NCBI GenBank assembly: GCA_030041335.1
Contig: JASHOB010000071.1
Span: forward strand, 1 to 64,000
Length of the DNA: 64,000 nucleotides
Reading direction: 5' to 3'
Origin: Alphaproteobacteria bacterium
GTDB lineage: Bacteria > Pseudomonadota > Alphaproteobacteria > ATCC43930 > CGMCC-115725
Shown one piece after another: positions 1-64,000 of this stretch (position 1 is the first letter of the stretch; each line of letters starts with the position of its first letter). The translations under genes were made by a program, and so were the position numbers. Under the pieces are notes generated by a model. It saw only the letters and a list, made by a program, of their open reading frames with translations, was not told the DNA's origin and did not search any database.

Positions 1-239
1 ATGCCGTTGCCGAAGCCCGGGCCAAGATGGAACAAAGTGCAGGCGGGCTTTTCCGCCATCCGCGCATAGCCGTCTGCAGCACCCGAGACGACGCCCTCGA
101 ATAGCGCCAGCACGCAACGCATCTCGGCGACACGATCGAGCGCCGCAACGAAATGCATCTCCGACGTACCGGGATTGGCAAAGCAGACCTCGACACCGTT
201 TGCGACCAGCGTGCGAACCAGGCTTTCGGCTCCGTCCAT
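1..239 (-). CDS. ThDP-dependent acetolactate synthase-like enzyme, N-terminal part (runs off left edge)
   Basis: Only the first 79 codons are in the window; the ATG is at 239-237 and the frame stays open to base 1. The translation begins [15 protein letters not shown] and continues with [15 protein letters not shown], then [16 protein letters not shown]. This is the N-terminal pyrimidine-binding domain of thiamine diphosphate enzymes of the acetolactate synthase/benzoylformate decarboxylase type; the Glu in LFEGV sits where the family's cofactor-activating Glu lies, just before the conserved GYAR. Such single-gene homologues are common in alphaproteobacteria away from ilvH and often do not make acetolactate, so substrate and reaction are unknown. 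The call as a ThDP enzyme is firm; the precise function is not. Confidence 0.8.
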
Positions 240-610
240 CCTCACATCTCCACTCGGGCGCCGGGTAATCGGGACGCTCTACCCGAAGCGTGGCCCAACA
301 TGTTTTTGCACCGCAGTGCGCTCCAAACCATGGGCCTTTGCGCCGCTGACGCAAACCGCAAGGCGCGATCGCGGCGGTCAGCCCGTGGGTGCGGAAGGCC
401 GGCCCGCAAATGTCCTGCCGACGCTGTCTTCACGACCCGCCGGCCTCAAGTCGCCAACGTAGCATCCGCGATCCGGCGCCGGTACCCCGACGCATGGGCC
501 CGCGCCGCCGTCGCTGCGCCTCACCCGCGCAGCGACATTGTGCCAGACCTCACATGATGACGCCTCGAACTCGCTCCGAGTCGGTCAAAAATGGCCTGGT
601 TCGCCGGCGG
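240..610. other. Intergenic region, no gene seen
   Basis: This 371-bp stretch separates the start of the ThDP enzyme from the stop of the binding-protein gene, both on the minus strand. Open frames crossing it have arginine- and proline-rich translations with no recognisable domain and overlap the ThDP gene antisense. It presumably holds the promoter of the ThDP gene and the 3' end of the binding-protein transcript. I see no convincing terminator. Confidence 0.5.
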
Positions 611-1813
611 CTACTGCCCTGTCGGGTTGCCGAGATAGTCCACCATCGGAATCGTCTCGAACTCAACAGTGACATACTGGCCGCCCTGCTTTTCAACACG
701 ACGCATATAGACGTTCTGCACGATCTGGCGTGTTTTGGGGTCGATCCTCACCGGGCCCTTGGGGCTGTCGGCGGTCTGCCACTTGCTCAGAAAGGCGATC
801 CCCTCCTCGCCCGTGAAGCGCCCCTTGGTGGCCTTTACCAGGTCGAAGATGGCCGACATGCCATCCCAGGCATCGGCAGTTTCGAAGTCCGGTCGCTTGC
901 CGTCGGTATAGATTTTTTGGTAGGCGGCAACGAACGCCTTGTTGGCGGGCCGCGGCGAAAACGATGAGTAGACGCCCGAGGTCACCAGGCCAAGCGCCAG
1001 GTCGCCCATATTCACCAGTTCCTCGTCCGGAACCAGATCCTCGGTCGAAACGAACGGAATCTTGGCGGCCGGAAAACCGACATCGGCCGAGGCTTTCAGG
1101 AGTTGTGTGGCCGTCGGACCGGCAGGAACAAAGGTATAGACCACATCGGGATGCGTGTCCTTGATGCGCAAGAGGAACGGCGCGAAATCAGCGACGTTCG
1201 GCGGCGGCGGGAAGGTCACCTGACCAACGATCTTCCCGCCGGCTTCGGTGAAGCCCTTGATGAAGGCATCACGACCCTCTTGGCCGGGCGCATAATCGCT
1301 GACCGCGGTGTAGGCGGTCTTGTAGCCGTGTTTGGCCGCCCATTTCGCCAACGGATAGGCTTGTTGCGTGAGCGTGAAGGAGGTGCGGATGGCATAAGGG
1401 TGCCGCGTCACTGGAATTGCCGCGGCGTTGGTATCGACGAACGGTACCTTCGCCTGGCTCGCCACCGGCGCCACCGCCATGGCATTCGGCGACCAGACGG
1501 TTCCGATCAACAATTGAACATGGTCGCGGACAATCAGCTCGGATGCCAGGCGCTTTGCCACATCGGGCTTTGCCCCGGTGTCGTCGCGTCGGATCAATTG
1601 GATCGTGACGCCGGGCGGAAGATCCTTCTGGTGTGTTTGATAGTAGGCCTGCAGGCCGCGCTCCATCATGTCGCCCTGGGCGACGTTCGGGCCGGAATAG
1701 GTGTTGATGACGCCGACCTTGACCACGGTCTGGGCATCGGCGGTCGATAGCGCTGCGGCGGCCAATACCGAAGCGACGGCGCAAGCCGACAGAACAATCG
1801 AACGGTGCTTCAT
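611..1813 (-). CDS. ABC transporter substrate-binding protein, Leu/Ile/Val-binding family
   Basis: A 400-residue periplasmic binding protein of the type that delivers branched-chain amino acids or aromatic/organic acids to Liv-type ABC importers. The chosen ATG at 1813 gives a clean signal peptide (MKHRSIVLSACAVASVLAAA, then ALSTADA) and is preceded by GGGAG; an upstream in-frame start would add an Arg-rich tail of 36 residues. The mature part begins VVKVGVINTYSGPNVAQGD, typical of the Peripla_BP_6 fold, and IRRDDTGAKPDVAKRLASEL matches the family's lobe-1 pattern. No permease or ATPase gene is beside it, so it is an orphan here. The ligand cannot be read from the sequence; alphaproteobacteria keep many such orphans near catabolic genes. 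Confidence 0.9.
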   Translation of the reverse strand: MKHRSIVLSACAVASVLAAAALSTADAQTVVKVGVINTYSGPNVAQGDMMERGLQAYYQTHQKDLPPGVTIQLIRRDDTGAKPDVAKRLASELIVRDHVQLLIGTVWSPNAMAVAPVASQAKVPFVDTNAAAIPVTRHPYAIRTSFTLTQQAYPLAKWAAKHGYKTAYTAVSDYAPGQEGRDAFIKGFTEAGGKIVGQVTFPPPPNVADFAPFLLRIKDTHPDVVYTFVPAGPTATQLLKASADVGFPAAKIPFVSTEDLVPDEELVNMGDLALGLVTSGVYSSFSPRPANKAFVAAYQKIYTDGKRPDFETADAWDGMSAIFDLVKATKGRFTGEEGIAFLSKWQTADSPKGPVRIDPKTRQIVQNVYMRRVEKQGGQYVTVEFETIPMVDYLGNPTGQ

Positions 1814-1956
1814 TCTTTGCTCCCTGAAGCCGGACCAGTCGCAATGACCGGATCGACGGCACGTTGCTCTTGTTTCCGGGAGCCAATATAGGGGGCGGCA
1901 CCTCCGAGAGGCAATGCGCAAGGCGCTAGGCTCGGCGCCGGGCCGCGCGTAAATCG

Positions 1957-3684
1957 TTACTTGGCGGCGCCCGCGACTTGCTCGTCCGCTGTCGCGACAG
2001 CGGGCGGCAAGGCAATCGAAGGCGCCGCATTCGGCGACAGCGAGACCAGGTTCTTAGTCGGAACGCGAAGGCCGAAAATGCTGAGCGCACGATACGCCGC
2101 GACGTAGACCTTGCCGTTGGCGACGACGGGCATGACGTTGGCGGTGCCGTCGAAATTGGGCCAGGTGCCTGCGGGCTCCGAGAAGAGCCGGGTCGCATTG
2201 GTGGCATCGTAGGCGTGAAGGGTGACATTGCGCGGGCCGTCGTTAGGCGGATGGCTCACCGCCCAAATGATCGTATTGTCCGTGCCATTCGACGAAATCA
2301 TCGTCATAAAGCCGGGAAACTGGCCGCTGTTGAGCGGATGAGAGGTGACCTCGCGCTCGAGCCGCACGGTCGTCGCCGAAGCGACGACCTTCCAGACCAT
2401 GATATTGACGCCGCCGCTGGTGACAACGCGCGGCGTGCCGTCGCGACCGACAAAATAGGACTGCACGCAAAAACATCCGCCGATCGCGTACTTGCCAACC
2501 ACTTTGTCCGCACCGTTCGCGCTAAAGCCACCCAAATGGTCGCGGTCGAGAAGATAGAGCATGCCGTCCTTGCCGGCCGCCGTGGCGAGATGTGGCAGCG
2601 GCCCGTCCTGGTCGGGCAGCAACATGATACCGCCTGCACCAAAATCGAGATCAGCAGCATCGAGCTCGTCGCGATTCTGCGGCGTGAAATATTCCGACAC
2701 GAGCCGCAGATCGCCCGAAACGGCGGCAACGCTCTCGCTCATCTCGCGCTCGCCGGCGGGGGCGCCGTTGGGAACTTCGATCTTGTTGCCCGTCACCATG
2801 TAAAGCCGCCCGGTGGTGTCCGAGGCTGGCGCCGAACCGGACATCCAGATCGAAGACAGGAACCAGGCCAGCGCGCCGGCTGCCTTGCGATCAACAAAGG
2901 GATGCGAGGGCAGCGGTTTCAGCGTGTCCTGCTGCCAGCCCATCACCCAGCCGCGCGAAGCGCTGGTCTTCAGGTCACAGAAGCTGGCAAAGGCGGCATA
3001 GACATTGCCGTTCGCCAACGCGAGCCCGGCGCGTTGCCGATTGACGCGGGCGTCAAAGCGCACCGGATCGCTCTGCGACGCATTGACGACGCTCTTGATC
3101 ACGCGCGAAGCGATGCGGTCCTGAAGGTTGCGCAGGCTCAGCGCATGGATCCGGTAGGTCGGCGTCCCGTTCTCGAGCGTGTAGGAGACCAGGTACATGG
3201 TCTCGTGCGCGAGGTCGATGGCCGGCGTCGACGCGATGCCGATGGTCTGGCCGTTGTTCAGGCAGCCGCCCGGCAGCATCGAGCGCGGCACGGCCGGTCC
3301 GAGATTGACATGCAGCAGCTGTTCGCCCGACGAGGGGTCGAAGGCATAGACGCTGTTCGCCTCGGTGACGACGTAGACGACATCGGAAATGCTGGAGCGC
3401 CCATCAATCGGCTGGTCGCTGACCACCAGCGGCTGGGCGTCGACCTGATCGTCGAGATCGATCGAGCGCAACAGGCCGAATGACCGGCTGGCGACCTGCT
3501 GGGGCGTGAGCTGCGTCTCGGTGCTGTTCCAGCCCGTGCGCATGGCGTCGCCGTGATAGGTGGTGACATCGGTGCCGGCGCCGGCCGCCGCGGGGATGAA
3601 CGCCGCCACCAGCGCGACGGCCAGGCTGCGCAGGGCGGTGTTACACAATGTCGCTGTTCCCCACTTCACGTGCCGTCGATCCAT
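1957..3684 (-). CDS. Exported PQQ-like beta-propeller repeat protein
   Basis: About 575 residues. After a hydrophobic signal segment (LRSLAVALVAAFIPAAAGAG) the protein starts DVTTYHGDAMRTGWNSTE and shows repeated blade-like segments with VYVVTEANSVYAFDPSSG, GKDGMLYLLDRD and ANGKVYVAAYRALSIFG, which is the WD/PQQ-type propeller pattern seen in BamB-like and quinoprotein-like proteins. I do not see the vicinal Cys pair and catalytic Asp arrangement of true methanol dehydrogenases, so a structural or binding role is as likely as a dehydrogenase role. The start is uncertain: ATG at 3684 or 3690, or GTG at 3669; none has a strong ribosome-binding site. It lies downstream of and in the same direction as the Rieske oxygenase gene. 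Confidence 0.75.
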   Translation of the reverse strand: MDRRHVKWGTATLCNTALRSLAVALVAAFIPAAAGAGTDVTTYHGDAMRTGWNSTETQLTPQQVASRSFGLLRSIDLDDQVDAQPLVVSDQPIDGRSSISDVVYVVTEANSVYAFDPSSGEQLLHVNLGPAVPRSMLPGGCLNNGQTIGIASTPAIDLAHETMYLVSYTLENGTPTYRIHALSLRNLQDRIASRVIKSVVNASQSDPVRFDARVNRQRAGLALANGNVYAAFASFCDLKTSASRGWVMGWQQDTLKPLPSHPFVDRKAAGALAWFLSSIWMSGSAPASDTTGRLYMVTGNKIEVPNGAPAGEREMSESVAAVSGDLRLVSEYFTPQNRDELDAADLDFGAGGIMLLPDQDGPLPHLATAAGKDGMLYLLDRDHLGGFSANGADKVVGKYAIGGCFCVQSYFVGRDGTPRVVTSGGVNIMVWKVVASATTVRLEREVTSHPLNSGQFPGFMTMISSNGTDNTIIWAVSHPPNDGPRNVTLHAYDATNATRLFSEPAGTWPNFDGTANVMPVVANGKVYVAAYRALSIFGLRVPTKNLVSLSPNAAPSIALPPAVATADEQVAGAAK

Positions 3685-3690
3685 TGGCAT

Positions 3691-4208
3691 GGCTGTCCAC
3701 AACCGAATTACGCGAAACGCTCGGCCGCCATCCCCAATCGACCGAAAAACGTGATGCGCCCGGCCCGGAACAAGCCTGCCATGCAAACCCAATGCCTGAG
3801 GGCGCAGCGGCCCGCCATTCTTTCGGCGGTGCCAATTCTACAACGGGTGAGGAGCCGCTTTGCTTCCCCAAGATCGCGGAGAAAAGGCGCGGGCACCACT
3901 GGCAGGACCTATCCATCCTAGCGCGAGACGATGCGCCCTAGGGTTGCAACGCCGATTCGCACTTCCTAGACTCTTTCGCCTCTGTGCAACAATTGCCCAA
4001 AAGGCCCACAATGCTCGACCAAAGTTGCCGCGAATTTTGCCTCGTTTCGCGGGTCGGGATCGATCAACTTATCGTGTTGCGCCACAGCGTCGTCTCTTGC
4101 GCGGCCGGCACTTCCGCCGGTTCGGCCAGCAATTCCGCCGAGTCGCTTGTGATCGGGCACGCACAAACCCTCCCGTCGCGAGGCGAGGGTTTGCGTTGAA
4201 CGTCGGCG
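3691..4208. other. Intergenic region, no gene seen
   Basis: About 520 bp between the start of the propeller gene and the stop of the Rieske oxygenase gene. Several short frames cross it on both strands, but their translations are low-complexity (Arg/Pro/Ala/Ser) and match no family I know. It presumably contains the propeller gene's promoter. Confidence 0.5.
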
Positions 4209-5549
4209 CTATTGAAGGATCAACGGCACTTCGGCGCCAACCGGGGCGCCCGAATCGACATCGCGGGAACCCGCGCTCAAGGAGCGCCAATCGGCGTCGA
4301 CCGAAAAGATGTGCGAGGCCGAGCGCACCCGGTCGAGCTTCACATTGTCGACATTGGCCGGGACCGCTTTCCGGTCGCGCAGCGCCACCACTGCTTCGAG
4401 CAGCTGGCGCCGGACCAGCGCCACCTGCGCGTCCGAGGAGCCGAGATGCTCCTTGGTGCGATCGTATAACGGCTCGCCGTCGGCGCTGCACATCAGCTCG
4501 GTCATGGCGCGGTCCTGCAGATTGCCAATGAAGGGAATGCCGTTGAACATGGTCTTTTTTTCCTCTTGCAGATCGCGCATGTAATCGTTGCGCTTGTTGG
4601 CCTTGGTGAGGAAGTAGCTCCGCGGGTCTTCGGTGCGGGGGACGAAGCCGCCGAGCTCCTCGAAGCCGAGGACGCGATTCTCCTCCGGCGTGATCTTGCG
4701 CAGCGGGTGAGCGCGGTGCGAAATCAGCATGGCGTAATGATCGTCGAGCGGCACGAACGAGCGCAAATTGACGGTGCCGTCCCCGGTCGTGATCATGGTG
4801 TGGAACGGGAAAATGAACTGGTTGATGCGATGCCAGTCCTCATTGTTCCGGTAGCGGCGCTTTGCGGTGTAGTAAGCGCCGTATTCGGTCGGTTGCACAT
4901 CCAAGAGCGGGGGATCGGGATCGGGCGACCAGAAGCCGCGAATACCGTATTGCGGCTTTGGACTGTCCTCTTTCAGCCGGCTGTGCAGGAAATTGAGGTG
5001 GGCCGAATCGAGATCGCCTTCCAGATTCTGCAGCCAGTTGGCTTCTTCCATCATGATCGACGGCTCGCCGACATTGTCGTTGGGCAGCGTGTTGATCTCA
5101 AACGCCGGAAACGGCGGTGGCTCCTTGCGCGGCCCCATATAGATCCACACCATCTTGTTGACATCGCGGCACGGAAAGGCGCGGGCCTTGATCGAACTCT
5201 GGAAGCGCATGCGGCGCTCCATGGGCTCCGTCGGGGCGTCGACGCAATTGCCCTCGAGATCGAATTTCCAGCCGTGATAGGCGCAGCGAAGGCCGCAATC
5301 CTCGTTGCGCCCGAAATAGAGGCTAGCGCCGCGGTGCGGGCAGGCTTCGGCGATGGCACCCATGCGTCCCTTCGTGTCGCGGTACATGACGATGTTCTCG
5401 CCGAGCAGGCGCATGCGCTTGGGCGGGCTGTCGGGGCCGGGGAACTCGTTCGACGGCAGCGCCGGGATCCAGAATTCGCGCATCAGCGCGCCCATCGGGG
5501 TTCCCGGTCCGACGCGGCACAACAGTTCATTATTCTCGCGAGATAGCAC
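4209..5549 (-). CDS. Rieske-type aromatic ring oxygenase, alpha subunit (phthalate-dioxygenase-like)
   Basis: A 446-residue terminal oxygenase component. The Rieske [2Fe-2S] ligands are C70-P-H72 and C89-A-Y-H92, and the mononuclear iron site is D181-x2-H184-x4-H189 (DLDSAHLNFLH), so both metal centres look intact. Length and the sequence NELLCRVGPGTPMG at the N-terminus fit the phthalate 4,5-dioxygenase/vanillate O-demethylase branch. The start is a GTG at 5549: GGAGGA lies a few bases upstream, whereas earlier in-frame starts have none and add unrelated residues. No ferredoxin or reductase gene is adjacent, so electrons must come from elsewhere. It is divergent from the molybdenum hydroxylase genes that begin at 5740. 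Substrate unknown; ring hydroxylation or O-demethylation of an aromatic acid is the inference. Confidence 0.9.
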   Translation of the reverse strand: MLSRENNELLCRVGPGTPMGALMREFWIPALPSNEFPGPDSPPKRMRLLGENIVMYRDTKGRMGAIAEACPHRGASLYFGRNEDCGLRCAYHGWKFDLEGNCVDAPTEPMERRMRFQSSIKARAFPCRDVNKMVWIYMGPRKEPPPFPAFEINTLPNDNVGEPSIMMEEANWLQNLEGDLDSAHLNFLHSRLKEDSPKPQYGIRGFWSPDPDPPLLDVQPTEYGAYYTAKRRYRNNEDWHRINQFIFPFHTMITTGDGTVNLRSFVPLDDHYAMLISHRAHPLRKITPEENRVLGFEELGGFVPRTEDPRSYFLTKANKRNDYMRDLQEEKKTMFNGIPFIGNLQDRAMTELMCSADGEPLYDRTKEHLGSSDAQVALVRRQLLEAVVALRDRKAVPANVDNVKLDRVRSASHIFSVDADWRSLSAGSRDVDSGAPVGAEVPLILQ

Positions 5550-5739
5550 GGGGGGCTTCCTCCAAGGATGGTTGTTGCCACCATTAAGCCAAGGGACAAA
5601 GCGAGGCGCTAGCGGCAATTTCGCAGGACGGAAATGCCGCCCTGCTGCATTCCAGACCGCCATCCGGTGCAACTGTCATCCACCGGGCGCTTGTGCTAGC
5701 CTCGAGTGAGCTTGGCAATCGGGCTTTTGGAGCACCGCG

Positions 5740-6195
5740 ATGATTTCCCTCACCGTCAACGGTAAATCCTATCAGTTCGATCTTGAACCGGAGACCCCAT
5801 TGCTCTGGGTTTTGCGCGACGAGATCGGTCTTACCGGTACCAAATACGGCTGCGGCATTGCCGAATGCGGGGCTTGCACGGTCGAGATCGATGGCCGCGC
5901 CATGCGCTCCTGCTCGGCGCCGATCGGGGCACTGGACGGCGCCCACGTCGTCACCATCGAGGGCCTGTCGCCAGACGCGTCGCATCCGGTGCAGAAGGCC
6001 TGGATCGAGGAGGACGTCCCGCAATGCGGCTATTGCCAGTCGGGCCAGATCATGGCGGTGGCGGCGTTTCTCAAGAACAACCCCAATCCGACCGACGACG
6101 AGATCAATGCCAACATCACCAACATCTGCCGCTGCGGTACCTATGAGCGGCTGCGCCGCGGCATCCATCGCGCCGCCGCGCTGATGAAGGCGTAA
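5740..6195 (+). CDS. iorA: (2Fe-2S) subunit of a molybdenum hydroxylase, isoquinoline 1-oxidoreductase alpha type
   Basis: A 151-residue two-cluster ferredoxin subunit. Cys38, Cys43, Cys46 and Cys58 (CGIAECGAC plus a later Cys) bind the plant-type cluster, and Cys96, Cys99, Cys130 and Cys132 (CGYC, CRC) bind the second cluster in the helical domain. Length and order match IorA and related small subunits that pass electrons from a molybdopterin subunit to an external acceptor. It has no signal peptide, while its partners carry Tat signals, so it would be exported by riding with them. The next gene begins 13 bp downstream after AAGGAGGACC. Symbol by family similarity; the true substrate may be an aldehyde or another N-heterocycle rather than isoquinoline. 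Confidence 0.9.
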
Positions 6196-6208
6196 GGAGG
6201 ACCGCATC

Positions 6209-8407
6209 ATGGACGGCAGCATTGGTTCTCTGACGCGGCGCAAATTCCTCGTCACCGGCATGACCGCAAGCGGCGGCCTCGCCGTCGGCATCAGCGCCCT
6301 GCCACGCCTCGCCGGCGCCGCGACCGTGTCGGCGACGCCGTGGGACGATGACGGCACCGCCGCCAACGAACTCGACGCCTGGATCGCGATCGATCCTGAC
6401 GATTCGGTGCTGATACGCTATCAGCGCTCGGAAATGGGCCAAGGCAGCATGACGGCGCTGATCATGTGCGTCGCCGAGGAGCTGCAATGCGACTGGTCGA
6501 AGGTCAGGACTGAATACGCGTCGGCCAACCGCAGCATCCGCGAGCACAATGTCTACGGCGACCAGGCCTCGGTCGGCAGCCGCACGGTGCGCGAATCCCA
6601 TTTGTTGATGCAGCGGATCGGCGCCAATGCGCGCGAGCGGCTGATTCAGGCCGCGGCGGCGCGCTGGCAGGTGCCGACGGGCGAATGCGCGGCAGCGAAC
6701 AGCGTCGTCACCCACCAACCCTCGGGCAAGCAACTGCGCTTCGGCGAGCTCGTCGGCGATGCCGCCAAACTCAAGCTCAACCACGAGCCGGCGATCAAGG
6801 AGCCGCCGCAATACACGCTGATCGGCCAGCCGACGAAGCGCGTCGACGTGCCGCTCAAGGTTAATGGCACCGCGATTTACGGCATCGACATCAAGGTCCC
6901 GGGCATGCTCTTTGCGGCGATCGAGAGTTGCCCGGTGCCGACCGGCAAGCTCGCCTCGGTTGACGAAAGCCCGGTGCAAGGCATGCGCGGCGTCGTCAAG
7001 GTGGTGAAGCTGCCGGACGCGGTCGCGGTGGTTGCCGACCGCTATTGGCGCGCCAAGCAGGCGCTCGCCAAGCTAGAGCCGGAATGGAGCACCGGCGCGC
7101 TCGCGACAACCGACAGTGCGCAGTTCAGCAGCACCTATCGTGCGGTCGTCGAGACACCAGGCGCGGTCGCGCGCAACAACGGCGATACCGGCCAGGCGAT
7201 CGCCGGCGCCGCCACCAAGCTCGACGCGGTCTATGAAGTGCCCTATCTCGCGCACGCCACGATGGAGCCGCTCAACGCGACGGCCTATTGGCAGGCGGAC
7301 CGGCTCGATATCTGGGTCGGCACCCAGATGGCCAACAACACGCTGAAGGGATTGGCCGGCATCCTCAAGCTCAAGCCCGAGCAGGTGCATGTTCACAACG
7401 CCTTCCTCGGTGGCGGCTTCGGCCGGCGTGGCGGTATTGACGAGGGGCTGCAAGCCGCGTTCGTTTCGCGAGCCGTCGGCAAGCCGGTAAAGCTGGTCTG
7501 GTCGCGCGAGCAGGATATGCGCCACGACCGCTACCGCCCTATGGCCGTTATCAAACTGCAGGCCGGTCTCGATGCCGGCGGCAAGCCAGTGGCCCTGTTC
7601 GCACGCACCGCGGTCGGCTCCCTGTTCCGCGGTATGGGCCTGGGCAAGATGGTCAAGAACGGCGTCGAGCCGATGGCGATCGACGCGCTCGCCACCAATC
7701 CCTACGACATCGCCAATCAGCGCATCGAAGTGCATCTCAAGGACACGCACATCCCGGTGAGCTTCTGGCGCTCGGTTGGTGCATCCCAGAACGCCTTTTT
7801 CCTCGAAAGCTTCATCGACGAGATGGCGCATGCCGCCGGCAAGGACCCAGTCGCCTTCCGCCGCGCCATGCTCGGTCACCGGCCGGATTGGATGAAGGTG
7901 CTCGACACGCTCGCCGAGAAAAGCAATTGGGGCACGCCGATGGCGCCGGGCAAGGGCCGCGGTATCGGCATCACCGAGTGTTTCGGCAGCGTCGTCGGCT
8001 GCGTCGCCGAGATCGACCTCACACCGCAAGGCAAGCTCAAGGTCGAGCGCGTGGTCTATGCGATCGATTGCGGTCACGCGGTCAACCCGCTGACCGTCGC
8101 CGAGCAGTTGGAAGGCGGTACCATCTTCGGTCTGACCGCGGCGCTCTTCGGCAAGATCAGCGTTAAGAACGGTGCCATCGAGCAGGGCAATTTCGACAGC
8201 TACCAGATGGTGCGTCTCGCCCAGGCACCGCGCACCGAGGTGCATCTCGCGCTCACCGGCGGGAAGAAATGGGGCGGCGTCGGCGAGCCGGGCACCGCGC
8301 CGATCGCGCCCGCTGTCGCTAACGCGATCTTCGCGGTAACCGGCAAGCGCATTCGCCGTCTGCCGCTCATGGATCAAGATCTCACGACGCGCACCGCAAG
8401 CCTGTAG
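6209..8407 (+). CDS. iorB: Molybdopterin-binding subunit of a molybdenum hydroxylase, first tandem copy
   Basis: A 732-residue large subunit of the xanthine oxidase family, in the IorB/aldehyde-dehydrogenase branch that lacks a FAD subunit. It opens with a Tat signal ([10 protein letters not shown], then a hydrophobic stretch ending PRLAGA), so the folded enzyme should reach the periplasm. [10 protein letters not shown] and the motif [12 protein letters not shown] are cofactor-binding sequences of the family, and Glu693 in [10 protein letters not shown] is the expected catalytic base. The gene follows the 2Fe-2S subunit at once and is followed by a close paralogue 40 bp downstream. Islands in its first third are nearly identical in DNA to the paralogue, while the rest has diverged. 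Confidence 0.9.
6431..6876 (+). repeat. High-identity tract shared with the second molybdopterin subunit gene (copy 1)
   Basis: Bases 6431-6519 differ from 8661-8749 at one position by my count, and 6631-6876 differ from 8861-9106 at only three positions in 246. Between and beyond these islands the two genes differ far more often, including many silent changes. The constant offset of 2230 bp shows a direct repeat without indels in this part. Confidence 0.8.
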
Positions 8408-8447
8408 CACAGACCGCAGGGGGAGGGATTGCCGTGAGGAGGCAGCC

Positions 8448-10640
8448 ATGGATGGAAACCGTCTCTCCCGCCGCCAGTTTCTCGTCACCGGCGTAACGGT
8501 CAGCGGCGGCCTCGCCGTCGGCATCAGCGCGCTGCCGCGCCTCGCCGGCGCTGCGACCGTGTCGGCGACGCCGTGGGACGATGACGCCGCCGCCAACGAA
8601 CTCGACGCCTGGATTGCGATCGAACCGGACGATAGCGTCCTGGTACGCTATCAGCGCGCCGAAATGGGGCAAGGCAGCATGACGGCGCTGATCATGTGCG
8701 TCGCCGAGGAGCTGCAATGCGACTGGTCGAAGGTCAGGACTGAATACGCCTCGCCCAATCGCAACATCCGCGAGCACAATGTCTACGGCAATCAGGGTTC
8801 GGGTGGCAGCCGCACCGTGCGCGAATCCCATTTCCTGATGCAGCGGATCGGTGCCAATGCGCGCGAGCGGCTGATTCAGGCCGCGGCGGCCCGCTGGCAG
8901 GTGCCGACGGGCGAATGCGCGGCAGCGAACAGCGTCGTCACCCACCAACCCTCGGGCAAGCAACTGCGCTTCGGCGAGCTCGTCGGCGATGCCGCCAAAC
9001 TCAAGCTCAACCAGGAGCCGGCGATCAAGGAGCCGCCGCAATACACGCTGATCGGCCAGCCGACGAAGCGCGTCGACGTGCCGCTCAAGGTCAATGGCAC
9101 CGCGATCTTTGGGATCGATGTGCGCGTTCCGGGCATGCTCTATGCCGCGATTCAGGCTTGTCCGGTGCCTGGCGGAAAACTCCGCGCCGTCGACAAAGCG
9201 CCGGCGCTGGGCGCGCGGGGCGTCGTCAAGGTGGTGCCGCTGCCCAATGCCGTGGCCGTAATCGCGGACCGCTATTGGCGCGCCAAGCAGGCGCTGGCCA
9301 AACTGCAGCCGGAATGGGATGTCGGCAACGCAGGCCAAACCGACAGCGCGCAATTCAATCAACAGTATCGCGGCCTCCTTGACCGACCGGGCGCCGTGGC
9401 GCGCAATCAGGGCGACGTCGATCGTGTCATTCCCGGCGCCGCCAAGCGGCTCGAAGCGGAATACGAAGTACCGCTCCTCGCCCACGCGACCATGGAGCCA
9501 CTCAACGCCACCGCATCCTGGCGACCGGACCGGCTCGATCTGTGGGTCGGCACCCAGGCCGCCGACCGCACGCTGCACGATATGGCGCGATTGACTGGCC
9601 TCAAGCCCGAGCAGGTCTACGTCCATAACGCCTTCCTCGGCGGCGGTTTCGGCCGGCGTCACGGCGTCGATGAAGGCATGCAGGCGGCGCTTTTGTCGAA
9701 GGCGGTTGGCAAGCCGGTGAAGCTGATCTGGTCGCGCGAGGAAGATATGCGCCAGGATCGCTATCGGCCACAGGCAGCGATCCGCTTCGCCGCCGGGCTC
9801 GACGGCGACGGCAAGCCGATTGGCTTGTCGGCGCGGGTTGCGGTCGCGTCAATATTCCGCGACATGGGACGCGCCGAATTGATCAAGCACGGGGTCGAGC
9901 CGCCCGCCGTCGAAGGCCTGGCGAACAATCCCTATGCCATCGCCAATCAGCGGGTCGAATGCCACCTCTACAACACGCACATCCCGGTCTGGCCATGGCG
10001 CTCGGTCGGCTCATCGCAGAACGCCTTTTTCATTGAAAGTTTTATCGACGAGATGGCCCATGCCGCGGGCAGCGACCCGGTCACGTTCCGCCGCGCGCTC
10101 TTGGGCCATCGCCCTGATTGGATCAAGGTGCTCGACACGCTCGCCGCCAACAGCAATTGGGGAGCGCCGATGCCGGCCGGCAAGGGCCGGGGTCTCGCCA
10201 TCCATGAATGTTTCGGCAGCGTCGTCGGCGCGGTCGCGGAGGTCGATGTCTCGCCGCAAGGCCGGCTCAAAGTCGAACGCGTGGTCTATGCCACCGATTG
10301 CGGCCATGCCGTCAACCCGCTCACCATCGAGGAGCAGATGGAAGGCGCCACTGTTTTCGGCCTTACCGCGGCGCTCTACGGCAAGATCACGGTGAAAAAC
10401 GGCGCGGTCGAGCAGGGCAATTTTGATTCCTATCAGATGGTCCGGCTGGTGGAGGCACCGCGTACCGAGGTGCATCTGGCACTGACGGGCGGCAAGAAAT
10501 GGGGCGGTGTCGGCGAGCCCGGCACCGCGCCGATCGCGCCGGCGGTCGCCAACGCGATCTTTGCCGCCACTGGCAAGCGCATCCGCCGTCTGCCATTGGT
10601 AGACCAGGATTTGTCGTATCAACGCACCGCCAGTCTCTGA
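8448..10640 (+). CDS. iorB: Molybdopterin-binding subunit of a molybdenum hydroxylase, second tandem copy
   Basis: A 730-residue paralogue of the preceding gene, with the same plan: Tat signal ([10 protein letters not shown]), molybdopterin motifs ([19 protein letters not shown]) and the catalytic Glu690 in [10 protein letters not shown]. It has a strong ribosome-binding site (GAGGAGG) before the ATG. Both copies look intact, so neither is obviously a pseudogene. Differences cluster in the middle, for example [20 protein letters not shown] here against LEPEWSTG there, and [10 protein letters not shown] against FWRSVGASQ, so the two may accept different substrates. It presumably shares the one small subunit encoded at 5740. 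Likely partner for electron acceptance is the triheme cytochrome encoded convergently downstream. Confidence 0.9.
8661..9106 (+). repeat. High-identity tract shared with the first molybdopterin subunit gene (copy 2)
   Basis: Partner of 6431-6876. The sharp fall in identity right after 9106 (for example GGCATCGACATC in copy 1 against GGGATCGATGTG here) marks the end of the tract. The pattern is that expected of recent gene conversion or unequal exchange within an older duplication. Confidence 0.8.
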
Positions 10641-10693
10641 GACTCGCGTCCGCCCGCGCGCCCGGTGACGGAACTCGCCGCGGGAGGGGTTCG

Positions 10694-11989
10694 TCAGCGC
10701 ATCTTCAGAATCACCACCTGATCGCTGGACGGGTCGGTCGCCTTGCGGAACTGAGCGACCTGGTCTGCCGTCACCGCGCTCGCGTGGTTGCCCCAGGCCT
10801 GACGGATGAAGGTCACGACGTCCGCAATCTCCTGATCGGACAGGTTGATGCGGAACTCGGGCATGCGGTAGGCGTCGGGCGTGCCCTTGACCACGATCTG
10901 GTTTGAGCCGTTCAGCACGATATTGATCAGCGACGACGGGTCGTTGTCCAAGAGGGTCGGGTTGCCCGCAAGGGGCGGCAGGAACGGGGCGAAGCCCATG
11001 CCGGTATCGACGTGGCACGATACGCACTGGCCCAGATAGATCGCGGCGCCGCGATCCATTGGATGGCCGTCGCGCAGCATCTTGGTGGTGGCATCGTCAT
11101 AGGCCCACACCGGCTGATTCGGCGACGTCGCCGGCAGCGATTTCAGGTAGGTCGCCATGGCGTCGAGGTCGGCGTCGGAGAGATAAGGCGAGGAATTGTT
11201 GATGACGTCGATCATCGAGCCGAACACCGCGCCGTCATGATTGTGTCCGGTCTTGAGGAACCGCACGAGATCGGCCTTGGACCACCGCCCGAGCCCGGCA
11301 TTGACGTCGCCGCGTAAATTGGGCGCCGACCAGAAATCGAGCATGGTGCCGCCGAGATAAGCGTCGCTGCTTTCGTCGTATGCCTTTTCGTTCCAGGCGA
11401 GGCCGCGCGGCGTGTGGCAGGCGCCACAATGGCCGAGGCCCTGTACCAGATAGGCGCCGCGGTTCCAGTCCGCGCTCTCGCCGCTCTTGGGCTCGTACAC
11501 CGCGTGATCCATGAATACGACGTTCCATAACGCCAGCGGCCAGCGCATGTTGAGGGGCCAAGGGATCTCGCTCGGCCGGTTCTCCTGGTGCACCGGCGGC
11601 ACCTCCTTCATGAAGAAATCGTAGAGCGCGCTCACATCCTCGTCGGTGAGCTTGGCGTAGGAGGGATAGGGCATCGCCGGATAAAGTTGATGCCCGTCCC
11701 GGGCCACGCCGCGCCGGATGGCGTTGTCAAAATCGGCAAGGGTGTAGGAGCCGATGCCGGTCTCCTTGTCCGGCGTGATATTGGTCGAATAGATGTTGCC
11801 GAGCGGCGTGCCCATTTTGAGGCCGCCCGCGAACGCCTTGCCGCCGGCCACGGAATGGCAGGCGACGCAATCGCCCGCGCGCGCGAGATATTCGCCGCGA
11901 TCCGTCGCCGCCCGGGCGGCTCCGACCATCGCGCCGAAGATTATCGTGAGGGTAACAAAAAAAAGGCAAAAGCCGCCCTGCCGCGTCAT
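10694..11989 (-). CDS. Triheme c-type cytochrome, dehydrogenase-associated
   Basis: A 431-residue exported protein with three CxxCH haem sites: CVACH near residue 41, CGACH near the middle and CVSCH in the last third. The signal peptide is MTRQGGFCLFFVTLTIIFGA with cleavage likely after AARA. NIYSTNITPDKETGIGSYT is the hallmark of the cytochrome subunits of membrane-bound alcohol, gluconate and aldehyde dehydrogenases of alphaproteobacteria, which send electrons to ubiquinone or terminal oxidases. Its 3' end faces the end of the second molybdopterin gene, 53 bp apart, which supports a role as electron acceptor for that enzyme. It is divergent from the propeller gene at 12228 and shares its upstream region. 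Confidence 0.9.
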   Translation of the reverse strand: MTRQGGFCLFFVTLTIIFGAMVGAARAATDRGEYLARAGDCVACHSVAGGKAFAGGLKMGTPLGNIYSTNITPDKETGIGSYTLADFDNAIRRGVARDGHQLYPAMPYPSYAKLTDEDVSALYDFFMKEVPPVHQENRPSEIPWPLNMRWPLALWNVVFMDHAVYEPKSGESADWNRGAYLVQGLGHCGACHTPRGLAWNEKAYDESSDAYLGGTMLDFWSAPNLRGDVNAGLGRWSKADLVRFLKTGHNHDGAVFGSMIDVINNSSPYLSDADLDAMATYLKSLPATSPNQPVWAYDDATTKMLRDGHPMDRGAAIYLGQCVSCHVDTGMGFAPFLPPLAGNPTLLDNDPSSLINIVLNGSNQIVVKGTPDAYRMPEFRINLSDQEIADVVTFIRQAWGNHASAVTADQVAQFRKATDPSSDQVVILKMR

Positions 11990-12062
11990 TGTTTTGACCC
12001 GCGTTGGTTGCTCAAACGCGGCGAAGTCTAGGCCGTGTTCCGGCCGGATTCGCTATGTATGT

Positions 12063-12076
12063 TGAAATATAACGTA
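12063..12076 (+). promoter_or_regulatory. Possible operator, repeat copy 1 (TGAAATATAACGTA)
   Basis: This 14-mer lies 74 bp before the cytochrome start codon and recurs with one mismatch at 12153-12166. The AT-rich word stands out sharply from the GC-rich surroundings and occurs only between these two divergent genes, as far as I can see by eye. Binding of a shared regulator is the inference. Confidence 0.45.
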
Positions 12077-12152
12077 CGTCCTGTCGCCGTCGCGGCCGCG
12101 GCACGGTCCTCGCCCGCCTGCCCTAACGGCGCATTTGACTCGATATATCCTC

Positions 12153-12166
12153 TGAAATATACCGTA
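12153..12166 (+). promoter_or_regulatory. Possible operator, repeat copy 2 (TGAAATATACCGTA)
   Basis: Second copy of the 14-mer, 90 bp after the first and 62 bp before the ATG of the SMP-30-like gene. Spacing and orientation are direct, so each divergent gene has one copy near its start. The stretch around it (CGATATATCC upstream) is also AT-rich and may overlap a promoter. Confidence 0.45.
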
Positions 12167-12227
12167 AGCGGCGTTAACGCGGCCGCCCGGTCGCGACAAC
12201 AAAATCGCCACGTCGAGGGAGCAACGA

Positions 12228-13172
12228 ATGCACAAGCGATCGATCCTGCTCGCAACCGCGGCTCTGGCGGCGGTAAGCGCCGGCGCCGCGGCGGCCACAG
12301 TGACCATCCCGGGCGATCACGTCTTCCCCGAAAGCATGACCCAAACGACGGACGGCACGCTCTATTTCAGCAGCATCGGCGAAGGCGCGATTTTCGTGGC
12401 ACCCGCGGGCACCGCGACGGCCAAATATTTCGTCAAGCCGAATTCGCATCTGCGTTCGGTTACCGGCGTCCTTGCCGACGAGAAATCGAACACGCTTTAT
12501 GCCTGTACCAATGATTGGAGCATGTTCGGCATCACCACCGCGGGCGGCAAGGGTCCGCCGGCGGTCAAAGCGTTCGATCTCAAGACCGGTGCCGACAAGG
12601 GCACCTACGTGTTTCCTGGCAATGTCGGGTTCTGCAACGACATCGCGGTCGGCAAGGACGGCGCCGCCTATGTCACGGATTCGATCCTACCGCGCGTGCT
12701 GCGCTTGGCGCGCGGTGCCAAGACGCTCGAGGTCTGGGTACTGAACCCGATCTTCGGCACGAAGGGCATCAATCTCGACGGCATCGCGTTCGGCACCGAC
12801 GGCAATTGCTATGTCACCGGCTTCACCGACAACAAACTTTTCAAGATCGCGGTCGAGAGCGGCATGAAGGCGGGCCCGGTGACCGAGCTCGCGCCCCTCG
12901 ACAATGTCGTCAATCCGGACGGCTTCCGTCCGCTGATGGGCGGCACGGGCAATCGGTTTCTCCTTGCCGAGGGCGGCCACATCAGCCTCGTCACCGTCGA
13001 CGGTCCGCAATTCAATTCGCGGGTGTTGGCCGACGCGCCGGGTTCGGTCTCGGTCGGCCAGCACGGCAAAACCGGATGGGTGCTCGAGGGCCAGCTCAGG
13101 TACATTTTTGATCCGAAGCTCAAGGGCCAGAAGCCCGGACCGTTCATTGCGCAATCTGTCGCTTTGCCGTGA
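12228..13172 (+). CDS. Exported SMP-30/gluconolactonase-like beta-propeller
   Basis: A 314-residue protein with a signal peptide (MHKRSILLATAALAAVSAGA, cleavage near AAAAT). Repeated segments such as TTDGTLYFSSIGEGAIF, VGKDGAAYVTDSILPRVLRL and GTDGNCYVTGFTDNKLFKI are six-bladed propeller repeats of the SMP-30/gluconolaconase/LRE-like and NHL superfamily. The usual metal-site residues cannot be placed with confidence, so lactonase activity is only a possibility. The ATG follows GAGGGAG. It is divergent from the triheme cytochrome gene, with the 14-bp repeat pair between them, and may act on the product of the periplasmic oxidation. Confidence 0.8.
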   Translation: MHKRSILLATAALAAVSAGAAAATVTIPGDHVFPESMTQTTDGTLYFSSIGEGAIFVAPAGTATAKYFVKPNSHLRSVTGVLADEKSNTLYACTNDWSMFGITTAGGKGPPAVKAFDLKTGADKGTYVFPGNVGFCNDIAVGKDGAAYVTDSILPRVLRLARGAKTLEVWVLNPIFGTKGINLDGIAFGTDGNCYVTGFTDNKLFKIAVESGMKAGPVTELAPLDNVVNPDGFRPLMGGTGNRFLLAEGGHISLVTVDGPQFNSRVLADAPGSVSVGQHGKTGWVLEGQLRYIFDPKLKGQKPGPFIAQSVALP

Positions 13173-13354
13173 CGATCGGATCCGACCGGTATTTTTCACG
13201 ATCTCGCGAACCGCAGCGCAATGCCGGCGGAACCGTGCCAGACGCGCCGCAGCGATCGCGCCGGGGTGACGGTTGTCGCTCGCCCTCCACCCGCCTTTCG
13301 CCGCGGTGACCGAGACGCGTTCGAGGACGAAGCCAACGCAGAAGGAGACATGCG

Positions 13355-14767
13355 ATGACCACCTTCACTCACACCATCGACGGCGTCGCCGAGAGCAGCG
13401 ACCAACACTTCGACGTGATCAATCCGGCCACCGCAGCGGCGTTCGCACAGTGCCCGTCGGTCTCGCGCGATCAGCTCGACCGCGCCGTCGCGGCGGCGCG
13501 GTCGGCGTTTGAAAGCTGGAGCAAGCTCCCGCCCGCGGTACGGCGCGAGCATATCGCGAATTTCGCGCACGGACTTGCGGCAAAGATCGACGCGATCGGC
13601 CCGGTGCTGACGCGCGAGCAGGGCAAGCCGCTGGGCCAGGCAAAGTGGGAGATCGGCGGCGCGGTCCACGAGCTCGAGGAAATGTGCAAAATGGACCTGC
13701 CCTACCAGCTCATCCGCGACGACGGCAAGCATCGCGTCGAGCTGATCTATCATCCGATCGGCGTGGTCGGCGCCATCACGCCGTGGAACTTCCCGATCAT
13801 CCTCGCCGCGCACAAGATTGCGCACGGGCTCTATGCCGGCAACACAATGGTGTTGAAGCCGTCGCCCTACACACCGCTCGCCACCCTGCTGATGGGGGAA
13901 GTCGCGCGCACCGCGCTGCCGCGCGGTGTGCTCAATGTGGTCGCCGGTGGCAATGAGGTCGGCCAATGGATGACGGAACACGAGGGCATCGACCGGATCT
14001 CGTTCACCGGCTCGGTCCCGACCGGCAAGAAGGTGCTGGCGAGCGCCTCGGGCACGCTCAAGCGCGTGACCCTCGAACTCGGCGGCAACGACCCGGCGAT
14101 CGTGCTCGACGACGCCGACCTCGCCGCGATCACGCCGAACCTGTTCCGTGGCGCGTTCCTCAACGCCGGCCAGATCTGCATGGCGGTGAAGCGCATCTAC
14201 GCTCCCGAGAAGCTCTACGAGCCGCTGATCGAAGGCCTCGCCAAGCTGGCGCAGGCGCATCGCGTCGGCGACGGGTTCGAAGACGGCGTCGAGATGGGGC
14301 CGCTCCAGAACAAGATGCAGTTCGACAAGGTCAACGCCATCCTCGAGGACACGAAGAAGCACAGCGGGGTGCGTGTCGCCGCGGGCGGCCACACGCTCAA
14401 CCGACCCGGCTACTTCATCGCCCCGACCGTGGTCGCGGCGCCGCACGACGATATGCGCCTCGTCCGCGAGGAACAGTTCGGTCCGGTGGTGCCGGTGATG
14501 AAGTACCGGGAACTCGACGACGCGGTGCGCCGCGCCAACGACACGCGCTTCGGCCTGTGCGCGTCGGTGTGGACCACCAACCCGCCGAAGGGCGCCGAGG
14601 TGGCGAAGAGGATCGAGGCCGGCACGGTGTGGGTCAATCACCATGTCGGGAGCGAAGCCGACATGCCGTTCGGCGGCTTCAAGGAATCGGGCGTCGGCCG
14701 CGAGCTCGGCGCGATCGGGCTCGCCTCCTACCTGGAGCCCCAGGTCGTCAAGGTCCCGCTGGCATAG
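13355..14767 (+). CDS. Aldehyde dehydrogenase family protein (NAD(P)-dependent)
   Basis: A 470-residue member of the ALDH superfamily acting in the cytoplasm. PWNFPII and the FTGSVPTGKKV motif belong to the Rossmann cofactor site; the general base Glu is in LELGGNDP and the catalytic Cys in NAGQICMAVKRIY. The C-terminal GGFKESGVGRELG closes the fold as usual. AGAAGGAGA precedes the ATG at a good distance. Its position after the molybdenum hydroxylase, cytochrome and propeller genes suggests it oxidises an aldehyde made in that pathway. The specific substrate cannot be read; the succinate-semialdehyde/betaine-aldehyde branch is a loose match only. Confidence 0.92.
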   Translation: MTTFTHTIDGVAESSDQHFDVINPATAAAFAQCPSVSRDQLDRAVAAARSAFESWSKLPPAVRREHIANFAHGLAAKIDAIGPVLTREQGKPLGQAKWEIGGAVHELEEMCKMDLPYQLIRDDGKHRVELIYHPIGVVGAITPWNFPIILAAHKIAHGLYAGNTMVLKPSPYTPLATLLMGEVARTALPRGVLNVVAGGNEVGQWMTEHEGIDRISFTGSVPTGKKVLASASGTLKRVTLELGGNDPAIVLDDADLAAITPNLFRGAFLNAGQICMAVKRIYAPEKLYEPLIEGLAKLAQAHRVGDGFEDGVEMGPLQNKMQFDKVNAILEDTKKHSGVRVAAGGHTLNRPGYFIAPTVVAAPHDDMRLVREEQFGPVVPVMKYRELDDAVRRANDTRFGLCASVWTTNPPKGAEVAKRIEAGTVWVNHHVGSEADMPFGGFKESGVGRELGAIGLASYLEPQVVKVPLA

Positions 14768-14840
14768 TTCGCGCCGCTACCCGGCTGCGTCCTTCGAAGC
14801 CGGGGAGTGATGATCTCCTCGCGAAGGCCGTGCTGCCCGT

Positions 14841-15623
14841 TCATGCCCGCAGCGCTGCAAGCACCTGGTCGGGACGCTCGGCCATCAGCAGATGGCCCGC
14901 GCCCCTAAGCGCCACCGTCCGCGCCCCGGGCAATGCCGCGGCGAGCGCTCGGCCAGCCTTCAACGGTGTCATCAGGTCGCGCTCGCCGAGAATCACGCTC
15001 GCCGGCACCGCGACCCGCATGGCGGCGGCGAGCGCGTCCTGATAATCGTTGCAGGCGCTGAGGTCATTGAACAGCACGCCGGGCCGGCTCGCCGCGAGCA
15101 CGCGCCGCGCGCCGCCCAGCATCCACAGGCCAGGAGCGAGGCTGCCGCCAAGGGTCGCGGCTGGGCCCAATCCCCACAACGCCACCATGTCGATCGAGGC
15201 GTGCTGATTCGTCGCGGCCGCCTTAAGCAAGTCGGCGCCGACCGCCATCGGGGCACCGGTGCCGATCAGGCCCAGCGCCGAGACCCGCGCGGGATGCCGC
15301 GCTGCGGTCTCGAGCGCCACCAGCGAGCCCATCGAGTGACCGATCACCCATGCTCTCGCCGCGCCCGCCGTCGCGATCAAGGCTGCGATCCAATCCGCCA
15401 TGGTGCCGATTGTCGCCAGCGGTTCGCCCGCCGAGCGGCCGTGTCCGGGCAGATCGGGCGCGAGCACGGCGTGGCCGTGATGCGCGAACCAGCGGCTATG
15501 CAGCGCCCACACCGAATGATCCATGCCGCCGCCGTGGATCAGCACCACCGCCGGCAAGGCCGCGTCGAAGTCGCGCCCGCCCGTCGCGACCTCAGCATCG
15601 ATGCCATCGACATTGAGCCGCAT
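14841..15623 (-). CDS. Alpha/beta hydrolase
   Basis: A 260-residue single-domain hydrolase. LIHGGGMDHSVW gives the oxyanion-hole region, Ser97 in VIGHSMGS is the nucleophile, and LGERDLMTPLKAG and GAGHLLMAERPDQV carry the expected acid and histidine near the C-terminus, so the triad looks complete. APDLPGHGRS is typical of the esterase/lactonase/C-C hydrolase branch. Its start codon lies 2 bp after the metY stop, so both are probably read from one message and may be translationally coupled. The substrate is unknown: some neighbours of metY in proteobacteria are MetX-like acyltransferases, but this protein is too short for MetX. Confidence 0.85.
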   Translation of the reverse strand: MRLNVDGIDAEVATGGRDFDAALPAVVLIHGGGMDHSVWALHSRWFAHHGHAVLAPDLPGHGRSAGEPLATIGTMADWIAALIATAGAARAWVIGHSMGSLVALETAARHPARVSALGLIGTGAPMAVGADLLKAAATNQHASIDMVALWGLGPAATLGGSLAPGLWMLGGARRVLAASRPGVLFNDLSACNDYQDALAAAMRVAVPASVILGERDLMTPLKAGRALAAALPGARTVALRGAGHLLMAERPDQVLAALRA

Positions 15624-15625
15624 GG

Positions 15626-16921
15626 TTATGCCCGCTGCGAGGCGCGCAGCGCCTGACCGAGATCGTCGACAATATCCTGTGCGCCTTCAATGCCGACCGA
15701 GAGCCGGACCAGTTCCTCGCCGACGCCCGCCGCCTTGAGCTGCGCCGCGTCCATCTGCTGATGGGTCGTGCTGGCGGGATGGATCACGAGCGTCTTGGCG
15801 TCACCGACATTCGCGAGATGGCTCGCAAGGCGCAGCGCCTCGATGAATTTCTTGCCAGCCGCGCGGCCGCCCCTGATGCCGAAGCTCACGATCGAACCGG
15901 CGCCCCGAGGCAGGAGCCGCTTTGCGAGCTGGTAATCGGGATGGTTCTCGAGCGACGGATGCAGCACCCATTCGACCGCCGGATGCTTTGTCAGAAACCC
16001 CAGGACGGCATCAGTGTTGGCAATATGCCGCTCCATCCGCATCGCCAGCGTCTCGACCCCTTGCAGCAGGTAAAACGCGTTGGTTGGCGACAGGCAGGCG
16101 CCGAAGTCACGCAAGCCCTCGGTGCGCGCCCGCATGATGAAGGCGGCTGGGCCGAACTGCTCGGCGAAGACGATGCCGTGATAGCCGGCATAAGGCTCGG
16201 TCAGCGCCGGAAACTTCGCGGCCGCTGCCCAGTCGAACCTGCCGCCGTCGACAATGACGCCGCCGATCGCGATGCCGTGCCCGCCGATCCATTTGGTGAT
16301 CGAGTTCATGGCAATGTCGGCACCCCAGTCGATCGGCCGGCTCAGATAGGGCGTGGCGAAGGTGTTGTCGATCAGGAGCGGAAGCGTGGCGTCGTGCGCG
16401 ATCGCGGCGACTGCGGGAATGTCGAGCACTTCGAGGCCGGGGTTGCCGATGGTTTCGGCGATGACCAGCCGGGTGTTCGGCCGGATCGCGTCGCGGAAGG
16501 CGGCGAGGTCGCGCGGATTGACGAAACTCGTGGTGATACCGAAGCGCGGCAGTGTGTGTGCCAGAAGGTTGATGGTGCCGCCGTAGAGCGAGGTCGAGGC
16601 GACGATGTGCCCGCCCGCGCCCATCAGCGTGACGATGGCGAGGTGCATCGCCGCCATGCCGCTCGCCGCGCACACCGCGCCGACGCCGTTCTCGAGTGCC
16701 GCCAGCCGCTCTTCCAGCACCGCCGTCGTCGGATTCGAAATGCGCGTATAGATGTGCCCTGCACGCTCGAGATTGAACAACGCGGCTGCGTGATCGCCGT
16801 CCTCGAACACGTACGACGTCGTCTGGTAAAGCGGCACGGCGCGCGCGCCGGTGACGGGATCGGGATGTTGCCCCGCGTGGAGGCTCAAGGTTTCAAAAGC
16901 GGGCGGTTTCGGCGTTGGCAT
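15626..16921 (-). CDS. metY: O-acetylhomoserine sulfhydrylase (aminocarboxypropyltransferase)
   Basis: A 431-residue PLP enzyme of the Cys/Met metabolism family. It joins sulfide to O-acetylhomoserine to make homocysteine in methionine synthesis. ASGMAAMHLAIVTLMG and ETIGNPGLEVLDIPA are typical MetY sequences, and the PLP lysine is in NSITKWIGGHG. Length fits MetY (about 430) rather than the shorter MetB/MetZ. The ATG at 16921 was chosen because the longer frame begins at a TTG with six extra residues. The alpha/beta hydrolase gene follows 2 bp downstream. Confidence 0.92.
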   Translation of the reverse strand: MPTPKPPAFETLSLHAGQHPDPVTGARAVPLYQTTSYVFEDGDHAAALFNLERAGHIYTRISNPTTAVLEERLAALENGVGAVCAASGMAAMHLAIVTLMGAGGHIVASTSLYGGTINLLAHTLPRFGITTSFVNPRDLAAFRDAIRPNTRLVIAETIGNPGLEVLDIPAVAAIAHDATLPLLIDNTFATPYLSRPIDWGADIAMNSITKWIGGHGIAIGGVIVDGGRFDWAAAAKFPALTEPYAGYHGIVFAEQFGPAAFIMRARTEGLRDFGACLSPTNAFYLLQGVETLAMRMERHIANTDAVLGFLTKHPAVEWVLHPSLENHPDYQLAKRLLPRGAGSIVSFGIRGGRAAGKKFIEALRLASHLANVGDAKTLVIHPASTTHQQMDAAQLKAAGVGEELVRLSVGIEGAQDIVDDLGQALRASQRA

Positions 16922-17132
16922 ATCCGACTCGCAAGGCAAAGGGTGTTGCGCACTATCGCATCAACCCTACCGCGCCCGTCAATCGATCGGCGGGCCGACA
17001 TACCGGCGACGGCGCATTCCAACCAGTCGCTCGTGGCACGTTACGCCGGCGTTGGGCCACACTCTCGTCGACCGGCCGCCAACCGTCGACGGCGATTGCG
17101 CGGCCACGGCGGTCCGTTAGAGTGAGGCGCGC

Positions 17133-17909
17133 ATGCGCTTCCTGACCGCCCAGCCGCTATGGCTGTTCGCCCTCGCGCTCGTCGTCCTGACGGCGCTCGC
17201 GATGTGCGGCCCCTACCTGATCCGGCGCCGGGTCGCGCTCGAACGGCTGCGCACCAACAACGAGGTTGCCGGCTTCAAGTTCGCAACGGTCGGCGTGCTT
17301 TACGCCGTGCTGCTCGCCTTCGCCATCGTCGTGGTTTGGCAGAAATTCGATGACGCCGACAACGCCGTGGCGCGGGAGGCGGGCGCCGCGGCCACCATCT
17401 ATCGCCTCTCCTACGGTATTGGCGACCCGGCCGGTACCGAGTTGCGCGATCATATGTCGGATTACCTCCAAGCGGTGATCGATCGGGATTGGCCGGCGAT
17501 GTCGCAAGGTACCGCGAACCCCGCGGCGACGCGGGCACTCAACGCTGTCTACAACTCGCTCCTCACCGACCATTCCGGCGACCGGCTGGGTGCCGTCGCG
17601 GTCGGCGAAATTCTGCAAGAGCTCGACCAGGTGACGGCGGCGCGGCGCGAGCGACTGGTGATGTCGGAGGGGATCGTACCCAACATCCTCTGGCTGGTGC
17701 TGTTCGGCGGCGCCGTGCTTACCATCGGCTTCACCTTTTTCTTCGGCAGCGAGAATCTGCGGGCGCAGTCGGCGATGACCGGCACACTGTCCATGCTGAT
17801 CCTTGGCGGTTTGCTCATCATCATCGCCGTCGACTTTCCGTTCACCGGCCCGGTCAGCGTCGATTCCGCTCCGCTCGCGCGGGTGCTGAGCGATTTCGGC
17901 AGGCACTGA
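17133..17909 (+). CDS. DUF4239 membrane protein (bestrophin-like domain)
   Basis: A 258-residue integral membrane protein. Two hydrophobic segments lie near the N-terminus (LWLFALALVVLTALAMCG and the strand FATVGVLYAVLLAFAIVVVW) and two near the C-terminus (NILWLVLFGGAVLTIGFTF and SMLILGGLLIIIAV), with a soluble middle part. The sequence FKFATVGVLYAVLLAFAIVVVWQ followed within a few residues by Asp-Ala-Asp is the signature of DUF4239. The family resembles bestrophin-type channels, but no function is established. It stands alone between metY (divergent) and a small membrane protein gene. Confidence 0.8.
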   Translation: MRFLTAQPLWLFALALVVLTALAMCGPYLIRRRVALERLRTNNEVAGFKFATVGVLYAVLLAFAIVVVWQKFDDADNAVAREAGAAATIYRLSYGIGDPAGTELRDHMSDYLQAVIDRDWPAMSQGTANPAATRALNAVYNSLLTDHSGDRLGAVAVGEILQELDQVTAARRERLVMSEGIVPNILWLVLFGGAVLTIGFTFFFGSENLRAQSAMTGTLSMLILGGLLIIIAVDFPFTGPVSVDSAPLARVLSDFGRH

Positions 17910-18004
17910 ATAAATTACGTGAGAGAATTGCTCGACAGAAATTCTTGGCCTAAACAAGATTTAACGCCACGATATTCGGCAAACGCTGTATTACATCGGT
18001 ATTC

Positions 18005-18030
18005 CGGTTCGCCGTTGTTATCGCGAACCG
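18005..18030. repeat. Perfect inverted repeat, 8-bp arms
   Basis: CGGTTCGC at 18005-18012 pairs with GCGAACCG at 18023-18030 around a 10-nt loop, in the gap between the DUF4239 gene and the next gene. There is no T-run after it, so an intrinsic terminator is doubtful; it could be a regulator site or an RNA hairpin. Confidence 0.4.
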
Positions 18031-18132
18031 TCGGGTGAACCGAGCGCGAGACGATCCTGCCCAAGCGAGCCGTTCAATAGCGGCGTCGAACCGGTTGGCG
18101 TTACTGTCTCGCGAACTGAAGGAGCGCGTGCC

Positions 18133-18534
18133 ATGGCGTCGAAAATCCCCGCGTGGATCAAGCCGGCGTTCTTGGGCGTCATTGCCGGCGCCCTGGTTTG
18201 GTGGGGCGTTCTGGCCTGGGGCCTCGGTTGGGTCAGCGCCGGCAACGCTCACATCACGGCGCAACAGACCGCCCTGTCGGCGGTCGTGGCCGCGACCTCG
18301 CCGTTCTGCGTGTCGCGCTTCGAGCAGCAGGCCAATGCGGTGGCGGCTTGGCAGAAGCTCAAAAAGAGCGCGGACAACGACGAACAGGACGAGTTCCTGG
18401 TGAAAGGCGGCTGGACCGCGGCGCCCGGCGCCAAGACGGATTCCGATTTCGCCAACGCCATCGCCGATCGTTGCGCGGCCAATCTGCTGGCGCTTAAGGA
18501 ACTCGACGGCGCGAAGCTGACCAGCGCGCAATAG
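18133..18534 (+). CDS. Small single-pass membrane protein, conserved alphaproteobacterial type, function unknown
   Basis: A 133-residue protein preceded by GAAGGAGCG. Residues about 11-35 form one membrane helix (FLGVIAGALVWWGVLAWGLG), followed by a soluble domain with two Cys (SPFCVSRFEQQ and DRCAANLLALKELD) that could form a disulfide if the domain faces the periplasm. I recall similar proteins in many alphaproteobacteria with no assigned role. No neighbour suggests a function. Confidence 0.7.
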   Translation: MASKIPAWIKPAFLGVIAGALVWWGVLAWGLGWVSAGNAHITAQQTALSAVVAATSPFCVSRFEQQANAVAAWQKLKKSADNDEQDEFLVKGGWTAAPGAKTDSDFANAIADRCAANLLALKELDGAKLTSAQ

Positions 18535-18827
18535 TCGGTGTCGTCTCGCGCCCGCCGTTGGCGCGTCGGCGCGGAATGGTCTCGAACGCACGCGCTCCCT
18601 CGCTCCCGCTTCCTCGCCCGCTCCCGTGGCGAGGCGCATATCGTCCGATCCGCGGCCGGAATGGTTCGCTCGAGCCTCAAGCTTAGAGGCGCGGCTTGGG
18701 GCGGCGCACCGGGAATCCGTCGACCGATGCACGAGACGCGGCACCGACGGTGCCAGCCGACGCTTGGAGCCGCTTGCGCGCGACCGCCTTCGGGCGTAAA
18801 GCGCGTCTCAAACAGCGGGAGAGCGAA

Positions 18828-20327
18828 ATGGCCGTGATCGACGAAGTCGCCAAGACCTCTGCAATATTGCACCGGCGGATGCTGATCAACGGCGCCTGGG
18901 TCGACAGCGTCTCGGGTCAGACCATCATCGTCGAAAACCCGGCGAAGCGAAAACCGATCGCCGAAGTGCCGCGCGGCAACGCCGAGGACGTCGACCGCGC
19001 CGTCGAGGCCGCCTCTCGCGCCTTCCCCGTCTGGTCGCGCACTGTGCCGCGCGATCGCGGCAGGCTGCTGTCGAAGATCGCCGAGGCGCTCGAGGGGCGG
19101 CTCGAAGAGATCGCGCGGCTTCTCGCGCTCGAGAACGGCAACGCGCTGCGCACGCAGGCGCGGCCAGAGGCTCGGAATATGGCCGACGTGTTCCGCTATT
19201 TCGGCGGCCTCGCAAGCGAGCTCAAAGGCGAAACGATTCCCTTCGGCGAGCATGTGCTGAGCTACACCAGGCGGGAACCGCTGGGCGTGGTCGGCGCCAT
19301 TATTCCCTGGAACGCGCCGATCCTGTTGGGCGCCCTCAAAATCGCGCCCGCGCTGTGCGCCGGCAACACGCTCGTGCTGAAGGCGGCCGAGGATGCGCCG
19401 CTCGCGGTGCTGCTCATGGTGGAGATCTGCCAGGAACATTTGCCCAAGGGCGTGCTCAATGTGCTCACCGGTTTCGGCCTCGAATGCGGCGCACCCCTTG
19501 CCAATCATCCCCTGGTGCGGAAGCTCAGCTTCACCGGCTCGACCGAGGTCGGCAAGTCGGTGATGCGCGCCGCCTCGGAGCGCATCGTCCCCGTGTCGCT
19601 GGAACTCGGCGGCAAGAGCCCATCGATCGTCTATCCCGATTGCGACGAGGACTGGGTCGTCGACGGCATCGTCGGCGCCATGCGCTTCACCCGGCAAAGC
19701 CAGTCCTGTACCGCGGGCTCGCGCATGTTCCTTCATGCCGACATTTTCGACAGCTTCCTGGCGAAGCTCAAAAGCAAAGCCCAAGCCCTCAAGATCGGCG
19801 ACCCGCTGCTCGAAGAAACGGATATGGGCTCAATCATCAACAAGAAGCAGTTCAGCAAAGTGTGCGGCTATATTGACGACGGGCTGAAGCGCAAGGAAGC
19901 GACGCTGGTGTTTGGCGGCTTGCCGCCAGCCGAGGGACCGCTCGCCGAAGGCTATTTCGCAGTTCCCACGGTGTTTGCCGACTCATCGAATGACTGGCGC
20001 CTCGCGCGCGAGGAGATTTTCGGCCCGGTGCTGGTCGCGATTCCCTGGCGCGACGAAAATGACGCAATCCGGATGGCGAACGACAGCCATTACGGTCTCG
20101 CCGCCTATGTCTGGACCCACGAGATCGGCCGCGGGTTGCGCGCGGCGCACGCCATCCAATCCGGTTGGGTGCAGGTCAATCAAGGGTTGGGGCAAGTGCC
20201 CGGCCATTCCTACGGCGGCTACAAGCAGAGTGGTATCGGGCGCGAATTCTCGCTCGAAGGCATGCTCGACAGCTTCACCCAGCGCAAGAACGTCACGGTC
20301 AATCTGGAGACGCCGGTGCGCGGCTAG
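18828..20327 (+). CDS. Aldehyde dehydrogenase family protein (second)
   Basis: A 499-residue ALDH. IIPWNAPILLGALK and FTGSTEVGKSV form the NAD(P) site; the general base is in LELGGKSP, and the catalytic Cys is in RQSQSCTAGSRMFLH. The ATG at 18828 follows GGGAGAG; an upstream frame extension adds 44 residues without family similarity and was left out. The sequence is not close to the ALDH at 13355, so it is a separate enzyme and not a duplicate. QGLGQVPGHSYGGYKQSGIGRE near the C-terminus resembles aromatic and aliphatic aldehyde dehydrogenases of catabolic operons. Substrate unknown. Confidence 0.9.
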   Translation: MAVIDEVAKTSAILHRRMLINGAWVDSVSGQTIIVENPAKRKPIAEVPRGNAEDVDRAVEAASRAFPVWSRTVPRDRGRLLSKIAEALEGRLEEIARLLALENGNALRTQARPEARNMADVFRYFGGLASELKGETIPFGEHVLSYTRREPLGVVGAIIPWNAPILLGALKIAPALCAGNTLVLKAAEDAPLAVLLMVEICQEHLPKGVLNVLTGFGLECGAPLANHPLVRKLSFTGSTEVGKSVMRAASERIVPVSLELGGKSPSIVYPDCDEDWVVDGIVGAMRFTRQSQSCTAGSRMFLHADIFDSFLAKLKSKAQALKIGDPLLEETDMGSIINKKQFSKVCGYIDDGLKRKEATLVFGGLPPAEGPLAEGYFAVPTVFADSSNDWRLAREEIFGPVLVAIPWRDENDAIRMANDSHYGLAAYVWTHEIGRGLRAAHAIQSGWVQVNQGLGQVPGHSYGGYKQSGIGREFSLEGMLDSFTQRKNVTVNLETPVRG

Positions 20328-20360
20328 CGTTGCAACGGGTCCATGCCGGCGGCGCGCTGC

Positions 20361-21044
20361 TCAACCCAAGCTGCCGGCGACGAAGTTGACCGCCAGCGCC
20401 AGGATGAAGGTGTTGAAAAAGAACGACAGCACGCCGTGTCCCAATACCATGCGGCGCGCCGAGCGCGATGTCACCGCAACGTCGGAGACCTGGCAGGTCA
20501 TGCCGATGACAAAAGAGAAATAGAGAAAATCCCAATAGTCGGGCGAGTCGACGCCGGGAAACTGCATGCCGCCGCGATCCTGCAGACCTTCGCGCGTTTC
20601 GTCATCGCCGTAAAAATGGTGCGTGTAATGGAGCCCAAAGATGGTGTGGGTCAGTGTCCAGGAAGCGACGATGGTGAGCGCGCCGAAGAGCAGCCGCAAC
20701 GTCAATCCCGCACTGGTTTCGCCCGGCACCCTGCCGAAACTGTAGCCCAGCGCCAGCAGGCTGACGGTGGCCGCAGTCACCAGCAGGCCGAGGATGATCG
20801 AGCGCCGCGGGTCCTCGAGCCGGGCATTGCGACGGCAATCTTCCGGTCCCGCGGAACCGAGTAATAGGGCCGTCAACCCGAGATAGATCGCCACCGCGAC
20901 GATCCAGCCGGCGGCGATGCGGAACGGCAGACGCATCACCCCGTGCCCGGCCAAGCCGACCGCAATGCCGACAACCGCACCGAGGGCAAGACGTCGGGTG
21001 GCGAAGCGCGGGGCCAGAAACTGTCGCCAGGCCGAGCCGGCCAT
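20361..21044 (-). CDS. DUF1345 membrane protein
   Basis: A 227-residue integral membrane protein with about five hydrophobic segments. The C-terminal half carries HYTHHFYGDDE, then PDYWDFLYFSFVIGMTCQVS, which is the diagnostic block of DUF1345. No biochemical function is known for this family. The start codon at 21044 lies 2 bp beyond the stop of the upstream phosphotransferase gene, so translation is likely coupled. The 3' end is 33 bp from the convergent ALDH gene. Confidence 0.85.
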   Translation of the reverse strand: MAGSAWRQFLAPRFATRRLALGAVVGIAVGLAGHGVMRLPFRIAAGWIVAVAIYLGLTALLLGSAGPEDCRRNARLEDPRRSIILGLLVTAATVSLLALGYSFGRVPGETSAGLTLRLLFGALTIVASWTLTHTIFGLHYTHHFYGDDETREGLQDRGGMQFPGVDSPDYWDFLYFSFVIGMTCQVSDVAVTSRSARRMVLGHGVLSFFFNTFILALAVNFVAGSLG

Positions 21045-21046
21045 TC

Positions 21047-22129
21047 TCAGGGGGCGCTGACTTGGTCGGCCAACCGCCAGCCTGCCTCGGCGAGAAGACG
21101 GGCGCGGGCGCCCTGCTCCCGCGCATTGGCGCTCGACGCGTTGCCGGCGACGACGCGCCCCATGATTCCCTGCAAGATCGCCGCAAGCCGGAACATGTTA
21201 TAGACCATGTAGAAGTCCCAGTGGGGAATGTCGCTGCGTCCCGTGCGCTGGCAATAGAGCCTGCGATAGCGCAATTCGTCGGGGATGCCGGTGGCGGCGA
21301 AATCGGCGTCGGCGAGGCCGCGCTGATAGGTCGACGAGCCCAATCGCCACAGCATCATATGGTAAGCGAAATCGCCCAAAGGGTTGCCCAGGGTCGACAA
21401 TTCCCAATCGAGGACGGCGAGAATGCGCGGCTCGCTCGGGTGAAAAATGACGTTGTCGAGCCGATAGTCGCCATGGACGATGGTGGTTTCGTCATCGGCC
21501 GGCACATGCGCCGGCAGCCAGGCGATGAGGTTGTCCATCGCCGCAATCTTCTCGGTTTCAGAGGCGCGGTATTGCTTGGTCCAGCGATCGATCTGACGGA
21601 CGAAATAGTTTCCCGGCCGGCCGTAATCGGCAAGACCGAGCGCCTGGTAGTCGATGCGATGAAGCGCCGCGATCACGCGGTTCAGTTCGTCGAAAATAGC
21701 GCCGCGCTCGGCTGTTGTCTGATCCGGCAATAGCGGGTCCCAGAACACCCGGCCCTCGACATAATCCATGACAAAGAACGTGGTACCAATCACCGCATCA
21801 TCGCTGCAGAGGCCGAAGGTCGCCGCGACCGGGACGTCACTGCCCTTGAGCGCGCGGATGATGCGGTATTCGCGGTCGACCGCATGTGCGGAAGGCAAGA
21901 GGCGACCCGGCGGCTTGCGGCGCAGCACATAGCGTCGCCCCGGCGTGGTCAGGAGATATGTCGGGTTGGATTGACCGCCCTGGAATTGCTCGACCTTGAG
22001 CGGTCCGCGATAACCCTCGATCTGGCGGCTGAGCCATTGGGCGAGGCGTGTCTCGTCGAAGCGGTGGGCTTCGCGCACCGGTCCGGTTGCCTGGCCTGAA
22101 CCGGCGGAAGGTCGCTGCTCGGTCATCAT
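21047..22129 (-). CDS. Phosphotransferase family protein (APH/ACAD10-like)
   Basis: About 360 residues with the aminoglycoside-phosphotransferase/choline-kinase fold. The Brenner motif HGDYRLDNVIFHP holds the catalytic Asp and Asn, and VLDWELSTLGNPLGDFAYHM is the metal-binding DxE block. GRRYVLRRKPPGRLLPSAH near the N-terminus is the pattern of ACAD10/11-like kinases that phosphorylate 4-hydroxyacyl-CoAs in fatty-acid and lactone breakdown, so a role in acyl-CoA catabolism is more likely than drug resistance. Two ATGs at 22129 and 22126 are possible; neither has a strong ribosome-binding site. It is read together with the DUF1345 gene. Confidence 0.85.
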   Translation of the reverse strand: MMTEQRPSAGSGQATGPVREAHRFDETRLAQWLSRQIEGYRGPLKVEQFQGGQSNPTYLLTTPGRRYVLRRKPPGRLLPSAHAVDREYRIIRALKGSDVPVAATFGLCSDDAVIGTTFFVMDYVEGRVFWDPLLPDQTTAERGAIFDELNRVIAALHRIDYQALGLADYGRPGNYFVRQIDRWTKQYRASETEKIAAMDNLIAWLPAHVPADDETTIVHGDYRLDNVIFHPSEPRILAVLDWELSTLGNPLGDFAYHMMLWRLGSSTYQRGLADADFAATGIPDELRYRRLYCQRTGRSDIPHWDFYMVYNMFRLAAILQGIMGRVVAGNASSANAREQGARARLLAEAGWRLADQVSAP

Positions 22130-22448
22130 CGTGCATAAAATCGCGCCGCCGGCGCCGCGCCAAGCGAAATCGCGCCGCGAGTCGCACCGCAACCGCACCC
22201 TTGTTGGCGCCCGAACCACCCGGAAAATTGACCGTCACCGCCGGGTTGGCGCCTGGTTTGCAATGCAGCATATTTTATGTTGCACTGCGACAATTTGGCC
22301 AAAGCATGGTGATTCAAGGGCTTAGTTTGAATTTTTACGATTGAAAACCATTAAATCACCCCCATTGCCCTTAACTTCGCCTAGATTTGTGGCAACCTAA
22401 TGTGTGGGCAGTTGTCTTTCTGCCTGATGGGTCATGAAGGTGGCACCG
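22130..22448. other. Divergent intergenic region before prkA
   Basis: A 319-bp region between the phosphotransferase gene (minus) and prkA (plus). Its right half (about 22300-22360) is distinctly AT-rich for this genome. It must hold promoters for both directions. No reading frame here has a recognisable product. Confidence 0.5.
22327..22356 (+). promoter_or_regulatory. Possible promoter of the prkA operon
   Basis: TTGAAT at 22327-22332 and TTAAAT at 22351-22356 are 18 bp apart and resemble sigma-70 boxes in an AT-rich block. The leader to the prkA start would be about 85 nt. Stress-type promoters are common for this operon in other bacteria, so the match may be fortuitous. Confidence 0.3.
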
Positions 22449-24392
22449 ATGTCATATGAAAGCCCCTTTGGTCTCTTTGCCAAGCTGTATGACAGCCAGA
22501 AAGAGACCGAGATGTCTCTCGAAGACTATCTCAAAGCATGTGCGCGCGAGCCCTTGGCTTATGCCAATGCGGCCGAACGCATGATCGCCGCGATCGGCGA
22601 GCCGGAGATGGTCGATACCGCCCATGATCCCCGCCTCGGTCGCATCTTTATGAACCGGACGATCCGGATCTATCCGGCGTTCGCGGATTTTTACGGCATG
22701 GAAGAGACGATCGAACGCATCGTCGGCTACTTCCGTCATGCCGCGCAAGGGCTCGAAGAGCGCAAGCAGGTGCTCTATCTCCTTGGCCCCGTCGGCGGCG
22801 GAAAATCGTCGCTGGCCGAGCGGCTGAAGGCGTTGATGGAGAAGCTGCCGATCTACGTCCTCAAGGCCGGCAAGGAGATCAGTCCGGTTTTCGAGAGCCC
22901 GCTTGGTTTGTTCGATCCGGTAAAGATGGGCGAGACCGTCGAGAAGACCTACAAGATCCCGAAGCGCCGCCTGACCGGTCTCACCTCGCCTTGGGCGGTG
23001 AAACGGCTTGACGAATTCGGCGGCGATCTCAGCAAATTCAGCGTGGTCCGCATGTTGCCGTCGCGCCTGCGCCAGATCTGCATCGCCAAAACCGAGCCGG
23101 GCGACGAAAACAACCAGGACATTTCTTCGCTGGTCGGCAAGGTCGACATTCGCCGGCTCGAATTTTTCAGCCAGGCCGATGCCGACGCCTATGCGTTCTC
23201 GGGCGGCCTCAACCGCACCACCCAGGGCATACTCGAATTCGTCGAGATGTTCAAAGCGCCGATCAAGATGCTGCACCCGTTGCTGACCGCGACGCAGGAA
23301 AGCAACTACATCGGCTCGGAAAATATCGGCGCCATTCCCTATCAAGGGATCATTCTCGCCCATTCGAACGAGGCGGAATGGCTGAGCTTCAAGAACAACC
23401 GCAACAATGAAGCCTTCATCGACCGCATCAACGTCATCAAGGTGCCTTACTGCCTGCGCGCGACCGAAGAGCGCAAGATTTACGAAAAGCTCCTCGCGTC
23501 GAGCGAATTGTCTCAGGCGCCGTGTGCGCCCTCGACGCTCGAGATGCTGGCAAGGTTCTGCGTGCTGTCGCGGCTCAAAACGCACGAGAGCTCGAATCTG
23601 TTCTCGAAAATGCGGGCCTATGACGGCGAATCGCTGAAGGACAGCGATCCGCGCGCCAAGACCGTGCAGGAATATCGCGACGCGGCCGGCGTCGATGAAG
23701 GCATGGAGGGTCTGTCCACCCGTTTTGCATTCAAGGTGCTGTCGAACACGTTCAATTTCGACACGCATGAAGTGTCGGCCGATCCGGTCCACCTCATGTA
23801 TGTGCTGGAGCAGGCGATCAAGCGCGAGCAATTCGGCGATGACATGGAGAAGAAGCTGATCGCCTTCATCAAGGCCGAGCTGGCGCCGCGCTATGCCGAG
23901 TTTATCGGCAACGAAATCCAGAAAGCCTACCTAGAATCCTATGGCGATTACGGTCAGAATCTGTTCGACCGCTATTTGTCTTATGCCGACGCCTGGATCG
24001 AGGACCTGGACTACAAGGACCCCGATACCGGGCAGATGATGGATCGTGAGATCTTGAACCAGGAACTGTCCAAGATCGAGAAACCGGCGGGCATCGCCAA
24101 CCCCAAGGACTTCCGCAACGAAGTCGTCAAGTTCGCGCTGCGGGCCCGCGCCGCGAACAATGGCAAGAATCCTGCATGGACGTCCTACGAGAAACTGCGC
24201 GAGGTCATCGAAAAGCGCATGTTCTCGCAGGTCGAGGATCTATTGCCGGTGATCAGCTTTGGTTCCAAGCGCGATTCCGATACCGAAAAGAAGCACAATG
24301 ACTTTTTGGAGCGCATGGTGTCGCGCGGCTATACCCCGCGTCAGGTTCGCCGCCTGGTAGAGTGGTACATGCGGGTTAACAAAGCTGGGTAA
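22449..24392 (+). CDS. prkA: PrkA-type serine protein kinase/AAA+ protein
   Basis: A 647-residue protein matching the full length of PrkA (YeaG). The N-terminal AAA+ domain has the Walker A motif GPVGGGKSS at residues 113-121, and the C-terminal part is the PrkA kinase-like region. YANAAERMIAAIGEPEMVDT and FYGMEETIERIVGYFRHAAQGLEE are nearly invariant PrkA sequences. The start at 22449 was preferred because GAAGGTGG lies just before it; an ATG at 22434 is in frame. PrkA, YeaH and SpoVR work together in survival of nutrient limitation and stationary phase; the kinase substrate is not settled. First gene of a three-gene operon. Confidence 0.95.
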   Translation: MSYESPFGLFAKLYDSQKETEMSLEDYLKACAREPLAYANAAERMIAAIGEPEMVDTAHDPRLGRIFMNRTIRIYPAFADFYGMEETIERIVGYFRHAAQGLEERKQVLYLLGPVGGGKSSLAERLKALMEKLPIYVLKAGKEISPVFESPLGLFDPVKMGETVEKTYKIPKRRLTGLTSPWAVKRLDEFGGDLSKFSVVRMLPSRLRQICIAKTEPGDENNQDISSLVGKVDIRRLEFFSQADADAYAFSGGLNRTTQGILEFVEMFKAPIKMLHPLLTATQESNYIGSENIGAIPYQGIILAHSNEAEWLSFKNNRNNEAFIDRINVIKVPYCLRATEERKIYEKLLASSELSQAPCAPSTLEMLARFCVLSRLKTHESSNLFSKMRAYDGESLKDSDPRAKTVQEYRDAAGVDEGMEGLSTRFAFKVLSNTFNFDTHEVSADPVHLMYVLEQAIKREQFGDDMEKKLIAFIKAELAPRYAEFIGNEIQKAYLESYGDYGQNLFDRYLSYADAWIEDLDYKDPDTGQMMDREILNQELSKIEKPAGIANPKDFRNEVVKFALRARAANNGKNPAWTSYEKLREVIEKRMFSQVEDLLPVISFGSKRDSDTEKKHNDFLERMVSRGYTPRQVRRLVEWYMRVNKAG

Positions 24393-24407
24393 TGGCAGGA
24401 GTCCGCG

Positions 24408-25706
24408 ATGAACATCATCGACCGCCGGCCAAACCCGAAGGGCAAGTCCCTCGCCAACCGGCAGCGCTTCATCGAACGGGCCAAGGACGAGGTAAAGCGA
24501 TCGCTGGTCGATGCCTTGAAACGACGCAAGCTCGGCGAGGCCGAGAGCGGCGAGAAGATTTCGATTCCGACCCGCGGCATCCGGGAACCGAACTTCCAGC
24601 ACGCCCGCCGCGGCGGCAATCGCGAGTATATCGTGCCGGGCAACAAGCATTTCGTCGTCGGCGATAAAATCGACCGGCCGCGCAGCGGCCAGGGCGATGG
24701 CCGCGGCGGCAAAGCCAGCAACACCGACAGTGGCGAACAGGATTCCTTCGAGTTTGTGTTATCGAAGGAGGAATTCCTCGATCTGTTCTTCGACGACCTC
24801 GAATTGCCGGAGCTTGTCAAGACCAACCTTAAGGAAACCGAAGCGACGCAGCTGACGCGCGCCGGTTTTTCGATCGACGGCTCGCCCGCCAACTTCAATT
24901 TGCGGCGCACGATGCGCAATTCGCTGGCGCGGCGCATCTCTCTTAATCGTCCGTCGCCGTCCCAGATCGCGGCGATCGAGCGTCAGCTCGAATTCGCCCG
25001 CGCCGCCGACGATTACGAGGCCGCCGCGCAAAGCCAGCACGATCTTGAATGGGCGCAACGCCGTGCCCGGCGCTTCGCCTTCATCGATCCGCTCGATGTC
25101 CGCTATAATCGGTTCGAGCGCCTGCCGAAGCCGGTGACGCAGGCGGTGATGTTCTGCCTCATGGACGTATCCGGCTCGATGACCGAGGCGATGAAGGATC
25201 TGGCGAAGCGCTTCTTCCTGCTGTTGCACGTGTTTCTGACCAAGCGCTACAAGCATCTCGACATCGTCTTCATCCGCCACACCTCGAATGCCGAAGAGGT
25301 CGACGAGGACACGTTCTTCCACAGTCGCGAGACCGGCGGCACCATCGTGTCGACCGCGCTCGAGGAAATGCTGCGCATCGTGCGCGACCGCTATCCCCCG
25401 GCGTCCTGGAACATCTATGCGGCGCAGGCGTCGGATGGCGACAATTTCAGTGAAGACGGCGAGCGCTGCGCGCAACTGCTGGTCAACGATCTTTTGCCGG
25501 TATCGCAGTATTTCGCGTATATCGAGGTCGGGGCCGACGCGACGCTGCGACACGGGTTTCCGTCGCCGCCGACCGATCTGTGGCGCACCTATGCCGAGCT
25601 GGCGCCGCTCCACGCCAATTTCGCATTGCGCCGCGTCGCCGAGCCGAGTCAGATTTTCCCCGTGTTCCATGAATTGTTCGCGAAGCGGCGGGATCGGGCA
25701 GCATGA
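24408..25706 (+). CDS. yeaH: YeaH/YhbH family protein with VWA domain (DUF444)
   Basis: A 432-residue protein whose N-terminal part is basic and Gly-rich (IDRRPNPKGKSLANRQRFIE, RPRSGQGDGRGGK) and whose C-terminal half is a von Willebrand A-like domain. The metal site DVSGSMTE lies near residues 253-260. FFHSRETGGTIVSTALEEM and IYAAQASDGDNFSEDG are typical of YeaH. It probably binds PrkA or SpoVR as a scaffold; no enzyme activity is known. The ATG is 15 bp after prkA and the stop overlaps the next start by 4 nt, so the three proteins are made together. Confidence 0.95.
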   Translation: MNIIDRRPNPKGKSLANRQRFIERAKDEVKRSLVDALKRRKLGEAESGEKISIPTRGIREPNFQHARRGGNREYIVPGNKHFVVGDKIDRPRSGQGDGRGGKASNTDSGEQDSFEFVLSKEEFLDLFFDDLELPELVKTNLKETEATQLTRAGFSIDGSPANFNLRRTMRNSLARRISLNRPSPSQIAAIERQLEFARAADDYEAAAQSQHDLEWAQRRARRFAFIDPLDVRYNRFERLPKPVTQAVMFCLMDVSGSMTEAMKDLAKRFFLLLHVFLTKRYKHLDIVFIRHTSNAEEVDEDTFFHSRETGGTIVSTALEEMLRIVRDRYPPASWNIYAAQASDGDNFSEDGERCAQLLVNDLLPVSQYFAYIEVGADATLRHGFPSPPTDLWRTYAELAPLHANFALRRVAEPSQIFPVFHELFAKRRDRAA

Positions 25707-27271
25707 TGAACCTGCGACCAACCGCGCTCGACGCCGCCGGTCCGGCCCTGTTTCAGGGTTCGGAATGGGATTTCGACAAGCTGCGCCGCGTCTACGACGC
25801 GATCGAAGAAATCGCCGTCGGCGAACTCGGCCTCGACACTTACCCAAACCAGATCGAGGTCATCACATCGGAGCAGATGCTCGACGCCTATGCGTCGATC
25901 GGTCTCCCGCTGATGTACCGCCACTGGAGCTTCGGCAAGCGTTTCGCCCGTGAGGAGGCGCTTTATCGGCACGGCCTCATGGGCCTGGCCTACGAGATTG
26001 TCATCAATTCCAACCCCTGCATCAGCTATATCATGGAGGAAAACTCCATGCCGATGCAGACGCTGGTGGTGGCGCACGCGGCGTTCGGCCACAATCATTT
26101 CTTCAAGAACAATTACCTGTTCCGGCAATGGACGGATGCCGGCGGGATTCTCGACTATCTCGCCTTCGCGCGTGACTTTATCGCCCATGCCGAGGAGCGG
26201 CACGGCGTCGAAGCGGTCGAGCGCACGCTCGATGCCGCACATGCCCTGATGGATCACGGCGTGCATCGTTACGCCAAGCCGCCCAAGCTTAATCTCGAGG
26301 AGGAGCGCCGCCGCGAGGAAGAACGCCGGCTCCATTTCGAGAGGCACTATGACGATATCTGGCGGACCACGTTGTTCAGCGAGGAAAAACGCGACGAAGA
26401 CGAGGTCGCCGCCGCCAAGAAACGCGCCGAGGTGCGCCGACAGTTGCGCCTGCCCGAGGAGAATCTCCTCTATTTCATCGAGAAACGCGCGCCACGCCTC
26501 GAGCCGTGGCAGCGCGAACTGGTGCGCATCGTTCGCCACATTTCACAATACTTTTATCCGCAGAAGCAGACGCGGCTGATGAACGAGGGTTGTGCCACGT
26601 TCGTGCATTACACCATCGTCAACCGCCTTCATGAAAAGGGGCTGATCTCCGACGGCGCCCTGCTCGAAATTCTGCACTCGCACACCAGCGTCGTGTGCCA
26701 GCCGGACTTCGACGATGCGCGGTACAGCGGCATCAATCCCTACGCCCTGGGTTTCGCCATGATGCGCGATATCAAGCGCATCTGCACCGAGCCGACCGAT
26801 GAAGACCGCGATTGGTTTCCCGATATTGCCGGCAATGGCGATCCCTACGGCACGTTGCGTCACGCCTGGGCGAACTACCGCGACGAAAGCTTCATCCTGC
26901 AATATCTCAGCCCAAGGCTGATCCGCGATTTCCGCCTCTTCAAGATCGCCGACATCGAAGGGGCCGATACGCTTCAGGTCAACGCGATTCATGACGACCG
27001 CGGCTATCGCGAAATTCGCGCCGCCCTGGCACGGCATTACGACCTCGCCCGCCACGAACCCGACATCCAGGTGAAGGATGTCGACCTCGCCGGCGACCGC
27101 TGCCTGGTGCTGAGCCACGCCGTGCATGACGGGATCATGCTCGACGAGAGCCAGTGCGAGGCTGTCATCGACTATATCGCCGAATTGTGGCGTTACGGCG
27201 TGCGGCTCGAGGAGGTCGACGCCATGAGCGACAAGGTAATCAAGACCTACGAAGAGCCGGCGCGGCGTTAA
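25703..27271 (+). CDS. ycgB: SpoVR family protein
   Basis: A 522-residue SpoVR-domain protein, the third partner of the PrkA/YeaH group. Conserved blocks include EVITSEQMLDAYASIGLPL, YRHWSFGKRFAREE, NPCISYIMEENSM, NEGCATFVHYTIVNRLHEKG and NPYALGFAMMRDIKRI. The His-rich stretch HAAFGHNHFFKNN suggests a metal or catalytic site, but the family's activity is unknown. The name comes from the sporulation cortex gene of Bacillus; in non-sporulating bacteria the gene goes with prkA in starvation survival. Start by the ATGA overlap with yeaH. Confidence 0.95.
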   Translation: MMNLRPTALDAAGPALFQGSEWDFDKLRRVYDAIEEIAVGELGLDTYPNQIEVITSEQMLDAYASIGLPLMYRHWSFGKRFAREEALYRHGLMGLAYEIVINSNPCISYIMEENSMPMQTLVVAHAAFGHNHFFKNNYLFRQWTDAGGILDYLAFARDFIAHAEERHGVEAVERTLDAAHALMDHGVHRYAKPPKLNLEEERRREEERRLHFERHYDDIWRTTLFSEEKRDEDEVAAAKKRAEVRRQLRLPEENLLYFIEKRAPRLEPWQRELVRIVRHISQYFYPQKQTRLMNEGCATFVHYTIVNRLHEKGLISDGALLEILHSHTSVVCQPDFDDARYSGINPYALGFAMMRDIKRICTEPTDEDRDWFPDIAGNGDPYGTLRHAWANYRDESFILQYLSPRLIRDFRLFKIADIEGADTLQVNAIHDDRGYREIRAALARHYDLARHEPDIQVKDVDLAGDRCLVLSHAVHDGIMLDESQCEAVIDYIAELWRYGVRLEEVDAMSDKVIKTYEEPARR

Positions 27272-27299
27272 GCTTGGCATTTTCGATTGCAATTTGGCC

Positions 27300-27323
27300 G
27301 TGCCGGTACACCGCTGCCGGCAC
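27300..27323. terminator. Possible terminator hairpin after ycgB
   Basis: GTGCCGG at 27300-27306 pairs with CCGGCAC at 27317-27323 around a 10-nt loop, about 30 bp after the ycgB stop and before the convergent msrB. There is no T-run, so it is a weak candidate. Confidence 0.3.
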
Positions 27324-27451
27324 GCAACCACGGCAGACCCCCACCATCGCCGCGAAGGAAGGTGAGACCAAAGCGCAGACCTGACGCCGTCGCGCGCCTA
27401 GGGCCGCGCGCGCGCCGTATGCCCGGCGCAACGTCCTGGCACCAGTCGCGT

Positions 27452-27850
27452 TTATTTCTTCGGCATCAACTTAAGCGACGCCGAATTCATGCAATAACGC
27501 AGGCCGGTCGGCTCGGGCCCGTCATCGAACACGTGGCCTAGATGGGCATCGCATTTGGCGCACAGCGCCTCGGTGCGGACCATGAAATGACTGTGGTCGT
27601 CCTGCGTCGCCACGCTCTTATCGTCGATCGGCTTGAAGAAACTCGGCCAGCCGGTGCCCGAATCGAACTTGGTGTCGGAATCGAACAGGGGCGCGCCGCA
27701 GCCGGCGCAAACAAAGACGCCGGGCGAGTGATCGTTCCAATATTGACCGGTAAACGCAGGCTCCGTGCCCTTTTCGCGCATGATATGGAACTCCGTCGGC
27801 GTCAGCTCCGCCCGCCACTGGGCTTCCGTCTTCTTTAGCTTGTCGGTCAT
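27452..27850 (-). CDS. msrB: Peptide-methionine (R)-S-oxide reductase
   Basis: A 132-residue MsrB, repairing the R-sulfoxide of methionine in oxidised proteins in the cytoplasm (no signal peptide). The structural zinc is held by C48-x2-C51 and C97-x2-C100. GTGWPSFF and GLRYCMNSASL are the active-site blocks, with Cys120 as the catalytic cysteine. The recycling Cys used by some MsrBs is not obvious, so regeneration may go through thioredoxin directly. It stands alone, convergent with the prkA operon. Confidence 0.95.
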   Translation of the reverse strand: MTDKLKKTEAQWRAELTPTEFHIMREKGTEPAFTGQYWNDHSPGVFVCAGCGAPLFDSDTKFDSGTGWPSFFKPIDDKSVATQDDHSHFMVRTEALCAKCDAHLGHVFDDGPEPTGLRYCMNSASLKLMPKK

Positions 27851-27941
27851 GGTGCACCTTCCTCAGGAAAATCTAATGCGTCCCGAGACCGACGCAAGTG
27901 AGCTCACTGTCACATTGCGGCGAACGCTGCTTGACAATTGA

Positions 27942-27957
27942 GGCGCAATCCTGCGCC
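27942..27957. repeat. Short perfect hairpin, 6-bp arms
   Basis: GGCGCA and TGCGCC flank the tetraloop ATCC, just after TTGACA at 27931-27936, in the non-coding stretch upstream of msrB. The TTGACA has no good -10 partner. It could be an operator, an RNA hairpin or chance. Confidence 0.25.
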
Positions 27958-28138
27958 GTCTTGAGCGGATCAGGTCTTGTGTATCAATCTCGTTGAGCCG
28001 GGTTCGCGAGTGCCAGGATGACCGATTGGGCTGGCGTAGCGCGTGGCCGGCGCGGTCTTTGGGGTTGTGGCCGTCGGGTCCTTGCCGGGATGCCCTAGGG
28101 GGTGGCGCGTGAGTTGCCGGCCTGCCGCCCCAAATTAC

Positions 28139-28930
28139 CTAGCCGACGACGCCGTCGATCGCACCACCCGAGACGCGCGGCAACGGGCGGCCCTTCGGTT
28201 CGTCGATGAAACCGCGGGCAAGAATCCGATCGCCGCCTACGCCGCATGCTGACCGATGGGACCGGGGGCTCCGTCACGCCCGACAAGTTCATGGCGGCAT
28301 TGCATGCCTCACTCGATCCGGTCGTGCCCTTGAGCCAGGTCCTCGTCACTGATGCCTGTTTTGTCCGCGCCGCGGCGGGAGGCACAACGGAACGCGTGAT
28401 TGGCGGCGATCGCGAGGGGCAGGATCACTCGGTTGCCGGCACCGCCAGACCGATCCCTTCTCAAGCGCATCCCGTGATCGCGGCCGCAGCCAAGGGCGAT
28501 CAATGGGCGTTCACGTTGTGGCTGCTGCCTGAGAATGGCTTGAAGTTTGCGCGCTTCAACTTCACCCCGGCCAGGCTGCCCGGGAAATCGCCGTCGGATC
28601 TCATCGCGATGGCGCGCGCGGCACGACAAGATCGACGGCATCGGTGCCCCCGGTGTTGGCGACAGGATCGATCTCGCGATCACTCAGGAACGTTCGCCGT
28701 GGCAGAGCGATAACGATGCCGAGACCCGCGACCGCATCCTGATCCGTGGTTTTATCGCGGCAGTCCCGGCGTATTCGGCGTCGTTGGGCGGCCTGATCTT
28801 GCTGGCGCGCGACGAGAGCGGCGGCCACTGTACCGCACTGTTGCCATCTCCAGAGGAAGACCAGCCGGCCAAGAAATGGCCGGCGGGACCGCTTGCGATT
28901 GGCGACGAGGTGGGGGAATCTCCTCGCCCC
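28139..28930 (+). pseudogene. Probable broken gene with two frameshifts, product not recognised
   Basis: Codon choice typical of this genome (G/C in third position) can be followed through three successive frames. The first piece ends TAGKNPIAAYAA near 28250. The second runs from about 28246 (SVTPDKFMAALHASLDPVV, then KGDQWAFTLWLLPENGLKF) to about 28620. The third resumes as DKIDGIGAPGVGDRIDLAIT and RILIRGFIAAVPAYSASLGG. The third frame is the rsmE frame and has no stop before it. Read as one protein it would be roughly 260 residues with no domain I know. Decay or two assembly errors both fit; no single intact frame covers it. Confidence 0.45.
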
Positions 28931-29680
28931 ATGGCCTCTACCTCTGTCACTCGGCTTTACAGCGATCGCGTGCTGAGCGCCGGCGCCCTGCTCGAACTTG
29001 ACGCGGCGCAAACGCATCACCTGCGCAACGTCCTGCGCCTCGGCGCGGGCACGCGCATCGCGCTGTTCAACGGCGGCGACGGCGAATGGTGGGGCGAGAT
29101 CCAACACCTCGGCAAGGACGATGGCCGCGTCCAGGTGACGGAACAGCGGCGCCGATCGCGGTTGGAACCCGATCTCTGGCTCGTGTTCGCGCCCCTGAAG
29201 CGCGCGCGCATCGATTATCTGGTCGAGAAGGCGAGCGAACTCGGGGTCAGCGTGCTGGTGCCAACGCTGACCGAGCGCACCGTGGTCGAGCGCCTCAATC
29301 TTGACCGGCTCCGCGCACATGCCCGCGCCGCAGCCGAGCAGACCGAACGTTTCACCGTGCCTGAAATTCGTGAACCCGCGCTCCTGAGCGGCCTCTTGGC
29401 GCACTGGCCGGCCGAGCGCCGGCTCTTGGCCTGTGTCGAGACCGGTGCCGCCCCCGCGATTGCCGACCGGCTGGCCGCGGAACGGCCGGGGTCTTGGGCC
29501 GTGCTGGTCGGCCCGGAGGGCGGATTTTCGGACAAGGAGCTTGACGGTCTTGTCAAACTCCCCTTTGTTTGCGCTGTCAGCCTGGGCCCGCGGGTATTGC
29601 GCGCCGACACAGCCGCAATCGCGGCGTTATCCGTGCTCCAGGCATGTCTCGGCGATTGGCGTGCCAGTCGCGGGGCATGA
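28931..29680 (+). CDS. rsmE: 16S rRNA (uracil-1498-N3)-methyltransferase
   Basis: A 249-residue SPOUT methyltransferase that methylates N3 of U1498 in 16S rRNA using SAM. The N-terminal PUA-like part has [18 protein letters not shown] and [20 protein letters not shown]; the SPOUT knot is shown by [16 protein letters not shown] and [20 protein letters not shown]. The ATG at 28931 gives the usual length; the frame is open far upstream because it joins the broken gene before it. A purine-rich stretch (GAGGTGGGGGA) lies upstream. Its stop is 33 bp before the gshA start. Confidence 0.93.
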
Positions 29681-29712
29681 AGCGCCGCTCTCAAAGGGAA
29701 TTCCGTATTTCA

Positions 29713-31098
29713 ATGTCAGGCCCAGTCGCTTCGGGCAGTGCCCCTATCACCAACCGCCGTCAACTCGTCGAATATCTTGCCGCCGGCAGCAAGCCGCCAG
29801 CGCAATGGCGCATCGGTACCGAGCATGAAAAATTTGTGTTTCGCCGCGACGACCTGTCGCCGGCGCCCTATGCCGGGCGACGCAGCATCGCGGCGCTGCT
29901 CGGCGGCATGAAGCGCTTCGGCTGGCAGGCAGTGACGGAGAACGATCAGATCATCGGCCTCTCCAACGGCACCGCTTCGGTCTCGCTCGAACCGGGGGGT
30001 CAGTTCGAATTGTCGGGGGCGCCCCTGGAAGACCTCCATCACACCTGCAGCGAGGTGACCGAACATCTCCATCAGGTTCGCGCCGTTGCCGATGAACTCG
30101 GTCTCGGCGTTCTCGCCACCGGCTTTCACCCGAAGGCCCGGCTTGCCGATATCGACTGGATGCCAAAAGGCCGGTACGCCATCATGCGGCGCTACATGCC
30201 GAAACGCGGCCATCTCGGTCTCGACATGATGCTGCGGACCTGCACCGTGCAGGTCAATCTCGACTTCGCTTCCGAAGCCGACATGGTGCGCAAGTTCCGC
30301 CTCGGACTCGCCTTGCAGCCGGTTGCGACCGCGCTCTTCGCCAACTCACCCTTCACCGAGGGCAAGCCCAACGGTTACCAGAGCTATCGCGGCCAAGTCT
30401 GGACCGACACCGACCCCGACCGCACCGGGCTGCTGCCGTTTGTGTTTGAGCCGGGAATGGGGTTCGAGCGCTACGTCGATTATATGCTCGATGTCCCGAT
30501 GTACTTTGTCTATCGCGACGGCAACTATATCGACGTTGCCGGCCAATCCTTTCGCGATTTCCTCGATGGCCGATTGCCGGGATTGCCGGGCGAAATTCCA
30601 CACTTGAGTGATTGGGGCGATCATCTTACGACGGCGTTCCCCGAGGTGCGGCTCAAACGTTTCCTCGAAATGCGCGGCGCCGATAGCGGGCCATGGGGCC
30701 GCTTGTGCGCTCTTCCAGCGCTGTGGGCCGGCCTCCTCTATGACGACGCGGCCACCGACGCCGCGCTCGATCTCGTCAAGGATTGGCGCGCCGATGAGCG
30801 CGAGAGGTTACGGCGCGAAGTGCCAAAGACGGGGCTTCGGACCAAATTCCGGCGGGGCACCGTTCACGACATCGCGAAAGCGGTGCTGGAGATCGCCGCA
30901 GCGGGCTTACGGCACCGCAACCGCCGCGACGGCAAAGGCCGGGACGAGAGTATATTTCTCGATCCACTACAACAAATTGTGGCCTCGGCGCAAAGCCCGG
31001 CTGACAGATTGATTGAGGCCTACGGCCAACGCTGGCACGGCAGCGTCGATCCCATGTTCGACGAAGAGTCGTTGGGCGGCGAGCCCCGCCGGGCATAG
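29713..31098 (+). CDS. gshA: Glutamate-cysteine ligase, plant/alphaproteobacterial type
   Basis: A 461-residue ligase that makes gamma-glutamylcysteine, the first step of glutathione synthesis. [39 protein letters not shown] and [20 protein letters not shown] are diagnostic of the class shared by alphaproteobacteria and plants, unlike the E. coli type. The plant enzymes are redox-regulated by disulfides; whether this one is cannot be told. The start at 29713 fits family length, while an in-frame ATG at 29677 overlaps the rsmE stop and would allow coupling. Likely co-transcribed with rsmE, as in many relatives. Confidence 0.94.
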
Positions 31099-31178
31099 GT
31101 GCGTTCAACAAACGTTAAAGGATTGACTTCGGACCAAACCGGTTCCATTTGTGGCACGGGCTTGTTCGCGAGGATCCG

Positions 31179-31727
31179 ATGTTTATTCAGACCGAAACGA
31201 CGCCAAATCCGGCGACGCTCAAATTCATTCCGGGTCGCGTCGTGATGGCCGATGGGACCGCGCAATTCGCGAATGCGGAGGCGGCGGACGGGCGCTCACC
31301 CCTGGCGCAGCGGCTCTTTACCGTGCCGGGCGTGACCGGCGTGTTTCTCGCCGGCGATTTCATCTCGGTCACCAAGGACGGCACCCAGGATTGGTTCCAG
31401 CTCAAGCCGCAGATCCTCGCCGCGATTATGGAGCATTACACTTCGGGTCGCCCGGTCATGCTGGCGCCGGCCTCGCCCGGCGAGGCTGCCACCGCCGATG
31501 ACGAAGTGGTGTCCGCGATCAAGGAACTGATCGAAACCCGCGTGCGTCCCGCGGTCGCTCAGGATGGCGGCGACATTGTGTTCGAACACTTTGCCGACGG
31601 CGTCGTCTATCTCCAGATGCACGGCGCCTGTTCCGGCTGTCCGAGTTCAATGGCAACCCTTAAGGCGGGGATCGAAAATATGCTGCGCCACTATATTCCG
31701 GAGGTCATCGAAGTCAGGGCGCTTTGA
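31179..31727 (+). CDS. NifU-like Fe-S scaffold/carrier protein (Nfu)
   Basis: A 182-residue protein with two domains. The N-terminal Nfu domain starts MFIQTETTPNPATLKFIPGR, and the C-terminal NifU domain holds the cluster-binding pair Cys-x2-Cys in GACSGCPSSMATLK. This arrangement is the mitochondrial NFU1/HIRIP5 type, which delivers 4Fe-4S clusters to enzymes such as lipoate synthase and aconitase. ATG at 31179 follows GCGAGGA. The last 37 bp overlap the end of the convergent vanX-type gene. Confidence 0.92.
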   Translation: MFIQTETTPNPATLKFIPGRVVMADGTAQFANAEAADGRSPLAQRLFTVPGVTGVFLAGDFISVTKDGTQDWFQLKPQILAAIMEHYTSGRPVMLAPASPGEAATADDEVVSAIKELIETRVRPAVAQDGGDIVFEHFADGVVYLQMHGACSGCPSSMATLKAGIENMLRHYIPEVIEVRAL

Positions 31728-32278
31728 GGCAGCATCGGCCGGTCGAGCACAGCGTCGCCCAAAACCGGATATTTCTTCGACTGAAACAGCTGGTAGTGCC
31801 ACCATTCGTTGCCGTAGAAATCCCAGCCTGCGGCGGTCATCAGTCCCAATAGCAGAAAACGGTTGCGTTGCGCCGCCGACGCAATATCGCGGTTGGCGTG
31901 ATGCGATAGCGGGGTAAAGGCGTCGAACGCGGTCCCCATGTCGAGTTCGTTGCCCTCGGCATCGATCAGTGTCAGATCGACCGCAACGCCGCGCGAATGG
32001 GGCGAACCCTGGCGCGGATCGGCAAGAAATTCCCGGTCGGGACGGAAATTCCACAACACCCACTGTGCTTCACTCGGTCTAAAGGCGTCGAAGATCTTGA
32101 GCCGCAGGCCCAGCGGCTGCGCCAATTGGGCGGCTCCTTTGAGCCGCGCCGCGGCGTCGGGGTGGAGATAGCAGCCCGACCGGACGTAGACCGGCTTGCC
32201 GGTAAAGTTGCGCGGCGTGGCATAGGCTATGTCAAGGACGACGCCATGGCTTTCAGCACTGATCTCGAGCAATCTCAT
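31691..32278 (-). CDS. D-alanyl-D-alanine dipeptidase, VanX/DdpX type
   Basis: A 195-residue zinc dipeptidase. SPHSRGVAVDLTL gives the His and Asp zinc ligands and NEWWHYQ gives the catalytic Glu and third ligand (ExxWH). KIFDAFRPSEAQ is the conserved Arg loop. In Gram-negative bacteria such enzymes recycle cell-wall D-Ala-D-Ala as carbon or nitrogen source; no vanH/vanA genes are present, so vancomycin resistance is not implied. I see no signal peptide, so it is probably cytoplasmic. It is divergent from tsaB with only 51 bp between the start codons, and its 3' end lies inside the nfu gene. Confidence 0.92.
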   Translation of the reverse strand: MRLLEISAESHGVVLDIAYATPRNFTGKPVYVRSGCYLHPDAAARLKGAAQLAQPLGLRLKIFDAFRPSEAQWVLWNFRPDREFLADPRQGSPHSRGVAVDLTLIDAEGNELDMGTAFDAFTPLSHHANRDIASAAQRNRFLLLGLMTAAGWDFYGNEWWHYQLFQSKKYPVLGDAVLDRPMLPQSALTSMTSGI

Positions 32279-32329
32279 GGCGGAAAAATGGACCGAGTCG
32301 GGTGATGTTTCAGCTGTTATTTTGGCGCG

Positions 32330-32995
32330 ATGCTCGTTCTCGGCCTCGATAGCGCCGGCCAGGGGGCATCGGCCGCGCTGCTGCGCGACGGCAGTGTGGT
32401 TGCCGCACGTGCTGCCGCGGCGGACCGCAGCCAGGCCGAGATCCTGTTGCCGATGATCGCCGAGGTGCTGGGCGAAGCGCACACCGATCCACTGGGACTC
32501 GATCTGATCGCGACCACGACCGGGCCCGGCTCGTTTACCGGTTTGCGCATCGCCATCGCGACCGCGCGCGGGCTGGCGCTGGCTGCAGGTGTACCCGCAG
32601 TCGGGGTGTCGCGTCTCGCCGCGGTCGCCGCGCGTTTTCCGCCCGAGCGGCGGGCGGGACGCGGCCTATTGGTGGCACTCGACACGCGTCGTGACGATTT
32701 TTTCCTCCAGCTTTTCACCGACACGGAGGGGGATCCACATCTCGCCAGCGCAGAAAGAGCGGCGAGCGCGCTACCCGACATTCCCCTTTTGCTGGCGGGT
32801 GATGCCGCGCCGCGGCTGGCAGCAGCGCTCAAGGGACGAGACATTGCGATTGCACGCGGCTTCGATTTTCCCTGCGCCGAAGAAGTGGCGCGGCTCGGCG
32901 CGATCCTATCGAGGGATGGCACGGCCAGCCCTCCCCGTCCCTTCTATTTGCGCGCGCCGGACACCACACTGCCCCGCAGGGCTGCGTCGTCGTGA
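32330..32995 (+). CDS. tsaB: tRNA threonylcarbamoyladenosine biosynthesis protein TsaB
   Basis: A 221-residue TsaB (YeaZ), the partner of TsaD in forming t6A at position 37 of ANN-decoding tRNAs. The ASKHA fold starts MLVLGLDSAGQGASAALL and the key block TTTGPGSFTGLRIAIATARG is present. It ends with a GTGA overlap into rimI, the usual neighbour in alphaproteobacteria. tsaD is not in the window. Divergent from the dipeptidase gene. Confidence 0.94.
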   Translation: MLVLGLDSAGQGASAALLRDGSVVAARAAAADRSQAEILLPMIAEVLGEAHTDPLGLDLIATTTGPGSFTGLRIAIATARGLALAAGVPAVGVSRLAAVAARFPPERRAGRGLLVALDTRRDDFFLQLFTDTEGDPHLASAERAASALPDIPLLLAGDAAPRLAAALKGRDIAIARGFDFPCAEEVARLGAILSRDGTASPPRPFYLRAPDTTLPRRAASS

Positions 32996-33465
32996 GCGGC
33001 GAGCTCAGACTGCTGCTGCGCTCGGAACTGGGCGCCCTGGCCAAGCTCCATGCCCAGTGTTTCCCGGTAGATCCCTGGACCGTGCGCGACTTCATGGAAT
33101 TGTTGGCCATCCGGGGGGCCAGCGGTCATCTCGCAACCTCGCCGGACACCGGCATCGTCGCCTTCATTCTCGACCTTATCGGTCCCGACGATGCCGAGAT
33201 CCTGACCATTGGCGTGGCGCCGGGCGCGCGCCGCCGCGGCTTGGCACGCGCCTTGATCGCCGATCTTTCCAAGCGCGCCCGGCAACGTGGCGCGCGCCGC
33301 GTTCTCCTCGAAGTCGCGGCCGACAACAAAGCCGCGATCTCGCTCTATAGCTCGGTCGGATTTATTCTGCTCGGCGAGCGGCCCGGCTACTATAAGTCAC
33401 CGTCCGGCAGGGCCGATGCTTTGATTTTCGGCTTGTCTCTGTCGCGTGAAGTCGATCATCCATAG
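32992..33465 (+). CDS. rimI: Ribosomal-protein-alanine N-acetyltransferase-like GNAT protein
   Basis: A 157-residue GNAT acetyltransferase starting at GTG, overlapping tsaB by 4 nt. VDPWTVRDFMELLA matches the RimI beginning, IGVAPGARRRGLARAL is the acetyl-CoA pyrophosphate loop, and EVAADNKAAISLYSSVGF is the end of the fold. RimI acetylates the N-terminus of ribosomal protein S18 in E. coli; the genuine target here is inferred from family and its pairing with tsaB. Confidence 0.88.
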   Translation: MSGELRLLLRSELGALAKLHAQCFPVDPWTVRDFMELLAIRGASGHLATSPDTGIVAFILDLIGPDDAEILTIGVAPGARRRGLARALIADLSKRARQRGARRVLLEVAADNKAAISLYSSVGFILLGERPGYYKSPSGRADALIFGLSLSREVDHP

Positions 33466-33551
33466 ACAAGCGATGGTCAATTCTTGTAATTTGATTGTCA
33501 GGAACGCCTGGGATTTCTCGAGTAATTGCAGAATTAGAGGCTAAGGCCGCA

Positions 33552-33962
33552 ATGACCGACAAAAGCAATAATAAGGATCTGTTGACACTGACGACCGATA
33601 TCGTATCGGCCCATGTTTCAAACAACACGGTAGCGGTCGCCGACCTGCCGCAATTGATCAACCAAGTCTATCAGTCTTTGTCAGGCATCGGCAAAACCCC
33701 GACAGCGGCGCCGCGCCCGCAGCCGGCGGTGCCGATCAAACGCTCGGTTCATCCCGATCACATCATTTGCCTCGAAGACGGCAAGAAGCTCAAGATGCTG
33801 AAGCGGCATTTGATGACCGCCTACAAGCTGACGCCCGAGGCCTATCGCGAGCGTTGGAGTCTGCCGCCGGACTATCCGATGGTGGCGCCGAATTACGCCA
33901 AGCAGCGTTCGCGTCTCGCCAAGGAAATCGGCCTCGGCACGCGCGGCCGCAAGAGCGGCTGA
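33552..33962 (+). CDS. mucR: MucR/Ros family transcriptional regulator
   Basis: A 136-residue regulator with the alphaproteobacterial zinc-finger domain. SVHPDHIICLEDGKKLKMLK then RHLMTAYKLTPEAYRERW is the MucR core. Cys73 and His86 are present, but the second Cys of Ros is Asp76 (CLED) and the usual second His is replaced (TAYKL), so zinc binding may differ from Ros. MucR proteins bind AT-rich promoters as H-NS-like silencers of exopolysaccharide, motility and virulence genes. The leader (33480-33540) is AT-rich, which suggests autoregulation. ATG follows GAGG. It lies just before fur, separated by 144 bp. Confidence 0.9.
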   Translation: MTDKSNNKDLLTLTTDIVSAHVSNNTVAVADLPQLINQVYQSLSGIGKTPTAAPRPQPAVPIKRSVHPDHIICLEDGKKLKMLKRHLMTAYKLTPEAYRERWSLPPDYPMVAPNYAKQRSRLAKEIGLGTRGRKSG

Positions 33963-34046
33963 CCGCGGGTCGCCGGTTCGCGGCGCCCGCCACATCTTTG
34001 GCAACCCGCGACGCGGTAGCGTGGCCCGAATCGGCTGCGGCCGGCG

Positions 34047-34075
34047 CTGGCATGACCGGTGCTTTGGGCTATAAT
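34047..34075 (+). promoter_or_regulatory. Probable sigma-70 promoter of the fur operon
   Basis: CTGGCA at 34047-34052 and a perfect TATAAT at 34070-34075 are 17 bp apart, in the gap after mucR. Transcription would start about 25 nt before the fur ATG. It is the only good promoter-like pair before the eight overlapping genes that follow. Confidence 0.55.
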
Positions 34076-34106
34076 CCCGGCGAGAGGCACATCTGACACG
34101 GGCGGA

Positions 34107-34553
34107 ATGACATCGCGGCTGGAACAATTGTGTATCGATAAAGGGCTGAAGATGACAGATCAGCGCCGCGTCATCGCCCGGGTTCTGTCGGAAGCGGTGG
34201 ATCACCCCGATGTCGAGCGCGTCTACCGCCGCGCGGTCGAGATCGATCCGAAGATCAGCATCGCCACGGTTTATCGGACCGTACGTTTGTTCGAGGAAGC
34301 CAACATCCTGACGCGCCACGATTTCGGCGATGGCCGCGCGCGCTATGAGGAGATGACCGGCGATCACCATGATCATCTGATCGATGTGCAATCCGGCCGT
34401 GTCATCGAGTTTCGCAACGAAGAGATCGAAAAATTGCAACAAACCGTCGCCGCCAATCTCGGCTATGCGCTCGTTGGCCACCGCCTCGAACTCTATGCCG
34501 TGCCCCAGGCGAAGGGCAGCAGCGAGACCACGCAGGCCAAGGCCAAGAAATGA
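34107..34553 (+). CDS. fur: Fur family transcriptional regulator (Fur/Mur type)
   Basis: A 148-residue metalloregulator. The N-terminal winged helix includes MTDQRRVIARVLSEAVDHPD and ISIATVYRTVRLFEE, and the metal-binding core is H87-H88-D89-H90 (GDHHDHLID). The C-terminal CxxC pairs that hold structural zinc in E. coli Fur are missing, as in alphaproteobacterial Fur/Mur proteins, many of which sense manganese. The last residues are a Lys/Ala/Gln-rich tail. The ATG at 34107 follows GGCGG. It leads an operon in which each next gene overlaps the last, starting with olsB (4 nt). Confidence 0.92.
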   Translation: MTSRLEQLCIDKGLKMTDQRRVIARVLSEAVDHPDVERVYRRAVEIDPKISIATVYRTVRLFEEANILTRHDFGDGRARYEEMTGDHHDHLIDVQSGRVIEFRNEEIEKLQQTVAANLGYALVGHRLELYAVPQAKGSSETTQAKAKK

Positions 34554-35413
34554 GCGACGTCGCAGTGGTGAAGGAAAGCGCTCCCGATGGCGGGCGTCCC
34601 GTCGACATTCGCTCCGGCTCGCTGCAGGTGCGATTGGCCGAGAACGCCGCCGACATCGACGCGGTCCAGGCGTTGCGCTATCGCGTATTCTATAATGAGA
34701 TGGGTGCGCAGCCGACGCCGGAAATGGCGCGGCAGCGGCGCGATTTCGACGAGTTCGACGCGCATTGCGACCATCTCATCGCCATCGACCATGCGCTCGG
34801 CGACGGGCCCGAGGCGGTGATCGGCACCTACCGCTATATCCGCCGGCCGGCGGCGAAGAAACTCGGGCGCTTCTATTCCGAAGCCGAATACGACGTGTCG
34901 AACATCATCGCGTTTGCCGGCGAAATTCTGGAGCTGGGCCGCTCCTGCGTCGATATGCGCGCGCGCAACCACACCACGCTGCAGATGATGTGGCGCGGCA
35001 ATGCAGCTTATGTCTTCCACCACAAGATTGATCTGATGTTCGGTTGCGCCAGCCTGCCCGGCATCGATCCCGATAAATTGGCGGCGCCTTTATCCTATCT
35101 TCATCAGCATCGCCTGGCCGAGCCGGCGCTCAGACCGCGCGCCTTGCCCGGACGCTATGTCGAAATGGACCGTCTCGAACCGGGAAGCTACGACCCGATC
35201 GCGGCGGAGGCGGAACTGCCGCCCCTGGTTAAGGGGTATCTGCGGCTCGGCGGTTTCGTCGGCGACGGTGCGGTGATCGATCATCAGTTCAACACCACGG
35301 ATGTCTCGATCGTGGTCAAGTGCGCCGCGGTCTCGGAGAAATATTATCGCAGCTACGTGCGTCGCGCGCAAAACGCGGGCGTGACCTGGAATCCGATCGA
35401 CGGCAAACAATGA
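34550..35413 (+). CDS. olsB: L-ornithine N-alpha-acyltransferase (ornithine-lipid synthesis, step 1)
   Basis: A 287-residue GNAT-like acyltransferase. VRLAENAADIDAVQALRYRV, GTYRYIRRPAAKKLGRFYSE and ILELGRSCVDMRARNHTTL are the conserved OlsB blocks. The enzyme moves a 3-hydroxyacyl group from ACP to ornithine, giving lyso-ornithine lipid. The gene overlaps fur and olsA by 4 nt each. Having olsB and olsA next to each other makes a complete pathway for this phosphorus-free membrane lipid, which many alphaproteobacteria make under phosphate limitation. Confidence 0.88.
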   Translation: MSDVAVVKESAPDGGRPVDIRSGSLQVRLAENAADIDAVQALRYRVFYNEMGAQPTPEMARQRRDFDEFDAHCDHLIAIDHALGDGPEAVIGTYRYIRRPAAKKLGRFYSEAEYDVSNIIAFAGEILELGRSCVDMRARNHTTLQMMWRGNAAYVFHHKIDLMFGCASLPGIDPDKLAAPLSYLHQHRLAEPALRPRALPGRYVEMDRLEPGSYDPIAAEAELPPLVKGYLRLGGFVGDGAVIDHQFNTTDVSIVVKCAAVSEKYYRSYVRRAQNAGVTWNPIDGKQ

Positions 35414-36258
35414 CGGCGCAACTTCTTCGCCTTGTGAGAATCGTGCTTTACGTTGGCTTGACGCTGCCGTTGATGCCGGTGCAAGCAGTCGCGGTCGTGC
35501 TCAATCTCAGGCTCGCCCGCACCTTGCCGCGTTGGTATCACCGCCTGGCGTGCCGGGTGCTTGGCATTCGCCTGGTGTTTGACGGCAAGCCCGTCGAACC
35601 CGCTCCGGCGCTCTATGTTGTCAATCATACCGGCTACCTCGACATCGAGATCTTAGGCGCGGCCCTCGAAGCCTCGTTTGTTTCCAAGGCCGATGTCGCG
35701 AACTGGCCGTGGTTCGGGTGGCTCGCCAAGCTGCAGCGCAGCGTCTTCATCGAACGCTCGCGATCGGCGGCAGACGGCCACCGCAGCGCCATTGTCGAAC
35801 GTCTCGACCAAGGCGATCGGCTGATCCTGTTTCCGGAGGGCACCAGCAGCGACGGCGGCCATGTTCTGCCGTTCAAATCGAGTTTGTTCAGCGTCGCCGA
35901 ATATCGGCACAAGGGCGTGCCGATCACGGTGCAGCCGATCGCGGTGGCCTACACGCATCTCGACGGTATCCCGCTCGGCCGGTCGTTTCGGCCATTCTTC
36001 GCCTGGTATGGCGACATGGATCTGGCACCGCATCTGTGGACCGCGCTCGCCATGGGCGTGCTGACGGTCGAAATGACGTTCTTCCCTCCGGTGACGATCG
36101 ATCAGTTCGCCTCGCGCAAGGAACTGGCGGCACACTGCTATCGCGTCATCAGCGAAGGCGTGGCGGCATCGATCGCCGGGCGCAAGCCAACGCCCGCCGC
36201 CGCCGCCCGCCGTCAGCGCCCGAAGCGCCGGGTGCCGCAACCGATCCGCGTTTCATGA
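35410..36258 (+). CDS. olsA: 1-acyl-sn-glycerol-3-phosphate/lyso-ornithine-lipid acyltransferase
   Basis: A 282-residue PlsC-family membrane-associated acyltransferase. The HX4D catalytic pair is H73 and D78 in VNHTGYLD, and the second block is [15 protein letters not shown]. The N-terminal 35 residues are hydrophobic and probably anchor it to the inner membrane. Being directly after olsB it most likely adds the second acyl chain of ornithine lipid, though an AGPAT role in phospholipid synthesis is also possible, as some OlsA proteins do both. ATG overlaps olsB by 4 nt and its own stop overlaps the miaB start. The C-terminal tail is Arg/Ala/Pro rich. Confidence 0.87.
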
Positions 36259-37592
36259 CTGAACCGCGCCCTGCAAGCCGCAAGCTTCACATCAAGACTT
36301 CCGGCTGCCAGATGAATGTCTATGATTCGGGGCGGATCGCCGATTTGCTGGCGCCGTTGGGTTTCGCGGTCAGTGACACCGCCGCCGACGCCGACCTTGT
36401 CATTCTCAATACCTGCCACGTGCGCGAGAAGGCGGCCGAGAAGCTCTATTCCGACGTCGGCCGGCTACGTCCTTTGAAGGCGGCCAAACGCGACGGCGGC
36501 GGGCGGATGCTGGTCGCGGTCGCGGGCTGCGTCGCGCAGGCCGAAGGTGCCGAGATCCGCGCGCGGGCGCCCGAGGTGGACATCGTGTTGGGGCCGCAGA
36601 CCTATCACCGTCTGCCCGAGATGGTCGCGCAGGCGGCGCGCCAGAAAGGGCTGGTGCTCGACACCGATTTTCCCGCGGAGGCCAAATTCGATTTCCTGCC
36701 GCCGACCGATACCGCGCCGGGCGTGAGCGCCTTTCTGTCGATCCAGGAAGGTTGCGACAAATTCTGCACCTTCTGCGTCGTGCCGTACACGCGCGGGGCC
36801 GAATATTCGCGGCCGCCGGCGTCAATCATCAGTGAAGCGCGGCGGCTGGTGCAATTGGGCGCGCGCGAGCTCACGCTCCTGGGGCAGAACGTCAACGCCT
36901 ACCGCTGCGATGGCTGGGGCCTCGGCCGGTTGATCGGCGCGCTAGCGACAATTCCGAGTCTCGCGCGGATTCGCTACACCACGTCGCATCCGCGCGAGGT
37001 CGATGACGAGCTGATAGCGGCGCATCGCGACATCGACACGCTGATGCCGTTCCTGCATCTGCCGGTGCAGTCGGGTTCCGACCGCGTGCTCGAAGCGATG
37101 AACCGGCGCCACACCGCCGACGATTATCGCCGCATTGTCGATCGGCTGCGCCGGGCGCGGCCCGACCTCGCCCTCTCGTCGGATTTCATCGCCGGCTTCC
37201 CCGGCGAGAGTGACGCTGATTTTGAAGCCACCATGAAGCTCGTGCGCGATGTCACCTTTGCTCAAGCGTTTTCCTTCAAATACAGCGTTCGGCCCGGCAC
37301 TCCAGCGGCGGCGATGGCGCGCCAAGTACCCGACACGGTCAAGGCGGCGCGGCTCGCCGTTCTGCAGGAGCTGCTTTCGGCGCAACAACGCGCCTTCAAT
37401 CGTGCCTCGATCGGGCGGGAGCTGGCGGTGCTGTTCGAGAAATCGGGCCGTCACGCGGGTCAGCTGGTCGGCCGCAGCCCTTATCTCCAGGCGGTGCATG
37501 CCGACGCCCCCGATGCCATGATCGGCGCGGTGGCGACGGTTCGCGTGACCGCGCTCGGCGCCAACAGTCTTGCCGGCGAGGTCGTGCCATGA
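36255..37592 (+). CDS. miaB: tRNA-2-methylthio-N6-dimethylallyladenosine synthase
   Basis: A 445-residue radical-SAM methylthiotransferase that turns i6A37 into ms2i6A37 in tRNA. The N-terminal cluster ligands are Cys18, Cys54 and Cys92, and the radical-SAM cluster ligands are Cys167, Cys171 and Cys174 (CDKFCTFC). [13 protein letters not shown] and [18 protein letters not shown] are conserved blocks, and the C-terminal TRAM domain follows. The ATG at 36255 overlaps the olsA stop; a much longer in-frame extension upstream lies inside olsA and is spurious. Overlaps phoH by 4 nt. Confidence 0.96.
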
Positions 37593-38611
37593 CGCCGCCG
37601 CGTGAGAGCGCGATCACCGTGCAGATGCAGTTCGACGACAATTCGCTGCTACCCGAATTGTTCGGCGAGCGCGACCGCAATCTCGAGCGCATCGAGGAGA
37701 AGCTGGGCGTCGCCCTGGTGTCGCGCGGCAACCGACTGATGATCTCCGGCGCCGACGGCAATGCCGAGGTGGCGCGGAACGCGCTCGATAATCTCTACCG
37801 CGGGCTGCAACGGGGCCATGCCGTTGACACCGCCACCCTCGACGCGGCGCTGCGTCATGCCGCGGCATCGGGCAAGGGGCGTTGGGAGCACGGCGACGAC
37901 ATCCACACCAAGAAACGCCGCATCTCGCCACGCAGCCCCAATCAGGCCGACTATATCCGCGCGCTCAGGAACTATGATTTGGTGTTCGGGCTCGGCCCTG
38001 CCGGTACCGGCAAGACCTATCTCGCGGTCGCAACCGCGGTCGACATGCTGATGAGCGGCCAGATCGAACGCATCGTCCTGTCGCGCCCCGCTGTCGAAGC
38101 GGGCGAGCGGCTGGGCTTCCTCCCCGGCGATCTCAAGGAAAAAGTCGATCCCTATTTGCGGCCGCTCTACGACGCGCTCTACGACATGCTGCCCGGCGAC
38201 CAGGTGATGAAGCGAATCGCCTCGGGCGAAATCGAAATTGCGCCACTCGCCTTTATGCGCGGCCGCACGCTCGCCCGGTCCTTCGTCATACTCGACGAGG
38301 CGCAGAACACCACCCCGGTACAGATGAAAATGTTTCTAACGCGGCTCGGCGAGGATGCGCGCATGGCGGTGACCGGCGACCTCACGCAGATCGACTTGCC
38401 GGCTGGCGCCGAATGCGGTCTTGAGGATGCGCTCGCCACGCTCGACGGCACCGAGGGTGTCGCCACCGTGCAATTCGACGACAGCGATGTCGTGCGCCAC
38501 CCGCTGGTCGCACGCATCGTCCGGGCCTATGATCGGCGCGACCATCAGCGCAGCACCCGCCGCGCGGCGTCACGCGCCAAAGCCGACGATGAAAGACGCT
38601 CCCGCAGCTAA
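37589..38611 (+). CDS. phoH: PhoH-like ATPase (YbeZ)
   Basis: A 340-residue P-loop protein with an N-terminal KH-like part, Walker A at residues 135-143 ([10 protein letters not shown]) and Walker B in [28 protein letters not shown] and [20 protein letters not shown] are typical of YbeZ. It works with YbeY in RNA handling and ribosome maturation. The order miaB-phoH-ybeY-corC-lnt is a conserved proteobacterial block. It overlaps miaB by 4 nt and ybeY by 23 nt. Confidence 0.95.
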
Positions 38612-39080
38612 AACGTTGATCATCGATGTGGCGATGCCATGCGCCCTCTGGCGCCGCGAACTGCCCGGAGCGGCTCGTCTCGCGCGTGAGACCGCGCGAG
38701 CGGTTCTGGCCGATGCCGCCATTGGCGCCGCCGAAGTGAGCCTGGTGCTGAGCGACGACGGCGAGGTGCGGCAGCTGAACCGGCGCTGGCGTGGCAAGGA
38801 TGCACCGACCAACGTCCTATCGTTTCCCACTGGAGAAACGCGCATGTTGGGTGACGTGGTGTTGGCGTTCGAGACCGTGGTGCGGGAGGCCGAGGAGGGC
38901 AACAGACCTCTCGTCCATCATTTCCGTCATCTCGTCGTCCATGGCGTGTTGCATCTCCTCGGCCACGATCATGAAGCCGAAAGCGACGCGCTACGGATGG
39001 AAGACCGCGAGCGCCGCATTCTCCGGGAATTCGGCGTGCCCGACCCCTATCGCGTCGGGAACCGGTGCGATCATGGCTGA
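38589..39080 (+). CDS. ybeY: rRNA maturation RNase YbeY
   Basis: A 163-residue zinc endoribonuclease acting in 16S rRNA 3' processing and ribosome quality control. The zinc motif is H118-x3-H122-x5-H128 in HGVLHLLGHDH, and NRRWRGKDAPTNVLSFP is the conserved central block. The ATG at 38589 is inside the end of phoH (23-nt overlap, different frame), which fits the usual protein length. The stop overlaps the corC start by 8 nt. Confidence 0.95.
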   Translation: MKDAPAAKTLIIDVAMPCALWRRELPGAARLARETARAVLADAAIGAAEVSLVLSDDGEVRQLNRRWRGKDAPTNVLSFPTGETRMLGDVVLAFETVVREAEEGNRPLVHHFRHLVVHGVLHLLGHDHEAESDALRMEDRERRILREFGVPDPYRVGNRCDHG

Positions 39081-39960
39081 ATCCCCCCCAACCCATGACA
39101 AGCCCCTCGCCGGGCTGCGCCAGTGGCTGCGGCAATGGCGGCGCGGTGACGCGCCCGAAGACGATCTGCGCCGAGAACTCGAAGAGGTGATCGAGGAACA
39201 CGAACAGGAAGAACCGATCGATGTCCATGAACGGCGGCTCTTGTCCAACATTCTCAAGCTGCCCGAGCTGAGCGCCGCGGAGATCATGGTGCCGCGCGCC
39301 GACATTGTGGCGCTGGCCGAAGACACGCCGTTCGAACAGGCGACACGGCAGATGATAGAGCACGGCCATAGCCGCGTGCCCATCTATCGCGACACGCTCG
39401 ACGACGTTGTCGGCATGCTGCACGTCAAGGACATGATGCCCTATGCCCTCGACCACAAACCGGTGCCGCTCGGGCGGATCGTGCGCAAGGTGCTATTCGT
39501 CGCTCCCTCCCTGCCGGTGCTGGACCTGTTGCTGCAGATGCGGTTGTCGCGCGTGCACATGGCGCTGGTGGTCGATGAGTTCGGCGGCATCGACGGGTTG
39601 GTGACGATCGAAGATGTCATCGAGCAGATCGTCGGCGAGATCGAGGATGAGCACGACGACGCCGATCGACCCATGATCATCGAACGTCCCGACGGCAGTC
39701 TCATCGCCGACGCCCGCACGCCGTTGTCGTCGCTCGAAAACCATGTCATCCCGGCGGCGCTTCTGGCGCAACTGGAGGACGAAGACGTCACCACGCTGGG
39801 CGGGCTTGTGACCATGCTCGCGGGCAAGGTGCCGGGCCGCAACGAGATCATCCGGCACCCGGCCGGGGTCGAATTCGAGGTGCTCGACGCCGATCCGCGC
39901 CGCGTTAAGCGGTTGCGGGTCCGAACCGCCCAACCCGCGACAAAACCGACCGAAGCATGA
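39073..39960 (+). CDS. corC: CBS-domain transporter-associated protein, CorC/TlyC (hemolysin) family
   Basis: A 295-residue cytoplasmic protein without membrane helices. Two CBS domains span the middle (EIMVPRADIVALAEDTPFEQ, MALVVDEFGGIDGLVTIEDV), followed by the CorC/HlyC C-terminal domain (DARTPLSSLENHVIP onward). It is linked to magnesium and cobalt efflux and, in relatives, to lnt and envelope integrity. The N-terminus is acidic (ELEEVIEEHEQEEPIDVHER). Start overlaps the ybeY stop; its stop overlaps lnt by 4 nt. Confidence 0.92.
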   Translation: MAESPPTHDKPLAGLRQWLRQWRRGDAPEDDLRRELEEVIEEHEQEEPIDVHERRLLSNILKLPELSAAEIMVPRADIVALAEDTPFEQATRQMIEHGHSRVPIYRDTLDDVVGMLHVKDMMPYALDHKPVPLGRIVRKVLFVAPSLPVLDLLLQMRLSRVHMALVVDEFGGIDGLVTIEDVIEQIVGEIEDEHDDADRPMIIERPDGSLIADARTPLSSLENHVIPAALLAQLEDEDVTTLGGLVTMLAGKVPGRNEIIRHPAGVEFEVLDADPRRVKRLRVRTAQPATKPTEA

Positions 39961-41579
39961 CCCGCGACAAATCCTCTCCGGCACTGCTGTTCCGTGCCAC
40001 CGGTCCCTTGGCGCCGCTGCAAGGCTGGGCGACCTGGACGATCGGGCTGACCGGATGGCGGCGCTATCTCTATGCCGTGCTGATGGGCGCCATCGCCGCC
40101 GCGGCGCTGCCACCGGTCGATTTGACGCCGCTGCTTTTGGTTTCCTTCCCCTCGCTGATCTGGCTCAGCGACGGGATCACGCGGCGGGGCGCCGCGTTTT
40201 TCCTGGGCTGGAGCTTTGGCTTCGGTTTTTTTGTCGGTGGGCTCTACTGGATCGGCGCCGCCCTGTTCGTCGATATCGACGCGTTCTGGTGGCTGATGCC
40301 GTTCGCAGTGCTCGGCATTCCGGCCGCGCTCGCGATCTTGACCGGCGCCGCCCTGTTGGCGGCGAACGAGGCCAAACGCTGGCTCCACCTCAGCGGCACG
40401 GCGCGCGTTTTGATGATCGCGGTCGCCTGGTGCGTGGCCGAATGGCTGCGCGGCCACATCCTCACGGGGTTTCCGTGGAACCTGATCGGCTATGCCTGGT
40501 CGGGCGCGTTCCCCGGTTCAGATCCGATGCTGCAGATCACTTCGGTCATCGGCATCTATGGCCTCTCCCTGATCACCGTCACCGCCGCCTGCCTGTTCGC
40601 GCGGTTGGGCGATTTCGACCGCGGCCGCGGCTGGGGGGGAGTGGCGGCCGTGCTGCTGATCGCAGTGCCGATGGCGGGCGGTGCTGCGCGCCTCAACCGC
40701 GCCGCGACGGACGTGCTACGTGGCATCACCATCCGGCTCGTGCAGCCCTCGATTCCCGAAGCACTCAAAAACGATCCCGACGCCGCCGCCGATAATCTGC
40801 GCCGGTTGCTGGCGCTCAGCACCGCGCCGACCCAAGCGCCACTAGCGGCGGTGGTGTGGCCGGAAGCGGCGGCGCCGCCCTTCCTCGATCGTGACGATGA
40901 ACTGCGCCGCACCTTGGCCCTGGCGATGCCTTCGGGGGCGTTGCTGATGACGGGCGGCGTCACCACCAATGTTGCGCCCGCCAAACCCACCAGCATCTGG
41001 AACTCACTCCTCGTGATCGGGCCGAGCGGCGAGGTCATTGCGCGCTACGACAAGGCGCATCTTGTGCCGTTCGGCGAATATGTACCGCTGCGCAAAATCC
41101 TGCCGATGCGCAAGATCACCCCGGGGATGATGGATTTTTCTGCAGGGCCGGGACCGAAAACCCTGTCGCTGCCGGAGCTGCCCCCGGTCGCGCCGCTGAT
41201 TTGCTACGAGGCGATCTTCCCGGGCGCTATTGTCGATGCTGCGCAACGGCCGGATTGGCTCTTGAACATCACCAATGACGCCTGGTACGGCGTCACTTCC
41301 GGTCCCTTCCAGCACTTTGCGATTGCCCGCGTGCGCGCGGCCGAGGAAGGCTTGCCCCTGTTGCGCGCGGCCAATAACGGCATCACCGGCGCAATCGATC
41401 CATACGGCCGCGTCCTGAGCCGGCTCGATCTCGACGCGATCGGGGCGCTCGATGTGCCGCTGCCGACAGCATTGCCACCCACCCTTTATAGTCGATTCGG
41501 CGACAAGGGCTTTGCAATTCTATTGCTAATTGCGGCGATCGTTAGTCTGGTTTTGGGATATCGTGGCCTTCGGCACTAA
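39957..41579 (+). CDS. lnt: Apolipoprotein N-acyltransferase
   Basis: A 540-residue inner-membrane enzyme that adds the third acyl chain to the N-terminal Cys of lipoproteins. About eight hydrophobic segments fill the first 230 residues; the periplasmic nitrilase-like domain carries the Glu-Lys-Cys triad in VVWPEAAAPP, YDKAHLVPFGEYVP and PLICYEAIFPG. The ATGA overlap with corC sets the start. It is the last gene of the operon that begins with fur; a 125-bp gap with its own promoter-like sequence follows. Confidence 0.95.
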   Translation: MTRDKSSPALLFRATGPLAPLQGWATWTIGLTGWRRYLYAVLMGAIAAAALPPVDLTPLLLVSFPSLIWLSDGITRRGAAFFLGWSFGFGFFVGGLYWIGAALFVDIDAFWWLMPFAVLGIPAALAILTGAALLAANEAKRWLHLSGTARVLMIAVAWCVAEWLRGHILTGFPWNLIGYAWSGAFPGSDPMLQITSVIGIYGLSLITVTAACLFARLGDFDRGRGWGGVAAVLLIAVPMAGGAARLNRAATDVLRGITIRLVQPSIPEALKNDPDAAADNLRRLLALSTAPTQAPLAAVVWPEAAAPPFLDRDDELRRTLALAMPSGALLMTGGVTTNVAPAKPTSIWNSLLVIGPSGEVIARYDKAHLVPFGEYVPLRKILPMRKITPGMMDFSAGPGPKTLSLPELPPVAPLICYEAIFPGAIVDAAQRPDWLLNITNDAWYGVTSGPFQHFAIARVRAAEEGLPLLRAANNGITGAIDPYGRVLSRLDLDAIGALDVPLPTALPPTLYSRFGDKGFAILLLIAAIVSLVLGYRGLRH

Positions 41580-41634
41580 CGCATTCTTAATCATTGCGCC
41601 GCTAAACGCTGACGAAATGTAATTCTTAAGTGTG

Positions 41635-41661
41635 TTGACCTCACGCAATACGTGCCATAAC
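41635..41661 (+). promoter_or_regulatory. Probable promoter of the XRE regulator gene
   Basis: TTGACC at 41635-41640 is followed 15 bp later by CATAAC at 41656-41661. The spacing is slightly short, but the TTGACC is good for alphaproteobacteria and the region is AT-rich. The leader to the ATG at 41705 would be about 37 nt. Confidence 0.4.
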
Positions 41662-41704
41662 AAGGGCGGATCGGGGTACCATAGGAGCAATACGAAAGAT
41701 TGTG

Positions 41705-42196
41705 ATGAGTGAACAACAAGGCGATGGTCGGCGCCGGCGCCGCAAGTCGGACAAGCCCAGCCCCATCGATGTGCATGTCGGATCGCGGGTGCGGTTGCGT
41801 CGGACATTGTTGGGAATGAGTCAGGAACGTCTCGGCAATGCCATCGGTTTGACCTTCCAACAGGTGCAGAAATACGAACGCGGGGCCAATCGCATTGGCG
41901 CCAGCAGGCTGTTCGACCTGTCTCGCGTGCTTGACGTGCCGGTGTCGTTTTTTTTCGACGACCTCAATCCGGGCATTACCGCTTCGGTTGACGATGGGGT
42001 GCCGGGCGCGAGCGAGTCGACAACGTCGCCAGCGCATGAGCCGGACCCGATGATGCGGCGCGAAACATTGGAGCTCGTCAGAGCCTATTATCGCGTGCCG
42101 GACGCGCAAACGCGGCGCCGGCTTTTCGAGTTGGTCAAGGCGATCGCCAACGCTCATGCCGTCGCCCAGGCTGAGGCCCCTGAGCGGATGCCGTGA
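41705..42196 (+). CDS. XRE family transcriptional regulator (PhrR-like)
   Basis: A 163-residue regulator. The helix-turn-helix lies at about residues 22-78: VGSRVRLRRTLLGMSQERLG then IGLTFQQVQKYERGANRIGA. A variable, Ser/Pro-rich linker leads to a C-terminal helix pair (RETLELVRAYYRVPD). This protein is conserved in alphaproteobacteria, where it lies between lnt and metK and is called PhrR (acid-induced) in rhizobia. The start at 41705 was chosen over a GTG one codon upstream. Target genes unknown. Confidence 0.88.
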   Translation: MSEQQGDGRRRRRKSDKPSPIDVHVGSRVRLRRTLLGMSQERLGNAIGLTFQQVQKYERGANRIGASRLFDLSRVLDVPVSFFFDDLNPGITASVDDGVPGASESTTSPAHEPDPMMRRETLELVRAYYRVPDAQTRRRLFELVKAIANAHAVAQAEAPERMP

Positions 42197-42560
42197 TGGG
42201 GCGTTGAGCGGTTCGCCCCTGTCTCGAAATCGACGGTAATGAGGATGCCGCGCGGGTGGCGGTCATGCCGCCAGCCCCCAATGTCGCGCCTCAACGCGAG
42301 GGCGCGCGCTGCCGTCTCGCGGGTCATCGGCCTTTGGCCATGAGGAGGATGGCCGAGGGCAGGCATCGGGCACGATCGCCCGGGCGGGCGGGCGGCGAGA
42401 GTGACCCGATCCCTTGGATCTGACCCGAACGGGCGACGATAATCGCCGCTATCCGGTATGAGCCGCTCCTCCCTCGTCGGGTTGTCGCTGAAACGGCAGC
42501 ATGCGATGCCGCGGACGGCGCCGGGTGTTTCCGGTCGTGGGCGACCGCCATCCCGTGGTC
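42197..42560. other. Non-coding stretch where metK would be expected
   Basis: About 360 bp between the XRE regulator and trmB. In many alphaproteobacteria metK occupies this place. I see no metK remnant on either strand. A minus-strand frame at 42154-42366 overlaps the regulator gene and has no recognisable product. The region is GC-rich with a run of CGGGCGG words near 42390. Confidence 0.5.
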
Positions 42561-43265
42561 ATGGCAATGGCAGATGAACCGTCCCGGTACCGCATGATTT
42601 ACGGCCGGCGCCGCGGTCGAAAGCTGCGCCCGGCACAGGCGGGACTGATGACGACGCTGCTGCCGCGCCTGCGCTTCACCGTGCCGGAAAGCGGCCTCCT
42701 CGACCCCGGCCTCCTTTTCCCCGGCTTGGGCCGTATCGCGCTCGAGATCGGGTTTGGCGCCGGCGAGCATCTCGCGGCGCAAGCGGCGGCACAGCCCGAA
42801 ACCGGCTTTATCGGGGTCGAGATTTTTGAAACCGGGGTGGCGAAGCTCGTGACCGCGATCGCCGCACGCGATTTGCGCAACGTGCGGATTCTGGCCGACG
42901 ACGCGCGAGTGCTGCTGGCGGCATTGCCCGAGCAATGCCTCGACCGCGCCTACATTCTCTTTCCCGATCCGTGGCCGAAGCTGCGCCATCATAAGCGGCG
43001 TATCGTTTCGCCCGCGACGCTGGCGCAATTGGCGCGGGCAATGCGCGACGGCGGCGAGCTGCGACTTGCCACCGATGACATGGCTTATCTGCGGCAGATG
43101 CTGATCGACGCCTCGCAAGTGCCGGAATGGCAATGGCTCGCGCGGCGACCGGGCGATTGGCGCGAGCGTGCCGACGACTGGCCGGCGACGCGGTATGAAA
43201 CGAAGGCACTGGCGGGCGGACGGCGGCCTGGCTATTTGCGCTTCGTCAGACGGCCGCGGGGCTGA
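42561..43265 (+). CDS. trmB: tRNA (guanine-46-N7)-methyltransferase
   Basis: A 234-residue SAM methyltransferase making m7G46 in the variable loop of tRNAs. YGRRRGRKLRPAQAGLM, LEIGFGAGEHLAAQA (SAM site) and YILFPDPWPKLRHHKRR are TrmB hallmarks. The start is uncertain: ATGs at 42561 and 42567 both fit the length of homologues, and the ribosome-binding site is poor. Usually preceded by metK in related genomes, which is not the case here. Confidence 0.93.
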   Translation: MAMADEPSRYRMIYGRRRGRKLRPAQAGLMTTLLPRLRFTVPESGLLDPGLLFPGLGRIALEIGFGAGEHLAAQAAAQPETGFIGVEIFETGVAKLVTAIAARDLRNVRILADDARVLLAALPEQCLDRAYILFPDPWPKLRHHKRRIVSPATLAQLARAMRDGGELRLATDDMAYLRQMLIDASQVPEWQWLARRPGDWRERADDWPATRYETKALAGGRRPGYLRFVRRPRG

Positions 43266-43306
43266 TCGCCCGTTGCCCAGAAGCGAGTGAAAATCATCGC
43301 CGGCGA

Positions 43307-43693
43307 CTACCGGCCATGATGCCAACTGGCAATGGCCTGTTCCCAGTTGCGGCCGTCGAAATAATCCAAGGTCAGCGCGGCGAGATCGACCTGGTCGAGG
43401 CAGCGGACGTTTATGTCGATCATGTCGGGATCGGAGCGCGGCACATAGAAGGCATGAATGCCGCAATGTCGGCAGAATGTGTGCTTCGCCGCGCCGGTGT
43501 TGAAGCGGTAGGTGGTGAGCGCGTCGGCACCGCTCAACAGTTCGAACCGGTCAGGCGGCACGAGATGATGCAGGATGCCTTTTTTTTGGCATATCGAGCA
43601 ATTGCAGTAGGACACGCGTCGCAAGTCGGTGGTGATACGGAACCGCACGGCGCCGCAATGACAGCCGCCTTCATAGACCCGCATCTCGCTCAT
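43307..43693 (-). CDS. GFA/CENP-V domain protein (glutathione-dependent formaldehyde-activating-like)
   Basis: A 128-residue zinc protein of the GFA family. Cys ligands lie in GGCHCGAVRF (C11, C13), CNCSIC (C30, C32, C35) and FCRHCG. Some family members bind the glutathione-formaldehyde adduct, but most small GFA proteins have no proven activity. The start overlaps the stop of the upstream yqeY gene by 4 nt, so both are translated from one message. Confidence 0.9.
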   Translation of the reverse strand: MSEMRVYEGGCHCGAVRFRITTDLRRVSYCNCSICQKKGILHHLVPPDRFELLSGADALTTYRFNTGAAKHTFCRHCGIHAFYVPRSDPDMIDINVRCLDQVDLAALTLDYFDGRNWEQAIASWHHGR

Positions 43694-44148
43694 GGCGCGC
43701 CCAAGAGCTTCTTGACGATACTGCTCGCCCTGACATTGTCGATCCGGCCCGGCAGCTTGTCGCGAATCGCCGCCATCACCTTGCCCATGTCTTTCAGCGA
43801 TTGCGCCCCGGCGGCGGCCACGATTTCCGCGACCGCGGCCTCCGCCTCCGTGTCCGACAATTGCTTCGGCAAAAAACGCTCGATGATCGCGATCTCGCCG
43901 CGCTCCTTGTCGGCCAGGTCCTCACGCCGGCCCTGTTCATAGAGCGCGATGGATTCGTGACGCTGCTTAATCATGCCCTGCAGCATTTGTAGGATCTGCG
44001 CTTCGTCGATCGCCGTTTTGCCCTTGGCACGCGCCTCGATGTCCTGCTCCTTGAGCTTGGCGATGATGAGGCGCACGGTCGAGACGCTAAGCGCGTTTTT
44101 GTCCTTCATCGCCGTCTTCAAAGCACCACTGAATTGCTCGCGCAGCAT
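43690..44148 (-). CDS. yqeY: GatB/YqeY domain protein
   Basis: A 152-residue helical protein related to the tRNA-binding tail of GatB. LREQFSGALKTAMKDKN and LSVSTVRLIIAKLKEQDIEA open it, and ERFLPKQLSDTEAEAAVAEI with KDMGKVMAAIRDKLPG closes the domain. It may help recruit tRNA to an amidotransferase, but the role is not proven. The ATG at 44148 is backed by GGAGAAG five bases upstream; an ATG at 44160 is also in frame. Divergent from carA, as in many alphaproteobacteria. Confidence 0.9.
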   Translation of the reverse strand: MLREQFSGALKTAMKDKNALSVSTVRLIIAKLKEQDIEARAKGKTAIDEAQILQMLQGMIKQRHESIALYEQGRREDLADKERGEIAIIERFLPKQLSDTEAEAAVAEIVAAAGAQSLKDMGKVMAAIRDKLPGRIDNVRASSIVKKLLGAP

Positions 44149-44183
44149 CGGCTTCTCCATAATCCCGCGGCGCGCCTACCCCC

Positions 44184-44217
44184 CTCGGGGTTGACGCGAC
44201 TCGGGGGTGCATACTAT
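44184..44217 (+). promoter_or_regulatory. Probable carA promoter flanked by direct repeats
   Basis: TTGACG at 44191-44196 and TACTAT at 44212-44217 are 15 bp apart. The word CTCGGGG occurs at 44184-44190 and again at 44200-44206, one copy abutting the -35 box and one in the spacer, so a bound protein would block polymerase. In enteric bacteria carAB is repressed by arginine and pyrimidines; here the regulator is unknown. Confidence 0.4.
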
Positions 44218-44325
44218 GTGAAAGGTCTAGCCGCGCAAAACGGTTGCCAACGCGCCAGGATCGTCCTTCGGGCGCGGTTTTTGGCGCGCGGCGCCGCTCA
44301 ATTGACCCAAGGTTCGTCGCTCCCA

Positions 44326-45480
44326 ATGACACTGATGCCCTCGCGCCCGACTGCGGCCCTTGTCCTCGATGACGGCCGCGTCTTTTGGGGGCACGGGATC
44401 GGCGTCGAGGGCGTGCGCGTCGGCGAAGTGTGCTTCAACACCAGCATGACGGGCTATCAGGAGATCATGACCGATCCGTCCTATGCCGGTCAGATCGTCA
44501 CTTTTACCTTTCCTCATATCGGCAATGTCGGTGCCAATCGCGATGATATCGAGACCTCGACCTCGGCGGCACTCGGCCTGGTGGTGAGCGCCGACATCAC
44601 CGAGCCCTCGAACTGGCGCGCGGTTCAGCATTTCGGCGCCTGGCTTAAATCCTACAATCTGGTCGGCATCACCGGCATCGACACGCGGGCGCTAACCCGG
44701 TCCATCCGCGACCATGGCGCGCCCAGGGGTGCCCTGTGTCATGCCGCCGACGGCCGGCTCGACATCGACGCGCTCGGCGACGCGGCGCGCGCCTGGCCGG
44801 GGCTCGAGGGCATGGATCTGGCGAAGGAGGTGACGTGCCGGCAGAGCTATGGCTGGGACCAGACCGGATGGCGATGGGGCAAGGGCTACGGCACGCTCGA
44901 CCAACCGAAATACCGGGTCGTTGCCGTCGATTACGGTGCCAAGCGCAATATTCTGCGCATGCTGGCAACCGCCGGGTGCCAGATCACCGTGGTGCCGGCC
45001 GATGCCAGTGCGGCTGAGATCCGGCGACATGAACCGGACGGGATTTTTCTCTCGAACGGCCCGGGGGATCCTGCGGCGACCGGCGCATACGCGGTCCCCG
45101 TGCTGCAGGAGCTGATCGCGAGCAACAGGCCGATCTTCGGCATCTGCCTCGGGCATCAATTACTGGCGCTGGCGTTGGGCGGCAAAACCCGCAAGATGGA
45201 TATCGGGCATCGCGGCGCCAATCATCCGGTGAAGGACCTCGCCACCGGCAAGGTTGAGATCACCAGCCAGAACCACGGCTTTGTCGTGCTCTCAGAAACA
45301 TTGCCGGCGAACGCGGCCGCGACTCACATCTCGCTGTTCGACGGCTCGAACGAGGGCCTGCGGCTCACCGACCGGCCGGTGTTCTCGGTGCAATATCACC
45401 CCGAAGCGAGCCCGGGCCCTCAGGACAGTCACTACCTTTTCGGCCGCTTCATCGACCTGATGAAGGAGCGCCGGCGTTGA
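44326..45480 (+). CDS. carA: Carbamoyl-phosphate synthase, small (glutaminase) subunit
   Basis: A 384-residue subunit that hydrolyses glutamine and passes ammonia to CarB for carbamoyl phosphate, needed in arginine and pyrimidine synthesis. The N-terminal domain has GYQEIMTDPSYAGQIV and GITGIDTRALTRSIRDHG; the class I amidotransferase part has the nucleophile Cys in FGICLGHQ and the His-Glu pair in QYHPEASPGP. ATG at 44326 gives the family's usual start (MTLMPSRPTAALVLDDG); a longer frame extends upstream into non-coding sequence. carB follows after 128 bp. Confidence 0.95.
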   Translation: MTLMPSRPTAALVLDDGRVFWGHGIGVEGVRVGEVCFNTSMTGYQEIMTDPSYAGQIVTFTFPHIGNVGANRDDIETSTSAALGLVVSADITEPSNWRAVQHFGAWLKSYNLVGITGIDTRALTRSIRDHGAPRGALCHAADGRLDIDALGDAARAWPGLEGMDLAKEVTCRQSYGWDQTGWRWGKGYGTLDQPKYRVVAVDYGAKRNILRMLATAGCQITVVPADASAAEIRRHEPDGIFLSNGPGDPAATGAYAVPVLQELIASNRPIFGICLGHQLLALALGGKTRKMDIGHRGANHPVKDLATGKVEITSQNHGFVVLSETLPANAAATHISLFDGSNEGLRLTDRPVFSVQYHPEASPGPQDSHYLFGRFIDLMKERRR

Positions 45481-45608
45481 CGGCTCTCGGCGTGCGATCT
45501 TGCCGGCGTCCCGGTTGCGCAAAGGGGGCTCGCGTCGCGGTCCACAACCCGGTCGCAAAGACGCCGCAACCGGTCGTGCACCTGCCCGATCCGGGGGCTC
45601 GGCGCTAG

Positions 45609-48600
45609 ATGCCGAAGCGCACGGATATCCGCTCGGTTCTGATCATTGGCGCCGGGCCGATCGTCATCGGCCAAGCGTGCGAGTTTGACTATTCCGGTGC
45701 CCAAGCCTGCAAGGCGCTGCGCGAAGAGGGCTATCGCGTCGTCTTGGTCAATTCCAATCCAGCCACGATCATGACGGATCCGGAGATGGCGGACGCTACC
45801 TATGTCGAGCCGATCACGCCGGAATTCGTCGAGCGCATCATCGCCAAGGAGAAGCCGGAGGCGCTGCTGCCGACCATGGGCGGGCAAACGGCGCTCAACA
45901 CCGCGATGGCGCTCGCCCGATCAGGGGCGCTGGCGCGCCACGGTGTCGAGCTGATCGGCGCCAGCGAAAACGCCATCGCCACGGCCGAGGACCGCCTGCG
46001 GTTCCGCGAGGCGATGGATCGCATCGGCTTGCAATCGCCAAGGAGCAGACTGGTGCGCAGCCTCGCCGAGGCGCGCGAGGCCTTGGTAGAGGTGGGGTTG
46101 CCGGCGGTGGTGCGTCCGTCCTTCACGCTCGGCGGCACCGGCGGCGGCATTGCCTATAACGGCAAGGAATTCGAGGACATTGTCGAGAACGGCCTGCGCG
46201 CCTCACCGAGCCACGAGGCGCTGATCGAAGAATCGGTGCTCGGCTGGAAGGAATTCGAGATGGAGGTGGTACGCGACCGCCTCGACAATTGCATCATCAT
46301 CTGCTCGATCGAGAATGTCGATCCGATGGGCGTGCATACCGGCGATTCGGTCACGGTCGCGCCGGCGCTGACGCTGACCGACAAGGAATATCAGTTGATG
46401 CGCAACGCCTCGATTGCCGTGCTGCGCGAGATCGGGGTCGATACCGGCGGCTCCAACGTCCAGTTCGCGGTCAACCCAGAGGACGGCCGGCTGGTCATCA
46501 TCGAAATGAACCCGCGGGTATCGCGGTCTTCGGCATTGGCGTCGAAAGCGACCGGCTTTCCGATCGCCAAGGTCGCGGCCAAACTCGCTGTCGGCTACAC
46601 GCTCGACGAGCTCAAGAACGAGATCACGCAAGTAACGCCCGCCTCGTTCGAGCCGACCATCGACTATATCGTCACCAAAATGCCGCGCTTCGCCTTCGAG
46701 AAATTTCCCGGTGCGGAGCCGTTGCTGACCACGTCGATGAAGTCGGTCGGCGAGGCGATGGCGATCGGCCGCAGCTTCGCCGAGTCGGTCCAGAAGGCGC
46801 TGCGCTCGATGGAGACCGGGCTCACCGGTTTCAACGAGATCGAAATCCCCGGGGCCGCCTCGGGCGACAAGAATGCGATTCGCGCGGCGCTCGCCCTGCC
46901 GTCGCCCGACCGCCTGCTCACCATCGCCCAAGCCGTTCGCCACGGCTTCACCACGGCGGAAATCCACGCCGCCTGCCGCTACGATCCCTGGTTCCTCGAC
47001 GCCATCGCCGACATCGTTGCCGTCGAGGACGAGGTTAGGAGCAACGGCCTGCCCGGTGACGCCGCGGGCCTGTCGCGCTTGAAGCGGATGGGCTTTTCCG
47101 ATGCACGGCTCGCCGAACTCGCTGGCCTGAGCGAGGCGGCGGTGGCGTCCGAGCGCGCCCGCGCCAAGGTTCATCCAGCCTATAAGCGCATCGACACCTG
47201 CGCCGCGGAGTTTCCGGCGCTGACCCCCTATTTCTATTCGACTTATGTGAGCGAATGCGAGGCGGAACCGACGGCGCGCGACAAGGTTATCATTCTCGGC
47301 GGCGGACCCAATCGCATCGGCCAGGGCATCGAGTTCGACTATTGCTGCGTCCACGCCGCCTATGCGCTGAAGGAGGCCGGCATCGAGACCATTATGGTCA
47401 ATTGCAATCCGGAAACGGTCTCGACCGACTACGATACGTCGGACCGGCTCTATTTCGAGCCGCTATCGGCCGAAGACGTGATCGAGATCGTGCGCGTCGA
47501 GCAAATGAACGGCCGTGTGCTCGGTGTCATCGTGCAGCTCGGCGGGCAGACGCCGTTGAAACTGGCAGCGGCGCTGGAAACGGCGAACATTCCGATCCTC
47601 GGCACCTCGCCGGACGCGATCGATCTCGCCGAAGACCGCAAGCGGTTCCAGCAATTGCTGGCGCGTCTTGGCCTGAAGCAGCCGGAAAACGGCATCGCCA
47701 CGTCGCTCGACCAAGCCGTCGCGGTCGCCGAGCGCATCGGCTATCCCGTCGTGATCCGGCCGTCCTACGTGCTGGGCGGCCGTGCCATGGAAATCGTCCA
47801 CGAGCCGGACGGGCTGGCGCGCTATATGACACACGCCGTCAAGGCGTCGGGCAAAAATCCGGTGCTGATCGACCGCTACCTCGACGACGCGATCGAGGTC
47901 GATGTCGATGCGCTCGCCGATGGCGAGACCGTGCATATTGCCGGCATCATGGAACACATCGAAGAGGCGGGAATTCATTCCGGCGACAGCGCCTGCTCGC
48001 TGCCGCCTTATTCGCTGTCGCCGGCGGTAATCCGCGACATTGAGTGTCAGACCAGTGCTTTGGCAAAGGCTTTGCACGTCATCGGGCTGATGAACGTCCA
48101 ATATGCGGTAAAGGACGCCTTGGTCTATGTGCTTGAAGTCAATCCGCGCGCTTCGCGCACCGTGCCCTTCGTCGCCAAGGCCACCGGCATTCCGATTGCC
48201 AAGGTTGCGGCCCGCGTGATGGCCGGCGAGAAGCTCAAGGCCTTCGCCCTTGCCCGCAGCGGCAAGCAGCGCGTCGCGGTCAAGGAGGCGGTCTTTCCGT
48301 TCGCGCGCTTTCCCGGCGTCGATCTCATCCTCGGCCCGGAGATGAAATCAACCGGCGAGGTGATGGGGCTCGACGGCGATTTCGGCCGCGCCTTTGCCAA
48401 GTCCCAACTGGGAAGCGGCACCGTGCTGCCGCTTCAGGGCACGGTCTTTGTCTCGGTGCGCAACAAGGACAAGCCCGCGATGGTGGCCCCATGCCGGCGA
48501 TTGCTGGAATTCGGCTTTAAGATGTTGGCGACGCGCGGCACCGCCGACTATCTGCGCGGTGCCGGAATCGAAGTCGAGACCGTCAACAAGGTGCTCGAAG

Positions 48601-48851
48601 GACGCCCGCATATCGTCGACCGCATGCTCTCCGGCGGTGTACAGCTGGTCTTCAATACTACTGAAGGTGCCCAGGCCAAGACCGACAGTTTCAGCCTGCG
48701 GCGCACCGCATTGATTGTCGGCATACCCTATTATACAACTATCGCGGGTAGCCGCGCGGCGGTGCAGGCGATCGGCGCGCTGCGCAGCGCCAACCTTGAA
48801 GTCGCCTCATTGCAATCCTATTTTGAAGCTTCTCCCACGGCAGCGGTGTAG
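45609..48851 (+). CDS. carB: Carbamoyl-phosphate synthase, large subunit
   Basis: A 1080-residue synthase with two homologous ATP-grasp halves: [20 protein letters not shown] opens the first (with [14 protein letters not shown]) and [20 protein letters not shown] opens the second (with [12 protein letters not shown]). The last part ([38 protein letters not shown]) is the MGS-like allosteric domain that binds effectors. Full length and intact. The 128 bp between carA and carB hold no gene; the two are probably one transcript. Confidence 0.97.
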
Positions 48852-48920
48852 TAGTCTTGGTTAATTCGCGCCAAATCGTGGGCGAGTTCCGGGTGGAAGC
48901 CCGTCCGGTAATCATTCATC

Positions 48921-48926
48921 TATAAT
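48921..48926 (+). promoter_or_regulatory. Possible -10 element of greA
   Basis: A perfect TATAAT lies 20 bp before the greA ATG, inside an AT-rich patch (ATTCATCTATAATATC). No good -35 box is found 16-18 bp upstream, so the promoter may be weak or rely on an activator, or the match may be chance. Confidence 0.35.
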
Positions 48927-48946
48927 ATCGGGGACGAGTTTTCCTC

Positions 48947-49420
48947 ATGTCAAAGATTCCAATGACCGCCGCCGGTTACAACCGGCTCCAAGATGAATTG
49001 CGGAGGCTCAAGGCGACCGACCGGCCGGCCGTGATCCGCGCCCTCGCCGAGGCGCGCGACCATGGCGATATATCGGAAAATGCTGAGTATCACGCCGCGC
49101 GCGAGCGCCAGAGCTTCATCGAGGGCCGCTTGGCCGAGCTCGAGGACAAGATCGCCCGTGCCGAAGTGATCGATGTTTCCAAGCTGTCCGGCAAACAGGT
49201 GAAGTTCGGGGCGACGGTCACGCTCGAAGATGAGGAAAGCGAAGAGAAGGCGGTCTATCAGATCGTCGGTGAAGATGAGGCCGATGTCAGCAAGGGCCGG
49301 CTCTCGGTGACGTCGCCGCTGGCGCGGGCGCTGATCGGCAAAGGCGTCGGCGAAAGCGTCGAAGTGTCGACGCCGCGCGGCGCTCGTTCCTACGAAGTGG
49401 TACGGGTCGCGTTTAAGTAA
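48947..49420 (+). CDS. greA: Transcription elongation factor GreA
   Basis: A 157-residue elongation factor that rescues backtracked RNA polymerase by stimulating transcript cleavage. The N-terminal coiled coil has the tip motif [20 protein letters not shown] with the acidic pair that enters the secondary channel, and the C-terminal FKBP-like domain ends [10 protein letters not shown]. Standard length. It follows carB, the usual order in alphaproteobacteria. Confidence 0.96.
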
Positions 49421-49435
49421 CGCGCTCCCCTGCCC

Positions 49436-50410
49436 CTATACCACAAACACGGTCGAGCCGGTGGTCTTGCGGCTCTCGAGATCGGCATGCGCCTTGGCGG
49501 CGTCTTTGAGCGGATAGGTCTGGTTGACGACGATCTTCACCTTGCCCGCCAAAACCACCTCGAACAAGTTCTTGGCCATCGCCAAGAGGTCCTCGCGCTT
49601 GGCGCCGTAGGTCGCCAGCGTCGGGCGCTGGACATAGAGTGAACCCTTGGCGGCGAGGATGCCGAGATCGAAGGGTGGAATCTTGCCCGAGGACTGGCCA
49701 AAGCTGATCAGGAACCCGTGTGGCCGGATGCAGTCCAGCGACTTCATGACCGTGTCCTTGCCGACGCCGTCATAGACCGCCGCGCATTTGGCGCCCTGGG
49801 TGATTTCACCGACCCGGGCGACGAAATCCTCTTTGGTGTAGTCGATGACATGGTCATAGCCGTGGTCGCGGGCGAGCCGGACCTTGGCGGCGCCGCCGGC
49901 GGTGCCGATCACGGTGGCGCCCTTGGCTTTGGCCCATTGTCCGAAGATCAGGCCGACGCCGCCGGCCGCGGCCTGGCACAACACCGTGTCGCCCGCCTTG
50001 ATGGCGAAGCTGCGGTTGACCAGGTATTCGGTGGTGAGGCCCTTCAGCATCATGGCCGCCGCGGTCTGGTCGGAAATCCCGTCGGGAATCTTGACGAGAC
50101 GAGCGGCCGGAATGAGGCGCGCTTCGGAGTAGGCGCCGAGCGGCGCAGCGCCGTAGGCGACGCGGTCGCCCACTTTAAGATCGACGGCGCCGGGTCCGAC
50201 CTCCTCGACGACCCCCGCGGCTTCACCTCCGAGAGGGCTCGGCATTGGCATCGGATAAAGCCCGCTGCGCTGGTAGGTATCGACGAAATTGAGGCCGACG
50301 GCGGTGTGGCGGATGCGGACCTCGCCCTCGCCGGGCTTGCCGAGTGACACCTCTTCCCAGCGCAACACGCTCGGCCCACCGGTCTCGTGGAAACGAATGA
50401 CATGAACCAT
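49436..50410 (-). CDS. NADPH:quinone oxidoreductase, zinc-independent MDR family
   Basis: A 324-residue medium-chain reductase of the QOR type. GLNFVDTYQRSGLYPMPMPS and LGGEAAGVVEEVG form the N-terminal domain; LCQAAAGGVGLIFGQWAKAK is the NADPH Rossmann motif; the catalytic zinc ligands of alcohol dehydrogenases are absent. It reduces quinones or alkenals. The start codon follows CTAAAGGAGGTCGCAC, a strong ribosome-binding site. It lies 12 bp after the dienelactone hydrolase gene, in the same direction. Confidence 0.92.
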   Translation of the reverse strand: MVHVIRFHETGGPSVLRWEEVSLGKPGEGEVRIRHTAVGLNFVDTYQRSGLYPMPMPSPLGGEAAGVVEEVGPGAVDLKVGDRVAYGAAPLGAYSEARLIPAARLVKIPDGISDQTAAAMMLKGLTTEYLVNRSFAIKAGDTVLCQAAAGGVGLIFGQWAKAKGATVIGTAGGAAKVRLARDHGYDHVIDYTKEDFVARVGEITQGAKCAAVYDGVGKDTVMKSLDCIRPHGFLISFGQSSGKIPPFDLGILAAKGSLYVQRPTLATYGAKREDLLAMAKNLFEVVLAGKVKIVVNQTYPLKDAAKAHADLESRKTTGSTVFVV

Positions 50411-50422
50411 GTGCGACCTCCT

Positions 50423-51112
50423 TTAGGCGAGATGCTGCTTGAAAAAGGCGGCGGTCCGGTCGTTGGCAAGCGTCGCCGCGGCCTGGTCGAAATGCTCGCC
50501 GCCGTCGCGAGCGAAAGCATGATCCTGGTTCGGGTAGGTTTCTAACGTGACGTGGCGATTGCCTTTGAGCCCTTCTCGCATTCTCGCCTGAACGGGCGGC
50601 GGCACGAACCCGTCCTTTTCGGCGATGTGAAGCATCAGCGGCTTCTTGATGTTGCCAGCCTCGCCGAGCAAGGCATCGATCATCACGCCGTAATAACCGA
50701 CCGATGCGTCGATAGTGGTGCGGGTCGCCGTCATATAAGCCAGCCGTCCGCCGAGGCAATAGCCGACAGCGCCAACCTTGCCGGTACACGCCGGGTTGGC
50801 CCGCAGCGCGTCGATGGTCGCTGCAATGTCCGCTACCGCGCGATCCTGATCGAGCTTCTGCATCAGCCCGAGCGCCTTCTGAAAATCTTCGCCCTTGTCG
50901 GTAAGCTCGATGCCGGGCGCGATGCGCCAGAATAGATCGGGCGCCATGGCGACATAGCCCGCCGCCGCACAGCGGTCGGCGACCTGACGGATCCACGGAT
51001 TGACGCCGAAGATCTCTTGAATCACGACGATGCCAGGCCCCTTCCCCGCGGGCGTGGCGAGATAGGCCGAAAAATGGCCGCCATCCTTAGCGCGAACAGT
51101 TACATCCGGCAT
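50423..51112 (-). CDS. Dienelactone hydrolase family protein
   Basis: A 229-residue alpha/beta hydrolase with the dienelactone hydrolase plan. Cys119 in GYCLGGRLAY is the nucleophile, Glu33 in IQEIFGVNPW is the residue that activates it, and the Asp and His lie in AEKDGFVPPP and NQDHAFARDG. Members hydrolyse dienelactone in chlorocatechol breakdown or act on other lactones and esters; the substrate is not known here. Probably transcribed with the quinone oxidoreductase gene. Confidence 0.9.
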   Translation of the reverse strand: MPDVTVRAKDGGHFSAYLATPAGKGPGIVVIQEIFGVNPWIRQVADRCAAAGYVAMAPDLFWRIAPGIELTDKGEDFQKALGLMQKLDQDRAVADIAATIDALRANPACTGKVGAVGYCLGGRLAYMTATRTTIDASVGYYGVMIDALLGEAGNIKKPLMLHIAEKDGFVPPPVQARMREGLKGNRHVTLETYPNQDHAFARDGGEHFDQAAATLANDRTAAFFKQHLA

Positions 51113-51407
51113 TGCGCCCTCCCTTGATGCTGTGGCAGTGGGGCGAGATTAGCGAGCCGGGCATTGGCGGGGCAAGCCATACTCCCGGCATGGCGCGGTG
51201 GCGCCGAGCGCGTGGCTTGCGTGCGACCGATGCGCGAACCGGCGAAGGTCGCCGCCCGCTGGCATTGGGGCATCGCGCCACGACCACCCCTGAGCTTGGG
51301 CGCGGCAATGTCTCGGCATTGGATCGCGGCGATCGACCCGTCGTGACCCGGGGCTTTGCGCCCTTTGTGGCCTGTCCGCGAGAGGCCCGGCGCGCGCCCC
51401 AGCCACA

Positions 51408-52709
51408 TCAGTCGTTTGCAACGATTGCCTCGCAGCCGAGGGCCAGCGACAAGAGCGCATCGTCGCGGCCCGGCGTTGCCGAGAGCAGCAGTGCCGTCGG
51501 CATGCCCGCGGTGTCGCCGCCGTTCGGCAGGGACACGCCGCACCAATCGAGGAAATTGCCGGGCGATGTGTTGCGCAGCATCCGCGCGTTGGCGGCAAAG
51601 AACCGCTCGTCGTCATTCTCCAACGCTGCGATCGGCGGTGCCACGATCGGCGTGGTCGGAAAGGCGATGAAGCATTGGGCGAAGCGCGCCGCGGTTTCAG
51701 CAATGAGCTGCCGACGGGCAAACGTGACCGCGAGATAGTCGGCCAAGGTGATACCGGCACCCGCCCGCAACCGCACGACCACGCGGCGATCGACGTGCGC
51801 GATTTCGTCGCTCTGGAGCAGCGCCTCATGGATCGCATAGGCCTCGGCGGCAATGATCGCGCCGCGCTTGTCGCCGAGCCGCGCAATCGCGTCGAAGGCC
51901 GGCAGCACGCCGCGTTCAACCACCGCGCCGGCGCGCGCCAGTCGCTCGATGGCGATATCGAAATTGGCCAGCACGGCCGGCTCGCAATCGCCAAGAACGA
52001 GATTGGTCGGGACGAAGATCCGCACCCGTTTCGGCGGTTGTGGCGTCGGTTGTACCGGCTTCGCCCGCCGCAGCGCCGCGTCGACCAAGACCGCGTCGGC
52101 GACCGAGCGGCTCAAGACGCCGAGTGAATCGAGGGTCGGCGACAGCGGAAACACGCCCGCCATGAGGTAGCGCCCGGTCGTTGCCTTGTACCCGACCACG
52201 CCGTTCAGCGCTGCGGGGACGCGCACCGATCCCCCGGTATCGGTGCCGATCGCGACCGGGACGAGGCCGCGCGCCACGGCCACGGCGGATCCGGAGGAAG
52301 AGCCGCCCGGCACCCGGGGTTCGGCGCCGTAGGGGTTGCGCGGCGTGCCGAAATGCGGATTAAGGCCGATCCCGGAATAGGCAAATTCGGTCATGTTGGT
52401 GTGACCGATGCAAACCATGCCGGCGGCGGCGAGATTGGCGACCACCGCGGCGTCTTGTCCTGCCGGCGGGCCGCCTGCTCGCAGCTTCGATCCCGCCGTG
52501 GTCGGCAATCCCCGAACATCGAACAGGTCTTTCCACGCGACCGGTACGCCGTCGAGCGAGCCGAGGGATTGCTGCGCACCCAAGCGACCGGCAGCCGCCC
52601 GCGCCTCCGCCATGGCGCGGTCGCGGGTGATCGCGGTGAAGATGGCAGGATCGTCACAAGCATCGATCCCCGCCAACGTTTCCTCGGCAACGCTCACCGG
52701 ATCGGCCAT
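51408..52709 (-). CDS. Amidase signature family enzyme
   Basis: A 433-residue amidase. The Ser-cisSer-Lys triad is Lys60 in VAWKDLFDV, the cis-Ser in VPGGSSSGSAVA (about residue 137) and the nucleophile Ser161 in GTDTGGSVRVPAA. Overall it is closest in layout to AtzE/AtzF-like and other small amidases, and could equally hydrolyse amides of plant or xenobiotic origin. GatA is unlikely since no GatC or GatB is adjacent. The start codon lies 4 bp after the stop of the GMC oxidoreductase gene. About 295 bp without a recognised gene follow before the dienelactone hydrolase gene. Confidence 0.9.
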   Translation of the reverse strand: MADPVSVAEETLAGIDACDDPAIFTAITRDRAMAEARAAAGRLGAQQSLGSLDGVPVAWKDLFDVRGLPTTAGSKLRAGGPPAGQDAAVVANLAAAGMVCIGHTNMTEFAYSGIGLNPHFGTPRNPYGAEPRVPGGSSSGSAVAVARGLVPVAIGTDTGGSVRVPAALNGVVGYKATTGRYLMAGVFPLSPTLDSLGVLSRSVADAVLVDAALRRAKPVQPTPQPPKRVRIFVPTNLVLGDCEPAVLANFDIAIERLARAGAVVERGVLPAFDAIARLGDKRGAIIAAEAYAIHEALLQSDEIAHVDRRVVVRLRAGAGITLADYLAVTFARRQLIAETAARFAQCFIAFPTTPIVAPPIAALENDDERFFAANARMLRNTSPGNFLDWCGVSLPNGGDTAGMPTALLLSATPGRDDALLSLALGCEAIVAND

Positions 52710-52713
52710 GTCG

Positions 52714-54336
52714 CTACCCTTCTGCCGGTACCGGCGGCACGCGCCCGAGGATCATGTCGCTCGCCTTCTCCGCGATCATGATCGTTGGAGCATTGGTGTT
52801 GCCCCCGGTGATGGTCGGCATGATCGACGCATCGACCACACGCAGCCGGTCGACGCCGCGCACCTTGAGCTCGGGATCGACGACAGCATCGCCGGCGATA
52901 CCCATGCGGCAGGTGCCGACCGGATGAAATGCGGTGCGTACGTCGGAGCGGATGAAAGCGTCAAGCTGGGCATCGCTCTTGACTTGGTCGCCGGGCACGA
53001 CCTCGCGCTCGACCAGCTGCGCCAGATCGCTGTGCCGGACCAATTCGCGTGCCAGGTGGATGGCGGCGCGCAACGGCGCATAATCGCTCTTGGCGGCGAG
53101 CAGGTTGAAAGTGATGCGCGGCTTCGCCATCGGATCGGCCGAACGCAGCTTGACCCAGCCGCGGCTCGCCGGATGCAGGAGCACCGCACGCAACGACAGA
53201 TAATGTCCGTCGGGCTTGCGCCAGCCCGGGAACCAGAGACCGGCGAAAAGCCGCACCGGGCTGATGAGGAACTGCAGATCGGGTCGTTCGAGCCCTTCCC
53301 GCGAGCGCGCGAACAACATCGCGGTCACCGGCAAACCCGCGAGCGGCCCGGTGCCGCTTAACGCCCACTGGACCAGCGACCGCGCCACGCGATCGACCCG
53401 CAATTGGTTGACGAACGTGATCGGCGCGCGCAGCAGCACGTCGATTCCGGTCGAGGCATGGTCCTGGAGATTGCGCCCGACACCCGGCAAATCAACCACC
53501 GGCTTGATCCCCTGTGCCCGGAGCTCGTCGGCCGGACCGATGCCCGAAAGCATCAGCAAATGGGGTGAATTGATGGCGCCGGCGGATAAGATCACCTCGC
53601 GCGCTGCGCGCGCGAGGCTGCTGCGGCGAGCACGGATATATTCGACACCGGCGGCGCGGCCACCCTCCAGGGCCACGCGTACCGCGTGAGCGTTGGTTTC
53701 GACGGTGAGATTGGGCCGCTTCATCGCTTGCCGCAGAAAGGTCGCCGCGGTGCTGCCGCGCCGACCGGCAATGGTGGTGAAGTCGGGCACGCCGAAACCT
53801 TCGGGCTGCGAGCCATGGAAATCCTCGGTCTCGCGGTGGCCCGCCGCCACGGCCGCGTCGCGGATCAGATCGTAGAGTTTGTGCGTCTTGTCATGCCGCG
53901 ATACGGACAACGGTCCGGCACCACCATGATAGTCGCCCTCGCCGCGCCAATCGGTCTCGGCGCGCCGGTAGTAAGGCAGGATCTCATCATAGCTCCAGCC
54001 GGCATTGCCGAACTGACGCCATTGGTCGTAGTCGCGCGGATGGCCGCGCGAATACAGCATGCCGTTGATCGATGACGAGCCGCCGAGCAGCTTGCCGCGC
54101 GGCACCGGGATCGCGCGGCCCTCGAGATTCGGTTCCGGCTCGCCGTCATAGCCCCAGCCATAATGATGGCCGAACCACAATTTTGGTGCGTAGGCGGGAA
54201 TCTGGAGCGCCAGCGCGCGCGCCTCACCGCCGGCTTCGAGCAACAACACCCTGGTGTCGGGCTCGGCGCTCAATCGGTTAGCGAGGACGCATCCGGCCGA
54301 CCCGGCGCCGACGATGACATAATCGTAATCCCGCAT
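52714..54336 (-). CDS. GMC family FAD-dependent oxidoreductase (choline/alcohol dehydrogenase-like)
   Basis: A 540-residue flavoprotein. The FAD site is DYVIVGAGSAGCVLANRLS, and GGSSSINGMLYSRGHPRDYD and VILSAGAINSPHLLMLSGIG are the two GMC signatures. The active-site His is in RTAFHPVGTCRMG, with NTNAPTIMIAEKASDMI near the end. It oxidises primary alcohols and probably passes electrons to quinones or another carrier. No signal peptide or betaine-aldehyde dehydrogenase gene is nearby, so choline is not a strong guess. First of a two-gene operon with the amidase. Confidence 0.92.
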   Translation of the reverse strand: MRDYDYVIVGAGSAGCVLANRLSAEPDTRVLLLEAGGEARALALQIPAYAPKLWFGHHYGWGYDGEPEPNLEGRAIPVPRGKLLGGSSSINGMLYSRGHPRDYDQWRQFGNAGWSYDEILPYYRRAETDWRGEGDYHGGAGPLSVSRHDKTHKLYDLIRDAAVAAGHRETEDFHGSQPEGFGVPDFTTIAGRRGSTAATFLRQAMKRPNLTVETNAHAVRVALEGGRAAGVEYIRARRSSLARAAREVILSAGAINSPHLLMLSGIGPADELRAQGIKPVVDLPGVGRNLQDHASTGIDVLLRAPITFVNQLRVDRVARSLVQWALSGTGPLAGLPVTAMLFARSREGLERPDLQFLISPVRLFAGLWFPGWRKPDGHYLSLRAVLLHPASRGWVKLRSADPMAKPRITFNLLAAKSDYAPLRAAIHLARELVRHSDLAQLVEREVVPGDQVKSDAQLDAFIRSDVRTAFHPVGTCRMGIAGDAVVDPELKVRGVDRLRVVDASIMPTITGGNTNAPTIMIAEKASDMILGRVPPVPAEG

Positions 54337-54431
54337 CGACCGTCACGTTAACAGCCCAGAAAAGCGATTGTCACCTGCGGCCGTGATTCATAATATCTTT
54401 CCAAACATCGCCGGAAACATCAGGAAACTCG

Positions 54432-55382
54432 ATGGCTCACCAACATCGCTTTATGACGCCCCTCAACGAGCAGCTGCCCGCGGACCGTCACCGCAAGAGC
54501 AAGCTCATCGATCTCGACGAAGCGGGCAGGATCATCGCCTCAAAGAAGGTGTTTTCGATTGCCGGCTCGCATTCTGCCGACGCGGCGATGAGCCTGATCC
54601 GCGCCGCGATCCGCGCCCGGGCTACCGGCATGACGCTGATTCCGCCGATCACGACTTCGCTCGCGGCGGATTTGCCGATCGCGGCGGGCATGCTGAAAAA
54701 ATTGTATCTCTCCTATGTCGGCTTTGAGGTGTTCGGCATGGCGCCGGCGTTTCGCAAGGCGGCAGAGACACAGGCGCTGGAGATCGTTGAGGCGGACGAG
54801 CCGTTTATTCTGCTCGGCACGCAGGCGGCGGCCGGTGGCAAGCCATTCAACACCGTGCAATTTGTCTATGACGGCACCGACCACAAGCGCCTCAACCCGG
54901 AACTGAAGCAGGTGGTGGATCCCTTCACCGGCAAGACGGTATGGGCGATTCCGCCGCTGCGCTCCGACGTGTTCATCATGCACGCGCAGGCCTGCGACGA
55001 GTACGGCAACGCGCAATGTTGGGGCGGTACCGGGCAAGAGCGCGACAAGGCGAAGGCCGCCGACATGGTGATCGTGCAAGCGGATGAAATCGTCGGCTCG
55101 GAAGTGATCGAGAAGGACCCGACGCACACGACCGTGCCCGGACTTTGGGTCGACTACGTGGTCCACGCGCCGTTTGGCGCCCATCCGACCTTTTCATCGA
55201 ACAATTATGCGGTCGACGAGGACCATCTCAGGGTCTACATCGACCTCGCCCGTAACGGCCGGGCGCAGGAATATCTCGACAAATACGTGCTCGAGCCCAA
55301 GGATCACTACGAGTATCTTGAGCGCGTCGGCGGCATGCGTCGGCTCACTCATTTGCGGTCGACCCTGGCTGTGCGAAGCTGA
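54432..55382 (+). CDS. CoA-transferase family I subunit A-like protein (possible IpdA-type)
   Basis: A 316-residue subunit with the family I CoA-transferase fold: FSIAGSHSADAAMSLIRAAI near the start and YGNAQCWGGTGQERDKAKAA in the middle. The segment VEADEPFILLGTQAAAGGKPF, with Glu123, resembles the IpdA segment around its functional glutamate, as far as I remember that sequence. It is followed 138 bp later by the subunit B gene and then an acyl-CoA ligase, a set that prepares or cleaves a CoA-linked acid. A glutaconate CoA-transferase role is the conservative alternative. Function not proven. Confidence 0.85.
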   Translation: MAHQHRFMTPLNEQLPADRHRKSKLIDLDEAGRIIASKKVFSIAGSHSADAAMSLIRAAIRARATGMTLIPPITTSLAADLPIAAGMLKKLYLSYVGFEVFGMAPAFRKAAETQALEIVEADEPFILLGTQAAAGGKPFNTVQFVYDGTDHKRLNPELKQVVDPFTGKTVWAIPPLRSDVFIMHAQACDEYGNAQCWGGTGQERDKAKAADMVIVQADEIVGSEVIEKDPTHTTVPGLWVDYVVHAPFGAHPTFSSNNYAVDEDHLRVYIDLARNGRAQEYLDKYVLEPKDHYEYLERVGGMRRLTHLRSTLAVRS

Positions 55383-55520
55383 GGGAGATAATGCGCATCG
55401 CATCGGCGTCCGGACCCGAACGCAGGATCAAGGGCGGCCCGTCGCGGGTCGCGGCCGGCCGGTTCGCGCGACCAAACCCAAACCGCTTTCCTCAATTCAC
55501 GATTTACGCGGACGAAAAGA

Positions 55521-56372
55521 ATGGCTGAGCTTGCACATCCTGGCACCGACCGGTACTCGATGGCCGAATTCGTTGCGATCGTTCTGGCGCGTCAAGCCGG
55601 CGGCACCGGTGAATGCACCGGCGGCGGCGGTGCCAATCAGGCGGTGGCGCTTGCCGCCAACCGTTTGGCACAGATCACGGTTCGGCCCGACCTCTGGCTG
55701 TTCACCGGCGGCGCCGGCGTCTACAACGGCAAATTCGACACGCTGCCGATCGGCACTTGGGATCCGCGCTGCGGCCATGGCGCGGAGTGCAAAATCTACA
55801 TCGCCGACGTCGTCGACGGCGGTACGCGCGGCGAGCGACCCGGGCACAGTTCGGGTCGGATGCGGCCGGCGGGCTCCGGCGGCTTCGGCGGCATCCAGGT
55901 CGACAAATACGGCAATATCAACATGATCGGCGTCGGCCAATACCCTAAGCTCAAGGTACGCGGTCCGGGTACCGTCGGGACGATCTGGATGGGCTCGGGG
56001 CCGAGCAACGTCTACGTCGAACACCACTCGAAGCGCATCTTTGTCGAGAAGTGCGATTACATCAGCGGCCCCGGTTGGCTTCAAGGCGGCGACAGCCGGC
56101 ATAAGCTCTTGAACGGCCGCGACGGACCGGAATATGTCTGGTCGCCGATCTGCGTCCTCGATTTCACCGAGGACGAGCATCGTGCCCGCATCGCTTCGGT
56201 GCATCCCGGTTACACGGTTGCCGATGTCGTTGCCAATACCGGCTTCGAGTTGGTGGTTCCCAAGGACGTGCCGCAGACTACGCCGCCGACCGATTGGGAG
56301 CTGAATGTGCTGCGCGGCCAGGTTGACCGCAACGGTGTCCTGCGCAAACGGCGAATGACCGTAGGCCTATGA
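55521..56372 (+). CDS. CoA-transferase family I subunit B-like protein (possible IpdB-type)
   Basis: A 283-residue partner of the preceding gene. IQVDKYGNINMIGVGQYPKL, KRIFVEKCDYISGPGW and ASVHPGYTVADVVANTGFEL give the subunit-B plan. I cannot find the SENG/EXG catalytic glutamate of ordinary family I CoA-transferases; the corresponding place reads WLFTGGAGVYNGKF. IpdAB proteins, which hydrolyse a ring in steroid breakdown, also depart from that motif, so a CoA-dependent C-C hydrolase is possible. One base separates its stop from the next start. Confidence 0.83.
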   Translation: MAELAHPGTDRYSMAEFVAIVLARQAGGTGECTGGGGANQAVALAANRLAQITVRPDLWLFTGGAGVYNGKFDTLPIGTWDPRCGHGAECKIYIADVVDGGTRGERPGHSSGRMRPAGSGGFGGIQVDKYGNINMIGVGQYPKLKVRGPGTVGTIWMGSGPSNVYVEHHSKRIFVEKCDYISGPGWLQGGDSRHKLLNGRDGPEYVWSPICVLDFTEDEHRARIASVHPGYTVADVVANTGFELVVPKDVPQTTPPTDWELNVLRGQVDRNGVLRKRRMTVGL

Positions 56373-56373
56373 C

Positions 56374-57918
56374 ATGGAGACGATCGGCGAGACGCTCGCT
56401 CATCAAGCGCGCTGCCAACCGGACCGCGAAGCGCTCAAGGTTGGCGCGCGCAGCCTGACCTGGCGCCAGCTCGACGAGGGCGCCAACCGCGTCGCCAATT
56501 TGCTGCTTGGCCTCGGCGCCAATCCGGGCGACCGGGTGATGATGGTGCTCGGCAACTCGGTCGAGTTCGTCGAGATCTACTATGGGCTTGCCAAAATCGG
56601 GTGCATCAGCGCACCGGTCATGCCGCGTTCGGTCGCCGGCGAAGTGCAATTCATCTGCGACAATCTGCGCGCGCGCTTCATCATCGCCGAGGCAGATTCG
56701 GCGTCGATCGTGCGCGAGCTCGATCACAAGCTCAAATCAGTCGAGCACACGATCGGTGTCGGCGCCGGCCACGGATTGGCACAAGATTACCACCGGCTCA
56801 AGGCCGCCGCCTCGTCCGTCGAGCCGAACACCCGCGTCGCTCCGGACGATATTCTCACCACCAAATTCACCAGCGGCACCACCGGCCTCCCCAAGGGTTG
56901 CCTGCGCTCGCACCGTAATTTCATCATGGCGGCGGCGGTGCTGATGATGGAAATCCCGCTCTACGACAGCGACAGCGCCGTGATCGCCAATCCGCTCGCG
57001 GCCGGCATGGCAGTTTCACAGCTCACCATGTTTGTGCTCAAGGGTATCCGCACGGTCATGCAGGAACGGTTCGAGCCGGCCGAGTATCTCGCGATCGTGG
57101 ATCGGGAAAAGCCGACGCTGCTCTACATGATGGATACGATGATGCGGCGCTGCTTTCCGCTGCCGCAATTCGCCACCACCGACTTCTCCAGCGTGCGGCT
57201 CTATCACGGCGCTGCGTCCCGCGAGGTGATCGACGCGCTGCGGGCGCATCCCCGCTTTCAAGCCGGGTTTTCCTTCGGCTACGCGTCGTCGGAAGCCGGT
57301 GGGCTAGTTACGTTTCGCCTGCCCAGTCATTACGCGCTGGCGCTCGAGCAGCCGGATAAATACGGCTACTTGCTTGAATCCGCGGGGACCGAAGCGCCGC
57401 TGACGCGGATTGCATGCCTCGACGACGAGCTCAAGCCGGTGCCGCAGGGCGAGGTCGGCGAGCTCGCCGTCAGCGGCCCCTCGGTGTTCCGCGGCTATTG
57501 GGAACGACCCGACGAAACCGAAAAAGTGTTGCGCCAAGGCTGGCTGCTCACCGGCGACCTAGCCTACCAGGACGCGGACGGGTTTATTTTTATTCGCGGC
57601 CGCAAGCGCGACATGATCAAGACCGGTGGCGTTAATGTCTATCCCGCAGAGATTGAGCCGGTACTGGAATCGCACCCGAGCGTCGTCGAGGCCGCAGTGG
57701 TCGGGGTACCGGACAAAGAATGGGGCGAGAAGGTGGTTGCCTTCATCATCGCCAAGTCCCCGATCGACGCGCCGGAACTGATCGATTTCTGCCGCGACAA
57801 GCTTGCCGCCTATAAGCGGCCCAAGCAAATCGTCTTTGTCGATGCGTTTCCGATGCGCGCCGGCAAAGTCGTGAAGCGCGATTTGATCCGCATGCTGAGG
57901 GAAGGCCTGGTCCGCTGA
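56374..57918 (+). CDS. Acyl-CoA synthetase/AMP-dependent ligase
   Basis: A 514-residue adenylate-forming enzyme that activates a carboxylic acid with ATP and CoA. The P-loop TSGTTGLPKG, the FGYASSEAGG motif (A5), the hinge GDLAYQDADGFIFIRGRKRD and the C-terminal Lys in MRAGKVVKRDL are all present, so it should be active. It resembles crotonobetaine/carnitine- and cyclohexanecarboxylate-type ligases. The 1-nt gap to the subunit-B gene points to translational coupling and a shared substrate. Confidence 0.92.
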   Translation: METIGETLAHQARCQPDREALKVGARSLTWRQLDEGANRVANLLLGLGANPGDRVMMVLGNSVEFVEIYYGLAKIGCISAPVMPRSVAGEVQFICDNLRARFIIAEADSASIVRELDHKLKSVEHTIGVGAGHGLAQDYHRLKAAASSVEPNTRVAPDDILTTKFTSGTTGLPKGCLRSHRNFIMAAAVLMMEIPLYDSDSAVIANPLAAGMAVSQLTMFVLKGIRTVMQERFEPAEYLAIVDREKPTLLYMMDTMMRRCFPLPQFATTDFSSVRLYHGAASREVIDALRAHPRFQAGFSFGYASSEAGGLVTFRLPSHYALALEQPDKYGYLLESAGTEAPLTRIACLDDELKPVPQGEVGELAVSGPSVFRGYWERPDETEKVLRQGWLLTGDLAYQDADGFIFIRGRKRDMIKTGGVNVYPAEIEPVLESHPSVVEAAVVGVPDKEWGEKVVAFIIAKSPIDAPELIDFCRDKLAAYKRPKQIVFVDAFPMRAGKVVKRDLIRMLREGLVR

Positions 57919-58152
57919 CCCTGCCCCCGGAGCACGCGTTTGACCCGCTCGGCATGGCCCAAGGGCCGCCGGTCGCCAGGGTCGGCGCGGGTCAACCGTT
58001 CGCAGACGGGTTATAGGGTAAGCGCCGTCCGCTGCCCCAACCTTCAAATCCGCCCGACCGCCTTCAAACCCCTTCTGGCGCGGCCCTTAATCCGAGGTCA
58101 GCCCCATTTTAATCACGTCTTAAGGATCCTGGCCCCATTATGAGGCCACCAG

Positions 58153-60069
58153 ATGGACCGCAGCACCGGCATGTCTCGCTTCCTCATCCGCACGGGAATT
58201 AGGCATAAGATCCTTATTGGTTTCGTCGCCATGGCACTGATGATCGGTGCCTTGGGCGGTTATGGTATTTTCGTGCTCAGCGCGACCGGAGACATGGTCG
58301 CCCGGACCTATGATCGGCCGTTGCTGACGGTGAACTACAGCCGTTTGGCCGGGCAGATCTTCACCCAAATGCGAAGCGAGCTGTTGCACCGCCGCTATGC
58401 CTCGCCCGTGGAAAAGGCGGCGATCGACCGCGTCCTTGCCAAGCTCGCTGAAAGCCTGAGCGAGGATCTTGCCATGGCCCGCGCCCAGGCATTGTCCGAT
58501 CCCGAGCGGGCCGATATCGACGGCATTCAGGACCGCGTGGCCCATTGGAACGAATTGTGGCAGGCGGCGCCCGCCCGTGCCGAGAGCCGCCGGCTCCAGG
58601 ACGTGTCCGCCCAAATTGAGCAATCCTTTGATCAACTGGTGGCGCTAACCATCGATCAAAGCCTGGCCGAGCGCCGCAACGGCCTCTCTGCCATAACCCG
58701 GTTCCAGTCTTGGACAATCGGCGGCATGATCCTGGCGCTCATCATCGCCGGCGCAATTACCTTCTTCCTTGCCCGGCGCATCGTGCGGCCTTTCCGCATG
58801 GCGGTCAGCGTCGCGGACCGCATCGCCGGCGGCCAATTGGATACCGTCATTCCGCGCGGCTTCGGCGACGAGACCGGCGTTCTGCTGCAGTCGATGAGCG
58901 GCATGCGCGACGGTATTCGCGCCATGATGGCGCGCGAGCGGACCCGCCGGCGTGCCGCCGAAACCCGTCTCGCGGATGCGCTTGAAAGCGCCCATGAGGG
59001 CTTGGTGCTGATCGACGCGGGCGGCAACATCGTGATCGCCAACAAGCAGATCGGGGCGTTTTTCCCGCCCTTGGCGCCACTCTGCCGCGAAGGCGTCGAA
59101 TTCTCGGCGGTGACGCGCCTCCTCTATCAGCAATTGTTAAATCCGGAGCAGGTGCCCGACTTGTTCGCTTTGCCGGCGTCCGGTTGTGAGCTCCACCTGG
59201 TCGACAATCGCTGGATCCATGTCAGCTCCAGCCGCACGCGCGATGGTGGCCAGTTCTTTTTCTTCACCGATTTCTCCGACGTCAAGGAGCGTGAGCAGCG
59301 TTATCGCGAAGCCCAGCTTCAGGCCGAAGCCGCAAGCCGCGCCAAATCGAGCTTTGTCGCCAACATGAGCCATGAGTTGCGCACGCCGCTCAACGCGATC
59401 ATCGGCTTTTCCGAAATCATTCAGCGCGAGATGTTCGGCAAGCTCGAGAACCGGAACTATGCCGCCTATATCGCCGATATTCTGCAAAGCGGCCGTCACC
59501 TCCTGGCGATCATCAACGGCGTGCTTGATTTGGCAAAAAGCCAATCCGGCAAGCTGACGGTGCATTTCGAGACGGTCGATCTCGGCCATATCCTGGTCGA
59601 TTGCGCCAATATGATGCGTGATCAATGCAAACGCGGCGAACTGGTCCTGGAATTCACCAAGCCGGCCGGCCAAATGCTCGTCTCGGGAGAGCCTGCGAAA
59701 CTGCGCCAGGTGCTGCTCAACTTACTCTCGAACGCGGTGAAGTTTACCGAGCCCGGCGGACGGGTCGCGCTCAGCGCGCGCGACGAGGGCGACACCATCG
59801 TCGCTGACGTGCGCGACACCGGCATCGGTATGTCGAGCGACGACATCGCGGTCGCGCTGACGCCGTTCGGCCAGGTCGATAACCGGCTGGCCCGCCGTTT
59901 CGACGGCACCGGTCTCGGCTTGCCGCTGGCAAAGGAACTGATCGAGCTGCACCGCGGCACGCTCATCATCCGCAGCGAGCCGGGACGCGGCTCGACGATC
60001 TCCGTCGTTCTACCGAAGCTGTCTCCGACCGAGGCGACCGCGGCCGCGGACGACGCGATCGCGGCCTAG
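58153..60069 (+). CDS. Membrane-bound sensor histidine kinase (HAMP-PAS-HisKA-HATPase)
   Basis: A 638-residue kinase. Membrane helices lie at about residues 20-42 and 187-208, enclosing a 145-residue periplasmic helical sensor; a HAMP domain follows, then a degenerate PAS domain (EGLVLIDAGGNIVIANKQ). The phospho-acceptor His407 is in MSHELRTPLNAI; NLLSNAVKF, DTGIGM and GTGLGLPLA are the ATP-binding N, G1 and G2 boxes. There is no receiver domain and no response regulator nearby, so the partner is encoded elsewhere. Resembles the PleC/DivJ-like alphaproteobacterial HisKA family in its core. Signal unknown. Confidence 0.92.
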   Translation: MDRSTGMSRFLIRTGIRHKILIGFVAMALMIGALGGYGIFVLSATGDMVARTYDRPLLTVNYSRLAGQIFTQMRSELLHRRYASPVEKAAIDRVLAKLAESLSEDLAMARAQALSDPERADIDGIQDRVAHWNELWQAAPARAESRRLQDVSAQIEQSFDQLVALTIDQSLAERRNGLSAITRFQSWTIGGMILALIIAGAITFFLARRIVRPFRMAVSVADRIAGGQLDTVIPRGFGDETGVLLQSMSGMRDGIRAMMARERTRRRAAETRLADALESAHEGLVLIDAGGNIVIANKQIGAFFPPLAPLCREGVEFSAVTRLLYQQLLNPEQVPDLFALPASGCELHLVDNRWIHVSSSRTRDGGQFFFFTDFSDVKEREQRYREAQLQAEAASRAKSSFVANMSHELRTPLNAIIGFSEIIQREMFGKLENRNYAAYIADILQSGRHLLAIINGVLDLAKSQSGKLTVHFETVDLGHILVDCANMMRDQCKRGELVLEFTKPAGQMLVSGEPAKLRQVLLNLLSNAVKFTEPGGRVALSARDEGDTIVADVRDTGIGMSSDDIAVALTPFGQVDNRLARRFDGTGLGLPLAKELIELHRGTLIIRSEPGRGSTISVVLPKLSPTEATAAADDAIAA

Positions 60070-61227
60070 CTATTCCGCGGCGGCCCGTTTCGCCGGCTGC
60101 GGCACCCGATCGCCGAAATAGGGCAATACTTCCTCGGCCACTGCCGCCTGGTTCACCACCGCCATCTCATGGGGCATGGTGCCGAACTGGGTCTTGGTCA
60201 GCGAATAGCCGAAACCGGCGAGGTCCTGGTAAGCCGCGAGCTTTTCCCTGACGGTATTGGGACTGCCGACGATCACGGTACCGAGATCGATGAGATCATC
60301 GGGCGTCTGCGGCCGGCTGCGGCCCATGCTGCGCTGCCGCTTCACCGATTCAAGGCTGCTATAGCCCGGCGGCGACATCATTACCGGATTCATCTTGAAG
60401 AATTTGCCATAGGATTCGAGATAGGGTCGCGCCTCGCGCCTTGCCTTCTCGTCGGTTTCGGCGATGTAAATGGCGTTGGACCAAGCGAGTTGATCGGGCG
60501 AGGCCTGGTAGCCGCATTTGTCGGCTTCCTCGCGGAAAATATCAAACACGCGGGCCACCGATGCGATCGGGGCCAGGGTCTGGCAATAAGTATAGCGCTT
60601 TGCTGCCGACCAGCGGATGGTGCTGATCGATCCGGAAGATGGCGTCCAGATTGGCGGATGTGGCTTCTGATATGGCACCGGCCAGGGGTTGACGTAGCGC
60701 AAATTGAAGAATTTGCCGTCGAAGGCGAACGGGCCGGGCCGCGTCCAGGCCTGCACGATCAGATCATGGGCCTCGACGAAGCGCGGGTTGGATTCGGCTG
60801 GATTGACGCCCATGGAATGGTATTCGGCGCCGATGCCGCGGACAAAGCCGGCGATCACCCGGCCGCGTGTGATGTTGTCGAGGATGGCGTATTCCTCGGC
60901 GATGGTCAGCGGATTGTTTACCAGCGGCAAGGCGCGACCGAGGATGGCGAGCTTGCCGCGCTTGATCTTGCGCGACAGCGCACCGGCGAGCACGCCCGGC
61001 ACCGGCATCATGCCGTAGGCCGTCTGGTGATGCTCGTTGACGCACACTCCGTCGAAGCCAAGTTCGTCGGCCTTTTCGAGTTCATCGAGATACTGATTGA
61101 ACAGTTCGGCGCCCTTGACCGGGTCGTAGTGACTGTTGGAGTAGGTGACCCACGCGGAACCGCCTTTGTCGATCGCGTCGAGATCGGCATGGGCGTATGG
61201 CATCAGATGAAAATTGAATATTTTCAT
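60070..61227 (-). CDS. LLM-class flavin-dependent oxidoreductase (luciferase-like monooxygenase)
   Basis: A 385-residue monooxygenase of the bacterial luciferase superfamily using FMNH2 and O2. EKADELGFDGVCVNEHHQTA and LGRALPLVNNPLTIAEEYAI with LDNITRGRVIAGFVRGIGAEY are the diagnostic blocks. The ATG at 61227 is backed by AGAGGG upstream; a longer frame runs back into the neighbouring gene and is spurious. It starts inside the end of the alpha/beta hydrolase gene (4-nt overlap). A separate flavin reductase would be needed; none is adjacent. Substrate unknown. Confidence 0.92.
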   Translation of the reverse strand: MKIFNFHLMPYAHADLDAIDKGGSAWVTYSNSHYDPVKGAELFNQYLDELEKADELGFDGVCVNEHHQTAYGMMPVPGVLAGALSRKIKRGKLAILGRALPLVNNPLTIAEEYAILDNITRGRVIAGFVRGIGAEYHSMGVNPAESNPRFVEAHDLIVQAWTRPGPFAFDGKFFNLRYVNPWPVPYQKPHPPIWTPSSGSISTIRWSAAKRYTYCQTLAPIASVARVFDIFREEADKCGYQASPDQLAWSNAIYIAETDEKARREARPYLESYGKFFKMNPVMMSPPGYSSLESVKRQRSMGRSRPQTPDDLIDLGTVIVGSPNTVREKLAAYQDLAGFGYSLTKTQFGTMPHEMAVVNQAAVAEEVLPYFGDRVPQPAKRAAAE

Positions 61228-62015
61228 GTCGCGGCCCTCTGTTGCGCGATGAAATCGTGGACGATACCGGCAGTCTCCAGCGGTTGTTCGACATGCGGCC
61301 AATGCCCCGCATTCGCCACCGCGACCAGCCGCGACCCGGGAATGGCGGCTTGCCACGCGGCAGCATAGGGGGTCGGCAACAGGCGGTCCTCCCGGCCCCA
61401 CACGATCAGGGTCGGCACATCGATGCGGTGGAGCCATTTTCCCAGTTGCGGATCAAAAAGGCGCGGCTGCCAGGCCAGTTTTGCCGTCATCATCCTGCCC
61501 TTGAGCAACGCGTCTTCGGCCTCTGGCGCGAGCAGGCGCGCCACCAAGGGTTCGGCCTTTTTGGGATCGAAAGACAGGTCGTAAAGCGCCTGCTCGTCCG
61601 TGCGCGCGAACAGGTCGATGCCGCCGGCGCCGTCGACCCGCAACCCCCAGGGATCGATCAGCGTCAGCGAGGCAAGCCGCGTGGTGTTGCGCGTCGCCAG
61701 TTCGGCCGCGATCCAGCCGCCGAGCGCGGCGCCGACGAGGTGGACGCGCGCCAAATCGAGTTGCGTCAGGGCGTCGAGATAGAAATTGGCGAGGTCGGTG
61801 ACCCGATCGAGCCAGGGTGGCGCGTCGCCGCCACCGTAACCGGGATGCTCAAGGAGAATCACCTCGAAATGCTCGGCAAGGCGGTCGTGAAACGGCAGCC
61901 AGGCGGCCCCGAGATGGGCATCGGGAGAAAACACTACCGATGCCCCCACGCCCGCGCGTTGGAGACGAAGATCGACATTGCACGCTTGAATGGCAACGTT
62001 GGCACTACCCGGCAT
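61224..62015 (-). CDS. Alpha/beta hydrolase-fold protein with alanine at the nucleophile position
   Basis: A 263-residue alpha/beta hydrolase. The fold is clear: VILLEHPGYGGGDAPPW, then ARVHLVGAALGGWIAAELA and the C-terminal WGREDRLLP (Asp210) and NAGHWPHVEQP (His238). The nucleophile elbow reads G-A-A97-L-G, so the expected Ser is Ala, although the acid and histidine remain. It may be inactive as a hydrolase, act by another route such as cofactor-free oxygenation or lyase chemistry, or serve as a binding protein. It overlaps the flavin monooxygenase gene by 4 nt, so the two are probably needed together. Divergent from the methyltransferase gene, 88 bp away. Confidence 0.88.
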   Translation of the reverse strand: MPGSANVAIQACNVDLRLQRAGVGASVVFSPDAHLGAAWLPFHDRLAEHFEVILLEHPGYGGGDAPPWLDRVTDLANFYLDALTQLDLARVHLVGAALGGWIAAELATRNTTRLASLTLIDPWGLRVDGAGGIDLFARTDEQALYDLSFDPKKAEPLVARLLAPEAEDALLKGRMMTAKLAWQPRLFDPQLGKWLHRIDVPTLIVWGREDRLLPTPYAAAWQAAIPGSRLVAVANAGHWPHVEQPLETAGIVHDFIAQQRAAT

Positions 62016-62103
62016 GAAGCTTACTCTCCCATCGATTCGCCCTAGGGGCCGGAGGCTATCGTCCCCGGCTCAAACAGGGAATAGACGTTCGAGGGAAGCA
62101 GTC

Positions 62104-62958
62104 ATGAAAAACGCGGCCGAATTTCATCAGGACATGGTTGCATATTGGAGCGGTGCCGGCGGCGATCGCTGGATCGGCGAAAGTGCCCGCACCGAAGCGA
62201 TGCTGTCGCGCGTCGCCGAACTGCTCTATGTCCGCGCACGGCTGCATCCGGGCCTGATCGTGCTCGATGTCGGCTGTGGCCTCGGACCGACCACGCTGGA
62301 GCTGGCGCACCGCGTGGCGCCAGCCGGCCGCGCCGTCGGTCTCGACGTGTCACCGGAAATGGTCGGGCGCGCGCGCCAGCGTGCCGCCGGCGTGGCCAAT
62401 ATCGAATTCATCCTCGGCGATGCCGCGTCGCATAATTTCCCGGCACCATTTGCCGACCTGCTGTTCTCGCGCTTCGGGGTGATGTTCTTTGGCGATCCGG
62501 TGGCCGCGTTCGCCAATCTTCGCCGGGCGCTCAAACCCAACGGCCGAATGCTATTCGCCTGCTGGCGCCGGCTGAGCGAAAACCCGTGGATGCTGACGCC
62601 GCTCCTCGCCGCCTATGAGCACGTGCCCCGCCTGCCGCCGGCCGAGCCCAACGAGCCCGGCCCGTTCGCGTTCGCCGATCCCGACCGCGTCGGCGCCGTT
62701 CTGACCGCCGCCGGCTTTGCCAAGCCGAGCTTCGCCGCCGCCGAGCTCACCTTCGATGTCGCGGGCGGCGCTGGCATGGATGCCGCCGTACGTCAGACCA
62801 TGAGCATCGGCGCCACCAGCCGCGCCCTGCAAGATCAGCCGCAATCCGTCCGCGACGCCGCCGCGGGGTCGATCCGCAAGGCGCTGGCGCCATACGCCAG
62901 GGACACGCATGTCGAGCTCCCCGGCGCGATCTGGCTGGTGGAAAGCAGGATTGCCTAG
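62104..62958 (+). CDS. Class I SAM-dependent methyltransferase
   Basis: A 284-residue methyltransferase. LIVLDVGCGLGPTTLELAHRV is motif I for SAM binding, AVGLDVSPEMVGRARQRAAG gives the acidic ribose contact, and FILGDAASHNFPAPFADLLF and RFGVMFFGDPVAAFANLRRAL complete the UbiE/Methyltransf_11 plan. The ATG at 62104 follows GGGAAG. Substrate cannot be told. It faces away from the monooxygenase/hydrolase pair and may share its control region. Confidence 0.88.
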   Translation: MKNAAEFHQDMVAYWSGAGGDRWIGESARTEAMLSRVAELLYVRARLHPGLIVLDVGCGLGPTTLELAHRVAPAGRAVGLDVSPEMVGRARQRAAGVANIEFILGDAASHNFPAPFADLLFSRFGVMFFGDPVAAFANLRRALKPNGRMLFACWRRLSENPWMLTPLLAAYEHVPRLPPAEPNEPGPFAFADPDRVGAVLTAAGFAKPSFAAAELTFDVAGGAGMDAAVRQTMSIGATSRALQDQPQSVRDAAAGSIRKALAPYARDTHVELPGAIWLVESRIA

Positions 62959-63089
62959 GCGGCCGGCGCGGCCAAACTCTTCTTGTCAATCGCGCCTCCC
63001 TGTCGGATTGTCCTCTCGGTATCGGCGGCGTGTTTCATCGCTGCAAGACAAGGGCACCAACGGTGTGCCGACAACAACTGGGAGGGTTT

Positions 63090-64000
63090 ATGATTCGACT
63101 TGCTACAGGCCGTGCCTTGCCTGCCCTGGCTGCATTGTCTGCGTTGGCGTTGACGGCGCCGTCGGCGCGCGCCGCCGATGCGATCAAGATCGGGTTTAGC
63201 ATGGAGCAGACCGGCAATCTCGCCAGCGGCGGCACGACCGCGCTGCGCGCGATGAAGATCTGGGAACGGGACATCAACGCCAAGGGCGGGTTGCTGGGCC
63301 GGCCGGTGACGCTTGTCTATTACGACGATCAAAGCAGCCCCGCGAACGTGCCTGGCATCTACACGAAACTCCTCGACGTCGACAAAGTCGACCTGCTGGT
63401 CTCGTCCTATGGCACCAACATGATCGCGCCGGCAATGCCGGTTGCGATGGACCACGAGAAGGTGTTCATGACGCTGTTCGGCACGGCGGTGAACGACAAG
63501 TTCAACTACGACAAATATTTCCAGATCCTGCCCAACGGCAAGGATACTGCCGTGGCGCCGTCCAAAGGTTGGTTCGACGTCGCGATGACGCTCAACCCGA
63601 AACCCAAGACCGTCGCGTTGCTCGCGGCCGACGCCGAGTACGCGCAGAACGTGATCGCTGGCGCCCGCCGCATCATCGGCGAACGCGGGCTCCGCATCGT
63701 CTACGACAGCAAGTACGATCCCAAGACCGTCGATTACCTCCCGATCGTGCGCGCGCTGCAGGCGGCCAATGCCGACCTCGTCTATGTCGCCTCCTACCCG
63801 GCCGATTCCGTCGGCATCATCAAGGCGGTGCATGAGGTCGGGCTGAAGGCCAGTTTATTCGGCGGCGGCATGATCGGCCTGGCCTTCGCGCCGATCAAGG
63901 TGGCGCTGGGGCCGATGCTCAACGGCATCACGGCCTTCGATGTCTACGTGCCCGAGCCGACGATGAAGTTTCCCGGTGTCGAGGCGTTCCTCAAACGCTA
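63090..64000 (+). CDS. ABC transporter substrate-binding protein, branched-chain type (cut by right edge)
   Basis: The first 303 codons of a periplasmic binding protein; the gene runs past base 64000. GGGAGGG precedes the ATG. The signal peptide is MIRLATGRALPALAALSALA with cleavage near SARAAD, and the mature start IKIGFSMEQTGNLASGG with LLGRPVTLVYYDDQSSPANV is the Peripla_BP_6 pattern. It differs clearly from the binding protein at 611-1813. Transporter genes may lie further right. Long minus-strand frames here are shadows. Confidence 0.9.
   Translation, partial: MIRLATGRALPALAALSALALTAPSARAADAIKIGFSMEQTGNLASGGTTALRAMKIWERDINAKGGLLGRPVTLVYYDDQSSPANVPGIYTKLLDVDKVDLLVSSYGTNMIAPAMPVAMDHEKVFMTLFGTAVNDKFNYDKYFQILPNGKDTAVAPSKGWFDVAMTLNPKPKTVALLAADAEYAQNVIAGARRIIGERGLRIVYDSKYDPKTVDYLPIVRALQAANADLVYVASYPADSVGIIKAVHEVGLKASLFGGGMIGLAFAPIKVALGPMLNGITAFDVYVPEPTMKFPGVEAFLKR

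Follow-up and report, generated by a model that had tools for sequence, protein, structure and literature searches.

Replacement of the nucleophile in alpha/beta-hydrolase-fold proteins encoded beside a luciferase-like monooxygenase: serine, alanine, glycine and aspartate among relatives of one gene pair

Results

A hydrolase-fold gene with alanine at the nucleophile elbow

The DNA analyzed here, referred to as the window, is a stretch of 64,000 nucleotides from an alphaproteobacterial contig. Its reverse strand carries a gene for an alpha/beta-hydrolase-fold protein, followed directly by a gene for a luciferase-like monooxygenase (LLM); these genes and the residues discussed below are located in Table 1. 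The hydrolase-fold protein matches the Abhydrolase_1 profile with 87.8 bits, compared with a cut-off of 25.8, and its predicted fold shows the canonical strand-turn-helix at residues 91-109, around residue 97. However, the protein reads GAALGG where GxSxG is expected. In addition, the loop that usually bears His-Gly reads S-P-D-A-H; i.e., the His-Gly oxyanion motif after strand 3 is absent. Judged as a serine hydrolase, then, the protein possesses the acid and the His of the triad, and lacks both the elbow Ser and the His-Gly oxyanion motif. A preliminary description had placed the G-A-A-L-G elbow within positions 61701-61740, with Asp210 and His238 remaining; both statements hold, at the exact sites given in Table 1. 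The same description considered that a Ser elsewhere in the pocket might act as the nucleophile, but the sequences show no evident substitute Ser or Cys: the one residue of either kind common to both Ala-bearing species is Ser116, which sits in the core strand 114-120 of the model.

Table 1. Features of the hydrolase-LLM locus in the window.
Feature	Position	Strand	Basis
Partner luciferase-like monooxygenase (LLM; Bac_luciferase)	60070..61227	-	Profile match
ATGA stop/start overlap, hydrolase/LLM (hydrolase stop TGA 61224-61226, LLM start ATG 61225-61227)	61224..61227	-
Alpha/beta-hydrolase-fold protein, 263 aa, nucleophile replaced by Ala	61224..62015	-	ORF, Abhydrolase_1 profile, predicted fold (mean pLDDT 94.1)
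His238, catalytic base, kept	61302..61304	-	Sequence and column comparison
Asp210, catalytic acid, kept	61386..61388	-	Sequence and column comparison
Nucleophile elbow G95-A96-A97-L98-G99 (GGC GCC GCG CTC GGC)	61719..61733	-	ORF translation, homologue alignment
Ala97 codon GCG (TCG, Ser, in same-genus G001)	61725..61727	-	Codon comparison
Former oxyanion loop, residues 31-35 (P-D-A-H-L), Asp32 now present; LHG in most relatives	61911..61925	-	Alignment
SAM methyltransferase gene, divergent; similar gene adjoins the pair in G002; flank, membership in the unit not established	62104..62958	+	Profile match

The 4-nt overlap between the two genes, also reported in the preliminary description, is real. 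It had been taken there as a sign that the altered protein is retained for a purpose. Among the aligned homologues (rows) described below, the ATGA overlap is found in 21 of 21 without the elbow Ser, but also in 41 of the 60 that have it, and is therefore no argument for a special role of the altered protein. Convergent with the LLM gene lies a gene that by eye resembles a membrane sensor histidine kinase (58153-60069), in the place where relatives have a second esterase gene. Further away (55521-57918), a CoA-transferase-like subunit is followed one base on by an acyl-CoA ligase gene on the same strand. The window's own genome holds at least two further hydrolase-LLM neighbours with Ser.

The replacement is shared by a second species of the genus

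The same GAALGG is encoded in another genome of the genus, G002 (loci L009 and L038), with one motif codon different (GGC GCG GCG CTC), and a third species, G001 (L010), has GASLGG, with TCG in place of the window's GCG. In the one remaining genome of the genus, G003, which is 61% complete, there is no LLM of the window's clade. The preliminary description would have ascribed the Ala to a single mutation or a read error if all close homologues had Ser; instead, Ala is found at 74% identity (G002) and Ser at 62% (G001). The Ala97 replacement is thus real, and reflects neither chance nor a read error. The Ser codon is TCN in all 60 Ser rows examined. Ala is one base step from Ser, and Gly or Asp is one step from Ala, which would be consistent with changes in that order.

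The residue at position 97 varies within the window's clade

Relatives were collected from 61 genomes, 27 of them with a match at E 1e-30, and from a species-level genome collection (best 80 of 369), the search of which requires exact short peptides and so misses distant members. After removal of repeats, 121 distinct hydrolases were compared. An LLM gene lies directly downstream on the same strand in 98 of these; among the other 23, some carry an LLM gene at another place in the surrounding sequence. For hydrolases whose downstream LLM shares at least 60% identity with that of the window, the elbow residue is Ser in 11, Asp in 10, Gly in 8 and Ala in 3; in the remaining 89 homologues it is Ser in 87, Cys in 1 and Asp in 1. 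These counts are not population frequencies, as some searches were centred on families already known to contain non-Ser members. The idea that Ala might be the rule beside LLM genes, which the preliminary description had proposed to check, is rejected: Ser is present in 77 of the 98 LLM-adjacent homologues, and the window's clade has Ala, Gly, Asp or Ser.

A later sample of 323 genomes from one other family yielded 20 relatives of the LLM, at least one of which (L131) was already in the earlier set. A hydrolase gene is located upstream in 15 of them, always with Ser and always with LHG; nucleophile loss is therefore limited to certain lineages. No such gene was found upstream in the other 5, one of which has only 75 nt of upstream sequence. 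A search of 385 genomes from the class, which scored few candidates in each, gave an LLM match at E 1e-165 or better in the window's own genome and in no other. Likewise, among 299 genomes of one Variovorax-bearing family the LLM match came only from the query's own genome.

Several other arrangements were encountered. Three loci, from as many genomes of the window's family (L121, L122 and L123), encode a 68-70% identical LLM with a different gene upstream: another hydrolase, with GHSLGG, in one, and genes that by eye are peptidase/amidohydrolase-like in two. Two distant homologues, L034 1504-2280 and L027 1474-2217, have no LLM directly downstream; one has a Cys elbow (GACMG) and an LLM-like gene upstream, and the other an Asp elbow (GADFG) with no LLM found in the surrounding sequence. 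In one genome, the Gly-type pair is preceded, some 5.6 kb upstream, by a second hydrolase-LLM pair with Ser (GSSFG; L170 1596-3616, forward strand).

The catalytic dyad is kept and the oxyanion loop is altered

Twenty-one columns are invariant in the 49 outer Ser rows. For twenty of these, at least 19 of the 21 non-Ser rows retain the residue; the only one lost is Ser97 (0 of 21). His238 is kept in all 21 non-Ser rows and Asp210 in 20. The exception is L155 (2655-3443, reverse strand), a Gly-type protein in which Asp210 has become Asn; with its catalytic acid also lost and an LLM gene adjacent, it is the most eroded member seen.

The oxyanion loop differs between the lineages. His31 is missing from the Ala/Gly rows (0 of 11), whereas every Asp row (10 of 10) and most Ser rows (55 of 60) have it. 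Within residues 31-34, each of the 11 Ala/Gly rows has an Asp, at position 32 in four (the window, L009, L154 and L155) and at position 34 in the other seven. An Asp or Glu in this loop is found in 2 of 10 Asp rows and in 3 of the 57 Ser rows outside a clade of 14 rows defined below; this pattern was spotted post hoc, and the rows are related by descent, so that Fisher values overstate the evidence. Of the three Ser rows that belong to the clade, two already carry a loop Asp or Glu, from which we infer that the loop was altered before the serine was lost. Seven Ala/Gly rows outside the window's genus have a Ser at loop position 36.

The gene is constrained, perhaps less tightly than in Ser-bearing pairs

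The reading frame is open in all 21 non-Ser rows, with a length of 257-265 aa. For the hydrolase gene, dN/dS is 0.08-0.38 in 10 non-Ser pairs of the same state, 0.25-0.40 in 3 mixed pairs and 0.09-0.62 in 16 Ser pairs, values in which synonymous change is partly saturated and to which some members contribute more than once. Neither frameshifts nor dN/dS values near 1 were seen in the non-Ser rows. Measured against its LLM, the hydrolase evolves faster in the non-Ser pairs, with a median dN ratio of about 3.5 (10 pairs) versus about 2.2 (16 Ser pairs; Mann-Whitney p 0.019), a comparison in which pairs share members and two of the Ser pairs rest on LLM fragments. Together, the low dN/dS and the faster change indicate a gene that is constrained, though perhaps less tightly.

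Trees require repeated change

In a tree of the hydrolases (81 rows), the four states require 5 changes. A single clade of all 21 non-Ser hydrolases is rejected with p-AU 0.011, and one of the 11 Ala/Gly hydrolases with p-AU 0.031; both tests used groups defined by the residue, and were run on a quick tree after it had been seen. The tree of the partner LLMs is better resolved. There, one starred clade comprises 14 rows (Gly 8, Ala 3, Ser 3), and the 10 Asp rows form another starred clade; the window pair falls inside a starred trio with the Ser-bearing species G001. Between the Ser and non-Ser states, the starred branches force at least 3 changes, with a bootstrap range of 3-4, in a direction that this tree leaves unfixed. 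If Ser is ancestral, it follows that there were at least two losses, one in the 14-row clade and one in the Asp clade; within the former, Ser may also have been regained.

Different lineages have different neighbours

In 9 of the 11 Ala/Gly rows, the LLM gene is directly followed by a gene for a relative of BD-FAE/Abhydrolase_3 esterases, with a GHSAG serine as read in the copy at L172. It is absent from the remaining two rows, the window and the sister locus L009, and the best relatives of this esterase in the window's genome are 37% and 36% identical. The second esterase was found behind the LLM in none of the 60 Ser rows, 10 of which have less than 1800 nt of downstream sequence, and in none of the 20 LLM relatives of the 323-genome sample, four of which have less than 1100 nt. 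In two of the 10 Asp rows, a distant relative with 36-39% identity is encoded on the opposite strand. As an explanation for the window itself, the second esterase fails, there being no such gene at its locus; the idea that an esterase took over the hydrolytic function applies to the window's relatives only.

An FMN reductase gene is present in the surrounding sequence in 10 of 10 Asp rows versus 2 of 60 Ser rows; it lies upstream of the hydrolase in five mapped Asp loci, and in L177 it matches Pfam FMN_red. These neighbours support an FMNH2-dependent LLM in the Asp lineage. All eight matches of the Pigmentiphaga family (L138-L145) combine an Asp elbow with an FMN reductase gene nearby, and are possibly true Asp-nucleophile enzymes. 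Class II aldolase genes lie alongside 6 Gly rows and one Ser row.

Comparison with known systems

Among the matches listed, the nearest solved folds include CarC (1j1i; Z 31.2, rmsd 2.2 over 245 residues), BphD (2og1; Z 29.9, rmsd 2.4, 257 residues), DxnB2 (4lxg; Z 29.6) and HsaD (2wud; Z 28.8, rmsd 2.5, 254 residues), where matches within 1 Z are tied, lipases and esterases fall in the same range, and identity is about 18-26%. The protein thus has its fold in common with the meta-cleavage-product C-C hydrolases (CarC, BphD, HsaD, CumD, DxnB2, MhpC), and its His and Asp positions match those of HsaD in a sequence alignment. These hydrolases have a Ser nucleophile, however, in contrast to Ala97, and the Ala structures listed are described as mutants. 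In pyrimidine utilization, RutA and RutD are an LLM-family oxygenase and a hydrolase encoded in one operon; the window pair resembles this arrangement, but its hydrolase-fold protein scores 60.4 bits with the RutD model (TIGR03611), below the cut-off of 238.5. Epoxide hydrolases and haloalkane dehalogenases have a GxDxG motif. GxDLG and an intact oxyanion His are found in the related Pigmentiphaga/Variovorax lineage, whereas the elbow residue in the window is Ala.

According to PMC10548524, the cofactor-free dioxygenases HOD and QDO work with a His-Asp dyad for which the Ser is dispensable, and AqdC and others have a natural Ala; that is, a natural Ser-to-Ala replacement with a kept dyad is already known from AqdC. 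The dyad and the dispensable nucleophile are features that HOD and AqdC have in common with the window protein, by residues only. In HOD, the acid Asp126 lies 25 residues after Ser101 (numbering of PMC10548524), whereas Asp210 lies 113 residues after position 97, so by that mark the window protein is not of the HOD family. None of the matches listed in the sequence and structure comparisons is labelled a dioxygenase, which does not in itself exclude kinship. In NDRG3, according to PMC7022630, the complete triad is lost and helices block the pocket. The NDRG proteins resemble the window protein in having a non-reactive residue in place of the nucleophile; in NDRG3, however, the whole triad is replaced, whereas the window protein keeps the acid and the base. 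No paper on this hydrolase-LLM pair was recognized among the titles and abstract openings of the literature searched.

Discussion

The reading that we favor, with a probability of roughly 0.4, is that a covalent hydrolase has become an enzyme of the LLM pathway that works through a His-Asp dyad and has no nucleophile. Its ancestor would be a serine alpha/beta-hydrolase in a two-gene unit with an FMN-dependent luciferase-like monooxygenase. The oxyanion loop would have changed first, His/Gly being replaced and Asp introduced; the nucleophile would then have been lost, from Ser to Ala and further to Gly, and separately to Asp. With covalent acyl-enzyme hydrolysis gone, the His238-Asp210 dyad, assisted by the new pocket carboxylate, would most likely provide general acid/base catalysis for a step that acts on the LLM's substrate or product; this might be a proton transfer or a tautomerase, lyase or direct-water reaction. 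Ester hydrolysis may, in some lineages, have passed to the second serine esterase encoded behind the LLM. The complete scenario, in which the covalent machinery was dismantled stepwise, beginning with the loop and continuing with the change of Ser to Ala, Gly or Asp, and was remade into a non-covalent site of His-Asp and a pocket carboxylate, with a second esterase recruited in some lineages for the old task, seems to us unlikely to hold in full.

From established chemistry, no usual acyl-enzyme cycle would be expected of a protein in which the nucleophile and the oxyanion His are absent and a carboxylate is located in the loop. Retention of the dyad suggests general acid-base catalysis of the type found in cofactor-free dioxygenases. 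Taken by itself, this retention is weak evidence, most invariant columns being kept anyway. Counting against a dyad enzyme are the absence of the second esterase at the window locus; L155, whose loss of Asp210 better fits a non-catalytic role; and the faster change of the hydrolase relative to the LLM, which also fits partial relaxation. The preliminary description had proposed that the altered protein is retained for a purpose. Purifying selection in several lineages and the tie to the LLM gene speak for this, while Ala is not the conserved state. As to what the purpose could be, either non-hydrolytic chemistry, which it suggested, or a binding role appears to be the best fit.

The main rival to the dyad enzyme is that the protein is a pseudoenzyme, i.e., a non-catalytic partner of the LLM (a stabilizing subunit, chaperone or ligand holder) whose balance with the LLM is set by translation coupling through the ATGA overlap. 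We regard this as rather unlikely, although it fits an LLM clade that is unchanged whatever residue is at position 97, for the overlap in every non-Ser row, for the variation among Ala, Gly and Asp, for L155, and for the addition of a second esterase to the gene string in most Ala/Gly rows. Against it, His238 is kept in all non-Ser rows and Asp210 in all but one, in contrast to NDRG3, which is without the whole triad (PMC7022630). Members with Ser and an apparently complete triad, moreover, have the same LLM clade, and some LLM relatives have no such hydrolase upstream (5 of the 20, one with little upstream sequence, and three in the window's family); the LLM is therefore not strictly dependent on the hydrolase.

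Improbable, in our assessment, is that a new nucleophile has taken over, either the loop Asp, which is Asp32 in the window and Asp34 elsewhere, or, in the Asp lineage, Asp97, as in epoxide hydrolases and haloalkane dehalogenases. Every non-Ser row does have an Asp at position 97 (10) or in the loop (11), the oxyanion His is intact throughout the Asp lineage, and epoxide hydrolases and one haloalkane dehalogenase are among the structural relatives. The loop Asp, however, occupies two different positions, and for a Ser or Cys nucleophile the only candidate shared by both Ala species is the core-strand Ser116. We know of no covalent Asp nucleophile that originates from an oxyanion loop. Slightly less probable still is a decaying relic that has lost its role and drifts along with the LLM. 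The faster change relative to the LLM, the four different residues at position 97 and the altered loop would all be expected of such a relic, but intact frames, dN/dS values like those of Ser pairs, the retention of 20 of 21 family-invariant columns and the confidently predicted fold (pLDDT 94.1) are not. Finally, a sequencing or assembly error in one genome can be dismissed: GCG and TCG differ by one base, but the same Ala is carried by G002, the genome of a separate species at 74% protein identity and with another motif codon changed.

The alpha/beta-hydrolase fold, among the largest of enzyme folds, has the nucleophile as its defining residue. At this position, relatives of one gene pair have Ser, Ala, Gly or Asp, and Ser and Ala occur within one genus. 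Because the dyad and the LLM partner are nearly constant, these sister proteins allow a direct test of a path from covalent to non-covalent chemistry. The annotation of these genes as hydrolases is probably wrong.
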